Assembly (NCBI GenBank): GCA_032027045.1
Contig: JAVSMU010000001.1
Location: forward strand, 1,182,646-1,246,645
Origin: Truepera sp.
GTDB lineage: Bacteria > Deinococcota > Deinococci > Deinococcales > Trueperaceae
Direction: 5' to 3'
DNA: 64,000 nt
Position 1 is the stretch's first letter, and every line of letters starts with the position of its first letter. Below the pieces are notes generated by a model. That model made no database searches, had not been told where the DNA came from, and worked only from the letters and a program-made list of their open reading frames with translations. The position numbers were made by a program, and so were the translations under genes. Below are positions 1 through 64,000 of the stretch, one piece after another.

Positions 1-666
1 TGCCGAACACCATGAGGGTGGAGACGAGGTGCGGCAGGATGTGCTTCACGAGCGTGCGGAAGGTGCCCACGCCCAGGGCGCCGGCCGCCTCGACGAACTC
101 GCGACGGCCTATCGACAGGACCTGCGCGTACACGGCCCGCGCGATCCATACCCAGTTCACCAGCGCGATGACCAACGCCACGATCCACAGGCTGGGGCGG
201 AGGATGGCGGCGAGCGCGATGGCGAGGATGAGCGCGGGGAAGGCCGTCATGACGTCGGTTATCCGCATGAGCACGGTCTCCGGGACGCCCCGGAAGTAGC
301 CGGCGGCGACCCCGACCATCAGGCCGATCAGTACCGCTACGCCGTTGGCCGCCACGCCCACGATGAGGCTGATGCGGGCCCCGTAGATGACGCGCGAGAG
401 GAGGTCGCGCCCGAGTAGGTCCGTCCCGAACCAGAACGGCCTCTCGGGCGGCAGCGGGAAGCCTTCGAGCGTCAGCCCGTCGAAGTACTGCTTGGCAGGA
501 TCGTGAGGGGCGAGTAGCGGCGCGAAGATGCTGACGAACAGCACCAGGAGCACACCGATCAGCCCAGCTACGGCTGCGCGGTTGCCCACGAACCTTCTCA
601 CCCACTTAGGCGCTCGCCCTACTGCACTGCCACGACCGACGGCCTTCGCCGCGCTCCCGCTCGCCA
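1..666 (-). CDS. Dipeptide/oligopeptide-type ABC transporter permease (DppC-like), 3' part off the left edge
   Basis: Inner-membrane permease subunit of a peptide-type (or nickel/oligosaccharide) ABC importer. About 222 residues are visible and the C-terminus lies beyond base 1; family members are usually 280-300 aa. The N-terminus reads into a first membrane helix (VAGLIGVLLVLFVSIFAPLL), then the conserved FGTDLLGRDLLSRVIYGARI stretch that marks DppC/OppC subunits, further helices, and the EAA loop around EFVEAAGALGVGTFRTL. I chose GTG at 664-666 because GGGAGGG sits 8 bases upstream; no in-frame ATG fits. It is unrelated in position to the complete peptide transporter at 38907-42546, so it is a second system. 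Family call is firm, substrate unknown. Confidence 0.85.
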
Positions 667-790
667 CTGCGTAATGCCCTCCCGGCTCGCCCCAGAACCC
701 CTCAGACGATTGTATACAGGTGGCTCCGCAACGGCCAACCGGTCTTGGGTCCGCGGCGTCCAAGGGGCCGGAGTGTCCTGCGCAGGGTCG

Positions 791-871
791 ACCGTGCGCT
801 TGCCTATCGGGGGCGCGTAGTCCGACATGGGCGCCGAGGAGGACGGGCGAACCGCGCGCTTGCCTATCGGG
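791..871. repeat. Direct repeat pair abutting the suhB-like stop codon
   Basis: Two 21-base copies at 791-811 and 851-871 differ at one position and are exactly 60 bases apart. The second copy ends at 871, directly against the stop codon of the phosphatase gene (874-872 on the minus strand). The rest of 667-790 shows no gene I can support. Confidence 0.8.
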
Positions 872-1723
872 TCACGGGCGGGCCCAGCGGTCCAGGAGCC
901 CGAACCCGGCGGCGAGCTCACGGGCCTCGCCGGTCACCCGCGGCGCGCCTGCTGCCACGTTCAACTGCGGCGCCCGCAACCAGTCCTCGCCCCCGCCCCA
1001 GATCTCGAAGCTCCCACCGGCCTCGCGGACGATCACGGCGCCCGCTGCCACGTCCCAGGCCTTCAACCCGAACTGCCAGAAGAAGTCAACGCGGCCGTCG
1101 GCCACGAAGCAGAAATCGCGCGCCGCCGAACCGCTGGCGCGAACCCCTGCGGAGGCGCCCGCAAGGCGAGCGAAGAACTGCTGCTGCGCCGCGTGGTCTC
1201 GCACCGACTCGGTGAAGTTCGTGGTGAGCAGCGAGTGCGAGAGAGGTGGGTCCTCCGCGAGCCTCAGGCGCTCGTCGCCAAGCCAGGCGCCGCCGCCCTT
1301 GACGGCCCAGTAGACGCCTCCCGAGGCGGAATCGTAGATGGCTCCCACCACGCTCTCGCCCGCTTGCACCAAGCCGATCGACACGCAGAAGCCGGGGTAG
1401 TTGCGCACGAAGTTGTGGGTTCCGTCGATCGGGTCGATGACCCAGACGGGGTCGGTGTCGTCGAAGTCGGTCAGGCCCTCCTCGCCCAGCAAGCCGAACG
1501 CCGGGTAGGCGGCCCGGAGCTCCTCGGCTATGCGCCTCTGCGCCTCCACGTCCACGCGCGTGACCACGTCACCCGGGGAGGTCTTGGTGCTAATCCCTAA
1601 ATCGGCGTGGCCCCTGAAATGCTGCAACTGCTCGTGCCGCGCCCAACTCCCGACCTTCAGAGCGAGGGGCACGAGGAGGTCCTTGACGGCGTTGAGTTCG
1701 GCGCTGCTCAGCGAGTCTGCCAT
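872..1723 (-). CDS. Inositol monophosphatase family protein (SuhB/CysQ-like)
   Basis: A Mg-dependent, lithium-sensitive-type phosphomonoesterase, 283 aa, close to the family norm of 260-280. The metal-binding motifs are all present: GEEG near residue 80, WVIDPIDGTHNF near 94-105, and WDVAAGAVIVREAGG near 223-237. Possible substrates are inositol phosphates, PAP or fructose-1,6-bisphosphate; sequence alone does not choose. The ATG at 1723 is supported by a TAGCAT -10 box ending 7 bases upstream, which suggests a leaderless transcript. It precedes the permease gene on the same strand, separated by about 205 bases holding a direct repeat. Confidence 0.9.
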   Translation of the reverse strand: MADSLSSAELNAVKDLLVPLALKVGSWARHEQLQHFRGHADLGISTKTSPGDVVTRVDVEAQRRIAEELRAAYPAFGLLGEEGLTDFDDTDPVWVIDPIDGTHNFVRNYPGFCVSIGLVQAGESVVGAIYDSASGGVYWAVKGGGAWLGDERLRLAEDPPLSHSLLTTNFTESVRDHAAQQQFFARLAGASAGVRASGSAARDFCFVADGRVDFFWQFGLKAWDVAAGAVIVREAGGSFEIWGGGEDWLRAPQLNVAAGAPRVTGEARELAAGFGLLDRWARP

Positions 1724-1730
1724 GCCGACG

Positions 1731-1736
1731 ATGCTA
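1731..1736 (-). promoter_or_regulatory. Likely -10 box of the inositol-monophosphatase gene (leaderless)
   Basis: TAGCAT on the minus strand, followed by 7 bases and then ATG. No convincing -35 or Shine-Dalgarno sequence is seen. Confidence 0.5.
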
Positions 1737-1766
1737 ACCCTGAGTAGGCCCCCGACCGGGCGACCC

Positions 1767-2543
1767 TCACCGCGCCATGAAGAAACCGCTGCTGACCCTC
1801 ACCCGCAACGGCCCCCCGGCCAAGCGCCGGCGCACGCCTTCCTCCCACTCGGCAAGGCTTTTCAGGACGGCCGCGCTGGGCGTTTCTGGCAGGTAGACCA
1901 GAGAGCGGAGGTAACCGAGCACGACGGCCTCGTCGTCGACCAGCAGCTCCTCCTCGCGCCTCAGCACGCTCACGCGGTCGAACTGCTCGCCTAGTTGCTC
2001 GGCCCCGCTCTCGAGCGTGAACTTCAGCGGTGCGCTTGGTTGCACATCCACCACGCCCGCGAGCGGACCCGCAAGCTCCTTCAGGCCGGCCAGGTGTTGC
2101 TCACCGTTCGTGGCGGCGAACAGCGTGCTGCCCGGTGCCAGCACCCGGCGCAGCTCCGCCACGCCCCGTGCCAGGTCGGGGACGTGATAGAGCATGTGGT
2201 TCGCGAAAGCCATGTCGAAGGCGGCGGTACCGAACGGCAGGTCCTGGACGTCGGCCCGAAGCACCCGGGCGCTCAACCCTGCCTCGGCTGCCGCACGCTT
2301 GCTGGCCTCCACCATCCCCTCCGAGATGTCGGTCAGGGTCAAACGCCAACCCGGCGGCACGCGGTCCGCGTTGGTGCTCCAGAGCCGCGACGTCCCGGCG
2401 CCCACCTCCAGCACGCGGGCGTCCCCCACTGCCGGCGCGTGGGAGAACAGCCAGCGGTGGAAGTCCTCCTGGCGGCTCGGATAACGCTCGTAGAGCGCGA
2501 TGCGGGCCTTCAGCCTGTCGGGGGTGCGGTAGGCGTCCAGCAT
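1767..2543 (-). CDS. Class I SAM-dependent methyltransferase
   Basis: A 258-aa Rossmann-fold methyltransferase of the UbiE/Methyltransf_11 type. Motif I is VLEVGAGTSRLW (about residues 45-56), followed by LTDISEGM as the acidic strand-2 loop, the ADVQDLPF motif that contacts the adenine, and the LAPGSTLFAATNG strand. The substrate cannot be inferred. It lies 43 bases upstream of the phosphatase gene, which nevertheless has its own -10 box. The start at 2543 follows TAACGT by exactly 7 bases, so the mRNA is probably leaderless. Confidence 0.85.
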   Translation of the reverse strand: MLDAYRTPDRLKARIALYERYPSRQEDFHRWLFSHAPAVGDARVLEVGAGTSRLWSTNADRVPPGWRLTLTDISEGMVEASKRAAAEAGLSARVLRADVQDLPFGTAAFDMAFANHMLYHVPDLARGVAELRRVLAPGSTLFAATNGEQHLAGLKELAGPLAGVVDVQPSAPLKFTLESGAEQLGEQFDRVSVLRREEELLVDDEAVVLGYLRSLVYLPETPSAAVLKSLAEWEEGVRRRLAGGPLRVRVSSGFFMAR

Positions 2544-2550
2544 TTACCGA

Positions 2551-2556
2551 ACGTTA
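2551..2556 (-). promoter_or_regulatory. Likely -10 box of the methyltransferase gene (leaderless)
   Basis: TAACGT on the minus strand, 7 bases before ATG at 2543. Confidence 0.5.
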
Positions 2557-2814
2557 CACGCCTACGCACACCCTTGAACCGTATTGCCGAGTCGATGGGC
2601 CAGTGAGTCGCGGATGCGCAACGTGAAAGGGCGAGGCATATGTGTCGCGTCACTGCGCCCCGTGCTCGTCGGGCCCTAGAGTTCTGGCGAAGCATGGACC
2701 ACGGAGTTCAGGTGTGTCTGGTGACAAGGGGCCCGCAAGCTGCTGCTTGCGTCGGGCGGGCTCCTCGCGCCGCACGGCGACTTCCGAGGCCGTGACTTCG
2801 GGAAGGGGAAACGT

Positions 2815-3768
2815 ATGAGTAGAGTAGGTCGATGGGCCTTCAGGGTCCTCGTTCCTCTAGGCTTGATGCTCGTCTTCGCCGGTGCCTCGGCCAAGCCCGC
2901 TTACTTCGTTCAGGCGAACGTCGTGAGGGGCGCGGTAGGGGCAATGGGCGCGGTCTGCGTGGCCAACTCGGTCTTCGTGCAGGGCGAGGAGATCGTGTGG
3001 CTCGCGTACGTGTACGACGCCGACACCGGCGAGCTGATAACCCAGGCTGATATCGACGCCAAGGGCATCAAGGTCTACGGCGAACTGGACAGTGGCGTTA
3101 AGGTCGAGCTGCACTACGGTCCACACCCGCCTGGCGCGCCGCAACAAGAGGTGTACTACGCCGCGGCTTGGCAGATTCCAGTCGACTACGCCACCGGCAG
3201 TTACCAGTGGTCCGTAGTGGTGGAGGACGCCGCTGGCAACACCGCTAGCTATCAACCCATGGGCCACACCGTTGGCCTTGGGGGCCTAAACATCGTCGCA
3301 CCGGCTTCGGCCGGTGCGACACCCGCCCCGTCCGGTGCGCCCGCTGCTCCGGCCGGCGCGGCTTCCACTCCACCCGCCACTACCACCGCCGACGCGGCCC
3401 CCGCCGCCGACGGCAAGAAGCTATTTGATTCCAACTGCGCTGCCTGCCACCAGGCCACCGGTGTCGGCATCCCCGGTTCCTTCCCGCCCCTCGCAGGCAA
3501 CCCGATCATCACGGCCGACGATCCGACGTTGATCACGCGTATCGTGCTGTACGGCTTGCAGGGCAAGATCACGGTCGAGGGTGTGGACTACGACGGCGTC
3601 ATGCCGGCTTGGGAGCACGTCTTCAAGGACGACGAGATCGCCGCCATCCTCACCTACGTTCGCAGCCAATGGGGGAACTCGGCCAGTGCAGTCGACACCA
3701 CCTTGGTCGCAGCTCAAAGGGCGAAGCCGGGCTCGGCCGATGACAACTACGCTCAGCTTCCGAAGTAG
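2815..3768 (+). CDS. Secreted protein: unknown beta-rich N-terminal domain fused to cytochrome c (cassette A)
   Basis: 317 aa. Residues 1-26 are a signal peptide (cleavage near GASA-K). Residues 28-152 form a domain that is clearly paralogous to the whole mature protein at 12904-13392: both share PAY.V...VVRGA, a Cys (C48 here), a YDA.TGE turn, GIKV, G.HP and an AGN near the end. A Pro/Ala/Thr linker (about 160-200) leads to a class I cytochrome c domain with heme site C208-A-A-C211-H212 and the likely axial Met at 263 (VMPAWEHVF). The product should sit in the cell envelope as an electron carrier. ATG at 2815 follows an AAGGGG Shine-Dalgarno. The next gene overlaps its 3' end by 29 bases. 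The cytochrome is certain; the N-terminal domain is not one I recognise. Confidence 0.85.
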   Translation: MSRVGRWAFRVLVPLGLMLVFAGASAKPAYFVQANVVRGAVGAMGAVCVANSVFVQGEEIVWLAYVYDADTGELITQADIDAKGIKVYGELDSGVKVELHYGPHPPGAPQQEVYYAAAWQIPVDYATGSYQWSVVVEDAAGNTASYQPMGHTVGLGGLNIVAPASAGATPAPSGAPAAPAGAASTPPATTTADAAPAADGKKLFDSNCAACHQATGVGIPGSFPPLAGNPIITADDPTLITRIVLYGLQGKITVEGVDYDGVMPAWEHVFKDDEIAAILTYVRSQWGNSASAVDTTLVAAQRAKPGSADDNYAQLPK

Positions 3769-5179
3769 AACCTTACTGGCGGCCGCAGTGCTGGCCGTAA
3801 CCGGTATGGCCTTCGCACAGGATGGCAAGCTGAGCTTCTCGCCTGCTTCGGGGTCGGTGGGCACCTCGGTCACGGCCACGGCCTCAGGCCTCCGGCCGGG
3901 GCAGGCCTACGACCTCGTGTGGGCTAGCGCTGACGCCGCCTGGAACGCGGCCGACGGCGAGTTCTACGGAGTCACGGCGGAGGAGACCCGCTCCACCCTC
4001 GGCCAGTTGGCGGCCGATGCGCAGGGCAACGCAACCCTTACCTTCACCGTGCCCGAGGACTACGGCTACATGCACAACGTGTTCGTCTCGCAGGGCGGGG
4101 ACGAAGCCGCCAGGCAGGGCTTCGTGGTGGTTCCGAGCCTCAGCATCTCGCCCACGTCCGGACCCCCTGGAACCCCGATCACCGTGACGCTCACGGGGGT
4201 CGGCTACCGCTTCTGGGAGTTGGTGTGGCACCTCCTCTACGATGGCGCGCATAGCGGCTGGATCTCGGCCATCACCACCAAGGGCACCGCCACGGCGATC
4301 ATCCCGGCCACCGGCCCCGTCGGCCTTCATTCGCTCCAGGTGCTTTCCGGCACCCACCCAGTGCCCTACCTCAACCAGCAACAAGCGCCCATCTACCTCC
4401 CGCAGGTGCCCACGGTGATGGGAGCCCTTTTCGAGGTCACTGACGGTCCGGCAGTGGCCTGGCCCTCCTTCGGCGAGCAAGAATTGCCCAGGCAGCCGGG
4501 CACCCAGGCGCGCGACACGGGCGCCGCGCTTATGGCCGACTTCCTTAGCGGCACGGTTGGCAGCCCGGTCAAGCTCTCCGGCGTCGGTTTCCCCGCGGGC
4601 GCGGCGATAGACCTGAGTTTCAGCGCCGTACGCGGCAACCGCCTGAGCGGCAAGGGCTGGGACGAGACCCAGTTGCCCCTCGGCACCGTGACCGCAGATA
4701 GTAAGGGCGCCTTTGAGTACTCCTTGACGACCCCCGACGACTTGGGCGGCTCACACACCATCACCGCCACCAGCGGCGACGTCAGCGCCGACTTGGTCTA
4801 CACCATCACCGCCAGCATCGCCGCCGCACCGACGGCTCCGGTCGAACCCGGGGGCGACATCACGGTCACCATCAAGGGCGTGGGTTGGACCGAGACGGCC
4901 AACATCTTCACGCTGCTGCTCGACAACGGCTACATCGGTTACGGCTGCGGCTTCAATAGCAAGGGCACCGTCACCATCAACCTCAAGGCCCCGGCCCGCT
5001 CGGGCACGCACTTCATCAGCCTCTACCCGGCCATCTACCAGGGCGACCTGGCCGGTCCGGGCGCGCCGCCCAACACGGCAACCGCCAACGCCACTTACCT
5101 GCAACTACCCATGCTCAACTACCAGGACCACCCGGTGGAGGAGATCCCTGCCTTCCAGATCGCCTTCGAGGTCAAGTAG
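3740..5179 (+). CDS. Secreted protein with IPT/TIG-like repeats (cassette A)
   Basis: 479 aa. Residues 1-26 are a signal peptide ending AFA. The mature part has several repeats that open with S(P)xSGxxGTxVTxxxxGL-type strands (near residues 34, 137, 265 and 355), like IPT/TIG immunoglobulin-like folds. The last repeat holds C403 in GYGCGF, and a YQDHP motif lies near the C-terminus; both are conserved in the paralogue at 14186-15688. The ATG at 3740 lies inside the cytochrome gene in another frame (29-base overlap), so translation is probably coupled. The long upstream extension of this frame is antisense-like filler. Function is unknown; a structural, ligand-binding or metal-binding partner of the cytochrome domain is plausible from context. 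Confidence 0.75.
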   Translation: MTTTLSFRSRTLLAAAVLAVTGMAFAQDGKLSFSPASGSVGTSVTATASGLRPGQAYDLVWASADAAWNAADGEFYGVTAEETRSTLGQLAADAQGNATLTFTVPEDYGYMHNVFVSQGGDEAARQGFVVVPSLSISPTSGPPGTPITVTLTGVGYRFWELVWHLLYDGAHSGWISAITTKGTATAIIPATGPVGLHSLQVLSGTHPVPYLNQQQAPIYLPQVPTVMGALFEVTDGPAVAWPSFGEQELPRQPGTQARDTGAALMADFLSGTVGSPVKLSGVGFPAGAAIDLSFSAVRGNRLSGKGWDETQLPLGTVTADSKGAFEYSLTTPDDLGGSHTITATSGDVSADLVYTITASIAAAPTAPVEPGGDITVTIKGVGWTETANIFTLLLDNGYIGYGCGFNSKGTVTINLKAPARSGTHFISLYPAIYQGDLAGPGAPPNTATANATYLQLPMLNYQDHPVEEIPAFQIAFEVK

Positions 5180-5184
5180 TCGCA

Positions 5185-5215
5185 CGGCGCGCCTCCTACC
5201 TCAGGAGGCGCGCCG
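5185..5215. terminator. Perfect 13-bp hairpin between convergent genes
   Basis: Arms 5185-5197 and 5203-5215 are perfect reverse complements around a 5-base loop, between the stop codons of the IPT-like gene (5179) and the aminotransferase (5218). There is no strong T-run, but position and stem strength favour a bidirectional terminator. Confidence 0.7.
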
Positions 5216-5217
5216 CT

Positions 5218-6384
5218 CTAGAACGCTGCCCTGGCCGCCTCCGCCACGAGCCCGATGGCCTCGTCCGGCAGCCACGGGTGGATGGGCACGCTGATCACCC
5301 GCTCGCAAGCGCGTTCGGCCACCGGCGCCTCACCGAAGTGAGCGCCGGCGGGCTGGCGCGTGAGCGGCGCCGGGTAGAAACGGCTGAACGCCACGCCCCG
5401 CGCCCGCAGGCCCGACTCGAAGGCCTCGCGCCTGGCAGGAGGCAGGCGCAGCGTGAACTGGTGGTAGCGGTGCTCGGGCCGCTCGGGCGGCAGCGTGAGC
5501 CCGTCGGGGCCCACAGGCAGCCCGGCCAACGCGGCGCGGTAGGTACCGGCCCGTTCCTGGCGGCGGGCGTTCCATGCATCCAGCTTTTCCAGCTTGATCC
5601 GCAGCACGGCGGCCTGTAGGGCGTCGAGCCGCGAGTTGTGACCCAGCCCCTCGTGCAAGTACTTGTTCTGTGGGCTCGAGCCGTGGCTGCGCAGGCTCCG
5701 CAGCTTGCTCGCGAGTGCGTCGTCGTCCGTGGTGATCAAGCCACCGTCGCCGTAGGCCCCGAGGTTCTTGGTGGGGTAGAAGCTGAAGGCGCCCAGGGCG
5801 CCGAAGGTACCCACGCGCCTGCCCCCCAGCTTGGCGCCGAACGCCTGCGCGCAGTCCTCCAGGACCGGGATGTGGTGAGCATCGGCGATGGCCACGATGG
5901 CCGAAACGTCGGCCGGGAGGCCGAAGATGTGGACGGGGAGGACGGCCTTGGTGCGCGGCGTCAGGGCCCGCTCGAGGAGTTCGGGGTCGAGGTTGAGCGT
6001 CTCCTCGGCCACGTCGACGAACACCGGGGTTGCGCCCAACCGCAAGATGGCCTCGCTGGTGGCGAAGAAGCTGAAGGGCGTGGTGACCACTTCGTCCGCC
6101 GCGCCCACGCCCAACGCCTCGAGGCCCAGGACCAGTGCGTCGGTGCCGGAGTTCAGGCCCAGGGCGTGGCGCGCGCCCAGGTACCCGGCCGCCTCGCGCT
6201 CGAACCCTTCCACCTCCGGGCCCCCGATGAAGTGGCCGGTGCGCAGCACGCGCTCGACGGTGGGTTGCAGCTCGCTCCAGATCTCCTCGACCTCGCTCTT
6301 CAGGTCGAGCATCGGGTAAACAACGTCGGTCGACACGCCGGTAAGCATAGGACCAATGACCCGCTCGCGTGCGGGGGCGCCCAC
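5218..6384 (-). CDS. DegT/DnrJ/EryC1/StrS family sugar aminotransferase
   Basis: A PLP-dependent aminotransferase that usually acts on nucleotide-linked keto-sugars for surface polysaccharide or glycoconjugate synthesis. 388 aa from the GTG at 6384; an ATG at 6348 would give 376 aa, and neither start has a clear Shine-Dalgarno. Family marks: HFIGGPEVEGFE near the start, the cofactor lysine in SFYPTKNLGAYGDGG (about 215), GHNSRLDALQAA, and the C-terminal VISVPIHPWL. There are no neighbouring sugar nucleotide genes, so the substrate is open. Confidence 0.88.
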   Translation of the reverse strand: MGAPARERVIGPMLTGVSTDVVYPMLDLKSEVEEIWSELQPTVERVLRTGHFIGGPEVEGFEREAAGYLGARHALGLNSGTDALVLGLEALGVGAADEVVTTPFSFFATSEAILRLGATPVFVDVAEETLNLDPELLERALTPRTKAVLPVHIFGLPADVSAIVAIADAHHIPVLEDCAQAFGAKLGGRRVGTFGALGAFSFYPTKNLGAYGDGGLITTDDDALASKLRSLRSHGSSPQNKYLHEGLGHNSRLDALQAAVLRIKLEKLDAWNARRQERAGTYRAALAGLPVGPDGLTLPPERPEHRYHQFTLRLPPARREAFESGLRARGVAFSRFYPAPLTRQPAGAHFGEAPVAERACERVISVPIHPWLPDEAIGLVAEAARAAF

Positions 6385-6437
6385 ATATACTCAGACTCGG
6401 TTGACCGCGTTTACGGTCGGCCCCAGGAGGCTTTAAA

Positions 6438-7118
6438 GTGCGATTCGAAGGCAAGGCTCGAGGGCGCAAGCGGCGCCAGGTTCTCGCCCTGGTGGCATGC
6501 CTCGGCCTGCTCGGGGCGGCCGCGGCGCAGCGTCCGGTGACCCTGAGCGGGACCATCATCAACCCGACGGGCAAGTCGGGCACCGTCGTGGCCTGGGCCG
6601 GATATTTCAACATGAGCCCCAGCGGCGCCGTCGCGTTCGGCGAGGTTCTAGCAGACGGCAGCTTCAAGTTCGACCTGCCCGCGCAACTGCGCGGCGACGT
6701 GCTTCACCCCATCGAGGCCAAGAACGTATGCCAGAGCGGCGGTCAGGACCTCCGCATGGAACCGAGTAGCGCGCTGCACATCCTCGTCAACACCCTCATG
6801 GCGTTCGACACGACCTCCACGCCCGTCGTGGCGATGCTGGCCTCCTCGAAGGACCTTCTCGACCGCCTCGCGGTGGATAAGCACGACGTGAAGCCCGGCG
6901 ACGCGCTCGGCTATTACCTCTACTCCTACGAACCTCTCACGATCTCCGGCAGCTGCGAGAGCGCGGACGGCCTGAACGTGACTTACGACGTGCGTGCCTC
7001 GAAGGGTTGGAACCTCATCAGCTACACGTTCGAGGAACAGGGCGGCACGGTCGTCGGCAAGTTCCAGACGGTGAGGAGCCTCCCCGCGGAGCTCACCTGG
7101 GTGTCGCCGGTCGACTGA
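6438..7118 (+). CDS. Secreted protein of unknown function
   Basis: 226 aa. GTG at 6438 is supported by AGGAGG 7 bases upstream. An Arg/Lys-rich N-terminus is followed by a hydrophobic core and a signal peptidase site near AAAA-Q (about residue 31). The mature protein is beta-rich, starting VTLSGTIINPTG, with two Cys residues (KNVCQSG near 100 and SGSCESAD near 174) that could form a disulfide. I recognise no family. It lies between cassette A and the methionine genes and is read divergently from the aminotransferase. Confidence 0.7.
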   Translation: MRFEGKARGRKRRQVLALVACLGLLGAAAAQRPVTLSGTIINPTGKSGTVVAWAGYFNMSPSGAVAFGEVLADGSFKFDLPAQLRGDVLHPIEAKNVCQSGGQDLRMEPSSALHILVNTLMAFDTTSTPVVAMLASSKDLLDRLAVDKHDVKPGDALGYYLYSYEPLTISGSCESADGLNVTYDVRASKGWNLISYTFEEQGGTVVGKFQTVRSLPAELTWVSPVD

Positions 7119-7318
7119 GTGCCGTAGCTGTCGGTTGGGTGTCGGTAACTCTGACGTTCTGGGCGGCCGCGCCACGCATGGCCCGTGTCAACTCGAAACT
7201 AATTCGTACCGGGGGTGGCCTTGCGCTCTCGCCCGGCCGCATGTTCTACTGCCGAATCGTTCGCGCCGGGCCAGGCGCCCACGCGAGCGGTGCCGCCACC
7301 GAGCAGGACGTTGGGTGG

Positions 7319-7439
7319 CCTTATCGAGAGCGGCCGAGGGACCTGGCCCGACGACGCCGCAGCAACCAGCCTTCATTCAGGCGGGTGCTAACTCCAGCCG
7401 GAAGCACAGCCACGATGGTGAGCGACCGGACAGATAGGG
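7319..7439 (+). ncRNA. SAM-I riboswitch (S-box leader)
   Basis: The aptamer core matches the SAM-I consensus: CTTATCGAGAG, then GAGGGACCTGGCCCGACGA, CAGCAACC, GGTGCTAACTCC and AAGCAC. Helix P1 closes between 7319-7325 and 7433-7439 (7 pairs, one GU). It binds S-adenosylmethionine and normally turns off downstream methionine genes. The next genes are metY and metX, which fits. I see no classic terminator with a T-run directly after it; the 488 bases to metY hold a small ORF and repeats, so the expression platform is unclear. Confidence 0.95.
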
Positions 7440-7540
7440 GCGAAGAGCCTCATCTTTACGACCCGAAGGAACAGGCGCGTGCCAACGAGACGATCTCGGG
7501 CCCAGCGCCGAAGCCGGAACGGTCATCGAGGAGGGCCGGC

Positions 7541-7615
7541 ATGCACCACTTGCAACTACACGCGCACCGCTTGAGGCGCCCGGGCAACACCCCTTCACCT
7601 CAACGAATGTTCTAG
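7541..7615 (+). CDS. Possible 24-residue leader ORF between the SAM riboswitch and metY
   Basis: ATG at 7541 follows a strong GAGGAGGG ribosome site (7528-7535) with 5-base spacing. The peptide is His/Arg-rich (MHHLQLHAHRLRR at the start) and ends RMF before TAG at 7613-7615. It does not match a leader peptide I know. It could be a regulatory uORF or a chance ORF; the quality of the ribosome site is the main argument. Confidence 0.4.
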   Translation: MHHLQLHAHRLRRPGNTPSPQRMF

Positions 7616-7730
7616 GCGGCTCTGGCCGCGAAGCCGAGGCGCTCCGCCCCTACGGCTGGTGGGGCGGGCGGTTCGGCTGCATGGCGCCCGCGGGTGGCCG
7701 GTAGACGCGGACCCGCCGGCTCCACTAACG

Positions 7731-7820
7731 CACGAGCAACGCGCTAGTACGGTTGTGCACGAGCACGCATGCTAGTGCACCCGCTCACAAGCAACTTTGA
7801 GGGGCACCCGCTCACGAGCA
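7731..7820. repeat. Degenerate repeats upstream of metY
   Basis: Two 17-base copies at 7777-7793 and 7804-7820 differ at one base (27-base period), and shorter relatives of CACGAGCA recur near 7731, 7757 and 7812. The stretch 7616-7927 otherwise holds a GC-rich hairpin near 7644-7667 and no gene I can support. Confidence 0.65.
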
Positions 7821-7927
7821 CCCATGCGCATGCACACAAGCGCCAGCGATCCGACTCGCTCGGGAGCACCCCAAGACCTTCGTTCCCACCGCGCTGACCG
7901 CGGACCTTGAACAGGAGCACCACCCAA

Positions 7928-9256
7928 ATGGCCTACCGCTTCGAAACGCTGCAGATCCACGCCGGGCAAGAGACGGTGGAGGGCACCACCAAGTCTCGCG
8001 CCGTCCCCATCTACCAGACGACCGCCTACAACTTCGACAGCGCAGATCACGCCGGGCGGCTCTTCGCGCTGCAGGAGTTCGGCAACATTTACACCCGCAT
8101 CATGAACCCGACCAACGACGTGCTGGAGAAGCGCATCGCGGCCCTCGAGGGGGGAGTCGCGGCGCTTGCGACCGCTAGCGGGCACGCCGCCGAGTTCCTT
8201 ACCTTCACGATGCTGGCCGAGACGGGCGACAACATCGTGGCGTCGCCCAACGTCTACGGGGGCACCAAGAACATGCTGAGCGTCTCGCTACCGCGCCTGG
8301 GCATCGAGGGGCGCTTCGTGGGCGGCGACGACGACCTGGCCGACTACGACCGCCTGATAGACGAGAACACCAAGGCCGTCTACCTCGAGACCATCCCGAA
8401 CCCCAGCCTGCGCCTGCCCGACATCCGGTCGATCGCCCAGCTGGCCCATGACCGCGGCGTGGCGGTGGTGGTCGACAACACGGGCGGCATCGGCGGCTAC
8501 CTCTACCGTCCGGGCGACCACGGCGCCGACATCGTCATCCACTCTGCCACCAAGTGGATCAACGGCCACGGCACGGCACTGGGCGGCCTGATCGTCGACA
8601 TGGGTTCTTTCGACTGGGGCAATGGCCGCTACCCCGGCTTCTCGGAGCCCAGCCCCAGCTACCACGGGCTCGTCTTCTCAGAAGTGTTCGGCAAGGGCTC
8701 GCAGTTCGGCAACATCGCCTTCGCCATCCGCGCCCGCGTGGAGGGCCTCCGCGACCAGGGCCAGGCCCTCGCCCCCCAGAACGCGTTCCTTCTCCTGCAG
8801 GGGCTCGAGACGCTCAGCCTGCGCGCCGACAAGCACATCGAGAACACGCGCAAGCTCGTGCAGTGGTTCCTGAAGCAACCCGAGGTTGAGAGCGTCAACT
8901 ACCCCGAGCTCCCGGGCCACCCGAGCTACGAGCGCGCCCGCGCCGAGTTCCCCAAGGGCGCCGGTGCGTTCTTCACCTTCGACATCGAGGGCGGCACCGA
9001 GGCTGGGAAGGCCTTCCTCGACGCCGTCAAGCTGGCCTCGCGCCTCGTCAACCTGGGTGACGCCAAGACCTCCGTCACCCACCCCGCCAGCACCACCCAC
9101 TCGCAGCTCGACGAGGCAGGGCTCATCGCCGCGGGAGTGGCCCCGGGCCGCATCCGCGTGACCCCAGGACTGGAGCACATCGATGACCTCATCGAGGACT
9201 TCTCCCAGGCGCTGGCGGCAGCCAGAGGCGAGCGCGCCGGCGTCGCGGCCGACTGA
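7928..9256 (+). CDS. metY: O-acetylhomoserine sulfhydrylase (Cys/Met metabolism PLP enzyme)
   Basis: 442 aa. Makes homocysteine from O-acetylhomoserine and sulfide with PLP. It opens [12 protein letters not shown], has YTRIMNPT for PLP phosphate contact, and the cofactor lysine in [12 protein letters not shown] (about residue 210). The length (over 420 aa) and IHAGQE start fit the MetY subgroup rather than the shorter cystathionine enzymes. ATG at 7928 is preferred over the upstream in-frame start at 7907 because the family begins here and AGGAG lies about 11 bases upstream. It lies behind a SAM riboswitch and is followed by metX after 22 bases. Confidence 0.95.
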
Positions 9257-9278
9257 TAGCGGCAGCCGCATTAGGCCC

Positions 9279-10583
9279 GTGAGCCACGAGCGCCCCGAGC
9301 GCCCAGTCCTCGTCCACGAGACGTGGGGCGATCATGCCGCCCTCATCGCCCGCGCGAGCACGGGCAAACAGGGGAGCGTGGGGCAGGTTCGGCCGCGCCT
9401 GGCGGACGTGGCCACCCCCGAGCGACCGCTGAACCTGCAGCGCGGCGGCCGGCTCGAGCGGGTGGCCGTGGCCTTCGAGACCTACGGCGAACTGAACGAG
9501 GACGGCAGCAACGCCGTCCTCATCGCCCACGCGCTCACGGGCTCGGCGCACGCCGCCGGCGTCACCGACCGGGAGGACGTGCCGGGCTGGTGGGACCCAC
9601 TCATCGGCCCCGGCAAGCCGGTGGACACGCGGCGCTTCTTCGTCATATGCAGCAACGTGCTCGGCGGCTGCTACGGCACCACCGGGCCGAGCAGCCTCGA
9701 CCCCGACACGGGCCACCCCTACGGCCCCGACTTCCCCAGCTACACGATCCGCGACATGGTGGAGGTGCAGCACCGGCTCCTCGTCCAACTCGGCGTCACC
9801 AGCCTGAGGGCCGTCATCGGCGGCAGCATGGGCGGCATGCAGGTCCTCGAGTGGGCGGCCGGCCACCCCGAGATGGTGCGCGGCATCGTGCCCATCGCCA
9901 TCGGCGCGCGTCACTCCGCCTGGGCCATCGGCCTGAACGAGGTGGCACGGCGCGCCATCACCGCCGACCCGGCGTGGCAGGGGGGCCGGTACGCGCTCGA
10001 GCGTCAACCCGAGACGGGCCTCGGGCTGGCCCGCGCCATCGCCATGCTCACGTACCGTTCGTATGACTCCCTGGAGCAGAAGTTCGGACGTGAGCGGGTG
10101 AACGGCGACGTGCGCGGCTCCGATCGAGGCGTGCGCAACCCCAAGGACAGCCCGCGCGGCGCCACATCAGGCTCGCACGGCGCCAGCGCAGACTCGCACG
10201 GCCCCACCGCCGCCTTGCGCGGTGCCAACGACGCCCTCGACGCTTCGTTCCAGATCGCGTCGTACCTCGCCTATCAGGGCGTGAAGCTCGTGGAGCGCTT
10301 CGACGCCAACACCTACTTGAGCCTCACTCGCGCCATGGACGATTACGACCTGGCCGAGGGCCGGGGAACGCTGCGCCAGGTGTTGAACAAGATGACCATG
10401 CCCGCGTTGGTCCTGGGTATCGACTCAGACGTCTTGTACCCGGAGGCCGAGGCCAAGGCCCTCGTGGAGCACCTGCCCGCCGCGCGTTACGCCACCATCT
10501 CCTCACCGCACGGTCACGACGCGTTCCTCATCGAGTACCCGCAGCTTGCGGCGCAGCTCAGGCGCTTCCTCCAGGACGATTGA
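9279..10583 (+). CDS. metX: Homoserine O-acetyltransferase with an internal low-complexity insertion
   Basis: 434 aa from GTG at 9279. An alpha/beta hydrolase-fold enzyme that acetylates homoserine for MetY. The nucleophile Ser is in IGGSMGGMQ, the Asp in GIDSDVLYP and the His in SPHGHDAF. Near residues 275-320, between KFGRERVN and the conserved [11 protein letters not shown], there is an extra Ser/Gly/His/Arg-rich stretch of roughly 40 residues built of imperfect short repeats. The core motifs are intact so the enzyme should work. The 3' end overlaps the convergent ABC ATPase gene by 26 bases. Confidence 0.93.
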
Positions 10584-12138
10584 CGCCCGGGGCCGCGGTG
10601 CCCGCCTGCTCCAGCGAGCCGGCCATCATGAGCCCGAGCTTCTCGGGCGTCGCCTCGGCCTGGCTCATCTCGCCCATCACGCGGCCCTCGTACATGACGA
10701 TGATGCGGTCCGAAAGGCTCATGATCTCGTTGAGGTCGGCGGAGACGAGCAGGACCGGCAGGCCCGCGTCGCGCGCGGCGACGATCTGCTGGTGGATGAA
10801 CTCGATGGCGCCGATGTCTACACCGCGCGTGGGTTGCGCCATGACGAGGACGCTCGGGCCGCGCTCCAGCTCCCGCGCCACGATGAGCTTCTGCGCGTTA
10901 CCCCCGGAGTAATGGCTGACGGTGATGTTCGGGTCCGTTGGCCTGACGTCGTAGTCCTTGATCAGCTTGCGCGCGTGATCTTCTATGACGCCCGCGCGCA
11001 GCAGGCCCACCGCGCCCGTGTAGGGGGCCAGGTAATGATCACCCAGGATCGAGTTGAGAGAGGCCGAGAACGGCATCACCAGGCCGCGGCCCGTGCGGTC
11101 CTCGGGAACGTGGCTGATACCGAGCTCGTGACGTTGCCGCACGTCGTGTTCGGTGATGTCCTGCAGCGCGGGGTCCTGCCGCGACCGGGCGAGCACGGTG
11201 CCGGAGTCGGCGAGGCGCAGGCCGGTGATGACCTCGACCAGCTCCGACTGCCCGTTCCCCTCGACACCCGCGATCCCCAGGATCTCGCCGTGCCTCAACT
11301 CGAAGCTGACGTCGTCCAAGACGTTGCGCGGCTTGGTGACGTGCTTGAGCACCAGGTTCCGCACCTCCAGCGCGACGGTGCCGGGGTCGGCGGGGCCCTT
11401 CTTGACGCGCAGGAGCACGTCGCGGCCGACCATCATGTTGGCCAGGCGGCGCTGGTCGGTGTTGGCGCGTTCCACCGTGCCGATCATGGCTCCGTCACGC
11501 ATGACGCTCATGCGGTCGCAGATCTCGACCACCTCGTCGAGCTTGTGGCTGATGAACACGGCCGCGTGGCCCTTGGACGCGAAGTCTCGCAGGAAGCGGA
11601 AGAGACCGACCGTCTCCTGGGGAGTGAGCACGGCCGTCGGCTCGTCGAGAATCAGGATGCGCGCCTGGCGGTACAGCGCCTTCAAGATCTCGACCTGCTG
11701 CTGCAGCCCTACGGGCAGGTCCTCGATTCGGTTGTCCGGAGCGATGTCGAACCCGAACTCCTCGATGAGCTCCTCGGTACGGCGGGTGGCGGTACGCATG
11801 TCGAGCACGGGGCCCACGCGCGGCTCGGAACCCAGCACGATGTTCTCCGCCACCGTGAGTGGCTCGACGAGCATGAAGTGCTGATGCACCATGCCGATGC
11901 CGAGGGCAATGGCCTCGCGCGCCGAGCGGATGACGACGGACTTGTCGTTCACCTGGATCGTGCCGGCATCGGGTTGCTGCATGCCGTAGAGGATCTTCAT
12001 GAGCGTGCTCTTGCCGGCGCCGTTCTCGCCGACGAGCGCGTGCACCTCGCCCCAGTCCACCGTGAAATCGACGTCCTGGTTGGCTATCACCAGCGGGAAG
12101 CGCTTCGTGATGCCCCGCATACTGACGGCATGGGCCAT
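10558..12138 (-). CDS. Double-domain ABC ATPase for nucleoside/simple-sugar uptake (BMP/RbsA type)
   Basis: 526 aa with two ATPase domains, as in RbsA and the YufO/NupO group. Domain 1 has Walker [31 protein letters not shown] and Walker [11 protein letters not shown]. Domain 2 has a degenerate Walker A (GVEGNGQSE), the signature YSGGNAQKL and [24 protein letters not shown] points to the nucleoside (BMP-lipoprotein-linked) transporters rather than ribose. No partner permease or binding protein is nearby in this window. Its start at 12138 is two bases from a perfect 16-bp palindrome. Confidence 0.88.
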
Positions 12139-12139
12139 G

Positions 12140-12155
12140 CGCCAGTATACTGGCG
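12140..12155. promoter_or_regulatory. Perfect 16-bp palindrome at the start of the ABC ATPase gene
   Basis: CGCCAGTATACTGGCG is its own reverse complement and lies immediately upstream of the ATPase start codon (12138), where a promoter or operator would be in a leaderless gene. A regulator binding site is likely but the regulator is unknown. Confidence 0.55.
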
Positions 12156-12217
12156 TCGAGCTGGCCGGCGTAGGGCTGGCTCAGGAGTTCTAGCCGCACC
12201 GGTGGTGTGGTTCTCGT

Positions 12218-12573
12218 GGGGGCGACACGGCTTCGACGGGGCCCTTCGAAGGTGAGGCTGCGCGTCGCGGGTGCAGCTGGCCGCGTCAACAAGCTGCAAC
12301 GCCATTAACTGGCAACGATAACTACGCTCTAGCTGCTTAACCGCGGTTAGCGTTCCCCGGAAGCCCCGCCCACGGCTCGCCGGACCGAACGTCCTAAAGT
12401 GGGCTGGCCGTAGGGTTCGGACGTTGACCCGAAGGCGAGACTTCTGACGTCTAAGCGCTCGGCAGTGCCCGCCGATGAGCCAGCCGCGCGCCGACAATCG
12501 ATCAACGGCTACACGCGTAGACGCCCACTGTAGGGGGTTTCGGACGCGGGTTCGACTCCCGCCGCCTCCACCA
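12218..12573 (+). ncRNA. ssrA: Transfer-messenger RNA (tmRNA)
   Basis: Rescues stalled ribosomes together with SmpB. The 5' end GGGGGCGACACGGCTTCGACGG and 3' end CGGGTTCGACTCCCGCCGCCTCCACCA form the tRNA-like part, with a 7-bp acceptor stem and encoded CCA (12571-12573). The tag frame runs 12311-12340 and reads GNDNYALAA then TAA, very like the Deinococcus tag. The 356-base length is normal. Confidence 0.97.
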
Positions 12574-12582
12574 CCCGCAAGC

Positions 12583-12629
12583 AGGCGGCCCGTCACTCCG
12601 GATCGACGTCGGAGGCTGACGGGCCGCCT
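12583..12629 (+). terminator. Terminator-like hairpin after tmRNA
   Basis: Arms 12583-12595 and 12617-12629 are 13-base perfect complements, with a smaller nested pair (CTCCG/CGGAG) inside. Only a short T-run follows. Position directly after the tmRNA supports it. Confidence 0.75.
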
Positions 12630-12687
12630 GATTTGGCCCGCACCGTGAAATCATGTTCCTCAAGACCATAAGCGCTTACGCTTCCCA

Positions 12688-12725
12688 TACTTCGCGCGCA
12701 GGTCGCTCACGTATCACGCGAAGTA
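12688..12725. repeat. Inverted repeat upstream of cassette B
   Basis: Arms 12688-12696 and 12717-12725 are perfect 9-base complements; a related TTCGCGCG motif recurs near 12750, and a TAAGCGCTTA palindrome lies near 12669-12678. The 12630-12903 gap shows no ORF I trust; these may be regulatory sites for the gene at 12904. Confidence 0.5.
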
Positions 12726-12903
12726 GTGCATGACCACCGTCGTGCTACTCTTCGCGCGTGGACCTATTCTGGTGCACCCTGGGCGGGGCGCCGTGCCCCG
12801 GTACGGTTGTCCCTGTCGCCCCGAGAGCACGTCTGAACAGAATGGCACGTGGCAATTCCGTCCACGGTCGCTCAATAGTCATCGGATATAGGAGCACCAC
12901 CTC

Positions 12904-13392
12904 ATGCGTAAGACACTAGCTAGCTTGACCGTCCTTCTCGCGTTCGCCCTCTCAGCAGCGGCGTTCGCGCAGGGGCCCGCCTACGTCGTTAACGCCGACG
13001 TCGTTCGCGGCGCCAAGAACCCTGTCGGACCGACGTGCGTCCTCACGCCCGTCTTCAAGACCGGTGAGCAGGTCGTGTGGCGCGCGGTGGTCTACGACGC
13101 CGCGACGGGCGAGAAGCTCACGCCCGAAGAGGTCGTGGCCAGGGGCATCAAGGTCACCGCCAAGCTCGAGGACGGCACTTCGTTCGACATGGAATACGGC
13201 CTGCACCCCAAGGATCCACCCCAAATCTACCTCTTCGTCGGCGCCTGGGTCATCCCGCCCGTTTACCCCACCGGGACGCTGCAGTACACCATCACGGTCA
13301 CCGATGACGCGGGTAACAGCGTCGTCTGGGAACCGATCGGGCAGGACCGCGAGGGCGGTTACAGCTCGTTGATGACGATCGAGAAGAGGTAA
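12904..13392 (+). CDS. Secreted single-domain protein, paralogue of the cytochrome fusion's N-terminal domain (cassette B)
   Basis: 162 aa. Signal peptide to about residue 23 (AAAFA-Q). The mature part is one beta-rich domain that aligns end to end with residues 28-152 of the protein at 2815-3768: PAYVVNADVVRGA, PTCV (C45), VVYDAATGEKLT, GIKV, YGLHP and TDDAGNSVVWEPIG. It lacks the cytochrome. ATG at 12904 follows AGGAG. The DoxX-like gene starts 3 bases after its stop, so the two are made together. A small periplasmic partner of a membrane oxidoreductase, by analogy to DoxA next to DoxD, is an inference only. Confidence 0.75.
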   Translation: MRKTLASLTVLLAFALSAAAFAQGPAYVVNADVVRGAKNPVGPTCVLTPVFKTGEQVVWRAVVYDAATGEKLTPEEVVARGIKVTAKLEDGTSFDMEYGLHPKDPPQIYLFVGAWVIPPVYPTGTLQYTITVTDDAGNSVVWEPIGQDREGGYSSLMTIEKR

Positions 13393-13395
13393 GAG

Positions 13396-13977
13396 GTGGC
13401 AGTCTCCGACCACGGAGCGCAAGCGGCGGCACCCAAGGGTGTGCCGGCGACCCGCGACAAGGGGCGCCTCAACACCCCGCCAAGCGAGTGGCCCGAGGAG
13501 GCCTTCGGGCGCAGCGCGCGCCTGTCGACCGGCGAGTTCGCCCTCTTCGCCATGCGCGTGGTGCTCGGCCTCAGCATGCTGCAAGTGGCCTACAACCTGG
13601 CCCGCGGCGGCTGGGACGCTTGGCTGAACGCCGGCGCCCTGCTGCCGGGCGTGGTCAAGGGGCCGATGGGCGACATCTACACGGCGCTGTGGGGCAACGA
13701 GTTCGTGCTATGGCTCATCGTCTTAGGGGCGGCGGCCGTCGGCATCGGCATGGTACTGGGCCTGCTCACACGCGTCTCGGCCCTGGTCGGCACGCTCATG
13801 ATGTTCAGCTTCTACACGGCCGACATGCCGCCAACCAACGGCTGGTTCGAAGTCCAGCTCATCCAGATGTTCGCCTTCTTCCTGGTGGCGTCCTTGGGCG
13901 CCGGGCATGTCTGGGGGGTAGACGCCCTCCTGCGTAAACGGGAGAAGGCGCACTGGTGGTACTGGCTGCTCGGTTAG
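13396..13977 (+). CDS. DoxX/DoxD-like integral membrane protein (cassette B)
   Basis: 193 aa from GTG at 13396. After a polar N-terminus of about 45 residues come four hydrophobic segments (about 50-72, 95-117, 120-142 and 150-172) with the family's LRVVLGLSMLQVAYNL-like start, GMVLGLLTRVSALVGTLMM centre and LGAGHVWGVDALL end. DoxX proteins serve in membrane thiol redox complexes and DoxD in thiosulfate:quinone oxidoreductase. The secreted neighbour just upstream favours an envelope redox role. The exact subfamily cannot be settled by eye. Confidence 0.75.
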   Translation: MAVSDHGAQAAAPKGVPATRDKGRLNTPPSEWPEEAFGRSARLSTGEFALFAMRVVLGLSMLQVAYNLARGGWDAWLNAGALLPGVVKGPMGDIYTALWGNEFVLWLIVLGAAAVGIGMVLGLLTRVSALVGTLMMFSFYTADMPPTNGWFEVQLIQMFAFFLVASLGAGHVWGVDALLRKREKAHWWYWLLG

Positions 13978-14006
13978 GCATCCCCAACACCTAGGCTCGA
14001 CCGTTT

Positions 14007-14055
14007 GGGCGTCCCCCGGGAACGTTGCGACGATCCTCCGAACTCGGGGGCGCCC
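14007..14055 (+). other. GC-rich hairpin after the DoxX-like gene
   Basis: GGGCGTCCCCCG (14007-14018) can pair with CGGGGGCGCCC (14045-14055) with one bulged T. No T-run follows. It may reduce read-through into the next cassette gene. Confidence 0.35.
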
Positions 14056-14185
14056 CTTCCTGATACGTGCACTTCTCTGCAAGTGCCCCCTCGCCAGTGC
14101 CCGCCTTCTGAGTACGCCCGCCTCTCGAGTATCTGCGGCGGCGTCCAACGCTTCCAGCAGCAAGGCACATGAAAGCAGTGAACAC

Positions 14186-15688
14186 ATGGATGACTCACCA
14201 ATCACCAAAGGCACGGGCCATGGCGGACGCTGGGTCCAGCTCGTCGCCCTCCTGTCGCTCGTAGGCATGCTCCTCGGCGCCGCCTTCGCCCAGGGCGATG
14301 CCGCCAGCTCCCAGGCGACCTTCCCGAAAGGCATCGTCGGCGAGGTCGACCTCAGCCCCGACCACGGCGTCGTCGGCGCCCACGCCACGCTCACCGGCAG
14401 CGGCTTCGATGCCGGCGCCGAACTCCAGATCTTCTGGGGCGCCTTCAAGGGCAAGTGGAAGCTCGAGATGAAGGACGGCGAGTACACCGGCACCTTCTCG
14501 GGCCGCGAGTTCGAGGAGAACGACGTGCTGCTGACCACGGCGCAAGTGGGCGCCGACGGCACCTTCGCCGCCGACTTCACGGTGCCCGAGGGTTTCGGGG
14601 GCACGCACGACGTGTACGTCCGCGAGGACGGCGTGAACGTCAACAAGGCCGGTTTCAAGGTCGCGATGAGCGCCAGCATGACGCCCGAGAGCGGGCCCGT
14701 CGGCTCCGACATAACCCTCACCGTGACCGGCCTCGACATCTTGAACAACGTCGCCGGCTGGTACGCCGTCATGTACGACAACGCCATCACCGGGTTCGTC
14801 ACGGCCGTCGAGACCCAGGGAACCGCCGTGGTCACCATCCCCGCCGCCGGCCGCGTCGGCAAGCACCTGGTGCAACTCCGCAACGCGCCCTTCAACTCGC
14901 CCTACCTGGCGCTGGCCTCCTCGCCCTACGCCTACCTGCCCGAACCGGAGTTCACCTTCACCGTCACCGACGGGGAACCCGTCATGCCACCCGAAATGAA
15001 GACGCAGGGCCCGGCCACCATCGCCGGCACCGAGCCGACGGGGACCGGCCCGGCAATCTGGACCGACCCGGTCAGTTCCGGCGTGTACACGGAAGGGCAC
15101 ATCCACGGCAAAGGCTTCGCGCCAAACACGGCGCTCGACCTCGCCTTCACCAACATGGCCGGCTCCCGCGTGACACTGGCGGGTTACGGCGCCGCCATGG
15201 TCAAGGTGGGTAAGGTGACCACGGACGCGAGCGGGGCCTTCACGCTCCCCTTCGAGACGCCCGACGTCCTCGGGGGCGAGCACAGGCTCGAGGCGAGCGC
15301 GGGCGGCGAGGTCCTCGCCACCACGCTCTTCAACATCACCCCGATCGCCATCTCGCTCGATCCGGCCGAAGGCCCCTTCGGTACCGACATCATGCTCCAC
15401 ATGAAGGGCGTCGGCTGGACCCAGACCGACAACATCTTCGCCATCGTGATCGACAACGTCTACTTCGGCTACGCCTGCGGCTTCAGCACCAACGGCGACG
15501 TCCAGGTGCCGTTCACCGCGAGCTGGGCTCCCGGCTGGCACGTCATCGACCTCTACCCGTCCTTCTATCGCAACAAGGACTACAGCGAGGCGGACGAGCA
15601 ACCGTTCCTCTACCGCCAGGCCATCCTGACCTGGAAGGATCACCCGAACCAGATCCACTTCCGCTTCATGTTCCGCGTGCCCGAGTAG
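14186..15688 (+). CDS. Secreted protein with IPT/TIG-like repeats, paralogue of the protein at 3740-5179 (cassette B)
   Basis: 500 aa. A signal peptide ends near AAFA-Q at residue 35. The mature part has repeats beginning [38 protein letters not shown], a third near 300 and [20 protein letters not shown]. It aligns with the cassette A protein along its length, including HD/MHNVFV-type turns, GVGWT.T.NIF, the conserved Cys (C431 in GYACGF) and the C-terminal KDHP. No catalytic motif is seen. It likely works in the envelope with the DoxX-like and single-domain proteins upstream. The start has only a weak ribosome site. Confidence 0.75.
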
Positions 15689-15702
15689 GCTCCCAAGGCC
15701 TG

Positions 15703-16773
15703 ATGAGCAATACCGTTACTGCCGGTCCCGGATTGAGCGTCCGGGACCGCTATCTGACGCTCTGGATCTTCGTCGCGATGGCGCTCGGCGTGGCCGTGGG
15801 GGCGCTGGTTCCCGGCATCGAGGGCGCGCTCGAACGCGTGCAGGTCGGCGCCACCAACGTGCCCATCGCGATCGGCTTGATCCTCATGATGTACCCGCCC
15901 TTGGCCAAGGTGCGCTACGAGCGCCTGCCGGCGGTGTTCGGCAACGTCCGGGTGCTCCTGCTCTCCCTGGTGCAGAACTGGGTCCTCGGTCCGCTATTGA
16001 TGTTCGCGCTTGCCGTGCTGCTCCTGCGCGACCGCCCGGAGTACATGGTGGGAGTCATCCTCATAGGCCTGGCCCGCTGCATAGCCATGGTCATTGTCTG
16101 GAACGACCTGGCGGGCGGGAACCGCGAGTACGCCGCCGGCCTCGTCGCGCTCAACAGTATCTTCCAAGTCCTGTTCTACGGCGCCTACGCCTACCTGTTC
16201 GCGACCGTCCTGCCCCGGGCGCTGGGACTGCAGGGTCACCTGGTCGCGATCTCCATGGGCGAGGTCGCGCGGGCGGTGCTCCTCTACCTGGGCGTGCCCT
16301 TCGCCGCGGGCGTCCTGAGCCGCGTGATCCTGATACCCGCCAAGGGGGAGGACTGGTACGAGAACCGCTTCCTACCCTTCATCAGCCCCTTGACGCTGGC
16401 AGCCTTGCTGTTCACGATTCTGATCATGTTCAGCCTCAAGGGCGGCGCCATCCTCAGCCTGCCGCTCGACGTGGCGCGCATCGCCCTGCCGCTGACCCTC
16501 TACTTCGTCGTCATGTTCCTGGTGAGCTTCTGGATGGGGCGGCGCTTCGGGGCCGACGGGGCCATCAGCACCACGCTCGCGTTCACGGCCGCCAGCAACA
16601 ACTTCGAGCTCGCCATCGCCGTGGCCATCGCGGTGTTCGGCATCGGCTCTGCGGTGGCGTTTACGGTCGTCATCGGGCCCCTCATAGAGGTGCCCGTGAT
16701 GATCGGGCTGGTCAACGTGGCGCTGGCGCTGCAGCGCCGCTGGTTCGGGAGTGCGGCCCGGGCGCCGGCCTAG
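15703..16773 (+). CDS. ACR3-type transporter (arsenite efflux family, BASS superfamily)
   Basis: 356 aa with about 10 hydrophobic segments. The ACR3 signature is present: [18 protein letters not shown], containing the Cys essential for arsenite transport in known members, then [23 protein letters not shown], and [21 protein letters not shown] near the C-terminus. Known members export arsenite (or antimonite) using the proton gradient. It starts 14 bases after the IPT-like gene. No arsR, arsC or arsenite oxidase is in the window, so the arsenic link rests on the family alone. Confidence 0.85.
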
Positions 16774-16933
16774 GGTCGCTAGCCGAGGCTCGGGCGGCGG
16801 GGTCGATGGCCGGACTCCGGGCTTCCGCGCGGCGACGCCGCGGCCGAGGCGCGGGCTGCGCGGTTCGGGGGAAGTGGCGCTTGAGAAAGTACTACGCCTG
16901 TATGCCCTTCGGGTCGCTCGCAGCGCAGCATGC

Positions 16934-16939
16934 TATTCT
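16934..16939 (+). promoter_or_regulatory. Extended -10 promoter for the UgpC-type ATPase
   Basis: TGCTATTCT (16931-16939) fits an extended -10 element; AGGAGG (16964-16969) and GTG (16980) follow. No good -35 is seen. Confidence 0.45.
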
Positions 16940-16979
16940 CTCGCTAGCAAGCATCCTGTGGTCTAGGAGGGCCTGAACT

Positions 16980-18077
16980 GTGGCAGAGGTAGTACTCGAG
17001 AACGTCTACAAGCGGTTCGGTAACGTCACCGCCGTCAAGGACTTCAGCCTAGACATCGCCGATGAAGAGTTCATGGTCCTGGTAGGCCCATCGGGTTGCG
17101 GCAAGACGACCGCCTTGCGCATGATCGCCGGCCTCGAAGAGATCACCGAGGGCACCATCCGCATCGGCGACCGCATCGTCAACGACGTTCCGCCCAAGGA
17201 CCGCGACATCGCCATGGTGTTCCAGAACTACGCCCTCTACCCGCACATGAACGTCTACCAGAACATGTCGTTCGGTTTGCGGTTGCGCCACACCCCCAAG
17301 GCCGAGATCGACAGGCGCGTCAGGGACGCCGCGGGCATCCTGCAGATCGAGCACCTGCTCGAGCGCCGGCCCCGCGAACTCTCGGGCGGCCAGCGCCAAC
17401 GCGTCGCCCTCGGCCGCGCCATCGTGCGCGAGCCGAAGGTCTTCCTGATGGACGAGCCGCTCTCGAACCTCGACGCGAAGCTCAGGGTCGAGATGCGCGC
17501 CAGCATCACCAAGCTGCACCAGCGCCTCGGCGTCACCACGGTCTACGTCACACACGACCAGGTCGAGGCCATGACGATGGGCTCGCGCATCGTGGTCATG
17601 AAGGACGGCCTCATCCACCAGGTCGACAACCCCATCAACCTCTACGACAAGCCCGTCAACAAGTTCGTGGCCGGCTTCATCGGCTCACCGGCGATGAACT
17701 TCATGGTCGGCACCGTGCAAGACGGCCGGCTCAAGAGCCCGCAGTTCGATCTGAAGCCGGATGCCGCCCTGGCGTCCAAGCTGGCCCGGCACAACGGCAA
17801 GAAGGTCTTCGTGGGCGTGCGCCCCGAAGACATCGACCTCAAGGGCTACACCGACATCCCGGAGGGCGACAACGTCATCAAGGCCGTGGTCGACGTGGTC
17901 GAACCGCTCGGCGCCGAGACCCACATCATCGCCTCCGTGGGCGGCGACCAGAGCATCGTCGCGCGAGTCGATTCCCACGCCGCCGTCAAGCCTGGCGACA
18001 ACGTCGAGTTGCTGGCGCGCCTGAGCCACCTCCACGCCTTCGACATGGAGACCGAGAACAACATCCGTTTCGAGTAG
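16980..18077 (+). CDS. ABC transporter ATPase, UgpC/MsmX/MalK type
   Basis: 365 aa from GTG at 16980 with AGGAGG 10 bases upstream. Energises sugar ABC importers. Walker A GPSGCGKTT, Q-loop VFQNYALYPHM, signature LSGGQRQRVALGRA and Walker B VFLMDEPLSNLDA, then the C-terminal TOBE regulatory domain (PEDIDL onward, about 270-365). No sugar-binding protein or permease is nearby, which fits shared MsmX-like ATPases that serve several importers. Confidence 0.93.
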   Translation: MAEVVLENVYKRFGNVTAVKDFSLDIADEEFMVLVGPSGCGKTTALRMIAGLEEITEGTIRIGDRIVNDVPPKDRDIAMVFQNYALYPHMNVYQNMSFGLRLRHTPKAEIDRRVRDAAGILQIEHLLERRPRELSGGQRQRVALGRAIVREPKVFLMDEPLSNLDAKLRVEMRASITKLHQRLGVTTVYVTHDQVEAMTMGSRIVVMKDGLIHQVDNPINLYDKPVNKFVAGFIGSPAMNFMVGTVQDGRLKSPQFDLKPDAALASKLARHNGKKVFVGVRPEDIDLKGYTDIPEGDNVIKAVVDVVEPLGAETHIIASVGGDQSIVARVDSHAAVKPGDNVELLARLSHLHAFDMETENNIRFE

Positions 18078-18128
18078 GACCGGTTTTGGCCCGTGGATGG
18101 GCGACGGGAGCGCGGCCTGGAAGGGCGG

Positions 18129-18134
18129 TAGACT
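18129..18134 (+). promoter_or_regulatory. Likely -10 box of the ABC-F gene (leaderless)
   Basis: TAGACT, followed by 9 bases and then ATG at 18144. Confidence 0.45.
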
Positions 18135-18143
18135 GGTTGCCGC

Positions 18144-20090
18144 ATGCTCCTGGCCGCGCTTCATTCCGTCGAGAAGGTCTACGGCGAGCAGGTCGTACTT
18201 GACGCCGCGACCCTCGAGCTGAGGGACGGCGACCGCACGGCGCTCATCGGCCGCAACGGTTCCGGGAAGTCCACCTTGCTCAAGCTCCTCATGCGCGTCG
18301 AGGAGCCCGATAGGGGCACCGTGTTCCAGGCCGACGACACGCGCCTGGCCATGTTGGACCAAGATCCAGAGTTCGGCGAAGCCGACACGGTCCTGAGCGT
18401 CTCGGAGCGTGCGTTCGCCGAACTCGACGAGCTGGAGGCGCGCCTATCCACGTTGGAAGCCGCGGGCCTGGACGACCCCGACCGCTACCACCTTTGGGAG
18501 GGGCTCCACGCCACCTTCGAGCGACGCGGGGGCTACGCGCGTAGGGCGCGGCGCGACGCGGTGTTGGACGCTTTGGGTTTCCGCGGCCGCCACGACGACC
18601 CGGTGCCGCGGCTCTCGGGCGGCGAGCGTACCCGACTGGGCCTCGCCCAGCTGCTGATGGCGCAGCCTGACGTGCTGCTGCTCGACGAACCGACGAACCA
18701 CTTGGACATCGAGATGCGCACGTGGCTCGAGGGCCACCTGTCACGCTACCCGGGGGCGGCGCTCATCGTCTCGCACGACCGCGCCTTCCTCGACGGCGCC
18801 TGCAGCCGGACGGCCGAGGTCAGCCGGGGCGAGTTGCGAGTAGGCAACGGCAACCCCACGGAGTACCGCGCGGCGCGCTTGGAAGCGGAACGCATTCAGG
18901 CCCTGACGCGCTCGAACCAGGAGCGGGAGCTGAAGCGCCTGGACGCCGCGGCCGACCAGATGAAGCGCTGGGCGGGGCAGAGCGCCAAGCTTCACCGCCG
19001 CGCGAAGGCCATGGAGAAGCGCGCGGATCGCTACGAGGCCGACATGGTCGACGAGCTCGCGAGGGCCGAGCGCACCACCCGCTTCACCTTCGACTGCGAC
19101 CCGAGCGGCGCCATCGTCCTCACCGCAGAACACATGAGCAAGAGCTTCGGCGGCACGCGGCTGCTGGACGACGTCACGCTGGAACTCAGGCAGGGCGAGC
19201 GCGTGGCCTTGGTGGGGCCGAACGGGGCGGGGAAGACCACGCTCTTGCGCCTGCTGCTCGGGGAGCTGACCTCGGATCACCCGCTGGGCGCCGTCCGCAC
19301 CGGGGCCCGCGTGCGGCTCGGGTACTACGACCAGGACCTGCGCGGCGTGGACGGCGAGGCCACGCTGTTCGAGGAGCTGCTGCGGCGGATGGGCGACGCC
19401 GACGCCCACAACGTGCTGGGCCGCTTCCTGTTCCCCTACGAGGCCCAGTTCAAGTGCGTGAACGACCTGTCCGGCGGCGAGCGGGCGCGATTGGCGCTTC
19501 TCGACCTCACCCTGGCGCGCTGTAACCTCCTGGTGCTGGACGAGCCCACGAACCACCTAGACGTCGAGATGATCGAGGCGCTCGAGAACGCGCTGAACGC
19601 CTACGAGGGCACCCTGCTGCTCGTGTCCCACGACCGGCGGTTCCTTGCGAAACTGGCTACTCGCGTCTGGGAGGTGGAAGGCGGGACCTTCACCGACTAC
19701 CGCGGCAACTGGGACTATTACGCGAGGAAGCGCGAGGCCACATATCGGCCATCTGCCTCGCCGCCCGCGACAAAGCCCTCCGAGCCCGCCTCGCGCGAAG
19801 CCGCCGGACCCTCGCGCTGGCAGCTCGACAGGCGCCTGGCGGGCCTCGAAGAGGAGATCCATGCGGTCGAGGCCAGGCTGGAGAGCGTGAGGGAGCTCCT
19901 GGCCAGGCCCGTCGGACTTGACGTGGCCGACCTGGCCGCTTTGGGTGTGGGTGATTGGAGCGCGCCCGGGCCGCCGCCGCCGGCCTCGGAGCTTCTCGCC
20001 GCGCTGGCGGTGGAACATGACAGTCTGGAGACGAAGCTCCTCGAGCAGATGAAGGAGTGGGACGACATCACGGATAGGCTCACTACCTAA
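18144..20090 (+). CDS. ABC-F family ATPase (ribosome-associated translation factor type)
   Basis: 648 aa with two ATPase domains and no membrane segments. Domain 1: GRNGSGKST, LSGGERTRLGLA, LLLDEPTNHLD. An interdomain linker (about 240-310) is charged and helical (NQERELKRLDAAADQMKRW), as in ABC-F proteins. Domain 2: GPNGAGKTT, LSGGERARLALL, LVLDEPTNHLD. The C-terminus (about 560-648) is a coiled-coil-rich extension. ABC-F proteins act at the ribosomal E site, some giving antibiotic resistance; which subgroup this belongs to is unclear. Soluble, cytoplasmic. Confidence 0.92.
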   Translation: MLLAALHSVEKVYGEQVVLDAATLELRDGDRTALIGRNGSGKSTLLKLLMRVEEPDRGTVFQADDTRLAMLDQDPEFGEADTVLSVSERAFAELDELEARLSTLEAAGLDDPDRYHLWEGLHATFERRGGYARRARRDAVLDALGFRGRHDDPVPRLSGGERTRLGLAQLLMAQPDVLLLDEPTNHLDIEMRTWLEGHLSRYPGAALIVSHDRAFLDGACSRTAEVSRGELRVGNGNPTEYRAARLEAERIQALTRSNQERELKRLDAAADQMKRWAGQSAKLHRRAKAMEKRADRYEADMVDELARAERTTRFTFDCDPSGAIVLTAEHMSKSFGGTRLLDDVTLELRQGERVALVGPNGAGKTTLLRLLLGELTSDHPLGAVRTGARVRLGYYDQDLRGVDGEATLFEELLRRMGDADAHNVLGRFLFPYEAQFKCVNDLSGGERARLALLDLTLARCNLLVLDEPTNHLDVEMIEALENALNAYEGTLLLVSHDRRFLAKLATRVWEVEGGTFTDYRGNWDYYARKREATYRPSASPPATKPSEPASREAAGPSRWQLDRRLAGLEEEIHAVEARLESVRELLARPVGLDVADLAALGVGDWSAPGPPPPASELLAALAVEHDSLETKLLEQMKEWDDITDRLTT

Positions 20091-20105
20091 GGAGGCGTGA
20101 CCAAG

Positions 20106-20864
20106 ATGCAACGTGTTCGTTACAGGAGTTTCGACGGGGTTCACTGGGGCGAGCTGGAGGGCGGCATGATCCACCAGCTCACGGGCATGCTCGGCTCGCC
20201 CAGCGGGCACACGGTGCCGCTCAGCGACGTGTCTTTGCTGCCCCCATGCGATCCGAGCATCATCATCTGCGTCGGCCGCAACTACGCCGCCCACATTCGT
20301 GAGATGGGCAACGACAAGGCCGGCCTGCCTACCGAGCCGGGGCTGTTCCTGAAGGGCCTCAACACCCTTACCGGCGCGGGCGACGACGTGCCTTACCCCA
20401 GCTGGACGGGCGATCTGCAGCACGAGGGCGAGTTGGCGGTAGTGATCGCGCGCGAGATGCGCGACGTGAGCCCCGAAGACGCGCTGCAGTACGTGTTGGG
20501 CTACACCTGCGCCCTCGACGTGACGGCGCGCGACAAGCAGCGCGCAGACCTGCAGTGGGTGAGGGGCAAGTCGGCCGACGGCTTCTGCCCGGTGGGGCCC
20601 TGGGTCGAGACCGACCTCGATCCGACGAACCTGCAGGTCACCCTCCGGGTGAACGGCGAGGTCAAGCAGGACGGCAACACGGCAGACATGATCTTCCCGG
20701 TCGCGGAAGTCCTCTCCTACATCAGCCGCTTCATGACGTTGGGCCCCGGCGACGTCGTGCTCACCGGCACCCCCGAGGGCGTGGGCCCGTTGCGGGTGGG
20801 CGACACGGTAGAGGTCACGGTGGAGGGCATCGGGACCCTCGTGAACCAGGTCGTCGCTGCGTGA
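20106..20864 (+). CDS. Fumarylacetoacetate hydrolase family protein
   Basis: 252 aa. FAH-fold metal-dependent hydrolase, decarboxylase or isomerase acting on 2-keto diacids or acylpyruvates. Motifs: VGRNYAAHIREMGN, HEGELAVVI, YTCALDVTARDKQ and GDVVLTGTPEGVGPL. ATG at 20106 is preferred over GTG at 20097 because the AAGGAGG site at 20089-20095 is 10 bases from the ATG and only 1 from the GTG. The next gene overlaps its stop (GTGA). Confidence 0.9.
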   Translation: MQRVRYRSFDGVHWGELEGGMIHQLTGMLGSPSGHTVPLSDVSLLPPCDPSIIICVGRNYAAHIREMGNDKAGLPTEPGLFLKGLNTLTGAGDDVPYPSWTGDLQHEGELAVVIAREMRDVSPEDALQYVLGYTCALDVTARDKQRADLQWVRGKSADGFCPVGPWVETDLDPTNLQVTLRVNGEVKQDGNTADMIFPVAEVLSYISRFMTLGPGDVVLTGTPEGVGPLRVGDTVEVTVEGIGTLVNQVVAA

Positions 20865-21886
20865 GCGTGCCGGAGCCCTTCGATCCGGCCTCCTTGCGTG
20901 GGGGCGCCGGCGCCGGCGGGGTAGTGCCGCCCGACTACCCGCGCGTGCGCGACCTCGGGGGCGGGGTGTTGCAACTCGATACCGGGCACTGCGGCAACCC
21001 TGGAACCATAGCGGTTTTCGCGCTGCCCCTGCCCACAGGCGGCTTCGCACTGGTCGAGAGTGGCCCCGGCAGCACGAGGGCGGCGGTTCTCGCCGGCCTG
21101 GAGGGCGCCGGGCTGGACCCGGCGGAGCTGCGCTACGTCCTCCTCACCCACATCCACCTGGACCACGCCTCGGCCACGGGTGACCTGGTGGCCGGCACCG
21201 ACGCCCAGGTCGTCGTTCACGAGGTGGGGGCGCCTCACATGGTGGACCCGAGCCGCCTGATGGCCAGCGCGCTGCGCGTCTACGGCGATTCCCTGGAGGT
21301 TCTCTGGGGCCACATGCGGCCGGTGCCCGCCGCCTCCGTCACTGCGGTGGCGGGCGGCGAGGAGGTCGACGTTGGCGGCCTGCGCGTGCGCGTCATCTAC
21401 ACCCCCGGGCATGCCTCGCACCACGTCAGCTACCTGCTGGACGACGGCACGCTCTTCACCGGCGACAGCGCCGGGGTGAAGCTGGCTGGTTCCGGGGTCC
21501 TGCGCCCCGCCCTGCCCCCGCCCGACCTCGACCTGGACGCCTGGGAGGGCAGCGTGAAGCGGATGCTGGAAGCGCGGCCCGAGCGGCTGATCCTCACCCA
21601 CTTCGGTCCGGTGGCGGGTGCCGAGGCCGCCGCGGCCCACTTGCGCCTCACTTTGGAGCGCAACCGCGTGTGGAGCGAGGAGGTGCTGGGGGGCATGAAC
21701 GCCGGCGAGGACGACGCAGCCCTGGTGGCGAGGATCCGGACCCTCGAAGACGCCGAGCTGGCGGCCGACGGCGCCCTGCCGGGCATCAGGCAGCGCTACA
21801 GGGTCACCTCCGACGCGGCCATGACCGTCGGGGGCGTCAAGCGTTACTTCACCAAGCTCCACCCGGAACGGTTGCGCCCCGCTTGA
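20861..21886 (+). CDS. Metallo-beta-lactamase fold hydrolase
   Basis: 341 aa from GTG at 20861, overlapping the FAH gene's stop. The metal site is THIHLDHASATGDL, with GHASHHVSYLL and FTGDSAG as later ligand strands and LTHFGPV near the C-terminus. This is a glyoxalase-II-like or lactonase-like hydrolase of unknown substrate. The C-terminal 80 residues are helical. Translation is probably coupled to the FAH gene, which suggests a shared catabolic step. Confidence 0.88.
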   Translation: MSVPEPFDPASLRGGAGAGGVVPPDYPRVRDLGGGVLQLDTGHCGNPGTIAVFALPLPTGGFALVESGPGSTRAAVLAGLEGAGLDPAELRYVLLTHIHLDHASATGDLVAGTDAQVVVHEVGAPHMVDPSRLMASALRVYGDSLEVLWGHMRPVPAASVTAVAGGEEVDVGGLRVRVIYTPGHASHHVSYLLDDGTLFTGDSAGVKLAGSGVLRPALPPPDLDLDAWEGSVKRMLEARPERLILTHFGPVAGAEAAAAHLRLTLERNRVWSEEVLGGMNAGEDDAALVARIRTLEDAELAADGALPGIRQRYRVTSDAAMTVGGVKRYFTKLHPERLRPA

Positions 21887-21909
21887 GGACCGCGAGTGAG
21901 ACCAGGCCG

Positions 21910-22497
21910 GTGAGGTTCCCGCTTACGAGACCCGCCCGACTGGCCGTCCTGGCCTCGGGCCGCGGCTCCAACCTTCAGGCGCTGCTCGAGGCCTTCCCCG
22001 CGGACAACGCGCTGGGCAGCGTGGTGCTGGTGCTCAGTAACAGTCCGGATGCCCGGGCGTTGGAGCGGGCTTCGAGCGAAGGCGTGGAGGCGGTCCACGT
22101 GCCCTGGCGCAGCCGCCCCGAGTTCGAGGCGGAAGCGCAGCGACGGCTGCTCGCGGCGCGCGTGGACGTGGTGTGCCTGGCAGGGTTCATGCGGCTCTTG
22201 TCGCCCGGGTTCACCGAGGCGTGGGCGGGCCGGCTCCTGAACGTCCACCCGAGCCTGCTGCCGGCCTTTCCCGGCCTAGACGCGCACGGTCAGGCGTTGC
22301 GGGCGGGCGTCACCGAGTCTGGTTGCACTGTTCACCTGGTCGACGCGGGGGTCGACTCGGGGCCCATCATCTTGCAGCGCCGGGTGCCCGTGTTGCCGGA
22401 CGACGACGTGGACAGCCTCGCCGAGCGCACGCTGAATGCCGAGCACGAGGCGTACCCGGAGGCCGTAAGGCGCCTCCTTAGCGGGGAGTTGCCGTGA
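21910..22497 (+). CDS. purN: Phosphoribosylglycinamide formyltransferase
   Basis: 196 aa from GTG at 21910. Transfers formyl from 10-formyl-THF to GAR, third step of purine synthesis. Motifs: LASGRGSNLQALL, CLAGFMRLLSPGF, the catalytic NVHPSLLPAFPG and GCTVHLVDAGVDSGPII. Its stop overlaps the start of purD, which makes the preceding substrate, GAR. Confidence 0.93.
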   Translation: MRFPLTRPARLAVLASGRGSNLQALLEAFPADNALGSVVLVLSNSPDARALERASSEGVEAVHVPWRSRPEFEAEAQRRLLAARVDVVCLAGFMRLLSPGFTEAWAGRLLNVHPSLLPAFPGLDAHGQALRAGVTESGCTVHLVDAGVDSGPIILQRRVPVLPDDDVDSLAERTLNAEHEAYPEAVRRLLSGELP

Positions 22498-23690
22498 AGG
22501 TCGTGGTCGTCGGAACCGGCGGGCGCGAGCACGCGCTCGCCTGGGCCCTGCGGCAGGGTGCCGCCGAGGTCGCCATGCTCGAGGCGGGGGGGACCGTTGA
22601 GCAGCTAGCCGAGGCCGTGCTGAGCAGCGCCCCCGAACTCGTGGTGGTGGGGCCCGAGGCGCCGCTGGTGGCGGGCCTCGCGGACATCCTCCGGCAGTCG
22701 GGCGTCCCGGTCTTCGGACCCTCCATGGCCGCTGCGCGCCTGGAGGGTTCCAAGGCGTTCGCCAAGGCCTTCATGGAGCGCTGGCGCGTGCCCACGGCAA
22801 AGTACGCGGCGTTCGACGAACTCGCCCCCGCCCTCGACCACCTGCGCCAGCAACCGGTCCCGATCGTTGTCAAGGACTCGGGTCTGGCGGCCGGCAAGGG
22901 GGTGACCGTCGCGAAGACCCGCGCGGAGGCGGAGGCCGCCGTACGCGCCGTGTTCGAAGGTCGGTCCGCCGCCCAGGTGATCCTCGAGGACTTCCTTACG
23001 GGCGCCGAGCTGACCGTCATGCTCTTCGTGGACGAGAGCGGTTACCGGCTCCTGCCGCCGGCGCGCGACCACAAGCGCCTGCGCGACGGCGACCTGGGGC
23101 CGATGACGGGCGGCATGGGAGCCGTGGCGCCGGTGACCCTCACTGATCCCGGGCTCCTTGGGCAGATCGAGGACGGCATCGTCAAACCCGTCCTCAGGGG
23201 CGTCCGTGAGGAGGACATGCTCTACCGGGGGGTGCTCTACGTCGGGCTCATGCTCACGCCCGCCGGACCCAAGGTGCTCGAGTTCAACGTCCGCTTCGGC
23301 GACCCGGAGGCGCAGGCGGTGCTGCCACTCCTCGCCTCGAGCGCCCCCCGGCTCTTCCTCGACGTGGCGCAAGGCCGGCTGGCCGGCGCGCCGGTGACCT
23401 GGCGCAACGCGCACGCCGCCTGCGTCGTGCTGGCGGCCCCCGGCTACCCGGAGGCGCCCGTAAGGGGCGTGGAGGTACGCCTGCCGGGCCGGCTGCCGCA
23501 CGGCGTGCACGTCTTCGCCGGCGGCATGGTGCCGGTGGACCAACCGCACGTCTACTCGACCAGTGGCGGCCGCGTACTGAGCGTGGTGGCCGTCGGGCAA
23601 GATGCCGCGGCCGCGCGCGCCGCGGCCTACGACGTGGTTGCGAGCATCGAGTTCCCGGGCGCTCAGTACCGGACGGACATCGGTAAGTGA
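22494..23690 (+). CDS. purD: Phosphoribosylamine-glycine ligase with a shortened N-terminal domain
   Basis: 398 aa from GTG at 22494, 4-base overlap with purN. An ATP-grasp enzyme that joins glycine to phosphoribosylamine. The N-domain starts VVVVGTGGREHALAWAL and goes on to VVGPEAPLVAGLAD, then GSKAFAKAFM, KDSGLAAGKGVTVA, MTGGMGAVAPV and FNVRFGDPEAQAVLPLL. The segment between GGREHAL and VGPEAPL is about 20 residues shorter than usual and the common APGNxG loop is absent. All ATP-grasp motifs are intact, so it is probably active. Confidence 0.92.
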   Translation: MKVVVVGTGGREHALAWALRQGAAEVAMLEAGGTVEQLAEAVLSSAPELVVVGPEAPLVAGLADILRQSGVPVFGPSMAAARLEGSKAFAKAFMERWRVPTAKYAAFDELAPALDHLRQQPVPIVVKDSGLAAGKGVTVAKTRAEAEAAVRAVFEGRSAAQVILEDFLTGAELTVMLFVDESGYRLLPPARDHKRLRDGDLGPMTGGMGAVAPVTLTDPGLLGQIEDGIVKPVLRGVREEDMLYRGVLYVGLMLTPAGPKVLEFNVRFGDPEAQAVLPLLASSAPRLFLDVAQGRLAGAPVTWRNAHAACVVLAAPGYPEAPVRGVEVRLPGRLPHGVHVFAGGMVPVDQPHVYSTSGGRVLSVVAVGQDAAAARAAAYDVVASIEFPGAQYRTDIGK

Positions 23691-23709
23691 TTCCCGCGTG
23701 AGGGCGCGG

Positions 23710-23715
23710 TAGACT
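23710..23715 (+). promoter_or_regulatory. Likely -10 box of the lipoprotein-dxs operon (leaderless)
   Basis: TAGACT, followed by 6 bases and then ATG at 23722. Confidence 0.5.
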
Positions 23716-23721
23716 CGGGCC

Positions 23722-24420
23722 ATGCGCAACAAGACCCGGGCTGCCGCCTTACTTGCCCTCGTGGCCTTCACGCTGGCCGCCTGCGCCCCCACCACGGACG
23801 ACACCAAGAGAGTGGGTGTGGCTCAGCTCACCGAGCCCATCACCTACTACCCGAACCAGACGGGCGCCACCTGGCAGTACCTGCCTAACGGAGCGCGCCT
23901 CACCGACCCGACCACGACCGTGCAGATCCTCGGCCCCACCGTCTTGGAGGGCGAGGTCTGGGTGGCCTGGAACGCGCGGGGCCGCGGCCTGGACGAGATG
24001 AGCTACCGCCAGGTCCGCCCCGACGGGGTGTGGCTCAAGCGTCAGGAGCGCCTCGGGACCACGTACGAGTTCGACCCGCCGCTTCACGAGTACCCGGCGC
24101 CCAACAGCCTGCGCGTCGGTGAGCTGTGGACGGGCACCACCAACGTTCATATCAGCGCCCAGGAGGGCAAGCAGACGCTCGACGTCAAGGTGGACTACAG
24201 CTACATCGTCGTCGACAAGCGCAAGGTGACGGTCCCCGCCGGCGAGATCGAGGTGTTCGTCATCGACTTCACCAGCCGGACCACCGACGAGAACGGCGGC
24301 ATCAAGGAGGAGCTGAAACAGACCACCTGGTTCACCCCGTACTTCGGCGACGTGCGCCTGCGCAGCGGCCAAGTGCTCGTGAGCACGAACGTCGGTCCGG
24401 TAGGGACTCAGAGTCCATGA
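23722..24420 (+). CDS. Putative lipoprotein of unknown function
   Basis: 232 aa. The N-terminus ends in a lipobox, TLAAC, near residue 21, so the mature protein should be lipid-anchored. The body is beta-rich with no family I recognise ([37 protein letters not shown]). The dxs start codon overlaps its stop (ATGA), so the two are co-translated, although a functional link is not obvious. Confidence 0.75.
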
Positions 24421-26324
24421 GCGCGACCCCACCGGAAGGGCTCCTGACGGGCATAGACCAGCCCGCGGACCTCAAGCGACTGAGGCCGGCGCAGCTGCCC
24501 CTGTTGGCGGAGGAGGTGCGCAGCGAGATCATCCGCGCATGCTCCCTGGCGGGCGGGCACCTGGCCTCCAGCCTCGGCGCCGTCGAACTCACCGTGGCGC
24601 TGCACTACGTCTTCGACACCCCTCGCGATCGCATCGTGTGGGACGTCGGCCACCAGACCTACGGGCACAAGATCCTCACGGGCCGCAAGGACCGCATCGA
24701 GACCATCCGCCAACCGGGCGGCCTGGCGGGTTTCACGACCTCCAGCGAGTCGGAACACGACGCCCTCACGGTGGGTCACGCCAGCACCAGCCTGGCGGCG
24801 GCTTTGGGCATGGCGTTGGCCCGGGACGCGCGCAACGCCGACTACGACGTGGTCGCAGTCATCGGTGACGGCGCCCTCACTGGCGGCATGGCGCTCGCCG
24901 CTCTCAACCAGATCGGCCACTTGAAGCCGCGTATGCTGATAGTGCTGAACGACAACGAGATGTCGATCAGCGAGAACGTCGGCGCCATCAACCACTACAT
25001 GCGCACGCTGCAGGTGCAGGGGTGGTTCCAGAAGGCCGAGGACCGCGCCAAGCAACGCCTCACGCGAGTCTGGGAGCCGCTCGCCGACCTGACCAGCCGG
25101 GCCAAGAAGGCCACCCGGCGCTTCTTCGATCCGGCCAGCAACAACCCGTTCCACGCCATGGGCTTGCGTTACGTGGGCCCCATCGACGGCCACGACATCG
25201 CGCAACTCCTCTACTACCTGCGCAAGATCCGCGAGCTCGACGGGCCCACCATGCTCCACGTGGTGACGCGCAAGGGCAAGGGCTACAAGGTGGCCGAGTC
25301 CGACCCCATCACGTGGCACGGCGCCTCCAGCTTCGATCCGCTGCACCCCGTGGCCAAGGGCAAGAGCTACACCTGGTCGAACGCCTTCGGCGCCGCCGCC
25401 GATCAGTTGACCAGCAGCGACGACCGCGTCTGGGTCATCACCCCAGCCATGCGCGAGGGTAGCGGCCTGGTCGAGTACAGCAAGCTCCACCCGGACCGCT
25501 ACATAGACGTCGGCATCGCCGAGGACGTGGCGGTGACAGTTGGCGCGGGGTTGGCCTTGCGGGGCGAGAAGCCGATCGTGGCCATCTACTCCACGTTCTT
25601 GCAACGCGGCTTCGATCAGGTGATCCACGACGTTGCCCTCGAGGGCCTCGACGTCGTCTTCGCCGTCGATCGCGCCGGCCTGGTCGGCGGCGACGGCGCT
25701 ACCCACCAAGGGATCTACGACCTCGCCTACCTGAGGAGCGTCCCCCACGTCATGGTCGGAATGCCCAAGGACGCCGTCGAGATGAGGGGCATGCTCAAAT
25801 CCGCCCTGCGCGTGGGCGGCCCGAAGGCCATCCGTTGGCCCCGTGGCGGGGTGGAAGCCGCGCCCGAGGCACCCGTGAGCGAGTGGCCCGAGGTCGAGTG
25901 GGGCACGTGGGAGCTGCTGAAGCCCGGCACCGAGGTGTTCGTCCTGGGCATAGGCCCGACTCTAGGTTACGCGCTCGAGGCCGCGGCCGACGACCCGCGC
26001 GTGGGAGTGGTGAACGCCCGCTTCGTGAAGCCGCTGGACGTGGCGCTGTTGTCGAGGCTTGCAGCCAGGACGCGCGCCTTCGTCACCGTCGAGGATCACA
26101 CGGTCATGGGCGGCCTGGGCAGCGCCGTGTTGGAGGCGCTCTCCGACATCGGTTCCACGGTGCCCGTGGTGAGGCTCGGCGTCCACGACGTGAGCGTGCC
26201 ACACGGCGATCCGAAGGCGCAACACGAGGAGTTGGGTTACGGGCCGAAGGCGATACGGCGCACCCTGGAGAGCCTCGGCGTGGGAAAGTATCCGGCAGCG
26301 CGCGTCGCCGGCTTCGAGTCCTGA
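24417..26324 (+). CDS. dxs: 1-deoxy-D-xylulose-5-phosphate synthase
   Basis: 635 aa. TPP-dependent entry enzyme of the MEP isoprenoid pathway, joining pyruvate and glyceraldehyde-3-phosphate. N-half: [30 protein letters not shown], the TPP motif [16 protein letters not shown]. Pyrimidine domain: [17 protein letters not shown] and [18 protein letters not shown]; transketolase C-domain: [18 protein letters not shown] at 24417 overlaps the lipoprotein stop. The 3' end including the stop codon is partly duplicated just downstream. Confidence 0.96.
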
Positions 26325-26360
26325 GGCAGGCGGCGCGCGTCCCCCGCTTCGAACCTTGAG
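26294..26360. repeat. Duplication of the dxs 3' end
   Basis: Segments 26294-26325 and 26329-26360 match at 26 of 32 bases with a 35-base period. The first contains the last dxs codons and its TGA. Confidence 0.7.
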
Positions 26361-26420
26361 CCCGGCCCTCTGGCTTACGGCCACCGTCCGCCAGCACGCC
26401 CCTGAAGCCCCCGACTCTCG

Positions 26421-26450
26421 TTGACACGCCGCGCGCCGGCCGGGTATCCT
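26421..26450 (+). promoter_or_regulatory. Strong sigma-70 type promoter of the tRNA cluster
   Basis: TTGACA (26421-26426), an 18-base spacer and TATCCT (26445-26450), about 55 bases before tRNA-Asp. This is one of the two best -35/-10 pairs in the window. Confidence 0.75.
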
Positions 26451-26505
26451 ACCCTTCGCCTATGAGGCCGGGAATACCGACCAGAACGGCACAGAGGCGC
26501 ATCGC

Positions 26506-26581
26506 GGAGCCGTAGTGTAGCGGTTAGCATATCTGCCTGTCACGCAGAAGGTCGCGGGTTCAAATCCCGTCGGCTCCGCCA
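26506..26581 (+). tRNA. tRNA-Asp (GTC)
   Basis: Cloverleaf with acceptor GGAGCCG/CGGCTCC, discriminator G and encoded CCA. The anticodon loop CTGTCAC between TCTGC and GCAGA gives anticodon GTC. Confidence 0.96.
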
Positions 26582-26644
26582 GAACCCGAGGGCCATCAGG
26601 GCGAGCGCCTGCCGAAGCGGCACGCTCGCCCGGCCCGAAGGCGA

Positions 26645-26720
26645 GGCCAGGTAGCTCAGTCGGTAGAGCATGCGACTGAAAATCGCAGTGTCGGCAGTTC
26701 GATTCTGCCCCTGGCCACCA
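26645..26720 (+). tRNA. tRNA-Phe (GAA)
   Basis: Cloverleaf with acceptor GGCCAGG/CCTGGCC, discriminator A and encoded CCA. The anticodon loop CTGAAAA gives GAA. Confidence 0.96.
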
Positions 26721-26797
26721 GAGAGCGTGGGCGCCGCCACCCCCGAGAGGGCGGGCGGCGTTCCGCCTTACGCAAGCGGCCGAGGCCGAGCGCCCGC

Positions 26798-26872
26798 GCC
26801 AATGTAGCTCAGCGGTAGAGCAGCCGATTCGTAATCGGCAGGTCGTCGGTTCAAATCCGACCATTGGCTCCA
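26798..26872 (+). tRNA. tRNA-Thr (CGT)
   Basis: Cloverleaf with acceptor GCCAATG/CATTGGC, discriminator T and encoded CCA. The anticodon loop TTCGTAA between GCCGA and TCGGC gives CGT. Confidence 0.95.
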
Positions 26873-26879
26873 AGAGTCT

Positions 26880-26907
26880 CCCCGCCCGGGACGAGATCCG
26901 GGCGGGG
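26880..26907. terminator. Hairpin ending the tRNA cluster and the convergent HD-GYP gene
   Basis: Arms 26880-26889 and 26898-26907 are 10-bp perfect complements around an 8-base loop. It lies 8 bases after tRNA-Thr and 3 bases after the stop of the minus-strand gene, so it can serve both directions. Confidence 0.8.
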
Positions 26908-26909
26908 AT

Positions 26910-27911
26910 TCAGCTTGCCACGCGTTCGAGCAGCTCGGCGTTGAAGAACTCCGGCAGCCCCATGCCGGTGTGCTCGCCGTTCTGCTTTTGCGTGTGAAGT
27001 ATGCCCTCGGCGAGGAGCTGGAGGTGGACCTCGACGATGGCGGGATCGAACTGGGAACCGGCCCCTTCTTGAAGTATGAGGCTTGCCTCGCGCGTGGGCA
27101 TGGCTGCCCGGTAGGGACGGTCGCTGGTCATCGCCTCGAAGGCATCGACCACCGCGAGGATTCGACCGAAGATGGGGATCTGCGTGCCCGCCAGGCTACG
27201 GGGGTAGCCGCGGCCGTCCCAACGCTCGTGATGCGAGCGGATGGCCTCGGAAATGACGTGGAACTCGGGGTTGATGTTCATCAGCGTGTCGGCGCCCACG
27301 GCCGCGTGCTGCTTCATCACCTCGTACTCTTCATGGGTGAGCGGCCCGGCCTTGAGCAGGATCTTGGCCGGGGTGGCCAGCTTGCCGACGTCGTGCAGGT
27401 AACCGGCCCAATAGAGCGTCTCGAGATCCCTCGGCCGCAGGCCAAGGCGCTCGCCTAGCCTCAGGGCGTTGTAAGCGACGCGCTCGCAATGACCGGACGT
27501 CTCCTCGTCGTGGCTCTCCAAGAGTTTGGTCAGCGCTTCGAGCGTCCGGGCGTACGTCCGCGAGAGGTTTGTGACGTTGGCCTCCAGGGTCAGGCGGCGC
27601 CTGGCGAGCTTGCGCCTCATGAGGCCGGAGACGAGACCGATGGAGACGAAGTAGCCCATCCTGACGGCCCAGGCGCCGGCGCCATACTCGCTCGGCGTTG
27701 AGGCGATGAGGAACGGGCTAGCCGCCAAGCCGGATAGGGCGCCGACGAGGGCGCCACCCCGGACCGAGTACCAGTAGGCGGCCAGCAAGATGACGAAGTA
27801 GAAGTTGTACACCAGCACGAAGTTCCCCGGGCCGGCAACGTGCAGCAGCACGGCGCAGGCGGCGACGGCGGCGACGAGTACGGTGATGCGGGTTGCCTGC
27901 GACTTGAACAT
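26910..27911 (-). CDS. Membrane-anchored HD-GYP domain protein (predicted cyclic di-GMP phosphodiesterase)
   Basis: 333 aa. Residues 1-100 hold three or four membrane segments; a short helix links to the HD-GYP domain (about 120-310). The catalytic marks are present: SGHCERVAYNA, HDVGK, the HHERWDGRGYP core that defines HD-GYP, and DAFEAMTSDRPYR. Such proteins hydrolyse cyclic di-GMP. No recognised sensor domain is seen beyond the membrane part, and no GGDEF protein is in the window. Confidence 0.9.
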   Translation of the reverse strand: MFKSQATRITVLVAAVAACAVLLHVAGPGNFVLVYNFYFVILLAAYWYSVRGGALVGALSGLAASPFLIASTPSEYGAGAWAVRMGYFVSIGLVSGLMRRKLARRRLTLEANVTNLSRTYARTLEALTKLLESHDEETSGHCERVAYNALRLGERLGLRPRDLETLYWAGYLHDVGKLATPAKILLKAGPLTHEEYEVMKQHAAVGADTLMNINPEFHVISEAIRSHHERWDGRGYPRSLAGTQIPIFGRILAVVDAFEAMTSDRPYRAAMPTREASLILQEGAGSQFDPAIVEVHLQLLAEGILHTQKQNGEHTGMGLPEFFNAELLERVAS

Positions 27912-28124
27912 GAGACGGCCGGGGGACCTCCGAGGATGGGCGGCACGCGGCGACTGCCTTGGGGCGCTCCCACTGGCGATCCGCGTGTTCTACATCGAAT
28001 CAGCATGACACCGGGTGGCTGGGCCGATGATGAAACTTCGCATTGTCCGTACTGCGAGACAAGCTCCGGCCCTGCATTGGCGTTGCGATGCCCTCGTGGC
28101 GGCCCGCAGCGGCCGTGGCGGTCC

Positions 28125-31100
28125 CTAGCCCGGCGCGGCGCTCCTGTCGTTCAAAGGAACGGCGAGCGGCTCCGCGGCCGAGAGCGAGTAGGGTTCACCG
28201 CGCACCTCCACCTGGGTGAGGGCCTCGTAGGTTCGCGCCCCAGGCGTCTCGACAGCAAGCGAGATGGCGTCGCGCGTGACCCTGGCCCTGATGCGCGCGC
28301 CGCGCCAGCGCAGCTTGAACTCCAGCGCCTCCCAGCCAGCCGGGAGGCGGGGGTCGAAGCGCAGGCGGCCCCCGTCGTCGCGCATGCCGCCGAAGCCGCC
28401 CACCACCGCCTGCCACGTGCCGCCGGCGGAGGCGATGTGCACGCCGTCGGCCGCGTTGCCGTGCTTGTCGGCCAGGTCGACGTAGAGCATGCGCTCGAAG
28501 TAGTCGGCCGCCAGGTCGTGGTGCCCTACCTCGGCGGCCATGATCGCCTGCACGGCCGCCGACAGCGTGGAGTCGCCGGTGGTGAGCGGGTCGTAGAAGT
28601 CGAAGGCGGCGCGCTTCTCTGCTGGCGTGAACTCGAGCGCGTAGAGGTACATCGCCAACACCAGGTCGGCCTGCTTCAAGACCTGGTGGCGGTAGATGAC
28701 CAGCGGGTGGTAGTGAAGTAGCAGCGGGCGCTTGTCGGGTGGCGTGGCGGGTATGTCCCACGGTTCGCGGTCCATGAAGCGCGCATCCTGGAGGTGCACG
28801 CCGCGCTCTGCGTCGAAGCCCACGTGCATTGAGTCGGCCGCGCGGCGCCAGAACGCCGGTTCGGAGTCCTCGATTCCCAGGCGTGCGATGAGCGCAGCGG
28901 CGGCTTCGGGCGCCGTTCGCGCGAGCTCCTCCAGCATGTCGGCCGCGAAACGCAGGTTGAAGCGCGCGGCCACGTTGGTGTAGAAGTTGTCGTCCACCAC
29001 GGCGCTGTACTCGTCGGGCCCGGTCACGCCGTTGATGTGGAACGACTCCGGGGGTCCGGCCTCGAAGTACCCCAAGGAAGCCCACATGCGGGCCGTTTCC
29101 ACGGCGATGTCCGCCCCGTGGCCCTCGGCGAAGGCACGGTCGTCCGTTGCCGCTACGTACTTGGCAACGGCGTAGGTGATGTCGGCGTCGATGTGATACT
29201 GCGCCGTGCCCGCGGGGTAGTAGGCCGAAGCCTCCTCGCCGTTGATGGTGCGCCACGGGAACAGGGCGCCCTCCTCGGCCATCACCCGTGCGCGGCGCCT
29301 GGCGGCCGGCAGCATGGCGTGCCTGAACGAGAGCGCCGCCTCGGCGACGGCGGGGCGGGTATGCATCATGTACGGCAGGACGTAGATCTCCGTGTCCCAG
29401 AAGTAGTGCCCCGAGTAGCCGCTGCCGGTCACGCCCTTCGCGGCTATGCCGCGCCCGTCGGCGCGTGCCGAAGCCTGCGCCAGTTGGAACAGGTTCCAGC
29501 GCAGCGCCTGCTGCACGGCCGGTTGTCCCGTCACGCGCACGTCGGCGTCGGCCCAGAACTCTTCGAGCCACCGCCGCTGCGTGTCCACCGGCGCGCCTAC
29601 CCCACCCGCCGCCGCGGAGTCGAGGGTGCGGCTGCAGGCCGCCACCAGGTCGTCGACCCGGTCGGCTGCGCCGTCGTGGTAGGCGGCCAGCTTGTGAAGC
29701 GTGGTGCTTGCCCCGCGCCTGCCGTGCAGTTCGAAAGTGACCTTTGCCTGCGTAGGGGAGACGGTGGTGGTGGCCTCGAAGGGAGTGTCAACTACCAAAC
29801 GGTGGTCGAGCATGACGGCCACCCCCAGGCGTGAGTTGCGCGTCGCGTGGGCAAGGAATGGGCGGCCCCCCACCTCCCCATGACGCTGCGGCACGAGCGC
29901 ACCCCTCATGTCCTCGGCCCTGCGCGGGTCGAACTCGGCGGTGCCGGGTGGTGGCGCGGTAGCCGCCGTGGCGCCCGGCTCGTCCTGCCGGTCGACCAGC
30001 GACGAAGTGATCACCACGGGGGCGTCGGCGTCGAGCAGGGTGACCGTGTACTCCATCGCGGCCAGGTGCTTGTCACTGAAGCTGACCAACCGGCGCGAGT
30101 TGACTGCCACGCGGTTGCCGCTCGGCGTGCGCCACAGGAGGCGCCTCTCGAGGCTGCCCCCCGCCATGTCGAGGGCGCGTTCGTAGTCGTCGAGTTCGGC
30201 GGTGTCCAGGTCGAGCTCGTCGTCACCGACGCGTAAGCGGATGGTCTTGGCGTCGGGCAGGTTGAGGATGGTCTGCCCGACGGTCGCGAAGCCGTAGGCC
30301 GCCTCCGGGTAAGTGATGGGCCAGGTCTCGTGGAAGCCGTTGATGAACGTGCCGTGCTCGTAGGCGGATCCCGCCTCCTCGCCGTTGCCTCGCAGCCCCA
30401 GGTAGCCGTTACCCAGCGCGAAGAGCGTCTCGGCCTGGCCGCGCCGCTCTGCGGAAGGGCGGGCCCTCTCCACCAGCCGCCACTCGTCGACCGGGTAGAG
30501 GCGCCTGTCGAGCGGCGGGGTCGCCACGGCCTCGGCGAGGGGCGCCAGGTCCGCCACCACCAGCCCGGCGCCGGCGCCTGCCAGCTCGTCGGCTCCGGCC
30601 CCGCGGTCGACGCCCACCACCAGGCCGAAGTTTCCGGCGCGCCCCGCCTCCACACCCGAGAGTGCGTCCTCGACCACCACCGCGTGCCCCGCCGGGACCC
30701 CCAACCGCTGCGCGGCGGCCAGGTAGGTGGCGGGGTCCGGCTTGCCGGCAAGCCCCTCGGCGGCAGCAAGGGCGCCGTCCACCACGACGGGGAAGCGGCC
30801 TGCCAGGCCGGCCGCGGCCAGCACGTTGACGGCGTTCCTGGAACTCGAGACCACGGCCATGGGTGTGCCGCTGGCCTCCAACCGCTCCAGCAGCGCCAAC
30901 GACCCGGGGTACGGGGTCACTCCCTCCTCGCTCAGCACTCGTTGGAAGACGACGTTCTTCCGGTTCCCGAGGCCGCAGACGGTGTCGGCCTCGGGCGGGT
31001 CGTTGGGCCCACCCCACGGCAGCTCGATGTTCCGCGACCGTAGTAGCTCAGCCACGCCCTCGTAACGGGGCTTGCCGTCGATGTGGTCGAAGTAGTCCTG

Positions 31101-31277
31101 GGTGCCGTAGGGCGCCACGCCCGCATGCGCCCCTAGGTAGTCGGCGAAGAGGGCCTCCCACGCGCGCATGTGCACGGTGGCGGTGGGGGTGAGGACGCCG
31201 TCGAGGTCGAACAGGACGGCGGCGAACCGGGAGAGGTCGGGGAGCTCGCCCGCTGGATTCGTGACTGGCCGAAACAT
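28125..31277 (-). CDS. Fusion of beta-phosphoglucomutase (HAD) and glycoside hydrolase family 65 phosphorylase
   Basis: 1050 aa. Residues 15-250 are a HAD phosphoglucomutase: FDLDGVLT with D24 and D26, VVSSSRNAVN, GKPDP and VVEDALSGVEAGRAG. Residues about 265-1045 are GH65: an N-terminal beta-sandwich (LFALGNGYLGLRGNGEE), then the (alpha/alpha)6 barrel with YFWDTEIYVLPYM, and the acid catalyst in NGVTGPDEYSAVVDDNFYTN (Glu near 755). KQADLVLAMYL near 860 lies in the phosphate-site region. Together they would split an alpha-glucosyl disaccharide (maltose, trehalose, kojibiose or nigerose) with phosphate and convert the beta-glucose-1-phosphate to glucose-6-phosphate. The disaccharide cannot be told. 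Confidence 0.93.
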   Translation of the reverse strand: MFRPVTNPAGELPDLSRFAAVLFDLDGVLTPTATVHMRAWEALFADYLGAHAGVAPYGTQDYFDHIDGKPRYEGVAELLRSRNIELPWGGPNDPPEADTVCGLGNRKNVVFQRVLSEEGVTPYPGSLALLERLEASGTPMAVVSSSRNAVNVLAAAGLAGRFPVVVDGALAAAEGLAGKPDPATYLAAAQRLGVPAGHAVVVEDALSGVEAGRAGNFGLVVGVDRGAGADELAGAGAGLVVADLAPLAEAVATPPLDRRLYPVDEWRLVERARPSAERRGQAETLFALGNGYLGLRGNGEEAGSAYEHGTFINGFHETWPITYPEAAYGFATVGQTILNLPDAKTIRLRVGDDELDLDTAELDDYERALDMAGGSLERRLLWRTPSGNRVAVNSRRLVSFSDKHLAAMEYTVTLLDADAPVVITSSLVDRQDEPGATAATAPPPGTAEFDPRRAEDMRGALVPQRHGEVGGRPFLAHATRNSRLGVAVMLDHRLVVDTPFEATTTVSPTQAKVTFELHGRRGASTTLHKLAAYHDGAADRVDDLVAACSRTLDSAAAGGVGAPVDTQRRWLEEFWADADVRVTGQPAVQQALRWNLFQLAQASARADGRGIAAKGVTGSGYSGHYFWDTEIYVLPYMMHTRPAVAEAALSFRHAMLPAARRRARVMAEEGALFPWRTINGEEASAYYPAGTAQYHIDADITYAVAKYVAATDDRAFAEGHGADIAVETARMWASLGYFEAGPPESFHINGVTGPDEYSAVVDDNFYTNVAARFNLRFAADMLEELARTAPEAAAALIARLGIEDSEPAFWRRAADSMHVGFDAERGVHLQDARFMDREPWDIPATPPDKRPLLLHYHPLVIYRHQVLKQADLVLAMYLYALEFTPAEKRAAFDFYDPLTTGDSTLSAAVQAIMAAEVGHHDLAADYFERMLYVDLADKHGNAADGVHIASAGGTWQAVVGGFGGMRDDGGRLRFDPRLPAGWEALEFKLRWRGARIRARVTRDAISLAVETPGARTYEALTQVEVRGEPYSLSAAEPLAVPLNDRSAAPG

Positions 31278-31410
31278 GCCTAACCATACGGGGCGGCGTG
31301 GCGAGGGAGCTGCGGCAGCGTCCGGCGGCCGTGATTGCCGGGCCTGACCTGGCGGCGAGGGGCCGGGGGGCGCTCACCCACGTCGTTTCCTGGGTGTAGG
31401 GTAGCGCGTG

Positions 31411-32190
31411 ATGTCACTTTCCGGTCGCGCTATCGTCATCGGCCTCGCGGGTGGGTTCTTCGGCAGCATGGTGGGTCTCGGGGGCGCCGTCGTGATCATC
31501 CCGCTGCTCACCGGGTGGGCGAAGGTGAGCCAGCACAAGGCGCACGCCACCAGCCTGGTCGCCGTCGTCTTCACCGGGCTCATCGGCGCCTGGGCGTACG
31601 CCAGTGGGGGAGCCCTCGACTGGGGCATAGCCGTTCCCGTCGCCATCGCAGCGGTGATCACCTCCACCTTCGCCGCCGCGTACTCGGCCCGGGTGCCGGC
31701 AGGGGTGCTGAAGCGGATCTTCGGCCTCTTGCTCATCGCCGCGGCCATCAGCCTGATCTTCGGGCTAGAGGTGAGCGGGCAGGGGATAGGCGGCGCCTGG
31801 CGCCTGCCCGCCGCGGTCTTGTTGGGGCTCCTGTCGGGGACGCTCACGGGCCTGCTCGGGATAGGCGGGGGCGCCTTCATCGTGCCGTTGCTGGTACTGG
31901 CATTCGGCCTGGAGCAACACCTCGCGCAGGGAACCAGCCTCGCCGTCATGATCCCGGCCGGGATAGCCGGGACCGCCGTGCACGTCAGCAACAGGCGCAT
32001 AGACGCGCGGCTCGTGCTGGGCCTGATAATCGGCGTCGCCATCGGGGCGTTCGGGGGCGGCAAGCTCGCGCTGCTCACCCCCGAGAGGCCGCTGCAGATA
32101 ATCTTCGGCATCATCCTGCTCTGGACCGGCGCGCGCTACGTGCTGCCGGCGAGGAAGAAGGCGCCCGCCAACTTGCCGCTCGAGCGCTGA
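31411..32190 (+). CDS. TSUP family permease (TauE/SafE type)
   Basis: 259 aa, eight hydrophobic segments in two similar halves, each opening with a Gly-rich GLGGAVVIIPLL or GIGGGAFIVPLL motif. Members move sulfite, sulfoacetate or other small organic anions. ATG at 31411 lies 8 bases after TAGGGT (31397-31402); GTG at 31408 is an alternative. Direct repeats start at its stop codon. Confidence 0.88.
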   Translation: MSLSGRAIVIGLAGGFFGSMVGLGGAVVIIPLLTGWAKVSQHKAHATSLVAVVFTGLIGAWAYASGGALDWGIAVPVAIAAVITSTFAAAYSARVPAGVLKRIFGLLLIAAAISLIFGLEVSGQGIGGAWRLPAAVLLGLLSGTLTGLLGIGGGAFIVPLLVLAFGLEQHLAQGTSLAVMIPAGIAGTAVHVSNRRIDARLVLGLIIGVAIGAFGGGKLALLTPERPLQIIFGIILLWTGARYVLPARKKAPANLPLER

Positions 32191-32317
32191 GTGGCGCGGC
32201 CGCCGCCGAGTGGCGCGAGCGCCGCTCAGGGCACCCGCGCGCGCCTGAACCTACGGATTTCGTTTCGGGTGCGTTCGGCTGCGTCGTCAGGGCACCCGCG
32301 CGCGCCTGAACCTACGG
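32185..32317. repeat. Direct repeats at and after the TSUP stop codon
   Basis: A 14-base unit at 32185-32198 (containing TGA) recurs at 32204-32217 with one mismatch. Then a 31-base unit is repeated without error at 32226-32256 and 32287-32317, 61 bases apart; each copy carries a TCAGG...CCTGA inverted pair. Confidence 0.85.
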
Positions 32318-32346
32318 TCGTTACGGTCGCCTTACGTGTTGGGCCC

Positions 32347-32352
32347 TAGACT
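32347..32352 (+). promoter_or_regulatory. Likely -10 box of the hemolysin-III gene (leaderless)
   Basis: TAGACT, followed by 7 bases and then ATG at 32360. Confidence 0.5.
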
Positions 32353-32359
32353 GGCCCAT

Positions 32360-33037
32360 ATGGGTACGTCCTCTCAGGCAAGCTCGCACGGGTTCCTCAG
32401 GGAGCCGGTGAACGCGCTGACTCACCTAGCAGGCGCCGTGCTGTCGCTGGCCGCCACTATCGTCCTGGTCGTCATGGCCAGGTCGAGCACCACCGCGCTG
32501 GTGGCGTTCCTCATCTATGGGGCGTCCTCCGTAGTGCTCTTCAGCGCCAGCACGGCGCTGCACTCCGTTTTCGCCGGCCCGCGCCTCGAACGCTGGCTCA
32601 GGCGCATGGATCACGGCGCGATCTACGGTCTCATCGCGGGTTCTTACACGCCGATCGCGTTGGTGGCCATGCAGCCCGAGTTCGCCACCTGGGGGTGGTG
32701 GCTGTTCGGGCTGGTTTGGCTCTTCGCCGTCGGCGGGTTGCTGTTCAAGACGTTCTGGCTGGGCGCCCCGCGCTGGTTGAGCACTGCGCTGTACCTGGCC
32801 ATGGGTTGGTTGGTGGTCGTGGCCATCGTGCCCGTGGCGAAGGCGCTAGGGCTGGAGAACATGATTTGGCTCGGGATCGGCGGTTTCTTCTACAGCGTGG
32901 GCGCGGTCGTCTACGCGCTGAAGCGCCCCCGGCTGTGGCCGGCGACGTTCGGCTATCACGAGCTGTGGCACCTCTTCGTGCTGGCGGGATGGGGTTGCCA
33001 CCTCGTCATCATGCTGCGCCTGGCGGCCGGCGTTTGA
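32360..33037 (+). CDS. Hemolysin III / PAQR family membrane protein
   Basis: 225 aa with seven hydrophobic segments. The family histidines are seen in EPVNALTHLAG, ASTALHSVF and YHELWHLFVLAGWGCHLVIM, where the HxxxH pair binds Zn in relatives. Biochemical role in bacteria is poorly defined (membrane lipid homeostasis has been proposed). ATG at 32360 is chosen over the start at 32336 because of the -10 box 7 bases upstream. Confidence 0.88.
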   Translation: MGTSSQASSHGFLREPVNALTHLAGAVLSLAATIVLVVMARSSTTALVAFLIYGASSVVLFSASTALHSVFAGPRLERWLRRMDHGAIYGLIAGSYTPIALVAMQPEFATWGWWLFGLVWLFAVGGLLFKTFWLGAPRWLSTALYLAMGWLVVVAIVPVAKALGLENMIWLGIGGFFYSVGAVVYALKRPRLWPATFGYHELWHLFVLAGWGCHLVIMLRLAAGV

Positions 33038-33092
33038 CGACCGGTGAGCAGCCGCGGCGCCGTTGGCCGTGACGGTGTCAGCGGCGGCCCGA

Positions 33093-33146
33093 GGACCGGA
33101 TCCGGGGTTAGGACCGGAACCAGCCTGGGGACCGGAACCGGCCTCG
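33093..33146. repeat. Three tandem 18-bp repeats between convergent genes
   Basis: Copies at 33093-33110, 33111-33128 and 33129-33146 all open GGACCGGA. They fill much of the gap between the hemolysin-III stop and the P5CDH stop. Confidence 0.75.
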
Positions 33147-33157
33147 ATGGTTCTGGC

Positions 33158-34705
33158 CTAGAAGCGCTCGGTGGTCGTCTTCATCTCCATGAAGTTCTTG
33201 AGGTAGTCCGGGCCGCCGGCCTTGGTGTTGGAACCCGACATCTTGAAGCCGCCGAAGGGCTGGACGCCCACGAGGGCGCCCGTGATCTTACGGTTGAGGT
33301 AGAGGTTGCCCACCTGGAACTCGGCGCGGGCGCGCGCCAGGTTCTCCCGGCTGCGGCTGATGACGCCGCCCGTGAGGGCGTACATGCTGCCGTTGGCGAT
33401 CTCCAGCGCGTGCCCGAAGTCCTTGGCGCGCAGCACAGCCATGACGGGCCCGAAGATCTCCTCGCAGGCGATAGTGGCGCCCACCGGCACGTCGGCGAAT
33501 ACCGTCGGTTGGATGAACCAGCCGTCGCCGGCGGCTGGGCCGCCGCCCGTCACCAGGCGCGCCTCGGCCTTGCCCGACTCTATGTAGCCGAGGATCTTCT
33601 GGTACTGGCGCTCGTTTATCACAGGGGCGACGTCCGGGTTCTCGTCCGCCGGGCCGATCGTCAGCTTCTCGGTCAGCGACTTGACGCGCTCCAGCAGCTC
33701 ATCGTGAACCTCGTCCACCACGATCAGGCGGCTCATGGCGGAGCACTTCTGGCCCTGGAAGCCGAAGGCGCTGGTCACCGCGGCCTGGGCGGCCAGTTCC
33801 AGGTCGGCCGTCTCGTCGACGATCAGAGCGTCCTTGCCGCCCATCTCGAGGAACGTGCGCTTGAGCCACGTCTGGCCGGGCTGTACCTTGGCGGCGCGCT
33901 CGAAGATGCGCGTGCCGGTGCCCACGGAGCCCGTGAAGTTGATGAAGCGCACACGCGGGTGGTCGACCAGGGCGTCGCCCAGCACGGCGTCGTCGCCCGT
34001 CAACAGGTTGATGACGCCGGGCGGGTAGCCGGCCTCGGCCACCAGCTCCATGAACTTGGCGGCGATGATCGGCGTGGAGGGGGAGGGCTTGACCACTACG
34101 GTGTTGCCGACGACCACGGGCCCGACGGTGGTGCCGACCAGGATGGCCAAGAGGAAGTTCCACGGTGGGATGACCAACCCGGCGCCCATAGGTTGGAACA
34201 CCGTGGTGTTCTCCTCGCCGGCATGGGTGTAGGAGTGTAGCGGCGCGGCGTGGGTGAGCGCCATGCGGGCGTAGTACTCGCAGAAGTCGATGGCCTCCGC
34301 GACGTCCGCGATGGCCTCGAGGTAGTTCTTGGAAGCCTCGAACACTTCCCAGGCGGCCAGCTCCTCGCGCCTGCGGCGCATGATGGCTGCCAGCTTGACG
34401 AGCAGGCGGGCGCGGTCCTCCATGCTCCAACGCGACCAGCCCTCGTAGGCCCGCCAGGCGGCGTCGATGGCCAGTTCTATCTCGCGGGGGCCGGCCTTGG
34501 TGGCGCGCCCGACCAGCCGATCCTTGCGCGACGGGTCGCGCGACTCCAGGTATTGACCGGTGGTGACGTGTTCGCCGTCGATGGTCAGGGGGTAGTCCTT
34601 GCCAAGTTGGCCCCGTACGTCTTCCAGCGTCCTTCGGAAGCGCGTCAGGGTGGCGGGGTCGGTGAAGTCCGCGAACGGTTCGTTTCTGTATGGCTCGAAT
34701 AGCAT
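33158..34705 (-). CDS. pruA: L-glutamate gamma-semialdehyde (1-pyrroline-5-carboxylate) dehydrogenase
   Basis: 515 aa. NAD-dependent second step of proline breakdown to glutamate. Starts MLFEPYRNEPFADF at ATG 34705 with GAGGAGAAAG upstream, as in the P5CDH family; the in-frame extension to 34744 is discarded. Motifs: PWNFLLAILVG, FTGSVGTGTRIFE, catalytic Glu in LEMGGKDALIV and Cys in GFQGQKCSAMSR. Downstream of proline dehydrogenase in the same operon (59-base gap). Confidence 0.95.
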   Translation of the reverse strand: MLFEPYRNEPFADFTDPATLTRFRRTLEDVRGQLGKDYPLTIDGEHVTTGQYLESRDPSRKDRLVGRATKAGPREIELAIDAAWRAYEGWSRWSMEDRARLLVKLAAIMRRRREELAAWEVFEASKNYLEAIADVAEAIDFCEYYARMALTHAAPLHSYTHAGEENTTVFQPMGAGLVIPPWNFLLAILVGTTVGPVVVGNTVVVKPSPSTPIIAAKFMELVAEAGYPPGVINLLTGDDAVLGDALVDHPRVRFINFTGSVGTGTRIFERAAKVQPGQTWLKRTFLEMGGKDALIVDETADLELAAQAAVTSAFGFQGQKCSAMSRLIVVDEVHDELLERVKSLTEKLTIGPADENPDVAPVINERQYQKILGYIESGKAEARLVTGGGPAAGDGWFIQPTVFADVPVGATIACEEIFGPVMAVLRAKDFGHALEIANGSMYALTGGVISRSRENLARARAEFQVGNLYLNRKITGALVGVQPFGGFKMSGSNTKAGGPDYLKNFMEMKTTTERF

Positions 34706-34764
34706 GGGCTTTCTCCTCTCGCGAGAGCGGCAACGAGGCCGCATTGCGGGGCGTTACCGGGGTG

Positions 34765-35706
34765 CTAGCCGAACAGGCCGCGCACCACGAACGCCAGGTT
34801 GGCCGGCCGCTCCGCCAGCCGCCTGCTGTAGTAGCCGTACCAGTCCGCGCCGAACGGTACGTACACGCGCACGGGGTGCCCTTGGGCCGTCAGCCGTTCC
34901 TGCAGTTGCGGCCGTACGCCGTAGAGCATCTGCACCTCGTAGCGCTCCGGTCCGAGCCTGGCGCCACGGGCGTACGCGAGCAGTTCGCGCAGCAGGGCCT
35001 CGTCGTGGGTGGCGATGTTCAGCTTGAGCCCGGCCTCGAGTGCGCGGAAGGCGAGTGTGCGGTAAGCGTCGTCCACCTTGCGCACGTCGGGGATGGCGTC
35101 CTGGGGCGCCTCGTTGTACGCGCCCTTGACCAGCCGCAAGGCCGTAACGCCCGAGTAGCGCTTGGCCAGCTCGATCACTCGTTCGAGGTCCTCCGGCGTC
35201 CGGTACAAGTAGCTCTGCAAGACGGTGCTCACGCCCTGGTGCCCGGCCTCGCGCAGGCGTTCAAACAGGTCGAGCGTGCCGCCCACGAAAGGGACGTTCT
35301 CCATGTCGAGGCACACGTGGCCGCCCAGGCTCAGTGCACGGCGCACCACGCGGTCTGCGAGTTCGAACGCGAGTTCGGGGCTGACGCCGAGACCGAGCTG
35401 CGTTGGCTTGACGCTGAGGTACGGCTCCACGCCGGCCGCCTGAGTCACCACCAGGCAGTCCTCGATCTCGTCGGCGACCGCCCGCGCGCCCCGTTCGCTG
35501 CCCACTGCCTCGCCGAGCAGGTCCAGGATGACGCGGCGGCCACTCTGCTGGATGGCCAGTAGAGCCGGAACGGCGCTCGAGACGTCCTCACCGGCCACGA
35601 ACCGCCCGACCCCCACGCGCCAGCCGTAGCGGCTGATGACCGACTTCACGAATGGAGCCGAGGCTACGGCCAGCGTCACGTTGCGGTAGAGGGGAGCGAC
35701 GTCCAT
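34765..35706 (-). CDS. Proline dehydrogenase (monofunctional)
   Basis: 313 aa. FAD-dependent oxidation of proline to pyrroline-5-carboxylate, feeding the P5CDH encoded just downstream. Motifs: LDLLGEAV, QSYLYRTPEDLERVI, LRLVKGAYNEAP, IATHDE, EVQMLYGVRPQLQERL and YVPFGADWYGYYSRRL. ATG at 35706 is used instead of 35772 because TACAAT (35724-35719) lies 12 bases upstream and the family begins here. Quinone-linked in relatives. Confidence 0.94.
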   Translation of the reverse strand: MDVAPLYRNVTLAVASAPFVKSVISRYGWRVGVGRFVAGEDVSSAVPALLAIQQSGRRVILDLLGEAVGSERGARAVADEIEDCLVVTQAAGVEPYLSVKPTQLGLGVSPELAFELADRVVRRALSLGGHVCLDMENVPFVGGTLDLFERLREAGHQGVSTVLQSYLYRTPEDLERVIELAKRYSGVTALRLVKGAYNEAPQDAIPDVRKVDDAYRTLAFRALEAGLKLNIATHDEALLRELLAYARGARLGPERYEVQMLYGVRPQLQERLTAQGHPVRVYVPFGADWYGYYSRRLAERPANLAFVVRGLFG

Positions 35707-35718
35707 GGCGATACGGTG

Positions 35719-35724
35719 ATTGTA
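35719..35724 (-). promoter_or_regulatory. Likely -10 box of the proline catabolic operon
   Basis: TACAAT on the minus strand, 12 bases before ATG at 35706, leaving a leader of only a few bases. Confidence 0.5.
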
Positions 35725-35943
35725 ACCGGGTGGGACGCGCTTTCTGGTTGGCTCTGGAGGTCGAGTAAACATTCGAACAGAGCCCGGAGTTGGTGCGCTG
35801 CTAACTTGGTGTCAGCGTGTGAGCGCGGGCGGGGTCGCTCGGCCGATCCCCGTTCTGCTCGGTCGCCGCGTGGAGGACCTGCTGCCGATGACGAGTACCC
35901 GCCCGCTGTCCGCACACGACTACACTTTCTGCGAGGCCCTGAG

Positions 35944-36510
35944 TTGAGGCTTTACTTCGTTCGCCACGGCGAGACGGACTGGAATCTGGTCGAGTCGCGC
36001 GGCGCCAAGGGTTGGGCGAAGGACTTCGCCCCGCTTACCGCCCTGGGCCGCCTACAGATCGACACGATCGCGCGCGATTACCGGCTCGAGGAGGCTGAGG
36101 CGATCTTGTGCAGCACCTACACCCGGGCGCTGGAGTCCGCCGCGCTGCTCAGCCGCGCCATCAACAAGCCGCTATACGTCGAACACGACCTCCACGAGTG
36201 GTTGCCGCAGAAGGACCCGCTCACCGAGCTCGATCCGAACTCCTTCGAGCGCGCCCGGCAGAGCCTGTCGGGCACGCGCCTGGAGGAGAACGCGCCGTGG
36301 GAGTCCATCGAGGAGGTGCGCCAGCGGGTGGTGGCCGTGTTGAGGCGCTACCGGCGCTTCAACACCCTGGTGGTGGTGACACACGGGGTAGTCATCGGTA
36401 GTCTGGTAGGCGTGCAAAGGCTCGTCGATCACGCCGAGATCGTGCCGTTCGACCTCGACCTCGACCAGGACACGAAGCTCGCCGCTGACACCCCGCGCGT
36501 AGTCAGGTGA
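35944..36510 (+). CDS. Histidine phosphatase family protein (phosphoglycerate mutase-like)
   Basis: 188 aa from TTG at 35944. The catalytic RHG motif is LYFVRHGETDWN at the very start; the Glu region is HEWLPQKDP and the second His is VVVTHGVVIG. A broad-specificity phosphatase or cobalamin-type phosphatase; substrate unknown. The TTG start is chosen because the family begins LRLYFVRHGE; TACACT at 35920-35925 may be its -10 box. Overlaps the acetyltransferase start. Confidence 0.85.
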   Translation: MRLYFVRHGETDWNLVESRGAKGWAKDFAPLTALGRLQIDTIARDYRLEEAEAILCSTYTRALESAALLSRAINKPLYVEHDLHEWLPQKDPLTELDPNSFERARQSLSGTRLEENAPWESIEEVRQRVVAVLRRYRRFNTLVVVTHGVVIGSLVGVQRLVDHAEIVPFDLDLDQDTKLAADTPRVVR

Positions 36511-37130
36511 GCGCCACGGTCAGCCTGCCGACCGACACCGTGTTGGTAGGGAGCCTGGTGCGCTTGGAGCCCCTGACGCCGGCGCACCTGCCGGCGCTCC
36601 TGGAGATCGCCTTCTCCAACCCCGACGAGTTCAGGTTGACGTCCACCCCGACCACGGAGGCCGAGGCCGAGAAGTACTTCGGCGCCGTGCTGGCGCAGCG
36701 GGCGGCCGGCACGGCGCACCCGGTGGCCGTGCTCGATGCAGCCGGCCGCGTCATCGGCACCAGCCGCCTTAGCGAGGTCGACATCCGGCACCGTCGGTGC
36801 GAACTCGGCTTCACCTGGTACGACCCGACGCTCTTCCAGACGGGCGTGAACGTCGATTGCAAGCTGCTGCTGTTGGGGTTCGCCTTCGACTCCCTCGGCA
36901 TGCACCGCGTCCAGATCCACACCGATACCCGCAACGTTCGCTCGCAGAGGGCCATCCTCGCGTTGGGCGCACGCTTCGAGGGGGTCCTCCGCAGGCATCA
37001 GGTTGCCAAGGACGGTTACGTGCGCGACTCGATGGTGTACGGCATCACCGACCTGGACTGGCCGGAGGTGGAGCCGCACCTGCGGGCGCGGCTCGCCAAG
37101 CGGACAGCGGGCGCTACCCGCGCGGCCTGA
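36507..37130 (+). CDS. GNAT acetyltransferase (RimJ/RimL-like)
   Basis: 207 aa from GTG at 36507, 4-base overlap with the phosphatase. Fits the Acetyltransf_3 group: VRLEPLTPAHLPALLEI at the start, GTSRLSEVDIRHRRCELGFTW in the middle, and MHRVQIHTDTRNVRSQRAIL, the acetyl-CoA region with N-x-R-S. The acceptor is unknown (protein N-termini or small amines in relatives). Confidence 0.87.
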   Translation: MSATVSLPTDTVLVGSLVRLEPLTPAHLPALLEIAFSNPDEFRLTSTPTTEAEAEKYFGAVLAQRAAGTAHPVAVLDAAGRVIGTSRLSEVDIRHRRCELGFTWYDPTLFQTGVNVDCKLLLLGFAFDSLGMHRVQIHTDTRNVRSQRAILALGARFEGVLRRHQVAKDGYVRDSMVYGITDLDWPEVEPHLRARLAKRTAGATRAA

Positions 37131-37205
37131 TTCCGTGGGCGGAACCCGACCCGCGCGATCCCCAGCCGCTTCACGCGCGGCCTTATCCCCCGACTTGGCA
37201 GAACG

Positions 37206-37913
37206 TTAGCGGATGCCGTGCAGGATCTCGTCCAGGCCTTGCGGATCGGTGATGAACACTTCCTTCGGCCGCGTCTCGATGACCCCCTCGGCCTCCAACG
37301 CCTTGAGTGCGCGCGTGACGGTCTCGCGTGACGTGCCCGCCAGGTTCGCAAGTTCCTGATGCGTGAGGCGCACGAGTGGCCGGTCTTCCTCGCGCTCCAC
37401 GACGCCGCCCTGATAAAGCCTGAGGAGCACGTAGGCCACCCGGCCCTGGGCGTCCTTGTAGGAGAGGATCTGCGACTCGTCGTCCATGCCGCGCAGGCGC
37501 TCGGCCAGGGTGGCGTTGAGGTTGAGGCTGATGGCCGGGTAGTCGGCAATGAGCTTGCGGAAGTCGTCGTTGAAGAGCAGGTAGGCGTGCATCTCCCCGA
37601 GGGTGGTGGCGGTGGCGCTGCGGGTAGTCTCGCCGAGGAGGGCCATCTCGCCGAAGAACTCGGGCGACTGGAGGATGGCCAGCGTCTTCTCGTGGCCCCC
37701 GAGGTCGACCTTCGACAGCTTCACGAGCCCGGCCGAGACGATGTAGAGCGCCTCGCCCTGGTCTCCCTCCTGAAAAACGGTGGCGTTGGGCTCGTAAACG
37801 CGCTTCCGGACGGCGGCCGCGGCTATCTCGAGCGCCCGCTCCGGGGCGTCACGGAAGAGCGGCACACTCTTCAAGAGGCGAAGTAGCTGGTTGCTATCCG
37901 GTTCGCTGTTCAC
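37206..37913 (-). CDS. Crp/Fnr family transcriptional regulator
   Basis: 235 aa from GTG at 37913 with GGAG 5 bases upstream. N-terminal cyclic-nucleotide-binding barrel (about 15-130) with FFGEMALLGETTRSATATT as the phosphate cassette, a long dimer helix, and a C-terminal winged helix with LTHQELANLAGTSRETVTRAL as the recognition helix-turn-helix. No Fnr cysteines at the N-terminus, so it is more Crp-like. A TGTGA-N6-TCACG site lies 0.9 kb away upstream of the peptide transporter (38775-38790). Confidence 0.92.
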   Translation of the reverse strand: MNSEPDSNQLLRLLKSVPLFRDAPERALEIAAAAVRKRVYEPNATVFQEGDQGEALYIVSAGLVKLSKVDLGGHEKTLAILQSPEFFGEMALLGETTRSATATTLGEMHAYLLFNDDFRKLIADYPAISLNLNATLAERLRGMDDESQILSYKDAQGRVAYVLLRLYQGGVVEREEDRPLVRLTHQELANLAGTSRETVTRALKALEAEGVIETRPKEVFITDPQGLDEILHGIR

Positions 37914-37983
37914 ACCAACTCCACTTCGAGCAGCCCGTTGATGGGTTCCAAACTTGGGCGAGCGACGGGTTTCAGCTTGCCAT

Positions 37984-37989
37984 TATAGT
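37984..37989 (+). promoter_or_regulatory. Likely -10 box of the LolD-like ATPase (leaderless)
   Basis: TATAGT, followed by 6 bases and then GTG at 37996. Confidence 0.55.
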
Positions 37990-37995
37990 AACCCC

Positions 37996-38700
37996 GTGAG
38001 TCAGCCACTTGCGACCCGCGATCTGGTGCGGCGCTTCAAGGCTCCGGGCGGCGATGTGCCGGTGCTTCGAGGTGCGTCCTTGGCGCTGGACGAGGGCGAG
38101 GTGGTAGCGGTCCTCGGCCCCTCGGGCTCGGGGAAGAGCACGCTGCTGCACCTCCTCGGCGGCCTCGACCGCCCCGACGGCGGCGAGATCTACTGGGGCG
38201 ACTTCGCCGTGCACGAGCATCCACCGCGGGAGCTGGCCGCCAGGCGGGCGTGGCACGTGGGCCTCATCTTCCAGAACCATTACCTGTTGCCCGACTTCTC
38301 GCTTCTGGAGAACGTGATGATGCCCGGCAGGATAGTCGGGCAGCCCGACGCCAAGCGCGCCAAGGAGCTGCTGGAGCGCGTGGGCCTGGGAGAACGACTG
38401 CACTTCCCGCCCTCGCGCGTGTCGGGCGGTGAGAGACAGCGTGCCGCCGTAGCGCGAGCCCTGGCACTCGAGCCGCGGGTGCTACTCGCCGACGAGCCCA
38501 CCGGCTCCCTCGACCACGCGCGTGCCGAGGCCGTGTTCTCCTTGCTCCTCGAACTCGCCGCCGAAGAGGGCACCGCCGTCGTGGCCGTGACCCACGACGA
38601 GCGCCTGGTCGACAGGCCCGGCGTGCGCACGCTGCGCTTACTGGACGGTCGGCTCGTGCCCGGCGTGCCGCGGCAGCCCGCCCTGAGCGAGCTGGCCTGA
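37996..38700 (+). CDS. ABC transporter ATPase, LolD/MacB type
   Basis: 234 aa from GTG at 37996. Walker A GPSGSGKST, Q-loop FQNHYLLPDFSLLENVMMP, signature VSGGERQRAAVARAL and Walker B VLLADEPTGSLDHARAE are typical of LolD/MacB/FtsE-like exporters or lipoprotein extractors. No MacB-type permease is adjacent; the next genes form a peptide importer that does not use this kind of ATPase, so its partner is elsewhere. Confidence 0.9.
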   Translation: MSQPLATRDLVRRFKAPGGDVPVLRGASLALDEGEVVAVLGPSGSGKSTLLHLLGGLDRPDGGEIYWGDFAVHEHPPRELAARRAWHVGLIFQNHYLLPDFSLLENVMMPGRIVGQPDAKRAKELLERVGLGERLHFPPSRVSGGERQRAAVARALALEPRVLLADEPTGSLDHARAEAVFSLLLELAAEEGTAVVAVTHDERLVDRPGVRTLRLLDGRLVPGVPRQPALSELA

Positions 38701-38774
38701 GCCGCGGGCCGCCGCGCCCGCAAGCACGCAGCGGCGTTCACATCATGAAAGTTACGTCAAGGCAGGTGCCTCGC

Positions 38775-38790
38775 TGTGAGTTACTTCACG
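38775..38790 (+). promoter_or_regulatory. Crp-like operator in the peptide-transporter promoter
   Basis: TGTGA-GTTACT-TCACG matches the Crp consensus TGTGA-N6-TCACA at nine of ten fixed bases. It ends 3 bases before TGATAACAT (38791-38799), an extended -10 element, so a bound regulator would probably block RNA polymerase. Confidence 0.6.
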
Positions 38791-38906
38791 TGATAACATC
38801 GTGAGCGTCGAACGTAGGCACAGCCGGAGCCGCGCAACGCCACTCTCAGGAGACGCGGGGTCCGCGGAGTTTCCGTGCTGTCCACGTCGTGGATATTGGA
38901 GGCTAC

Positions 38907-40475
38907 ATGAAGAGACTGTCAGTTCTACTCGCCCTGTTCTTGACCTTCGGCCTGGCAAGCGCCCAGACCCTGGTATTCGGGGCCAGCGGCTTCCCCTCCT
39001 CCCTAGAAGGCGTCGATTCGCAAGACGGCAACTCGCTGGTCGTCAGCTCTCAGATCACCGAGCGCCTGGTCGACTTCGCGCCCGGCAAGACCGACCTCAT
39101 CCCCGCTCTCGCTACCTCCTGGAGCGCGAACGACGACGCCACCGTGTGGACGTTCGAGCTTCGTCAGGGCGTCAAGTTCCACGACGGCACGCCGTTCAAC
39201 GCCGAGGCCGTCAAGTTCAACATCGACCGCTGGAACGACCCCAACGATCCCTATAGCGGGCGCGACCAGGGCAAGACGTTCGTGCCCTGGGGTTGGGTCT
39301 TCGGTGGCCCCATCGGTGAGGGCAACCTCATCGAGAGCGTGAAGGCAACGGGCCAGTACACGGTCGAACTCACGCTCACCCAGCCCGCTCCGTTCCTCCC
39401 CGCGCTGTTCGCCGCCGTCTACTTCCAGTTCAACAGCCCCGCCGCGGTCAAGGCCAACGGCGTCAACTACGGCACTCCGGGTGTCGGTAGCGTGGGCACC
39501 GGCCCCTTCAAGTTCGTCGAGTGGGTCGAGGGCGAGCGTGTGGTCCTCGAGCGCAACGACGACTACTGGGGCGAGAAGCCCAAGGTCGAACGCGTCATCT
39601 TCCGCGGCATCGATCAGCCCACCGCCCGCCTGGCGGAACTGCAGGCCGGCACCATCGACATCGCCGTGTTGCTCACTAGTGACGACCTCCCCACCGTCGA
39701 GAACGACCCCAACCTCAAGGTCGCCATCGCCGACTCGGAACTCAACGTCGGCTACATCGCCTTGAACCAGATGAACAAGCCGCTCGACAACGTGCTGGTT
39801 CGCCGCGCCATCGCCACGGCCATTGACCGCGACGCCATCGTCGATGCGTTCTACCAGGGCCTGGGCGTGGTGGCCCAGGATCACCTCCCGCCCGTGCTGT
39901 TCGGGCACGGCGAGCCCTGGCCGTACAAGTACGACCCCGAGCACGCCAAGGAGCTCCTTGCCGAGGCCGGCTTCCCGGACGGCTTCACGACCGAGTTCTG
40001 GTACATGCCGGTCAGCCGCCCGTACTTCCCGGCCCCGCAGCCGATCGCCGAGACGGTCGCCTCGTACCTGGCCGACGTCGGCATCACCGCGAACCTCATG
40101 ACGGAAGACTGGACCACCTACCTGGCCGACTACACGACCGGTAAGTTCCCGATGTACATGCTGGGTTGGAACGCCGACTACGCCGACCCCGACAACTTCC
40201 TGCTCACCTTCTTCGGCCCCTCGGCCGCCGGTAGCCTCGGCTGGGACAGCCCCGAGACCCTGGCCCTCCTCAACGAGGCCCGCCAGATCTCGGATCAGAC
40301 CAAGCGTGCCGAGCTGTACGCGCAGGTCAACGACACGGTGGCCGACCAGGCCATCTCGATCCCCATGGCGCACAACCGCTCGCTGAACGCGGTGCGCGCC
40401 AACATCGACGGCTGGCAGCCCAGCCCGCTCGGCTACTCTTCGGTGAGCCTGATCCCGGTCACCAAGACCGAGTAG
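38907..40475 (+). CDS. Peptide-type ABC transporter substrate-binding protein (family 5)
   Basis: 522 aa. Signal peptide ends near LASA-Q (residue 20), with no lipobox Cys. Family 5 signature FHDGTPFNAEAVKFNIDRW, GVGSVGTGPFKFVEW and RRAIATAIDRDAIVDAFYQG. Captures di/oligopeptides or other solutes outside the membrane for the permeases downstream. ATG at 38907 follows TTGGAGG by 4 bases; the in-frame start at 38889 is less likely. Confidence 0.92.
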   Translation: MKRLSVLLALFLTFGLASAQTLVFGASGFPSSLEGVDSQDGNSLVVSSQITERLVDFAPGKTDLIPALATSWSANDDATVWTFELRQGVKFHDGTPFNAEAVKFNIDRWNDPNDPYSGRDQGKTFVPWGWVFGGPIGEGNLIESVKATGQYTVELTLTQPAPFLPALFAAVYFQFNSPAAVKANGVNYGTPGVGSVGTGPFKFVEWVEGERVVLERNDDYWGEKPKVERVIFRGIDQPTARLAELQAGTIDIAVLLTSDDLPTVENDPNLKVAIADSELNVGYIALNQMNKPLDNVLVRRAIATAIDRDAIVDAFYQGLGVVAQDHLPPVLFGHGEPWPYKYDPEHAKELLAEAGFPDGFTTEFWYMPVSRPYFPAPQPIAETVASYLADVGITANLMTEDWTTYLADYTTGKFPMYMLGWNADYADPDNFLLTFFGPSAAGSLGWDSPETLALLNEARQISDQTKRAELYAQVNDTVADQAISIPMAHNRSLNAVRANIDGWQPSPLGYSSVSLIPVTKTE

Positions 40476-40488
40476 GTTTACTTGTTCG

Positions 40489-40520
40489 CGTGAGGCGCCC
40501 ATTCTCTCGGGCGCCTCACG
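40489..40520 (+). terminator. 12-bp hairpin between binding protein and permease genes
   Basis: Arms 40489-40500 and 40509-40520 are perfect complements around 8 bases, 13 bases after the binding-protein stop. No T-run follows directly. Such a partial terminator or RNA-stabilising stem gives more binding protein than permease in many ABC operons. Confidence 0.6.
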
Positions 40521-40627
40521 GCATCCTTTATCTTGAGTACGGCGCGCCCGACGGCACGTGTGGGGCGCGCTCGGTGATGGGTTCGAGGGTTGGGCACGCG
40601 TCCCACGAATCAGCTTGGAGTTGAAGC

Positions 40628-41683
40628 TTGGCCGCCTATGTTCTGCGCCGCGTCGCTGGCCTGATTCCGGTCCTGATCGGCGTTACCCTCCTGATATTCT
40701 TCCTAACGCGCGTGCTGCCGGGCGACCCGGCGGTCGCCATGCTCGGCCAGCGAGCCGCCCCTGCCCTGGTCGAGCGTCTGCGCTCAGACCTTGGGCTCGA
40801 CCGCCCCCTTTTCGTCAACACCGCAAAGTTCAAGGAGACCGGCAACGTCAAGGCGTTGTTCGACAGCCAGTACTTCTCTTACATGGGCGGTCTAATCCGC
40901 CTCGACCTGGGGCGCTCGATTTTCACCCTGGTCCCCATCACCGACAGCCTCAAACACAGGTTCCCAGCCACCTTCGAGCTGACGCTCGCGGCCATGTTCC
41001 TGGCCGTGGCGGTGGGCATTCCCGCCGGCATGTGGGCGGCCCTTAGGCGCGGCACGTTGGCCGACACCGGGGTCATGCTGCTGGCCGTCTCGGGCGTGTC
41101 GTTCCCCGTGTTCTGGCTGGCCATCGTGTTCATCTACTTCTTCGCCGTCGTCCTCGGTTGGCTACCGCCGTCCGGCCGCATCTCCAATCAGATCCAGTTG
41201 CAGCCCATCACCGGCTTCTACGTGCTCGACTCGCTGCTGCGCGGCAACCTGACAGCCACCTGGGACGCCCTCAGGCACCTGGTGCTGCCGGCAGTCGCTC
41301 TGGGCACCATCCCCCTCGCCATCGTGGTGCGCATGACCCGCTCCGCCATGTTGGAGGTGCTCGGCCAGGACTACGTGCGCACCGCGCGCGCGAAGGGCCT
41401 GAGCGAGCGCGTCGTGGTGCGCAAGCACACGCTACGCAACGCGCTCCTGCCCGTGATCACCGTCATCGGCCTCAGCTTCGGCACCCTCCTCTCGGGCGCC
41501 ATCCTCACCGAGACCGTATTCAGCTGGCCGGGCATCGGGCGTTGGGTCTACGACGGCATCTCGGCGCGTGATTACCCCATCATCCAAGGCGGAGTGATCT
41601 TCGTGGCCACCATGTTCGTGCTGGTGAACCTGCTCGTCGACCTGTCTTACGGACTCATCGATCCGAGGATCCAGTACTCGTGA
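40628..41683 (+). CDS. ABC transporter permease, DppB type
   Basis: 351 aa from TTG at 40628 with TTGGAG upstream. Opens YVLRRVAGLIPVLIGVTLLIF and LPGDPAVAMLGQ, with the EAA loop around DYVRTARAKGLSERVVV, NALLPVITVIGLSFGTLLSG and ETVFSWPGIGRW. About six membrane helices; a longer than usual first outer loop (about 60-100). Pairs with the DppC-type gene, which overlaps its stop. Confidence 0.93.
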   Translation: MAAYVLRRVAGLIPVLIGVTLLIFFLTRVLPGDPAVAMLGQRAAPALVERLRSDLGLDRPLFVNTAKFKETGNVKALFDSQYFSYMGGLIRLDLGRSIFTLVPITDSLKHRFPATFELTLAAMFLAVAVGIPAGMWAALRRGTLADTGVMLLAVSGVSFPVFWLAIVFIYFFAVVLGWLPPSGRISNQIQLQPITGFYVLDSLLRGNLTATWDALRHLVLPAVALGTIPLAIVVRMTRSAMLEVLGQDYVRTARAKGLSERVVVRKHTLRNALLPVITVIGLSFGTLLSGAILTETVFSWPGIGRWVYDGISARDYPIIQGGVIFVATMFVLVNLLVDLSYGLIDPRIQYS

Positions 41684-42546
41684 GCGTCGAGGCCGCTTCC
41701 CCCCAGCGCCGCAACGACGCCTTGAAGCGCTTCTTCCGTCACCCGACCGGGGTATTCGGGATGGGCATAGTGTTGTTCCTGGTTCTCGTCTCGCTGCTGG
41801 CGCCCATCATCAAGCCTTACGACGCCACGCGCGACCGCAACCTCCGCGCCCGCCTAGCGCCCCCAAGCGCGGAGCGCTGGTTCGGCGCCGACGAGCTGGG
41901 CCGCGACCAGTTCACTCGCGTGCTCCACGGCGGGCGCATCAGCCTGCGCGTAGGCCTGGCGGCCGTGGCCTTCGCCGTGGTCACGGGGACCATCCTCGGC
42001 CTCCTGGCAGGCTACGTGGGTGGCTGGACGGACACCATCATCGTGTGGTCCATGGACATCCTGCTCGCCTTCCCGGGCATTCTGCTCGCCATCGCCATCG
42101 TGGCCACGCTCGGTCCGAACCTCACCAACGCCCTCATCGCCATCTCCATCACGCAGGTGCCCATCTACACGAGGATCGTGCGCTCCGTGGTGTTGTCCGT
42201 CAGGCAGTCCGAGTTCGTGCAGGCGGCGCGCTCGTTGGGCTCGGGCGCCCCACGCATCGTCCTCATGCACGTCTTGCCCAACAGCATGGCGCCCCTCATC
42301 GTGCAGCTGACCCTGTCGATCGGCACCGCCATCTTGGACGTGGCGGCCCTGGGCTTCCTCGGCCTCGGCGCGCAGCCACCCGCTCCGGAGTGGGGGCTGC
42401 TCATCCGCGACGGTTTCACGCAGTTCCTGCGCGCACCTTGGATGTCGCTCTTCCCGGGCCTCGCCATCTTCCTCGCCGTGGTCGGCTTCAACCTGCTGGG
42501 CGACGCGGTCAGGGACGTGCTGGACCCGCGTTTGCGTAACGTCTAG
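41680..42546 (+). CDS. ABC transporter permease, DppC type
   Basis: 288 aa from GTG at 41680, 4-base overlap. N-terminal helix GVFGMGIVLFLVLVSLLAP, RWFGADELGRDQFTRVLHGG and the EAA loop EFVQAARSLGSGAPRIVLMH. No ATPase genes of the DppD/DppF type follow, so the energising subunits are elsewhere. Repeats begin at its stop codon. Confidence 0.93.
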   Translation: MSVEAASPQRRNDALKRFFRHPTGVFGMGIVLFLVLVSLLAPIIKPYDATRDRNLRARLAPPSAERWFGADELGRDQFTRVLHGGRISLRVGLAAVAFAVVTGTILGLLAGYVGGWTDTIIVWSMDILLAFPGILLAIAIVATLGPNLTNALIAISITQVPIYTRIVRSVVLSVRQSEFVQAARSLGSGAPRIVLMHVLPNSMAPLIVQLTLSIGTAILDVAALGFLGLGAQPPAPEWGLLIRDGFTQFLRAPWMSLFPGLAIFLAVVGFNLLGDAVRDVLDPRLRNV

Positions 42547-42717
42547 CGCCTAGTGCCTATTGCCTAACGTCTAGTGTGTAGCGTCGCGGCACCGGAAGCG
42601 CGGGGTCCTCGGCCTGCCGCTGCCGTGAAGCATCCTCGGCCTACCGGCTGGTGCACGGGGTCCTCGGCCTACCGGCTGCCGCGCGGGGTCCCCGGCCTAC
42701 CGGCCACCGGAAGGGCT
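42537..42717. repeat. Repeat-filled gap after the DppC-type gene
   Basis: TAACGTCTAG at 42537-42546 (including the stop) recurs at 42565-42574. Then about four degenerate 28-bp tandem copies begin near 42607, 42634, 42662 and 42690, each around CCTCGGCCTACCGG. The rest to 42750 holds nothing else I can see. Confidence 0.8.
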
Positions 42718-42750
42718 CAGGCAGCGAGGTAGGTAAGCCGGCCTCCGCAT

Positions 42751-42756
42751 TAGAGT
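42751..42756 (+). promoter_or_regulatory. Likely -10 box of the FAD oxidase operon (leaderless)
   Basis: TAGAGT, followed by 7 bases and then ATG at 42764. Confidence 0.5.
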
Positions 42757-42763
42757 AGGGCCC

Positions 42764-44137
42764 ATGAACGTCGCCCACGAACTCGCGAGCCTGCTCGGCG
42801 CCGACCGTGTAGACACGTCCGCCGCGGTGCTCGCTCAACACTCCCACGGGGAGTCCTACGCCAAGGGCGTAATCCCTGCGGCCGTCGTCTACCCGCAGAG
42901 CACGGCCGAGGTCGCCGCCCTGCTGCAATTCGCGTCACGAGAGGGCGTCCCCGTTACCCCGGTCGGCGCCAACAGCAGTCTGGAGGGACACACGGTTCCC
43001 GCGGCCGGAGGCATCTCGCTCGACTTGGGGCGCATGGACCTCATCCTCGAGGCGCACCCCGAGGACCTCCTTGCGGTGGTGCAGCCCGCCGTCACGTACC
43101 CGCGCTTGAACGAGCACGTGCGCCGCCACGGACTGTTCTTCCCGATAGACCCCGGCGCTCACGCCTCGCTGGGCGGCATGGTCAGCACCAACGCTTCGGG
43201 CACGGCGGCCGTTCGTTACGGCACGACGGGCGATTACGTGCTGGCGTTGGAGGTCGTGACCCCCACCGGCGAGATCCTCCGGCTCGGTAATCGCGCCCGC
43301 AAGTCTGCCAGCGGCTACGACCTGTGCGCGCTGTTCACCGGCGCCGAGGGAACGCTGGGGGTGATCACCGAGGTGACCGTCAGGCTCGTCGGGCTGCCCG
43401 AGGCTGCCGCGGCCGCGCGACTGCCGTTCCCCGACGCCTTCAAGGCCACGTCGTTCGTTACCCGGCTGATCCAGGCCGGCGTGCCCGTGGCGCGCTGCGA
43501 GCTGGTCGACGCCGCGAGCATCCGCTCCGCCAACGCCTATTCGGGTACCAGCTTCCCGGAGGAGATGACCATCTTCCTCGAGTTCCACGGCAACCCGGCA
43601 GGGATAGGGGCCGAGGTGGCACTGGCCCGCGACCTCGCCGAGGACGCCGGGGCCACCGCGTTCGAGGCCGCCACGGACGCCACGGAACGCGCGCGGCTAT
43701 GGGAAACGCGCCACACCATGCTCTTCGCCTCCAACGCCTCGCACCCCGGGCTGGAAAGCCTGGTCACGGACGTGGCGGTGCCCATCTCGAACCTGCCGGA
43801 GGCGCTGACCGCGGCGCTCGACGACTGCGCCGCCAACGGCTTCGACGCCAACCTGGTGGGCCACGTCGGCGACGGGAACTTCCATCTCACGCTGTACATG
43901 GAGGACGATCCCGCGCGGCGGGTGGCGGCGCAGGGGATCGTCGACCGCATGACCTACCGGGCGTTGGACGCCGGCGGCACCGCCACGGGGGAGCACGGTG
44001 TGGGCCTGCGCAAGCTCAAGTACATGGAGCGCGAACACGGCGCGGCGCTGGCGCTCATGCGCGCCATCAAGGACACGCTCGACCCCGCGGGCATCATGAA
44101 CCCCGGCAAGAAGCTTCCGAAGGCGGCCGCGGGGTGA
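42764..44137 (+). CDS. FAD-linked oxidase of the GlcD/D-lactate dehydrogenase family
   Basis: 457 aa. FAD-binding type 4 domain (about 35-215): VTPVGANSSLEGHTVPAAGGISLDL, DPGAHASLGGMVSTNASGTAAVRYG and ASGYDLCALFTGAEGTLGVITEV. The C-terminal oxidase domain ends HVGDGNFHLTLYM, GEHGVGLRKLKYM and LDPAGIMNPGKK. Oxidises a 2-hydroxy acid such as D-lactate or glycolate. The cysteine-rich FeS partner seen in glcF operons is absent. Overlaps the next gene. Confidence 0.92.
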   Translation: MNVAHELASLLGADRVDTSAAVLAQHSHGESYAKGVIPAAVVYPQSTAEVAALLQFASREGVPVTPVGANSSLEGHTVPAAGGISLDLGRMDLILEAHPEDLLAVVQPAVTYPRLNEHVRRHGLFFPIDPGAHASLGGMVSTNASGTAAVRYGTTGDYVLALEVVTPTGEILRLGNRARKSASGYDLCALFTGAEGTLGVITEVTVRLVGLPEAAAAARLPFPDAFKATSFVTRLIQAGVPVARCELVDAASIRSANAYSGTSFPEEMTIFLEFHGNPAGIGAEVALARDLAEDAGATAFEAATDATERARLWETRHTMLFASNASHPGLESLVTDVAVPISNLPEALTAALDDCAANGFDANLVGHVGDGNFHLTLYMEDDPARRVAAQGIVDRMTYRALDAGGTATGEHGVGLRKLKYMEREHGAALALMRAIKDTLDPAGIMNPGKKLPKAAAG

Positions 44138-45138
44138 GCGGGGGGTTCGAGCCGTACCCGCTGGTCCTCGGTCCGCACCTGTACCGCCGGCTCTGGGGCG
44201 GGTCGAGGCTGGCCGCGTGGCTGGGCGGGAGGGGAGACCTACCGGTCAGCGGCCCCGAAGGGGAGCCGGTCGGGGAGGCGTGGCTGCTCGACGCCTCCAG
44301 CGTGGTCCTGAACGGGCCGCACTCGGGGGATACCCTCGGCATGGTGGCCGCCACCGCCGAGGCCGACCTCGTGGGCGAGACCGCCATGCTGCGCTACGGC
44401 CCCCGCGTGCCGCTCTTGGCCAAGTTCATCGACGCGGCCCAGGACCTCTCCGTGCAGGTGCACCCGGACGACGCTTACGCGCTGCGCGAGCACCCGGGCA
44501 GCGGTCACCTCGGCAAGACCGAGGCCTGGTTCTTACTGGACTCAGCGCGAGGGGCGTCCGTGCTGTGGGGGTTTCGCCGGCCGCTCACCGAGCAGGAGGT
44601 GCGCCAAGCGGTGGCGGAGCGCACGCTCGCGGACCTCATGCACCGGCTGCCCGTCGCCAGGGGGAGCGTCGTGGTGAACCCCGCCGGCACGGTCCACGCC
44701 GTTGGGGCAGGGTGCTTCCTCTTCGAGATCCAGCAGGCCAGCGACCTCACCTACCGCCTCTTCGACTACGGCCGACTGGCCGCCGACGGCCGACCACGAG
44801 AACTCCACCTGGACAGGGCCCTGGCGGTGGCGGATCTGTCCGGGGCGCCGCCGCCGGCGAACCCCGTCACGGCAGTCGGCGACGGCTTCGCGCGGCTGGT
44901 CGCACTTCCCGAGTTCGTGCTCGACCATCGGGTGGTGATGCCCGGCGAGACGAGGGAGTACCGCACCGAGCGTCGCTCGTTGGAGATCCTGGTGAGCGTG
45001 CGCGGCGAGCTGACCGTGAGCGGCGGCGGCGAGGAGGCGACGGTGCGTGAAGGCGGCACCGTCGTCCTACCTGCGGCCCTGGGAACCTACCGACTCACCG
45101 GCGACGCCGAGGTCCTGCGCTCGGCGGTGGGCGCTTGA
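44134..45138 (+). CDS. manA: Class I mannose-6-phosphate isomerase
   Basis: 334 aa from GTG at 44134, 4-base overlap. Zn-dependent interconversion of fructose-6-phosphate and mannose-6-phosphate. The Zn ligands lie in VQVHPDDAYALREH, GKTEAWFLL and NPAGTVHAVGAG; FEIQQASDLTYRLFDYGR completes the active site. Opens LGPHLYRRLWGGSRL. Mid-operon between an oxidase and a DUF84 protein with no clear shared pathway. Confidence 0.92.
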   Translation: MSGGFEPYPLVLGPHLYRRLWGGSRLAAWLGGRGDLPVSGPEGEPVGEAWLLDASSVVLNGPHSGDTLGMVAATAEADLVGETAMLRYGPRVPLLAKFIDAAQDLSVQVHPDDAYALREHPGSGHLGKTEAWFLLDSARGASVLWGFRRPLTEQEVRQAVAERTLADLMHRLPVARGSVVVNPAGTVHAVGAGCFLFEIQQASDLTYRLFDYGRLAADGRPRELHLDRALAVADLSGAPPPANPVTAVGDGFARLVALPEFVLDHRVVMPGETREYRTERRSLEILVSVRGELTVSGGGEEATVREGGTVVLPAALGTYRLTGDAEVLRSAVGA

Positions 45139-45767
45139 GCGGGGGTGAGCCCCTGTTGACCGGCGTCGCCGCCGAGGCGATTGCGACGTTGGGCCGCGTT
45201 GCCCTGGGGTCGGTGAGCCCGGCGAAGGTCAGTGCCGTGGAGACCGCGCTGCGGCGCGTTCACGGCGGGTTCGTCGCCGTGACGCCCGTTCGAGCCCCGT
45301 CACACGTGGCGAACCAGCCGGTGGGCGACGAGGAGACCTTCCGGGGCGCCCGGGCGAGGGCCGCGGGCGCTCTGAGGCTGGTGCCAGGCGCGTTGCTGGG
45401 CATCGGCATAGAGGCCGGAGTAGCGTGGCGCCCGACCGCCGCCCGGGGCGGGGAAGGGCGTGGCGCCGAACCGCCGGGGCCCCGGTTGTTCACGAGCGCG
45501 TGGGTGGTCGCCGTTGACCGCTACGGCCTGGAGGGAAGCGCTTGCAGCGCGGCGTTCGAGGTTCCCGACCACCTGGCCGGGCCCGTGATGAGGGGCGCGG
45601 AGTTGGGCACGGCGCTGGACGCTGCCTTCGGCCTCGAGAGGGCGAAGGACGGCCCCGGCGCAGCGGGGGTGCTGAGCCGGGGCCTGGTCACGCGGTCGGA
45701 ACTGTACGTGCAGGCCGTACTCTTGGCCCTGCTCCCGTGGGTGGCACCGGAGCCCCCAGGCGGCTAG
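45135..45767 (+). CDS. DUF84 family protein (inosine/xanthosine triphosphatase type)
   Basis: 210 aa from TTG at 45135, overlapping the manA stop (TTGA). Relatives such as YjjX remove non-canonical purine triphosphates. Family marks: LGSVSPAKVSAVETALRR, VANQPVGDEETFRGARARA, GIEAGV and LGTALDAAFG. A Gly/Pro/Arg-rich insertion of about 17 residues follows GIEAGVAW. The start codon is uncertain because TTG is weak, but coupling to manA supports it. Confidence 0.8.
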   Translation: MSGGEPLLTGVAAEAIATLGRVALGSVSPAKVSAVETALRRVHGGFVAVTPVRAPSHVANQPVGDEETFRGARARAAGALRLVPGALLGIGIEAGVAWRPTAARGGEGRGAEPPGPRLFTSAWVVAVDRYGLEGSACSAAFEVPDHLAGPVMRGAELGTALDAAFGLERAKDGPGAAGVLSRGLVTRSELYVQAVLLALLPWVAPEPPGG

Positions 45768-45869
45768 GTCGGCGATGGGCGGTCCGCGCTCGACCCGGCG
45801 GAGCGGCCCGGGGCGTGCTTGGCTCCGTCCAGGCTCTCCGCCTACTTGACGGCGTAGGCGACCTGGGCC

Positions 45870-48272
<2,403 letters not shown>

Positions 48273-48377
48273 ACGGCTATTCAACCCCCTCACGAGGCAT
48301 CGTCTCCGTAAGGTGGCTGACGACGCCTAGGCGACGTTCCGGGGCCGTTCTGGGGAGTAGGCGCCGGCGCACGCTGA

Positions 48378-49754
48378 CTACAATTCGATGGGCACGTCAC
48401 GCTCCGGTGTCATGGCGCGCTGAGAAGTCGCGTTCAACTGGGCAGCGAAGCCGTCCATCACCTCGGGCTCGCCGTGCACGATGAGCACCTTCTCGGCGCG
48501 CGTGGGCTCCAAGAACGCCATCAGGTCGTCGTGATCCGCGTGCGCCGAGAACCCCTTGATGTTCTCGACGCTTGCCTTCACGGCGATCTCCTCGCCGAAG
48601 ATCCGGACCCGCTGGGCCCCGTCGAGGAGGATGCGGCCGAGCGTGCCCCGAGCCTGGTAGCCGACGATCACGAGGCTCGCCTCCTCGCGCCAGAGGTTGT
48701 GCTTGAGGTGATGCCTGATGCGTCCCCCGGTCATCATTCCCGAACCGGCGATGATGACCGCGCCGCCCTCGAACGAGTTGATCGCTTTCGACTCCTCGGC
48801 CGTCACGGTGTACTGCATGGTGGGCGGCTCGAACGGGTCGTCGTCCGATGCCAGCTGGCGGGCGATGGCGGGCCGGAAGTCGTTGGCGCACTCCTGGTAG
48901 AGGTGGGTCATCTTGGCGGCCATGGGTGAGTCGAGGAACACGGGAACGCTCGGCACGTCGCCGGCGGTCATGAAGCGATCGAGCAGGTAGAGGATCTGCT
49001 GCGCGCGCTCCGTGGCGAAGGTCGGGATCATGACCTTGCCGCCACGGCCGAGGGACCGCTTGAGCACGTCGAGGAAGTGCGCCTCGGTGACGGCGCGGCT
49101 GGGGTGTACCTGGTCGGCGTACGTCGACTCGATGACGAGCACGTCACACTCGCCCGGCGGCAGCGCCGGTGCCTGGATGGTGCTCTCCCGGTTGCCCAGG
49201 TCGCCCGAGAATACGAGGCGCGCCTCCGGCGTCGAGATCTCGATGTAGGCGCTGCCAAGGATGTGACCCGCGGGCCTGAAGGTGGCCGTCACCTTGGCGC
49301 CCAGCGGCACGGGCGCGCCCATGCCGATGCCCTTGAAGCGGGCGATCGCCGCCTCGGCGTCGGCCGACGTGTAGAGCGGCGCCTCCAGCTCGTGCTCCCG
49401 CCCCGCGCGCCGCGCCTTGCGCAGGCTGCGTTCGAAGTCCTCCTCCTGCAACTTGGCGGAGTCGCGCAGGATCACGGCGGCCACCTCGGCCGTCGCGCGG
49501 GTCGCGATGAAGGCGCCGGGGTAACCCCGCTTCACGAGCAGCGGCAGGCGCCCGACGTGATCGAGGTGCCCGTGGGTGACCAGCACCGCGTTCAGGGAGG
49601 CCGGATCGAACGGCAAGGGCTGCGAGTTCAGCGCGTCGAGCTCGGCGCCGCCCTGGAAGAGCCCGCAGTCCACCAGTAGGCCGTAGTCGCCGACCTCCAG
49701 GTGGTGACAGCTCCCGGTCACGGTGCGTGCGGCGCCGGCGCTGGTGAACCTCAC
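48378..49754 (-). CDS. MBL-fold beta-CASP ribonuclease (YSH1/CPSF-like)
   Basis: 458 aa from GTG at 49754 with GGAGCAGGGC upstream. Metallo-beta-lactamase core: FTSAGAARTVTGSCHHLE, LVTHGHLDHVGRLPLL, FSGDLGNRES. Beta-CASP domain: ESTYADQVHP, IPTFATERAQQIL, GSGMMTGGRI; final motif GFSAHADHDDLM and VHGEPEVM. RNA-processing endo- or exonuclease. GTG overlaps the previous gene's stop (GTGA), so the two MBL genes form an operon; the read-through of frames upstream of 49754 is not part of this protein. Confidence 0.92.
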   Translation of the reverse strand: MRFTSAGAARTVTGSCHHLEVGDYGLLVDCGLFQGGAELDALNSQPLPFDPASLNAVLVTHGHLDHVGRLPLLVKRGYPGAFIATRATAEVAAVILRDSAKLQEEDFERSLRKARRAGREHELEAPLYTSADAEAAIARFKGIGMGAPVPLGAKVTATFRPAGHILGSAYIEISTPEARLVFSGDLGNRESTIQAPALPPGECDVLVIESTYADQVHPSRAVTEAHFLDVLKRSLGRGGKVMIPTFATERAQQILYLLDRFMTAGDVPSVPVFLDSPMAAKMTHLYQECANDFRPAIARQLASDDDPFEPPTMQYTVTAEESKAINSFEGGAVIIAGSGMMTGGRIRHHLKHNLWREEASLVIVGYQARGTLGRILLDGAQRVRIFGEEIAVKASVENIKGFSAHADHDDLMAFLEPTRAEKVLIVHGEPEVMDGFAAQLNATSQRAMTPERDVPIEL

Positions 49755-50671
49755 GCCCTGCTCCACTCGAGCCGCGAGTCGACGACGGCGCAGTCGACGA
49801 GCCCCAGTTCTCGCAGCCGCCCCAGGTGGGCGGAAACCACGCAGTAGTTCAGGTGGTAGCGCGCGAGGTCGGTCATGACGATCCCGAGGGCGCGGGCCGA
49901 GCCGGCGACGACCTCCTCGGTGGAGGAGCCATGGCAACAGTCGAGTATCGCGCCGGCGGCGCGCAGCACGGCGCGGCGGTTGAGGTCGGCCACCCCCTCC
50001 AGGTCGGTCGTGGGGGCTCCGTGGCCGGGCAGCAGCAAGCGTGCCGGCTGGGCCGCCACGGTGTCGAAGGCCGCCAGTTGGCCCATCACGTCCTGGGCGA
50101 ACGGTATCGGGTACTTCTCGAGTGTCTCGACCCCGAAGACAGCGTCGGCGGCCAGCAGGACGTCGTCCACCAAGACGGCCAGTTGGCGGTGGGCGTGGCC
50201 GCGGACGTCGACCAGGGTGAGCGTGACGCCACCCACGGTTTCCTCGCCGGCGCCGATCACACGGTGGACGGGGGAGGGGTCCGCCTGCAGCCACTTGCCG
50301 GTCAGCTCGGGCAGCGGTTTGGCGCCGTGGAAGAGGTAGACGGGCTCCAGGTAGGGTGTCCGGATGATCTCGGCCTCCACCTCGGGCGCCCACACCTGGG
50401 CCTGGGGGAACTGCCGCAGGAGGTAGGCGTTGCCGCCGTAATGATCGGCGTGGCTGTGGGTCGTGAGGATGACGCTCAGCTCGAGGTCCAGAGCCTCGAG
50501 CGCCTTGCGGATCTTGCGGCCGTACTCCTTGTCCTGGCCGCTGTCGACCAGCAGGGCCTTGCCCTCGCCGATCTCGACGATGGCGCAGTTCACGCCGCCG
50601 AGAACGGCGTGAACGCGGTCGGATAGTGGTTCCGACAACCGGCGTGCCTGCTCTTGCGCTACTTCGGGCAT
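49751..50671 (-). CDS. Metallo-beta-lactamase fold hydrolase
   Basis: 306 aa. Metal site TTHSHADHYGGNAYLL, GHAHRQLAVLVDDVLLAADAVFG and LLPGHGAPT. After the catalytic core (to about 215) comes a helical C-terminal part of about 80 residues. Substrate unknown. ATG at 50671 follows TAGTCT by 5 bases, so it is probably leaderless and starts the operon with the beta-CASP nuclease. Confidence 0.87.
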   Translation of the reverse strand: MPEVAQEQARRLSEPLSDRVHAVLGGVNCAIVEIGEGKALLVDSGQDKEYGRKIRKALEALDLELSVILTTHSHADHYGGNAYLLRQFPQAQVWAPEVEAEIIRTPYLEPVYLFHGAKPLPELTGKWLQADPSPVHRVIGAGEETVGGVTLTLVDVRGHAHRQLAVLVDDVLLAADAVFGVETLEKYPIPFAQDVMGQLAAFDTVAAQPARLLLPGHGAPTTDLEGVADLNRRAVLRAAGAILDCCHGSSTEEVVAGSARALGIVMTDLARYHLNYCVVSAHLGRLRELGLVDCAVVDSRLEWSRA

Positions 50672-50676
50672 GAGTC

Positions 50677-50682
50677 AGACTA
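50677..50682 (-). promoter_or_regulatory. Likely -10 box of the MBL operon (leaderless)
   Basis: TAGTCT on the minus strand, 5 bases before ATG at 50671. Confidence 0.45.
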
Positions 50683-50740
50683 CCGGGCATGGCGCGAGTT
50701 CGCCATGAGCGGTGCCGGGGTGCCCGCGGATTCTGCCGGT

Positions 50741-50814
50741 GCGCCAGGGCTACGGATGGTAGCTGGTTGCGCCGCCGCGCCAGGGCTACGGTTGGCTGCT
50801 AGGCGCGCCGCCGC
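50741..50814. repeat. Duplicated 38-base unit spanning the rsmB stop codon
   Basis: Units 50741-50778 and 50777-50814 match at 32 of 38 bases with a 36-base period. The second contains the rsmB stop (50801-50799) and its last codons. Confidence 0.8.
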
Positions 50815-52124
50815 AGCCTCGCCAGGTAGAAACCGTCGAGGCCCTCCAGTGGCAGGACGAACCTGCCGGCCCCGACGGCCAGCGTGGTCAGCGGTAGGGC
50901 GAAGTCCTCGGCCTGGAACTCCGGGTGGTGGTCCAGGAAGTCCGCGACCACGGCCGGGCCCTCCTCGGCGGTCAGTGCGCAGACGGCGTACTGCAGCATG
51001 CCGCCGGGCGCGGTGACTCCGGCGGCGCTCTCCAGCATGAGGCCCTGGCGCGCGGCGGCCGCGGTCACGTCGCCAGGCGTGAGGCGCAGCTTGATCTCGG
51101 GGTGACCGCGGAGCGTGCCGGTGCCGCTGCAGGGTGCGTCGAGCAGGACGAAGGGCGCCGGCTCGAGGTCGAGAGGGTGGGTCAGGTCGGCGATCACGTG
51201 CTCGGCCGCGAGGCCCAGCCGAGCCAGGTTCTTGCGCGCCGCAGCCACGTGCCGGGGGTTCAACTCCACGCTCGTCACCTCGGCCCCCAGCGCCGCCAAC
51301 ACGGCGCTCTTGACGCCGCCCCCGCTAGCGAGGTCGAGGACCCGGTCGCCCGTTCCAGCTCCGAGCAACAGCGCGGCGGCCAGTGAGGTGGGGTTCTGAG
51401 GCTGCACGAGTCCGAGCTCGAATGCCGACAGCCGGTCGACGCTCAACGGCGCCCTGACCCGAAGGCTCTTCGGCCAACCCGGGTGCACGCTTACTTGCAG
51501 GGGAAGCGCCGTCGCGCCTTCTCGGGTCAGTTGCGCCTCGGCATCCTCGCTGAAGGCGGTCAACCAGAGTGGCTCCGGCTCGAGCATGGCAGCAGACGCC
51601 GCCCCCGCTGCGGCGGCGCCCAGGCCCCGCACCAGGGACGCGCATAGCCATGACGGTAACGAGGCTTCAACGGCAGGGTCGCCGGCGGTCGCCGGGGGAC
51701 GCACGCGCCGAAGCACGGCGTTCACCAGGCCAGAGAGCGCCTTCGCCTCGGCCTTGGTCAAGCTCACCCACGCGTTCACGGCCGCGTAGGCCGGCGTGCC
51801 GCGGTAAAGGATCTCGTACGCCCCCAAGCGAAGTATCTCGCGCACGGCAGGGGGGAGCCGCTCCGGCTTGGCCAGGAGCGGCGCCAGCGCGGCGTCCAGG
51901 AGGATGCGCCGCCGGGCCGCGCCGTACGCGAGGTCCGTGACCAGGGCGCGGTCCTCCCGCGCCAGGCCCGATCTTGCCAGCAGGTCGTTGAGGGTCGGCG
52001 CGAGGAACTCGCCATGCTCCATGCGGTTGAGCGCCTCGAGCGCCACCCGCCGCGCGGCCTCGCCGGGCCTCCCACGCGGTACGCCACGGTCGGTCGTCGA
52101 GTTAAGCGCGCCGCCCTTCGCCAT
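50799..52124 (-). CDS. rsmB: 16S rRNA (cytosine-C5) methyltransferase, RsmB type
   Basis: 441 aa. N-terminal NusB-like helical RNA-binding domain (about 20-150: RRVALEALNRMEHGEF, LAYGAARRRILLD) and C-terminal methyltransferase. SAM motif LDLASGGGVKSAVLAALGAEV, catalytic DAPCSGTGTLRGHPEIK and the second Cys in LQYAVCALTAEEG. In E. coli RsmB modifies C967. Motif I is slightly unusual (ASGGGVKS in place of the common APGGKT). ATG at 52124 is preferred to GTG at 52148 because TACATT lies 6 bases before it. Confidence 0.88.
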   Translation of the reverse strand: MAKGGALNSTTDRGVPRGRPGEAARRVALEALNRMEHGEFLAPTLNDLLARSGLAREDRALVTDLAYGAARRRILLDAALAPLLAKPERLPPAVREILRLGAYEILYRGTPAYAAVNAWVSLTKAEAKALSGLVNAVLRRVRPPATAGDPAVEASLPSWLCASLVRGLGAAAAGAASAAMLEPEPLWLTAFSEDAEAQLTREGATALPLQVSVHPGWPKSLRVRAPLSVDRLSAFELGLVQPQNPTSLAAALLLGAGTGDRVLDLASGGGVKSAVLAALGAEVTSVELNPRHVAAARKNLARLGLAAEHVIADLTHPLDLEPAPFVLLDAPCSGTGTLRGHPEIKLRLTPGDVTAAAARQGLMLESAAGVTAPGGMLQYAVCALTAEEGPAVVADFLDHHPEFQAEDFALPLTTLAVGAGRFVLPLEGLDGFYLARLRRRA

Positions 52125-52130
52125 CAGATC

Positions 52131-52136
52131 AATGTA
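52131..52136 (-). promoter_or_regulatory. Likely -10 box of rsmB (leaderless)
   Basis: TACATT on the minus strand, 6 bases before ATG at 52124; it decides the rsmB start. Confidence 0.45.
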
Positions 52137-52166
52137 CGCCACCGGCACTCGGCGGAAGGGCCCAGG

Positions 52167-52469
52167 TCAGGTGGGGTCTTCGTTCCTCGAGCGCTCCTCG
52201 CCAGCCAGCATGAACGACTCGATCAGGAACCTGACGGCCGTGCGCTCCTCGTCGTGGAGCTCCAGCTTCACGAACGAGGGGACCGTATGCAGCCCGAGCC
52301 CCTCGGACTCGATGTACGACCGCGCGATGGCGATGGCCTTGACGGCCTGGTTGACGGCGTGCGGCCCGATGGCCTGCACCTCCACCTCGCTGGCACTCCG
52401 CAATAGCGCCGCGATGGCGCCCGCCACCGAGTTCGGCCGGGATGAACCTGATACGCGTAGGATTTCGAT
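52167..52469 (-). CDS. spoVS: Stage V sporulation protein S family (SpoVS), probable AUC start
   Basis: About 100 aa. The conserved SpoVS sequence is plain: EILRVSGSSRPNSVAGAIAA, then VEVQAIGPHAVNQAVKAIAIA and DEERTAVRFLIE. SpoVS is a small Alba-like nucleic-acid-binding protein, widespread in non-sporulating Deinococcota. The family starts M-E-x-L-K/R-V-S. Here that position is an ATC codon (52469-52467) with GGAGG 6 bases upstream, and no ATG, GTG or TTG is near. The only standard start in frame is at 52655, which would add 62 residues unlike the family. I favour AUC initiation; the alternative is a long N-terminal extension. Confidence 0.75.
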   Translation of the reverse strand: MEILRVSGSSRPNSVAGAIAALLRSASEVEVQAIGPHAVNQAVKAIAIARSYIESEGLGLHTVPSFVKLELHDEERTAVRFLIESFMLAGEERSRNEDPT

Positions 52470-52569
52470 GTCCGACCTCCAAGACGCAAATCTGGTTAGA
52501 TTCTGTACCGCCAGCGGGCGACCGGCGTACTCGGTCGTCACGTCCGGGCGCCGAGAACGGCCGCGGCGC

Positions 52570-52601
52570 GGCGTTCCGGCCGGCGCCTCGGTTGGAACGC
52601 C
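52570..52601. other. 8-bp hairpin upstream of spoVS
   Basis: GGCGTTCC (52570-52577) and GGAACGCC (52594-52601) can pair around a 16-base loop, in the stretch between the spoVS ribosome site and the ilv promoter. Role unknown. Confidence 0.35.
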
Positions 52602-52648
52602 GGTCCCGCGTGAGCTGCCGGCTGTGCCGCACGAGGAGCACATTCGCC

Positions 52649-52678
52649 TTGACACGGCCCGAAGGGCGCCCTTATAGT
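52649..52678 (+). promoter_or_regulatory. Sigma-70 type promoter of the ilv-leu operon
   Basis: TTGACA (52649-52654), an 18-base spacer and TATAGT (52673-52678). Transcription should begin at about 52685-52687, at the start codon of the leader ORF. Confidence 0.8.
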
Positions 52679-52686
52679 GCGCGCCA

Positions 52687-52758
52687 ATGACGGATTCACG
52701 GTTCGGGGCGACGATCAGCTGGGGCCTAATTCTCAGCTCGAGGGGTCGTGCCGGCTAG
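52687..52758 (+). CDS. Leader peptide for branched-chain amino acid attenuation (23 residues)
   Basis: ATG at 52687 lies 8 bases after the -10 box, so it would be translated from a leaderless mRNA. The peptide MTDSRFGATISWGLILSSRG... has four Ile/Leu codons among residues 10-16 (I-S-W-G-L-I-L) and stops at 52756-52758. A terminator hairpin follows at 52781. Promoter, short ORF rich in regulatory amino acids, terminator, then ilvB is the classic attenuator layout. The peptide is too short for firm proof. Confidence 0.65.
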   Translation: MTDSRFGATISWGLILSSRGRAG

Positions 52759-52780
52759 CCGTCGTTCAAGCCTGCCCATG

Positions 52781-52813
52781 AGCCCCGCCGGATGCGAATC
52801 GGCGGGGCTTTTC
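52781..52813 (+). terminator. Attenuator-like intrinsic terminator upstream of ilvB
   Basis: AGCCCCGCCG (52781-52790) and CGGCGGGGCT (52800-52809) form a 10-bp stem with a 9-base loop followed by TTT. CGGGGC at 52704-52709 and CCGGC at 52751-52755 could pair with the left arm as alternatives. It lies 23 bases after the leader stop and 55 before ilvB. Confidence 0.75.
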
Positions 52814-52867
52814 AGTTGGCCGCGGTGCTTGACCAGTTACTAGCGCAAGAGCAGGTGGAGGTAGTCG

Positions 52868-54577
52868 ATGACGGGTTCGGAAGTCGTGATGAAGATGCTC
52901 GAACGGCACGGCGTGGAGGTGATATTCGGGCACCCGGGCGGCGCGATCATGCCGATCTACGACGCGCTGTACGACTCGAAGATCAAGCACGTGCTGGTGC
53001 GCCACGAGCAGGGCGGCGCCCACATGGCCGACGCTTACTACCGCGCCAGCGGCAAGGTGGGGGTCTGTTTCGCGACCTCCGGGCCGGGGGCCACGAACCT
53101 GGTGACCGGCCTGGCCACGGCGATGATGGACTCCTCGGCCGTCGTCGCCATCACCGGCAACGTGCCCAGCGGGCTGATCGGCACCGATGCCTTCCAGGAG
53201 GCCGATGTCTACGGCATCACCGGGCCGGTCACCAAGCACAACTACCTCGTGAAGGACGTGGCCGACCTGCCGCGAGTCCTTGCCGAGGCCTTCCACATAG
53301 CCGGCACCGGCCGCCCCGGGCCCGTGCTGATCGACGTGCCAAAGAACGTCCAGCTCGCCAAGTTCGAGGGGTCGCTCGACGTCGAGATCGACCTGCCCGG
53401 CTACCGCCCGACGGTCGTGGGGCACGCGAAGCAGATCCGTAAGGCCGCCGAGGCCGTCATCGCCGCCAAGCGCCCCGTTCTCATCGTCGGGGGCGGCGGG
53501 CAGGTGGCGCCGCGCGAGGTGGCGGACCTGGTCGAGCGGACGGGCATCCCCGTCATAACGACGCTCATGGGCATCGGGTCCTACCCGCCCGCCGCGACCG
53601 AGACGCTGGGCATGCCCGGCATGCACGGGACCGTAACGGCGAACAAGGCCATCAGCAACTGCGACCTGATCCTGGCGGCCGGGATCCGCTTCGACGACCG
53701 CGTTACCGGCAAGATCAGCCGCTTCGCGCCCAACGCGACGGTGGTGCACATCGACATCGACCCGGCCGAGATCGGCAAGCTCGTGAGGGCCCACGTGCCG
53801 GTCGTGGGCGACCTGCGCGACGTGTTGCCCCGCCTGACGCAGGAGCTCGGCTACCTCGACATCGGTCCCTGGCGCGAGACGCTGCAGGGTTGGAAGGCCA
53901 CCTACCCCGAGAAGTACCAGCTCGACAAGCCACTGGTGTCTCAGGAGGTCCTCGCCATGCTGCGCGAGGCGACGGGCGGCAACTGCATCGTCGCCACCGA
54001 GGTCGGTCAGCACCAGATGTTCGCGGCGAGGCTCCTACCCACGACCAAGGCGCGCTCCTTCATCACTTCGGGCGGCCTGGGCACCATGGGCTTCGGCCTG
54101 CCGTCGGCCATCGGCGCCGCCATCGCGCGGCCGGGTGAGACGGTGGTGCTGGTCGCCGGTGACGGCAGCATCCAGATGAACATCCAGGAGCTCGCCACGC
54201 TATACAAGCAGAACCTGCCCATCGTCATCGCCATCCTCAACAACGGGATGCTCGGCATGGTGCGGCAGTGGCAGGAGCTCTTCCACGCCCAGCGTTACAG
54301 CGAGGTGTACCTCGCCGATTCCAACCCCGACTTCGCGAAGCTGGCGGGCGCCTACGGCATCGAGGGCCACAACATCTTCGACCGCGACGCCGCCAGGCCG
54401 GCCATCGAGGCCGCGATAGCCGCGAAGAAGCCGGTACTGCTCAACTTCTTCGTGTACGAGGCCGAGAAGGTGTTCCCGATGGTGCCGTCCGGCGCCGGGG
54501 TCGACGAGATGATCCTGGGCGACCAGGAACCGGCCGACGAGCCGACCGAGCCCGAGGTCGCGGCGGTGACCAAGTGA
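52868..54577 (+). CDS. ilvB: Acetolactate synthase large subunit
   Basis: 569 aa. TPP/FAD enzyme that condenses pyruvate with pyruvate or 2-ketobutyrate, first common step to valine, leucine and isoleucine. The TPP-activating Glu is in HEQGGAHMADAY; later motifs are NLVTGLATAMMDSSAVVAI, VTKHNYLVKD, the TPP site GDGSIQMNIQELAT and NNGMLGMVRQWQ. ATG at 52868 follows GGAGG. Stop overlaps ilvN. Confidence 0.95.
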   Translation: MTGSEVVMKMLERHGVEVIFGHPGGAIMPIYDALYDSKIKHVLVRHEQGGAHMADAYYRASGKVGVCFATSGPGATNLVTGLATAMMDSSAVVAITGNVPSGLIGTDAFQEADVYGITGPVTKHNYLVKDVADLPRVLAEAFHIAGTGRPGPVLIDVPKNVQLAKFEGSLDVEIDLPGYRPTVVGHAKQIRKAAEAVIAAKRPVLIVGGGGQVAPREVADLVERTGIPVITTLMGIGSYPPAATETLGMPGMHGTVTANKAISNCDLILAAGIRFDDRVTGKISRFAPNATVVHIDIDPAEIGKLVRAHVPVVGDLRDVLPRLTQELGYLDIGPWRETLQGWKATYPEKYQLDKPLVSQEVLAMLREATGGNCIVATEVGQHQMFAARLLPTTKARSFITSGGLGTMGFGLPSAIGAAIARPGETVVLVAGDGSIQMNIQELATLYKQNLPIVIAILNNGMLGMVRQWQELFHAQRYSEVYLADSNPDFAKLAGAYGIEGHNIFDRDAARPAIEAAIAAKKPVLLNFFVYEAEKVFPMVPSGAGVDEMILGDQEPADEPTEPEVAAVTK

Positions 54578-55071
54578 GCGCAAGGCACGTGCTCAGCGTG
54601 GTCGTGCGCGACCAGCCGGGCGTCCTCGTGCGCATCGCCAGCCTCTTCGCCAGGCGCGGTTTCAACATCGAGTCGCTGTCCGTGGCCCAGACCGAGCGTC
54701 CGGGAATCAGCCGCACGACCTTCGTCGTCAGCGGTTCCGACGACACCATGGAGCAAGTCGAGAAGCAGCTGCAGAAGCTCATCGACGTGCTGACGGTCGT
54801 CGATCACACCCGCAGCCGCTCCGTGGACCGCGAGCTGATGCTCCTCAAGGTCTCGGTCAAGAACCCCGACGAGCGCGTGGAGATCAGGCAGATCGCTCAG
54901 GACTTCCGCGCCCACATCGTCGACGTTGCACGCTCGGCGCTCGTGTTCGAGGTGACCGGCGACGAGGCCAAGATGGACGCCTTCATAGAGCAGATGCGGC
55001 CCTTCGGGATCGTCGAACTGATCCGCACTGGACGAGTGGCCCTGGAGCGCACGACGGCGGCGCCCGCCTAG
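54574..55071 (+). CDS. ilvN: Acetolactate synthase small (regulatory) subunit
   Basis: 165 aa from GTG at 54574, 4-base overlap. ACT domain at residues 3-75 (LSVVVRDQPGVLVRIASLF, RRGFNIESLSV) that binds valine in relatives, then the C-terminal domain (RSVDRELMLLKV, VFEVTGDEAKMDAFI). Gives feedback control to IlvB. Confidence 0.95.
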   Translation: MSARHVLSVVVRDQPGVLVRIASLFARRGFNIESLSVAQTERPGISRTTFVVSGSDDTMEQVEKQLQKLIDVLTVVDHTRSRSVDRELMLLKVSVKNPDERVEIRQIAQDFRAHIVDVARSALVFEVTGDEAKMDAFIEQMRPFGIVELIRTGRVALERTTAAPA

Positions 55072-56181
<1,110 letters not shown>

Positions 56182-56217
56182 GTTCGCTCCCACCAGGGAG
56201 CGGGGAAGGTCAGAGGC

Positions 56218-57770
<1,553 letters not shown>

Positions 57771-57774
<4 letters not shown>

Positions 57775-59414
57775 CCCACCCCCGGGCCGCCGTCGAGGTT
57801 TACGACACGACCCTGCGCGACGGCACGCAAGGGCAGGACGTGCACTTCACCAGCGACGACAAGGTGGCGATAGCGAAACGCTTGGACGCCTTCGGCATCG
57901 ACTTCATCGAGGGCGGCTGGCCGGGCTCGAACCCGAAGGACGCGCGCTTCTTCGAGATCATGCGGGACGTGGAGCTAAGCCGCGCGAAGCTGACGGCGTT
58001 CGGTAGTACGCGGCACAAGGACGCTGCGGCCGAGGACGACGCCAACCTCGGGGCGCTCCTGGGCGCCGGCACCGAGATCGTGGCCATCTTCGGCAAGTCG
58101 TGGACGTTTCACGTCGAGCACGCCCTTGGCGCGTCGCTCGAAGCGAACCTGGAGATGATCCGCTCGTCGGTCGAGTACCTCAGGGCGCAGGGCCGCGAGG
58201 TCTTCTACCTGGCTGAGCACTTCTTCGACGGCCACGCGGCCGATGGGGAGTACGCGCTGGCGACGCTGCGCGCCGCGCTGGCCGGGGGCGCCGCGCGCCT
58301 GGTGCTGTGCGACACGAACGGCGGCACGCTGCCCAGTCGTGTGGCGGAGCTGACGCGCGCCGTCGTCGGCATGAGCCCGGTGCCGGTGGGCATCCACGCG
58401 CATAACGACAGCGAGTTGGCGGTGGCCAACACGTTGGCCGCGGTGGACGCGGGGGCCGGCCACGTGCAGGGGACCATCAACGGCTACGGGGAAAGGTGCG
58501 GCAACGCCAACCTCGTCAGCATCATCGCGAACCTGGCCCTGAAGCTGGGCCGCGACCAGCCGCAGCGGTTGGTCGAGATCAGGGCGCTCTCGCGTTACGT
58601 GGACGAGCGGGCCAACCTGGCGCCCAACGTCCGTGCCCCGTACGTGGGCGACGGTGCCTTCGCGCACAAGGGCGGGGTTCACGTGTCGGCCGTGAACAAG
58701 GCGCCCGAGACCTACGAGCACGTCCCGCCCGAAAGCGTGGGCAACCGCCGCCACGTGCTGGTGTCCGACCTCTCCGGCCGCGCCAACGTCGTGGCCAAGC
58801 TGGCGGAGTGGGCAAGCGCAGCGGACGCGCTTCCAGGCGGGGGCGGTCACGCGGTGCACGCCGCCGGCGCGGACACGCGCACGGTGGTAGCTCACATCAA
58901 GGAGCTGGAGGCGCGCGGTTACGCCTTCGAGGGCGCCGAGGCGAGCTTTCAGCTCCTCACCCGCAGGGTCCAGGGCGGCTTCGAACCGTACTTCCACCTC
59001 GACGGTTTCACCGTGATGATCGACAAGAACGACGGCAGCCCGCGGTGCGAGGCCACCGTGAGGTTGCGCGTGGGGGGCCACGAGGAGCATAGCGCCGCCT
59101 CGGGAGACGGCCCCGTCAACGCGCTCGACCGCTGCCTCTTGAAGGCCCTGGGCTCGTTCTACCCCGCGCTGCGCACGCTGGCCTTGCGCGATTACAAGGT
59201 GCGTGTGCTGTCTGGCGCCGAGACCGGCACGGCGAGCCTGGTGCGCGTGCAAGTGGAGATGGGCGACGGCACCACCACGTGGAGCACCGTGGGCGCCAGC
59301 ACGAACATAATCGAGGCGTCCTACGAGGCGTTGATCGACGCCTACGAGTACAAGCTCGTCAGCGACGGGGTGGAGCCACGCTTACCCGAGAAGGAGCTGC
59401 CGGCCAGCGCCTGA
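57771..59414 (+). CDS. cimA: Citramalate synthase
   Basis: 547 aa from GTG at 57771, 4-base overlap. DRE-TIM homologue of LeuA that fits CimA: YDTTLRDGTQGQDVHFTSDDK, FIEGGWPGSNPKD, HAHNDSELAVANTLAAVDAG, GTINGYGERCGNANL and HKGGVHVSAV. Makes citramalate from pyruvate and acetyl-CoA, giving 2-ketobutyrate for isoleucine without threonine. Its place after leuA in an ilv operon supports CimA over homocitrate synthase. Its last codons form the first of five 15-bp repeats. Confidence 0.92.
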
Positions 59415-59475
59415 CCGGCCACCACTTGCTCGGCCAGCGCTTGCTTGGCCAGCGCCTGGCCGGCCCGCGCTTGCC
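59401..59475. repeat. Five 15-bp tandem repeats starting in the last codons of cimA
   Basis: Copies at 59401, 59416, 59431, 59446 and 59461, with a CGGCCAGCGCTTGCT-like consensus. The first includes the TGA at 59412-59414. Confidence 0.85.
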
Positions 59476-59496
59476 GCCCGCTGCTCGGTGGCCGCC

Positions 59497-61347
59497 TCAG
59501 CCGTAAGCGGCCACGGTGCCGTTGAGGGCGGCCACGATCACGCGGTCGCCGAGGGGCAGGGGAGACGCCTGGATGGCGGCGTTGGCGACCTTGTCGAGGA
59601 GCAGGACGCGCCCGCTGCGGGCGTCCAGGACTATGAGGTCGCCGCCCTCGGTGGCAACGTAGAGGGTGCCGGCGGCTATCGCCGGCGACGCCGTCACGGG
59701 CGCCGGCAGCGGGCGGGTCCAAACGTCGTCGCCGCTGCGCAGCGACAGGCAGTGAAGCCGCTGGCCCCAGGACACGACGTAGACGTACTGCTGCCAGATC
59801 ACCGGGGTGGACCACTGCTCGCCCTCGAGGTCGTAACTCCACACGACCTCACGCTTGGCGAGGTCGAAGGCGTGCACCTCGCCCGCTCTCACGGGGATCA
59901 GGAGCAGGCCACCGGCCGCTGAGGGCGGGGTGGTTATGGCACCGACGTCGACCTTGAAGGCCGAGGTGCCTGAGGGCGTGCGCACCGCGTGCAGCCAGCC
60001 GTCACGAGTGGGTATGAGCGAGAGGCCGGCGTGTAGGGTCGGCGCCGTGGACGGCCTCGCCCCCAGGTCCAGGCGCCAGCGTTCCTGGCCCTCGCTGGTC
60101 CACTGCGCCACGCCGTCGCCCAGGGCCACGATGAGCTCGTGGCCGTACGGCGCGGCGCCCACCACCTCGTCGTCGAGGCGCTCCCAGGCGAGGTCGCCCC
60201 GGGGCCAGTTGAGGGCCCGCATGGCCCCGTCGCGGCTCGCGAGGTAGAGAACGTCGCTCACCACGAGGGGCGCCTGGCTGGCCTCGTCCTGGAGCGCGAA
60301 CGTGGCCTGCAGCCCGCCGTCTGCCGGCCGCACCACCGCCAGGGCGTCGGAACGCTGGCCGACGAGCAGGAAGCCGCCGGCGGAGGACAGGCCCGAGGGG
60401 AACTGCGGGCCCTCGTCGAGCTCGAGCGTCCAGCGGCGCTTGAGCGTAGTGGGGTTGGCGGGGCCAACTGGGTAGGCGCCGGTACGCCCCGGGCCCGCGT
60501 GAGCCTGCTGCGGCGCGCGCTGCAGCGCGGCGCTGCGGATGGCGCGTAGGGCGTCGGCCACCGCCCAGCCCGAGGTGGGCCGCTTGCCCGGGTCCTTCTC
60601 GAGCAGCGCCAGGATGAGGCGCGCCAGCGACGTCGGGACCTGTGGGTTGAGTTCCTGGGGGTGAGTTGGCGTGCCGTAGACGTGCTGGTACAAGACGGCC
60701 TGGTCGTTGTCGGCGTCGAAGGCCGCCACGCCAGTGACCGTGCGGTACAAGACGGCGCCGAAGGCGTAGAGGTCGGTGGCCGCGCCGGTAGGCTCGCCGG
60801 TCGCCTGTTCCGGCGCCATGTACTGCGGGGTGCCCAAGGTGAAGCCCGTCCTGGTGAGGGCGCGCGAGCTCTCGGTGAGCTGCACGAGGCCGAAGTCCAT
60901 CACCTTGGGCGTTCCCTGGGGCGTGACCAGGATGTTCCTCGGTGTCAGGTCGCGGTGGACCATGCCCAGCCGGTGCACGTAGCCGAGGGCCTCCGCCACG
61001 GTGATGGCTGCGCCGAGGATCCGGTCGGCCCCTTCGGGATCACCCTCGAACGGCCCCAGTTCCGTGATGGGGCCGCCCTCGATCAGTTCCATCGCGAAGT
61101 AGACGTGTTCCCCGAGCCCGAGGTCGTAGATCGTGACTATGCCTGGGTGGTTGAGCCGGGCGAGGGCGCGGATCTCGCGCCTGAAGCGCTCGCTGTCGGC
61201 CTCGGTGAGGTGTGGCCGCAGCGCCTTGAGGGCGACGATGCGCTCCAAGTGGGTGTCACGCGCGCGGAAGACGTGGGCCATGCCGCCCACCCCGAGCGGC
61301 CCCAGGACCTCGTACCGGCCGTCGACCTTGTCGCCCGCCTCGAACAT
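59497..61347 (-). CDS. Serine/threonine protein kinase with C-terminal PQQ-like beta-propeller
   Basis: 616 aa. Kinase at about 10-265: GPLGVGGMAHVFRA, Lys in VALKAL, HRDLTPRNILV, DFG and MAPEQATGEPTGAATDLYAFG. The usual Lys of HRDLKPxN is Thr here. A linker (about 270-310) leads to propeller repeats (LRSGDDVWTRPL, ASPAIAAGTLYVATEGGDLIVLDA). No membrane segment is seen, so both parts are probably cytoplasmic, which is unusual for PQQ-type sensor domains. Starts 18 bases after the RHH gene and diverges, with it, from murA. Confidence 0.9.
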   Translation of the reverse strand: MFEAGDKVDGRYEVLGPLGVGGMAHVFRARDTHLERIVALKALRPHLTEADSERFRREIRALARLNHPGIVTIYDLGLGEHVYFAMELIEGGPITELGPFEGDPEGADRILGAAITVAEALGYVHRLGMVHRDLTPRNILVTPQGTPKVMDFGLVQLTESSRALTRTGFTLGTPQYMAPEQATGEPTGAATDLYAFGAVLYRTVTGVAAFDADNDQAVLYQHVYGTPTHPQELNPQVPTSLARLILALLEKDPGKRPTSGWAVADALRAIRSAALQRAPQQAHAGPGRTGAYPVGPANPTTLKRRWTLELDEGPQFPSGLSSAGGFLLVGQRSDALAVVRPADGGLQATFALQDEASQAPLVVSDVLYLASRDGAMRALNWPRGDLAWERLDDEVVGAAPYGHELIVALGDGVAQWTSEGQERWRLDLGARPSTAPTLHAGLSLIPTRDGWLHAVRTPSGTSAFKVDVGAITTPPSAAGGLLLIPVRAGEVHAFDLAKREVVWSYDLEGEQWSTPVIWQQYVYVVSWGQRLHCLSLRSGDDVWTRPLPAPVTASPAIAAGTLYVATEGGDLIVLDARSGRVLLLDKVANAAIQASPLPLGDRVIVAALNGTVAAYG

Positions 61348-61365
61348 CTCCCTGGCGACCCGGCC

Positions 61366-61575
61366 TTAGGCCTCGTCCAGCGCCTTGAGGATCTCCGGAT
61401 CGAGGGCGCCCTGCTCCACCGCCCGGTTGAGCATCTCGATGCCCAGCCGCACTACTTCCGACTTGGAGACGAGCCGCTCCGGGTTCGAGAGCTGGTAGGC
61501 GGTCTTGGTCAGGAGCGAATCCTGCTCCTCGGTGATGACGACCTGCAACCGCTTGCTCTTCTCACGCTTGGCCAA
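61366..61575 (-). CDS. Small ribbon-helix-helix type DNA-binding protein
   Basis: 69 aa. KRLQVVITEEQDSLL could be the beta-strand and SKSEVVRLGIEMLNRAVE the second helix of a CopG/MetJ-like fold. Lies just upstream of the kinase, probably same operon, and downstream of a large inverted repeat that could be its operator. No toxin gene is adjacent in the usual antitoxin order. Confidence 0.7.
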   Translation of the reverse strand: MAKREKSKRLQVVITEEQDSLLTKTAYQLSNPERLVSKSEVVRLGIEMLNRAVEQGALDPEILKALDEA

Positions 61576-61665
61576 GGCCTTCCCTCCGTTTGCGGCGCGT
61601 CACGACCGTGACCACATGGCGTTCGGGGTCGAACGAGTGCGATGCGCCACTTACTCAGTGCTCCG

Positions 61666-61674
61666 ACTATAGCA
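61666..61674 (-). promoter_or_regulatory. Extended -10 promoter of the RHH-kinase operon
   Basis: TGCTATAGT on the minus strand (an extended -10) gives a leader of about 85 bases before the RHH start. No good -35. Confidence 0.5.
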
Positions 61675-61688
61675 GGATGAGCATGTCC

Positions 61689-61717
61689 TTGACGCGTGTG
61701 ATGTGACGGCTTACACT
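61689..61717 (+). promoter_or_regulatory. Promoter of murA
   Basis: TTGACG (61689-61694), a 17-base spacer and TACACT (61712-61717). The -10 box overlaps the left arm of the inverted repeat. Confidence 0.65.
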
Positions 61718-61748
61718 CCGCATGAGGGTGTTGTGTAAGTTGCACATC
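61700..61748. promoter_or_regulatory. Inverted repeat (probable operator) between murA and the RHH-kinase operon
   Basis: GATGTG-ACGG-CTTACAC (61700-61716) mirrors GTGTAAG-TTG-CACATC (61733-61748): 13 bases pair around a short mismatched middle. The left arm overlaps the murA -10 box. Confidence 0.65.
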
Positions 61749-61848
61749 ATAAGACCGTAAGACCGCTGGTCCGCGGCAAGCCCTCCGCCCCTCTCGGGGT
61801 GCCTTGCGAAGTCTCGTGTCGGCGCCATGCGCGCCTGGGGAGAAGCCG

Positions 61849-63141
61849 ATGGAGAACCACGACGTCCTGCTGGTACGCGGAGGAATCCCACTCTCGGGAA
61901 GCCTGGGCGCCTACCGCGCCAAGAACTCCGCCCTGTACCTCATGCTCGCCTCCCTGCTGACGGACGAGCCCGTGGTTCTCCACGACGTTCCGATGCTCTC
62001 CGACGTGCTCGTGAGCGAGGAGATCCTCAGGCATGTGGGCGTAGAGACCCGCTGGGACGGGCACGACCTCCACCTTCACGCGGCCAACCTGCGCAACCAT
62101 CACGCCCCATACTCCCTGGTCAACAAGATGCGAGCCTCCTTCGTCATCATGGGCGCCCTCCTTGCACGAGCGGGCGAGGCGCGCGTGAGCATGCCTGGTG
62201 GCTGCGCCTTCGGGCCCAGACCCGTGGACCGCCACCTCGAGGCGTTCCAGGCGCTGGGCGCAGTGATCGTCGAAGAGGACGGCGACTTCTACGCCAAGCG
62301 CACCGGCAAACTGGCCGGCACGGTGCGGTTCGAGGCGCCCACGGTTGGGGGCACGCAGAACGTGCTCCTCGCTGCTGCGCTGGGGGCGGGCGAGGTCGTC
62401 ATCGAGAACGCCGCCCGCGAGCCCGAAGTGCCCGACCTTGCCGCCATGCTGGTTGCCATGGGCGCCGACGTGCGGGGCGCCGGCACGTCTACCATCGTCG
62501 TGCACGGTGCCGAGAAGCTTCACGGGGTACATCACCGGCCCATCGCAGACCGCATCGAGGTCGGCACGTTCCTGCTCGCCGCCGCGGCCACGAGGGGCGC
62601 CATCACCGTCGACGACCTGGAGCCCGACCACCTTGGCGCCGTCCTGGACGCCCTGGAACGCACCGGCGTGGTCGTCACCCGCGGCGCGACCAGTGTGAGC
62701 GTCGACGCGTCGGGTCCGCTGCGCCCGGTCGACATCGAGGCGCGCGAGTACCCGGGCATCCCGACCGACCTGCAGGCCCCTTTCTCCGCCTACCTCGCCA
62801 CGCTGCCCGGACTGAGCCACGTTCGCGATCACGTTTACCCGGACCGGTTCACTCACGTGGAGGAGATGGCCCGCGCGGGAGCGCGGATGCAGTTGGAGGA
62901 ACAGCGACTCGAGATCCGCGGTGGTCCGCTCCGAGGGGCCGCCATGTACGCGGCGGACATCCGCGCCGGCGGCGCGCTGGTCGTGGCGGCACTAGCGGCG
63001 GAGGGGCTCAGCGAGGTGGGTGGCATGCGCTTCGTGGACCGGGGGTACGAGGGCCTAGCCGAGCGCTTACGCAGCCTTGGGGGGCGAGTGGAGCGCACGG
63101 TGACCCCAGAAGTGACGGCCACCGGCACTTACGGCGGTTGA
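61849..63141 (+). CDS. murA: UDP-N-acetylglucosamine 1-carboxyvinyltransferase
   Basis: 430 aa. First committed step of peptidoglycan synthesis: transfers enolpyruvate from PEP to UDP-GlcNAc. The catalytic Cys loop is SMPGGCAFGPRPVDRHLEAF; other marks are GAYRAKNSALYLMLASLL, APTVGGTQNVLLAA, EVGTFLLAAAATRG and GIPTDLQAPF. The Cys is present, so it should be fosfomycin-sensitive. ATG at 61849 with GGGGAGAAG; the start at 61804 is rejected. Confidence 0.95.
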   Translation: MENHDVLLVRGGIPLSGSLGAYRAKNSALYLMLASLLTDEPVVLHDVPMLSDVLVSEEILRHVGVETRWDGHDLHLHAANLRNHHAPYSLVNKMRASFVIMGALLARAGEARVSMPGGCAFGPRPVDRHLEAFQALGAVIVEEDGDFYAKRTGKLAGTVRFEAPTVGGTQNVLLAAALGAGEVVIENAAREPEVPDLAAMLVAMGADVRGAGTSTIVVHGAEKLHGVHHRPIADRIEVGTFLLAAAATRGAITVDDLEPDHLGAVLDALERTGVVVTRGATSVSVDASGPLRPVDIEAREYPGIPTDLQAPFSAYLATLPGLSHVRDHVYPDRFTHVEEMARAGARMQLEEQRLEIRGGPLRGAAMYAADIRAGGALVVAALAAEGLSEVGGMRFVDRGYEGLAERLRSLGGRVERTVTPEVTATGTYGG

Positions 63142-63171
63142 GAATCCAGCAGTTGACGCACTGGCACCGGT

Positions 63172-64000
63172 CTAACCGGCACCCTCGTCCTCATCGTTCC
63201 CAGGTACCCCGGCTTCGTCCTGGTGCGAAGCCGCGTCACCCGCCTCAGGGGTCCCTACCTGGACCCTCCTCGCGCGTGGGTGCCAGAAGCTCTCCTCGGC
63301 GTCATCTTCGCTGAGCAGGTCCGTGATGGCTCGCGGATCGTCCAAGGACAGTAGGAAGCTCTCCTCGACCGCCGTGCCGAACGGGTCGGCGCCCGCGGGG
63401 CCGGGTTCGGTAGCGGCGCTCCCAGTCTCGTCCGCGGGCGTGGTGGACTCGGGGCCGGCTTGTCCCTTCGGCTCCCCGTCTGCGGCGCCATCCGCCGGAG
63501 CCGTGGTGGGCTCGGGGCCGACCAGTCCCTCCAGCTCCCCGTCTGCGGCGCCATCCTCCGGAGCTGTCAGGGTTTCGAGCGAGGACTGGTCCTCGTTCGC
63601 TTCCGGCGGCGGGGGCGTGGCCACGACCGCGACCTCCGTGGCGTCCTCGGGTTCGGTAACCCCCGTGGCGTCCTCCGACTCGGCCACCCCAACGGCGTCC
63701 TCCGGCCCGGCGATCTCCACGGCGTCCTCCGGTTCAGCAACCTCCGCGGCGTCCTCCGGCTCGGCCACCATCGGTGCCTCTGCGTCCACGGCACCTTCGG
63801 CATCTTTCGGTTCGGGGGGCTCTGTGGCCTCAGGGGCCGTTGCGCCCTCCGCGGCCGACGGCTCGTCCGCGACGGCGGGTTGGGGATTGCGAACCCGACC
63901 GCGCATGACCAGCCCCGCTACGGCAACCAAGAGGCCGGCCACCATGACCCACAGCCACGGGACCTTCCAGAGCGAGGATTCGTTTCCGGCACGGGGCAGG
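63172..64000 (-). CDS. Protein with membrane segment and acidic repeat tail, N-terminus off the right edge
   Basis: The frame is open to the right edge, so at least 275 residues are visible. The visible start reads LPRAGNESSLWKVPWLW into a membrane helix (VMVAGLLVAVAGLVMRGR), followed by some 230 residues rich in Glu, Asp, Ala and Pro. Two repeat types occur: about five 10-residue units of (E/G)PEDA.EVA, and two 30-residue units around APxDGAADGE. The first Met at 63945 may not be the true start. Function unknown; the acidic tail is probably disordered. Confidence 0.6.
   Translation of the reverse strand, partial: LPRAGNESSLWKVPWLWVMVAGLLVAVAGLVMRGRVRNPQPAVADEPSAAEGATAPEATEPPEPKDAEGAVDAEAPMVAEPEDAAEVAEPEDAVEIAGPEDAVGVAESEDATGVTEPEDATEVAVVATPPPPEANEDQSSLETLTAPEDGAADGELEGLVGPEPTTAPADGAADGEPKGQAGPESTTPADETGSAATEPGPAGADPFGTAVEESFLLSLDDPRAITDLLSEDDAEESFWHPRARRVQVGTPEAGDAASHQDEAGVPGNDEDEGAG

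Follow-up and report, generated by a model that had tools for sequence, protein, structure and literature searches.

The DNA analysed here (the window, 64,000 nucleotides of a Truepera sp. genome) carries a short gene, spoVS, on its minus strand, together with the rRNA methyltransferase gene rsmB and the divergently oriented ilvB. The coordinates of these genes and of the signals discussed below are collected in Table 1. The Pfam profile for SpoVS matches residues 64-145 of the longer open reading frame with its positions 1-82 of 83. It is thus covered over the full domain and the product belongs to the SpoVS family. The best solved relative is the protein from Thermus thermophilus (2EH1), whose residue 2 aligns to residue 2 of the SpoVS protein from the window. 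Because of the profile match and this alignment, the methionine that opens the proteins of the family falls on an ATC codon. The first-pass annotation had placed the conserved family start on this triplet, and both the structural relative and the family-wide comparison described below agree with it.

Table 1 Features of the spoVS region, and in-frame stop codons upstream of spoVS in related genomes (positions in codons relative to the start).
Feature	Position	Strand	Evidence and remarks
spoVS coding sequence, 100 aa plus stop	52167..52469	minus	PF04232, E 9.9e-34; PDB 2EH1, E 5.9e-31
spoVS stop codon	52169-52167	minus	
ATC start codon of spoVS, at the family Met position	52467..52469	minus	ATC/ATA in 24/34 Trueperaceae genomes
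Shine-Dalgarno sequence GGAGGT, 5 nt 5' of ATC	52475..52480	minus	Direct reading; invariant in six same-genus genomes
-10-like element CAGAATC (genus CANAATC)	52499..52505	minus	Alignment of six genomes; ~30 nt 5' of ATC
GTG 24 codons 5' of ATC, closest in-frame canonical codon upstream; not accepted as start	52539..52541	minus	Precedes the -10-like element; frame-breaking indels 3' of GTG
rsmB, 16S rRNA C967 methyltransferase, NusB and RsmB/F domains	50799..52148	minus	Pfam; 18 nt after the spoVS stop
ilvB, divergent neighbour, control gene	52868..54577	plus	Normal ATG start
Upstream in-frame stops, part 1	G009 TAG -2; G019 TGA -7; G017 TAG -12		
Upstream in-frame stops, part 2	G013 TGA -30; G002 TAA -35; second G014 copy TAA -5		

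The gene order spoVS, an optional gene for a neutral Zn-peptidase (PF04298) and then rsmB is found at nearly all Trueperaceae loci, and spoVS is followed by the peptidase gene and/or rsmB in other families of the phylum as well. In the genus of the window (50799-52469) the peptidase gene is missing between spoVS and rsmB, and the two genes probably reside in the same operon. On the opposite strand, a near-consensus sigma-70 promoter (TTGACA-18-TATAGT, 11/12 matches) is located upstream of ilvB at 52649-52678.

The spoVS start codon across Trueperaceae

Trueperaceae are relatives of Thermus. A total of 39 genomes of the family were compared, 34 of which contain spoVS. In these, the gene starts with ATC in 22 cases, with ATA in two, with ATG in seven (including G028, where the ATG sits one codon off the alignment) and with GTG in three. 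As start codons, both ATC and ATA are very rare. AUA, AUC and AUU are referred to as AUH codons in the following and the other start class on the tree as NUG; the position of the family methionine is thus occupied by an AUH codon in 24 of the 34 genomes. GTG or ATG is used instead in all sampled genomes of Thermaceae and of the remaining families of the order, and more distant outgroups (Bacillota, Collinsella) have ATG in all five spoVS copies. In one Trueperaceae genome that is 96% complete (G008), spoVS was not found; its infC gene (L144) starts at ATA. Another, G014, encodes up to four SpoVS-like copies (L038 = G014:C580, L039, L040), and one divergent copy among them has an ATA start with an in-frame stop five codons upstream.

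The comparison with sister species suggested by the first-pass annotation therefore favours AUC, and the recurrence of ATC with the same Shine-Dalgarno spacing in 22 genomes, plus ATA in two, is more than chance. One substitution introduced by sequencing or assembly would be enough to turn ATG into ATC, and such errors do occur. However, the same codon is present in 22 separately assembled genomes, some of them consisting of a single contig, and this conservation rules out the error, the probability of which we regard as negligible.

A tree was built from rpoB, infC and spoVS under LG+G4, with the start residue omitted. On this tree, a single gain of the AUH start at the base of Trueperaceae suffices, with three reversions to NUG, in g2, in g16 and in a subclade of g7. 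In favour of a conserved start class, these switches between AUH and NUG number four and the nucleotide changes at the third base of the start six, compared with a median of 10 at other third positions of spoVS. Note that some rows of the alignment are short and that G012 and G014 sit on long branches, which makes the deepest placement of the gain less sure. The pattern fits a single origin of the AUC/AUA start in the common ancestor and its retention in most Trueperaceae since then. As three lineages went back to AUG or GUG, the trait is dispensable.

Leader of spoVS and alternative start sites

The ATC codon is preceded by a Shine-Dalgarno sequence, as had been noticed initially for the motif GGAGG at a distance of 6 nt; read as GGAGGT, it ends 5 nt from the ATC. 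Among the 24 genomes with an AUH start, 22 have a match of 6-8 nt at a spacing of 4-8 nt, the exceptions with weak matches being G012 and G034. The initial observation that ATG, GTG and TTG are absent near the start likewise stands, since the nearest such codons in the window are the GTG 24 codons upstream and a further GTG at codon 15.

In principle, translation could begin at an upstream canonical codon, such as the GTG at 52541-52539, which would place the isoleucine inside a SpoVS protein with an N-terminal extension. The open in-frame extension with its GTG is indeed present in the window, and the codon statistics can also be read in this sense. Among genomes with an AUH start, this codon ends in C in 22 and in A in two, while the internal codon for Ile34 ends in C in 22, in T in one and in A in one. 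The start thus varies like an ordinary conserved isoleucine codon, so that the codon pattern alone cannot separate an initiator from an internal isoleucine, and the preference for AUC over AUA or AUU may merely follow genome composition. The neighbouring codon behaves differently: wherever codon 2 encodes glutamate it is GAA, while GAG predominates at other glutamate sites, and GAA at codon 2 is a signature of an initiation region.

It is the in-frame stops upstream that separate the initiator from an internal isoleucine. Six AUH copies of spoVS contain neither ATG nor GTG nor TTG between the upstream stop and the AUH codon and thus have no usable canonical start in this stretch, the closest stop being only two codons away. 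For these copies (G009, G019, G017, G013, G002 and the second G014 copy) an upstream start is ruled out. A downstream start is ruled out as well, because the next ATG, GTG or TTG is codon 23 in G017, which we take to be Truepera radiovictrix, and codon 43 in G019, both inside the domain. With stops 12 and seven codons upstream, respectively, and the gap downstream, initiation at AUC is nearly forced in these two organisms.

The leader argues in the same direction. An alignment of six same-genus genomes revealed frame-breaking indels in the upstream sequence, while the Shine-Dalgarno sequence GGAGGT, the segment ATCGAAATC and the -10-like element CANAATC are invariant. A match to the sigma-70 consensus was not found on the spoVS strand. 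The position of the -10-like box would imply a 5' untranslated region of about 20-25 nt, in which case the upstream GTG, which precedes the box, would not be transcribed. In the same genus (the window and loci L002, L003 and L014-L016) a GTGACG motif (minus strand, about 52536-52541) is also invariant, some 30 nt 5' of the -10-like box. Given the stops in relatives, the indels, a Shine-Dalgarno sequence positioned exactly 5' of the ATC and the location of the GTG, an N-terminal extension is very improbable. From these comparisons, translation of spoVS almost certainly begins at the AUC codon.

infC, control genes and precedents

The infC gene of the same genome starts at ATT after AGGAGGTG. 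Throughout Trueperaceae, infC has an AUH start in all 32 readable genomes (ATT in 6, ATA in 15 and ATC in 11); note that G014 infC is misaligned in this comparison and was read as ATA by eye. The control genes ilvB, rpmI and rplT do not have a single AUH start among 68, of which 67 are ATG or GTG and one, in ilvB, aligns to CTA. Lineage-wide use of AUH starts is therefore not seen in these three controls; as far as five genes tell, the AUH class appears to be common to infC and spoVS and not a general habit. A scan of the window for further AUH starts with a Shine-Dalgarno sequence returned noise only, and few window genes have a 6-nt match. In the sister family f5 (L161-L164; G040, G044, G048, G052), GTA occupies the aligned position of the infC start codon, which is AUH elsewhere. 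Two of these loci have no ATG nearby, and infC of this family may start at GUA.

To our knowledge, very few bacterial genes outside infC have a conserved AUH start. A precedent is pcnB of Escherichia coli, whose AUU start reportedly keeps the amount of its product limited; spoVS resembles it in the start class, while pcnB is an enzyme gene and uses AUU. Within the same phylum, Baudet et al. in 2010 reportedly provided proteomic evidence for non-canonical initiation codons in Deinococcus deserti. The start of infC likewise combines an AUH codon with a strong Shine-Dalgarno sequence. However, the product of infC regulates its own synthesis, whereas SpoVS does not serve as an initiation factor, and spoVS has AUH in Trueperaceae only, mostly as AUC. 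The first-pass annotation had taken infC as the model for limitation of SpoVS dose. This is not the best analogue: according to the discussion in PMC13009471, the AUH start of infC serves autoregulation by IF3, and the dose-limiting case in the literature is pcnB. In Staphylococcus aureus, ccpN (AUA) and cvfC1 (AUU) also pair a strong Shine-Dalgarno sequence with a non-canonical start that is conserved (PMC13009471). They are other genes in another phylum with other codons, and their starts were established by ribosome profiling and reporters, that of spoVS by comparison alone. With infC, pcnB and the two staphylococcal genes as precedents, the spoVS start would belong to a known, though very small, kind.

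Possible consequences for SpoVS synthesis and initiation control

AUA, AUC and AUU are start codons rejected by IF3, which destabilises such mismatched initiation complexes. At spoVS, the ordinary initiator tRNA-fMet would read AUC (AUA in two genomes) with a mismatch at the third base, its CAU anticodon pairing with AUC at two positions, and the strong, well-spaced GGAGGT could hold the mRNA long enough for some complexes to pass IF3. Synthesis of SpoVS would then be kept low and would rise when IF3 is scarce, as for infC. We consider this scheme as a whole, an IF3-discriminated AUC start with low, IF3-dependent production of SpoVS, to be likely. What comparison shows is the position, conservation and single origin of the start and a start class common to infC and absent in the controls; the reading by tRNA-fMet, the low output and the dependence on IF3 are inferred.

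The individual parts of the scheme differ in strength. That the AUC start lowers SpoVS output is very likely, and a dose-limiting role is plausible. In S. aureus, conserved AUU and AUA starts with extended Shine-Dalgarno sequences yield about 10% of the output of AUG, and ccpN in rich medium up to 30% (PMC13009471). We put the chance that spoVS is subject to IF3-responsive regulation with a physiological role just short of even. Alternatively, the AUC start may be real and only set a low SpoVS dose, with IF3 regulation of no physiological weight, as argued for pcnB. The roughly tenfold reduction at staphylococcal non-AUG starts is in line with such a function, and the returns to AUG or GUG in three clades suggest tuning of the dose. 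On the other hand, established knowledge of IF3 predicts that any AUH start responds to this factor, and infC in these cells belongs to the same start class. A function restricted to dose has a substantial probability, if one distinctly below even.

A further explanation is autoregulation, in which SpoVS, a protein with an Alba/IF3-C type fold, would limit initiation at AUC by binding either the 30S subunit or the initiation region of its own mRNA. SpoVS has been assigned to the Alba superfamily of DNA- and RNA-binding proteins, the fold of which is similar to that of IF3-C (PMC11621453). However, the similarity is weak (TM 0.4-0.6, PMC11621453) and silent on binding to 30S, and we consider autoregulation decidedly unlikely.

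Returning to an IF3-discriminated start, the neighbouring rsmB gene offers a link to initiation. RsmB methylates 16S rRNA at C967, and this base is stacked on C34 of the initiator tRNA; in E. coli, initiator selection is relaxed when RsmB or RsmD is lost (PMC7949028). C34 is the anticodon position that would have to tolerate the AUC mismatch, although the connection is suggestive only. Loose inspection of the P site, caused by low IF3 or undermethylated ribosomes, would lead to more translation of spoVS, the first gene of the operon, and through coupling or mRNA stability the output of rsmB would increase as well. That the AUC start acts in this way as a sensor of initiation stringency with a homeostatic loop through rsmB is unlikely; if true, the loop would amount to homeostatic control of initiation fidelity in Trueperaceae.

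In any case, annotation limited to ATG, GTG and TTG would mis-call spoVS throughout the family. A family-wide AUC start that fits a single origin sits here on a widespread gene, and the succession from GUG to AUC or AUA and back to AUG or GUG provides a natural series for testing selection on such starts.
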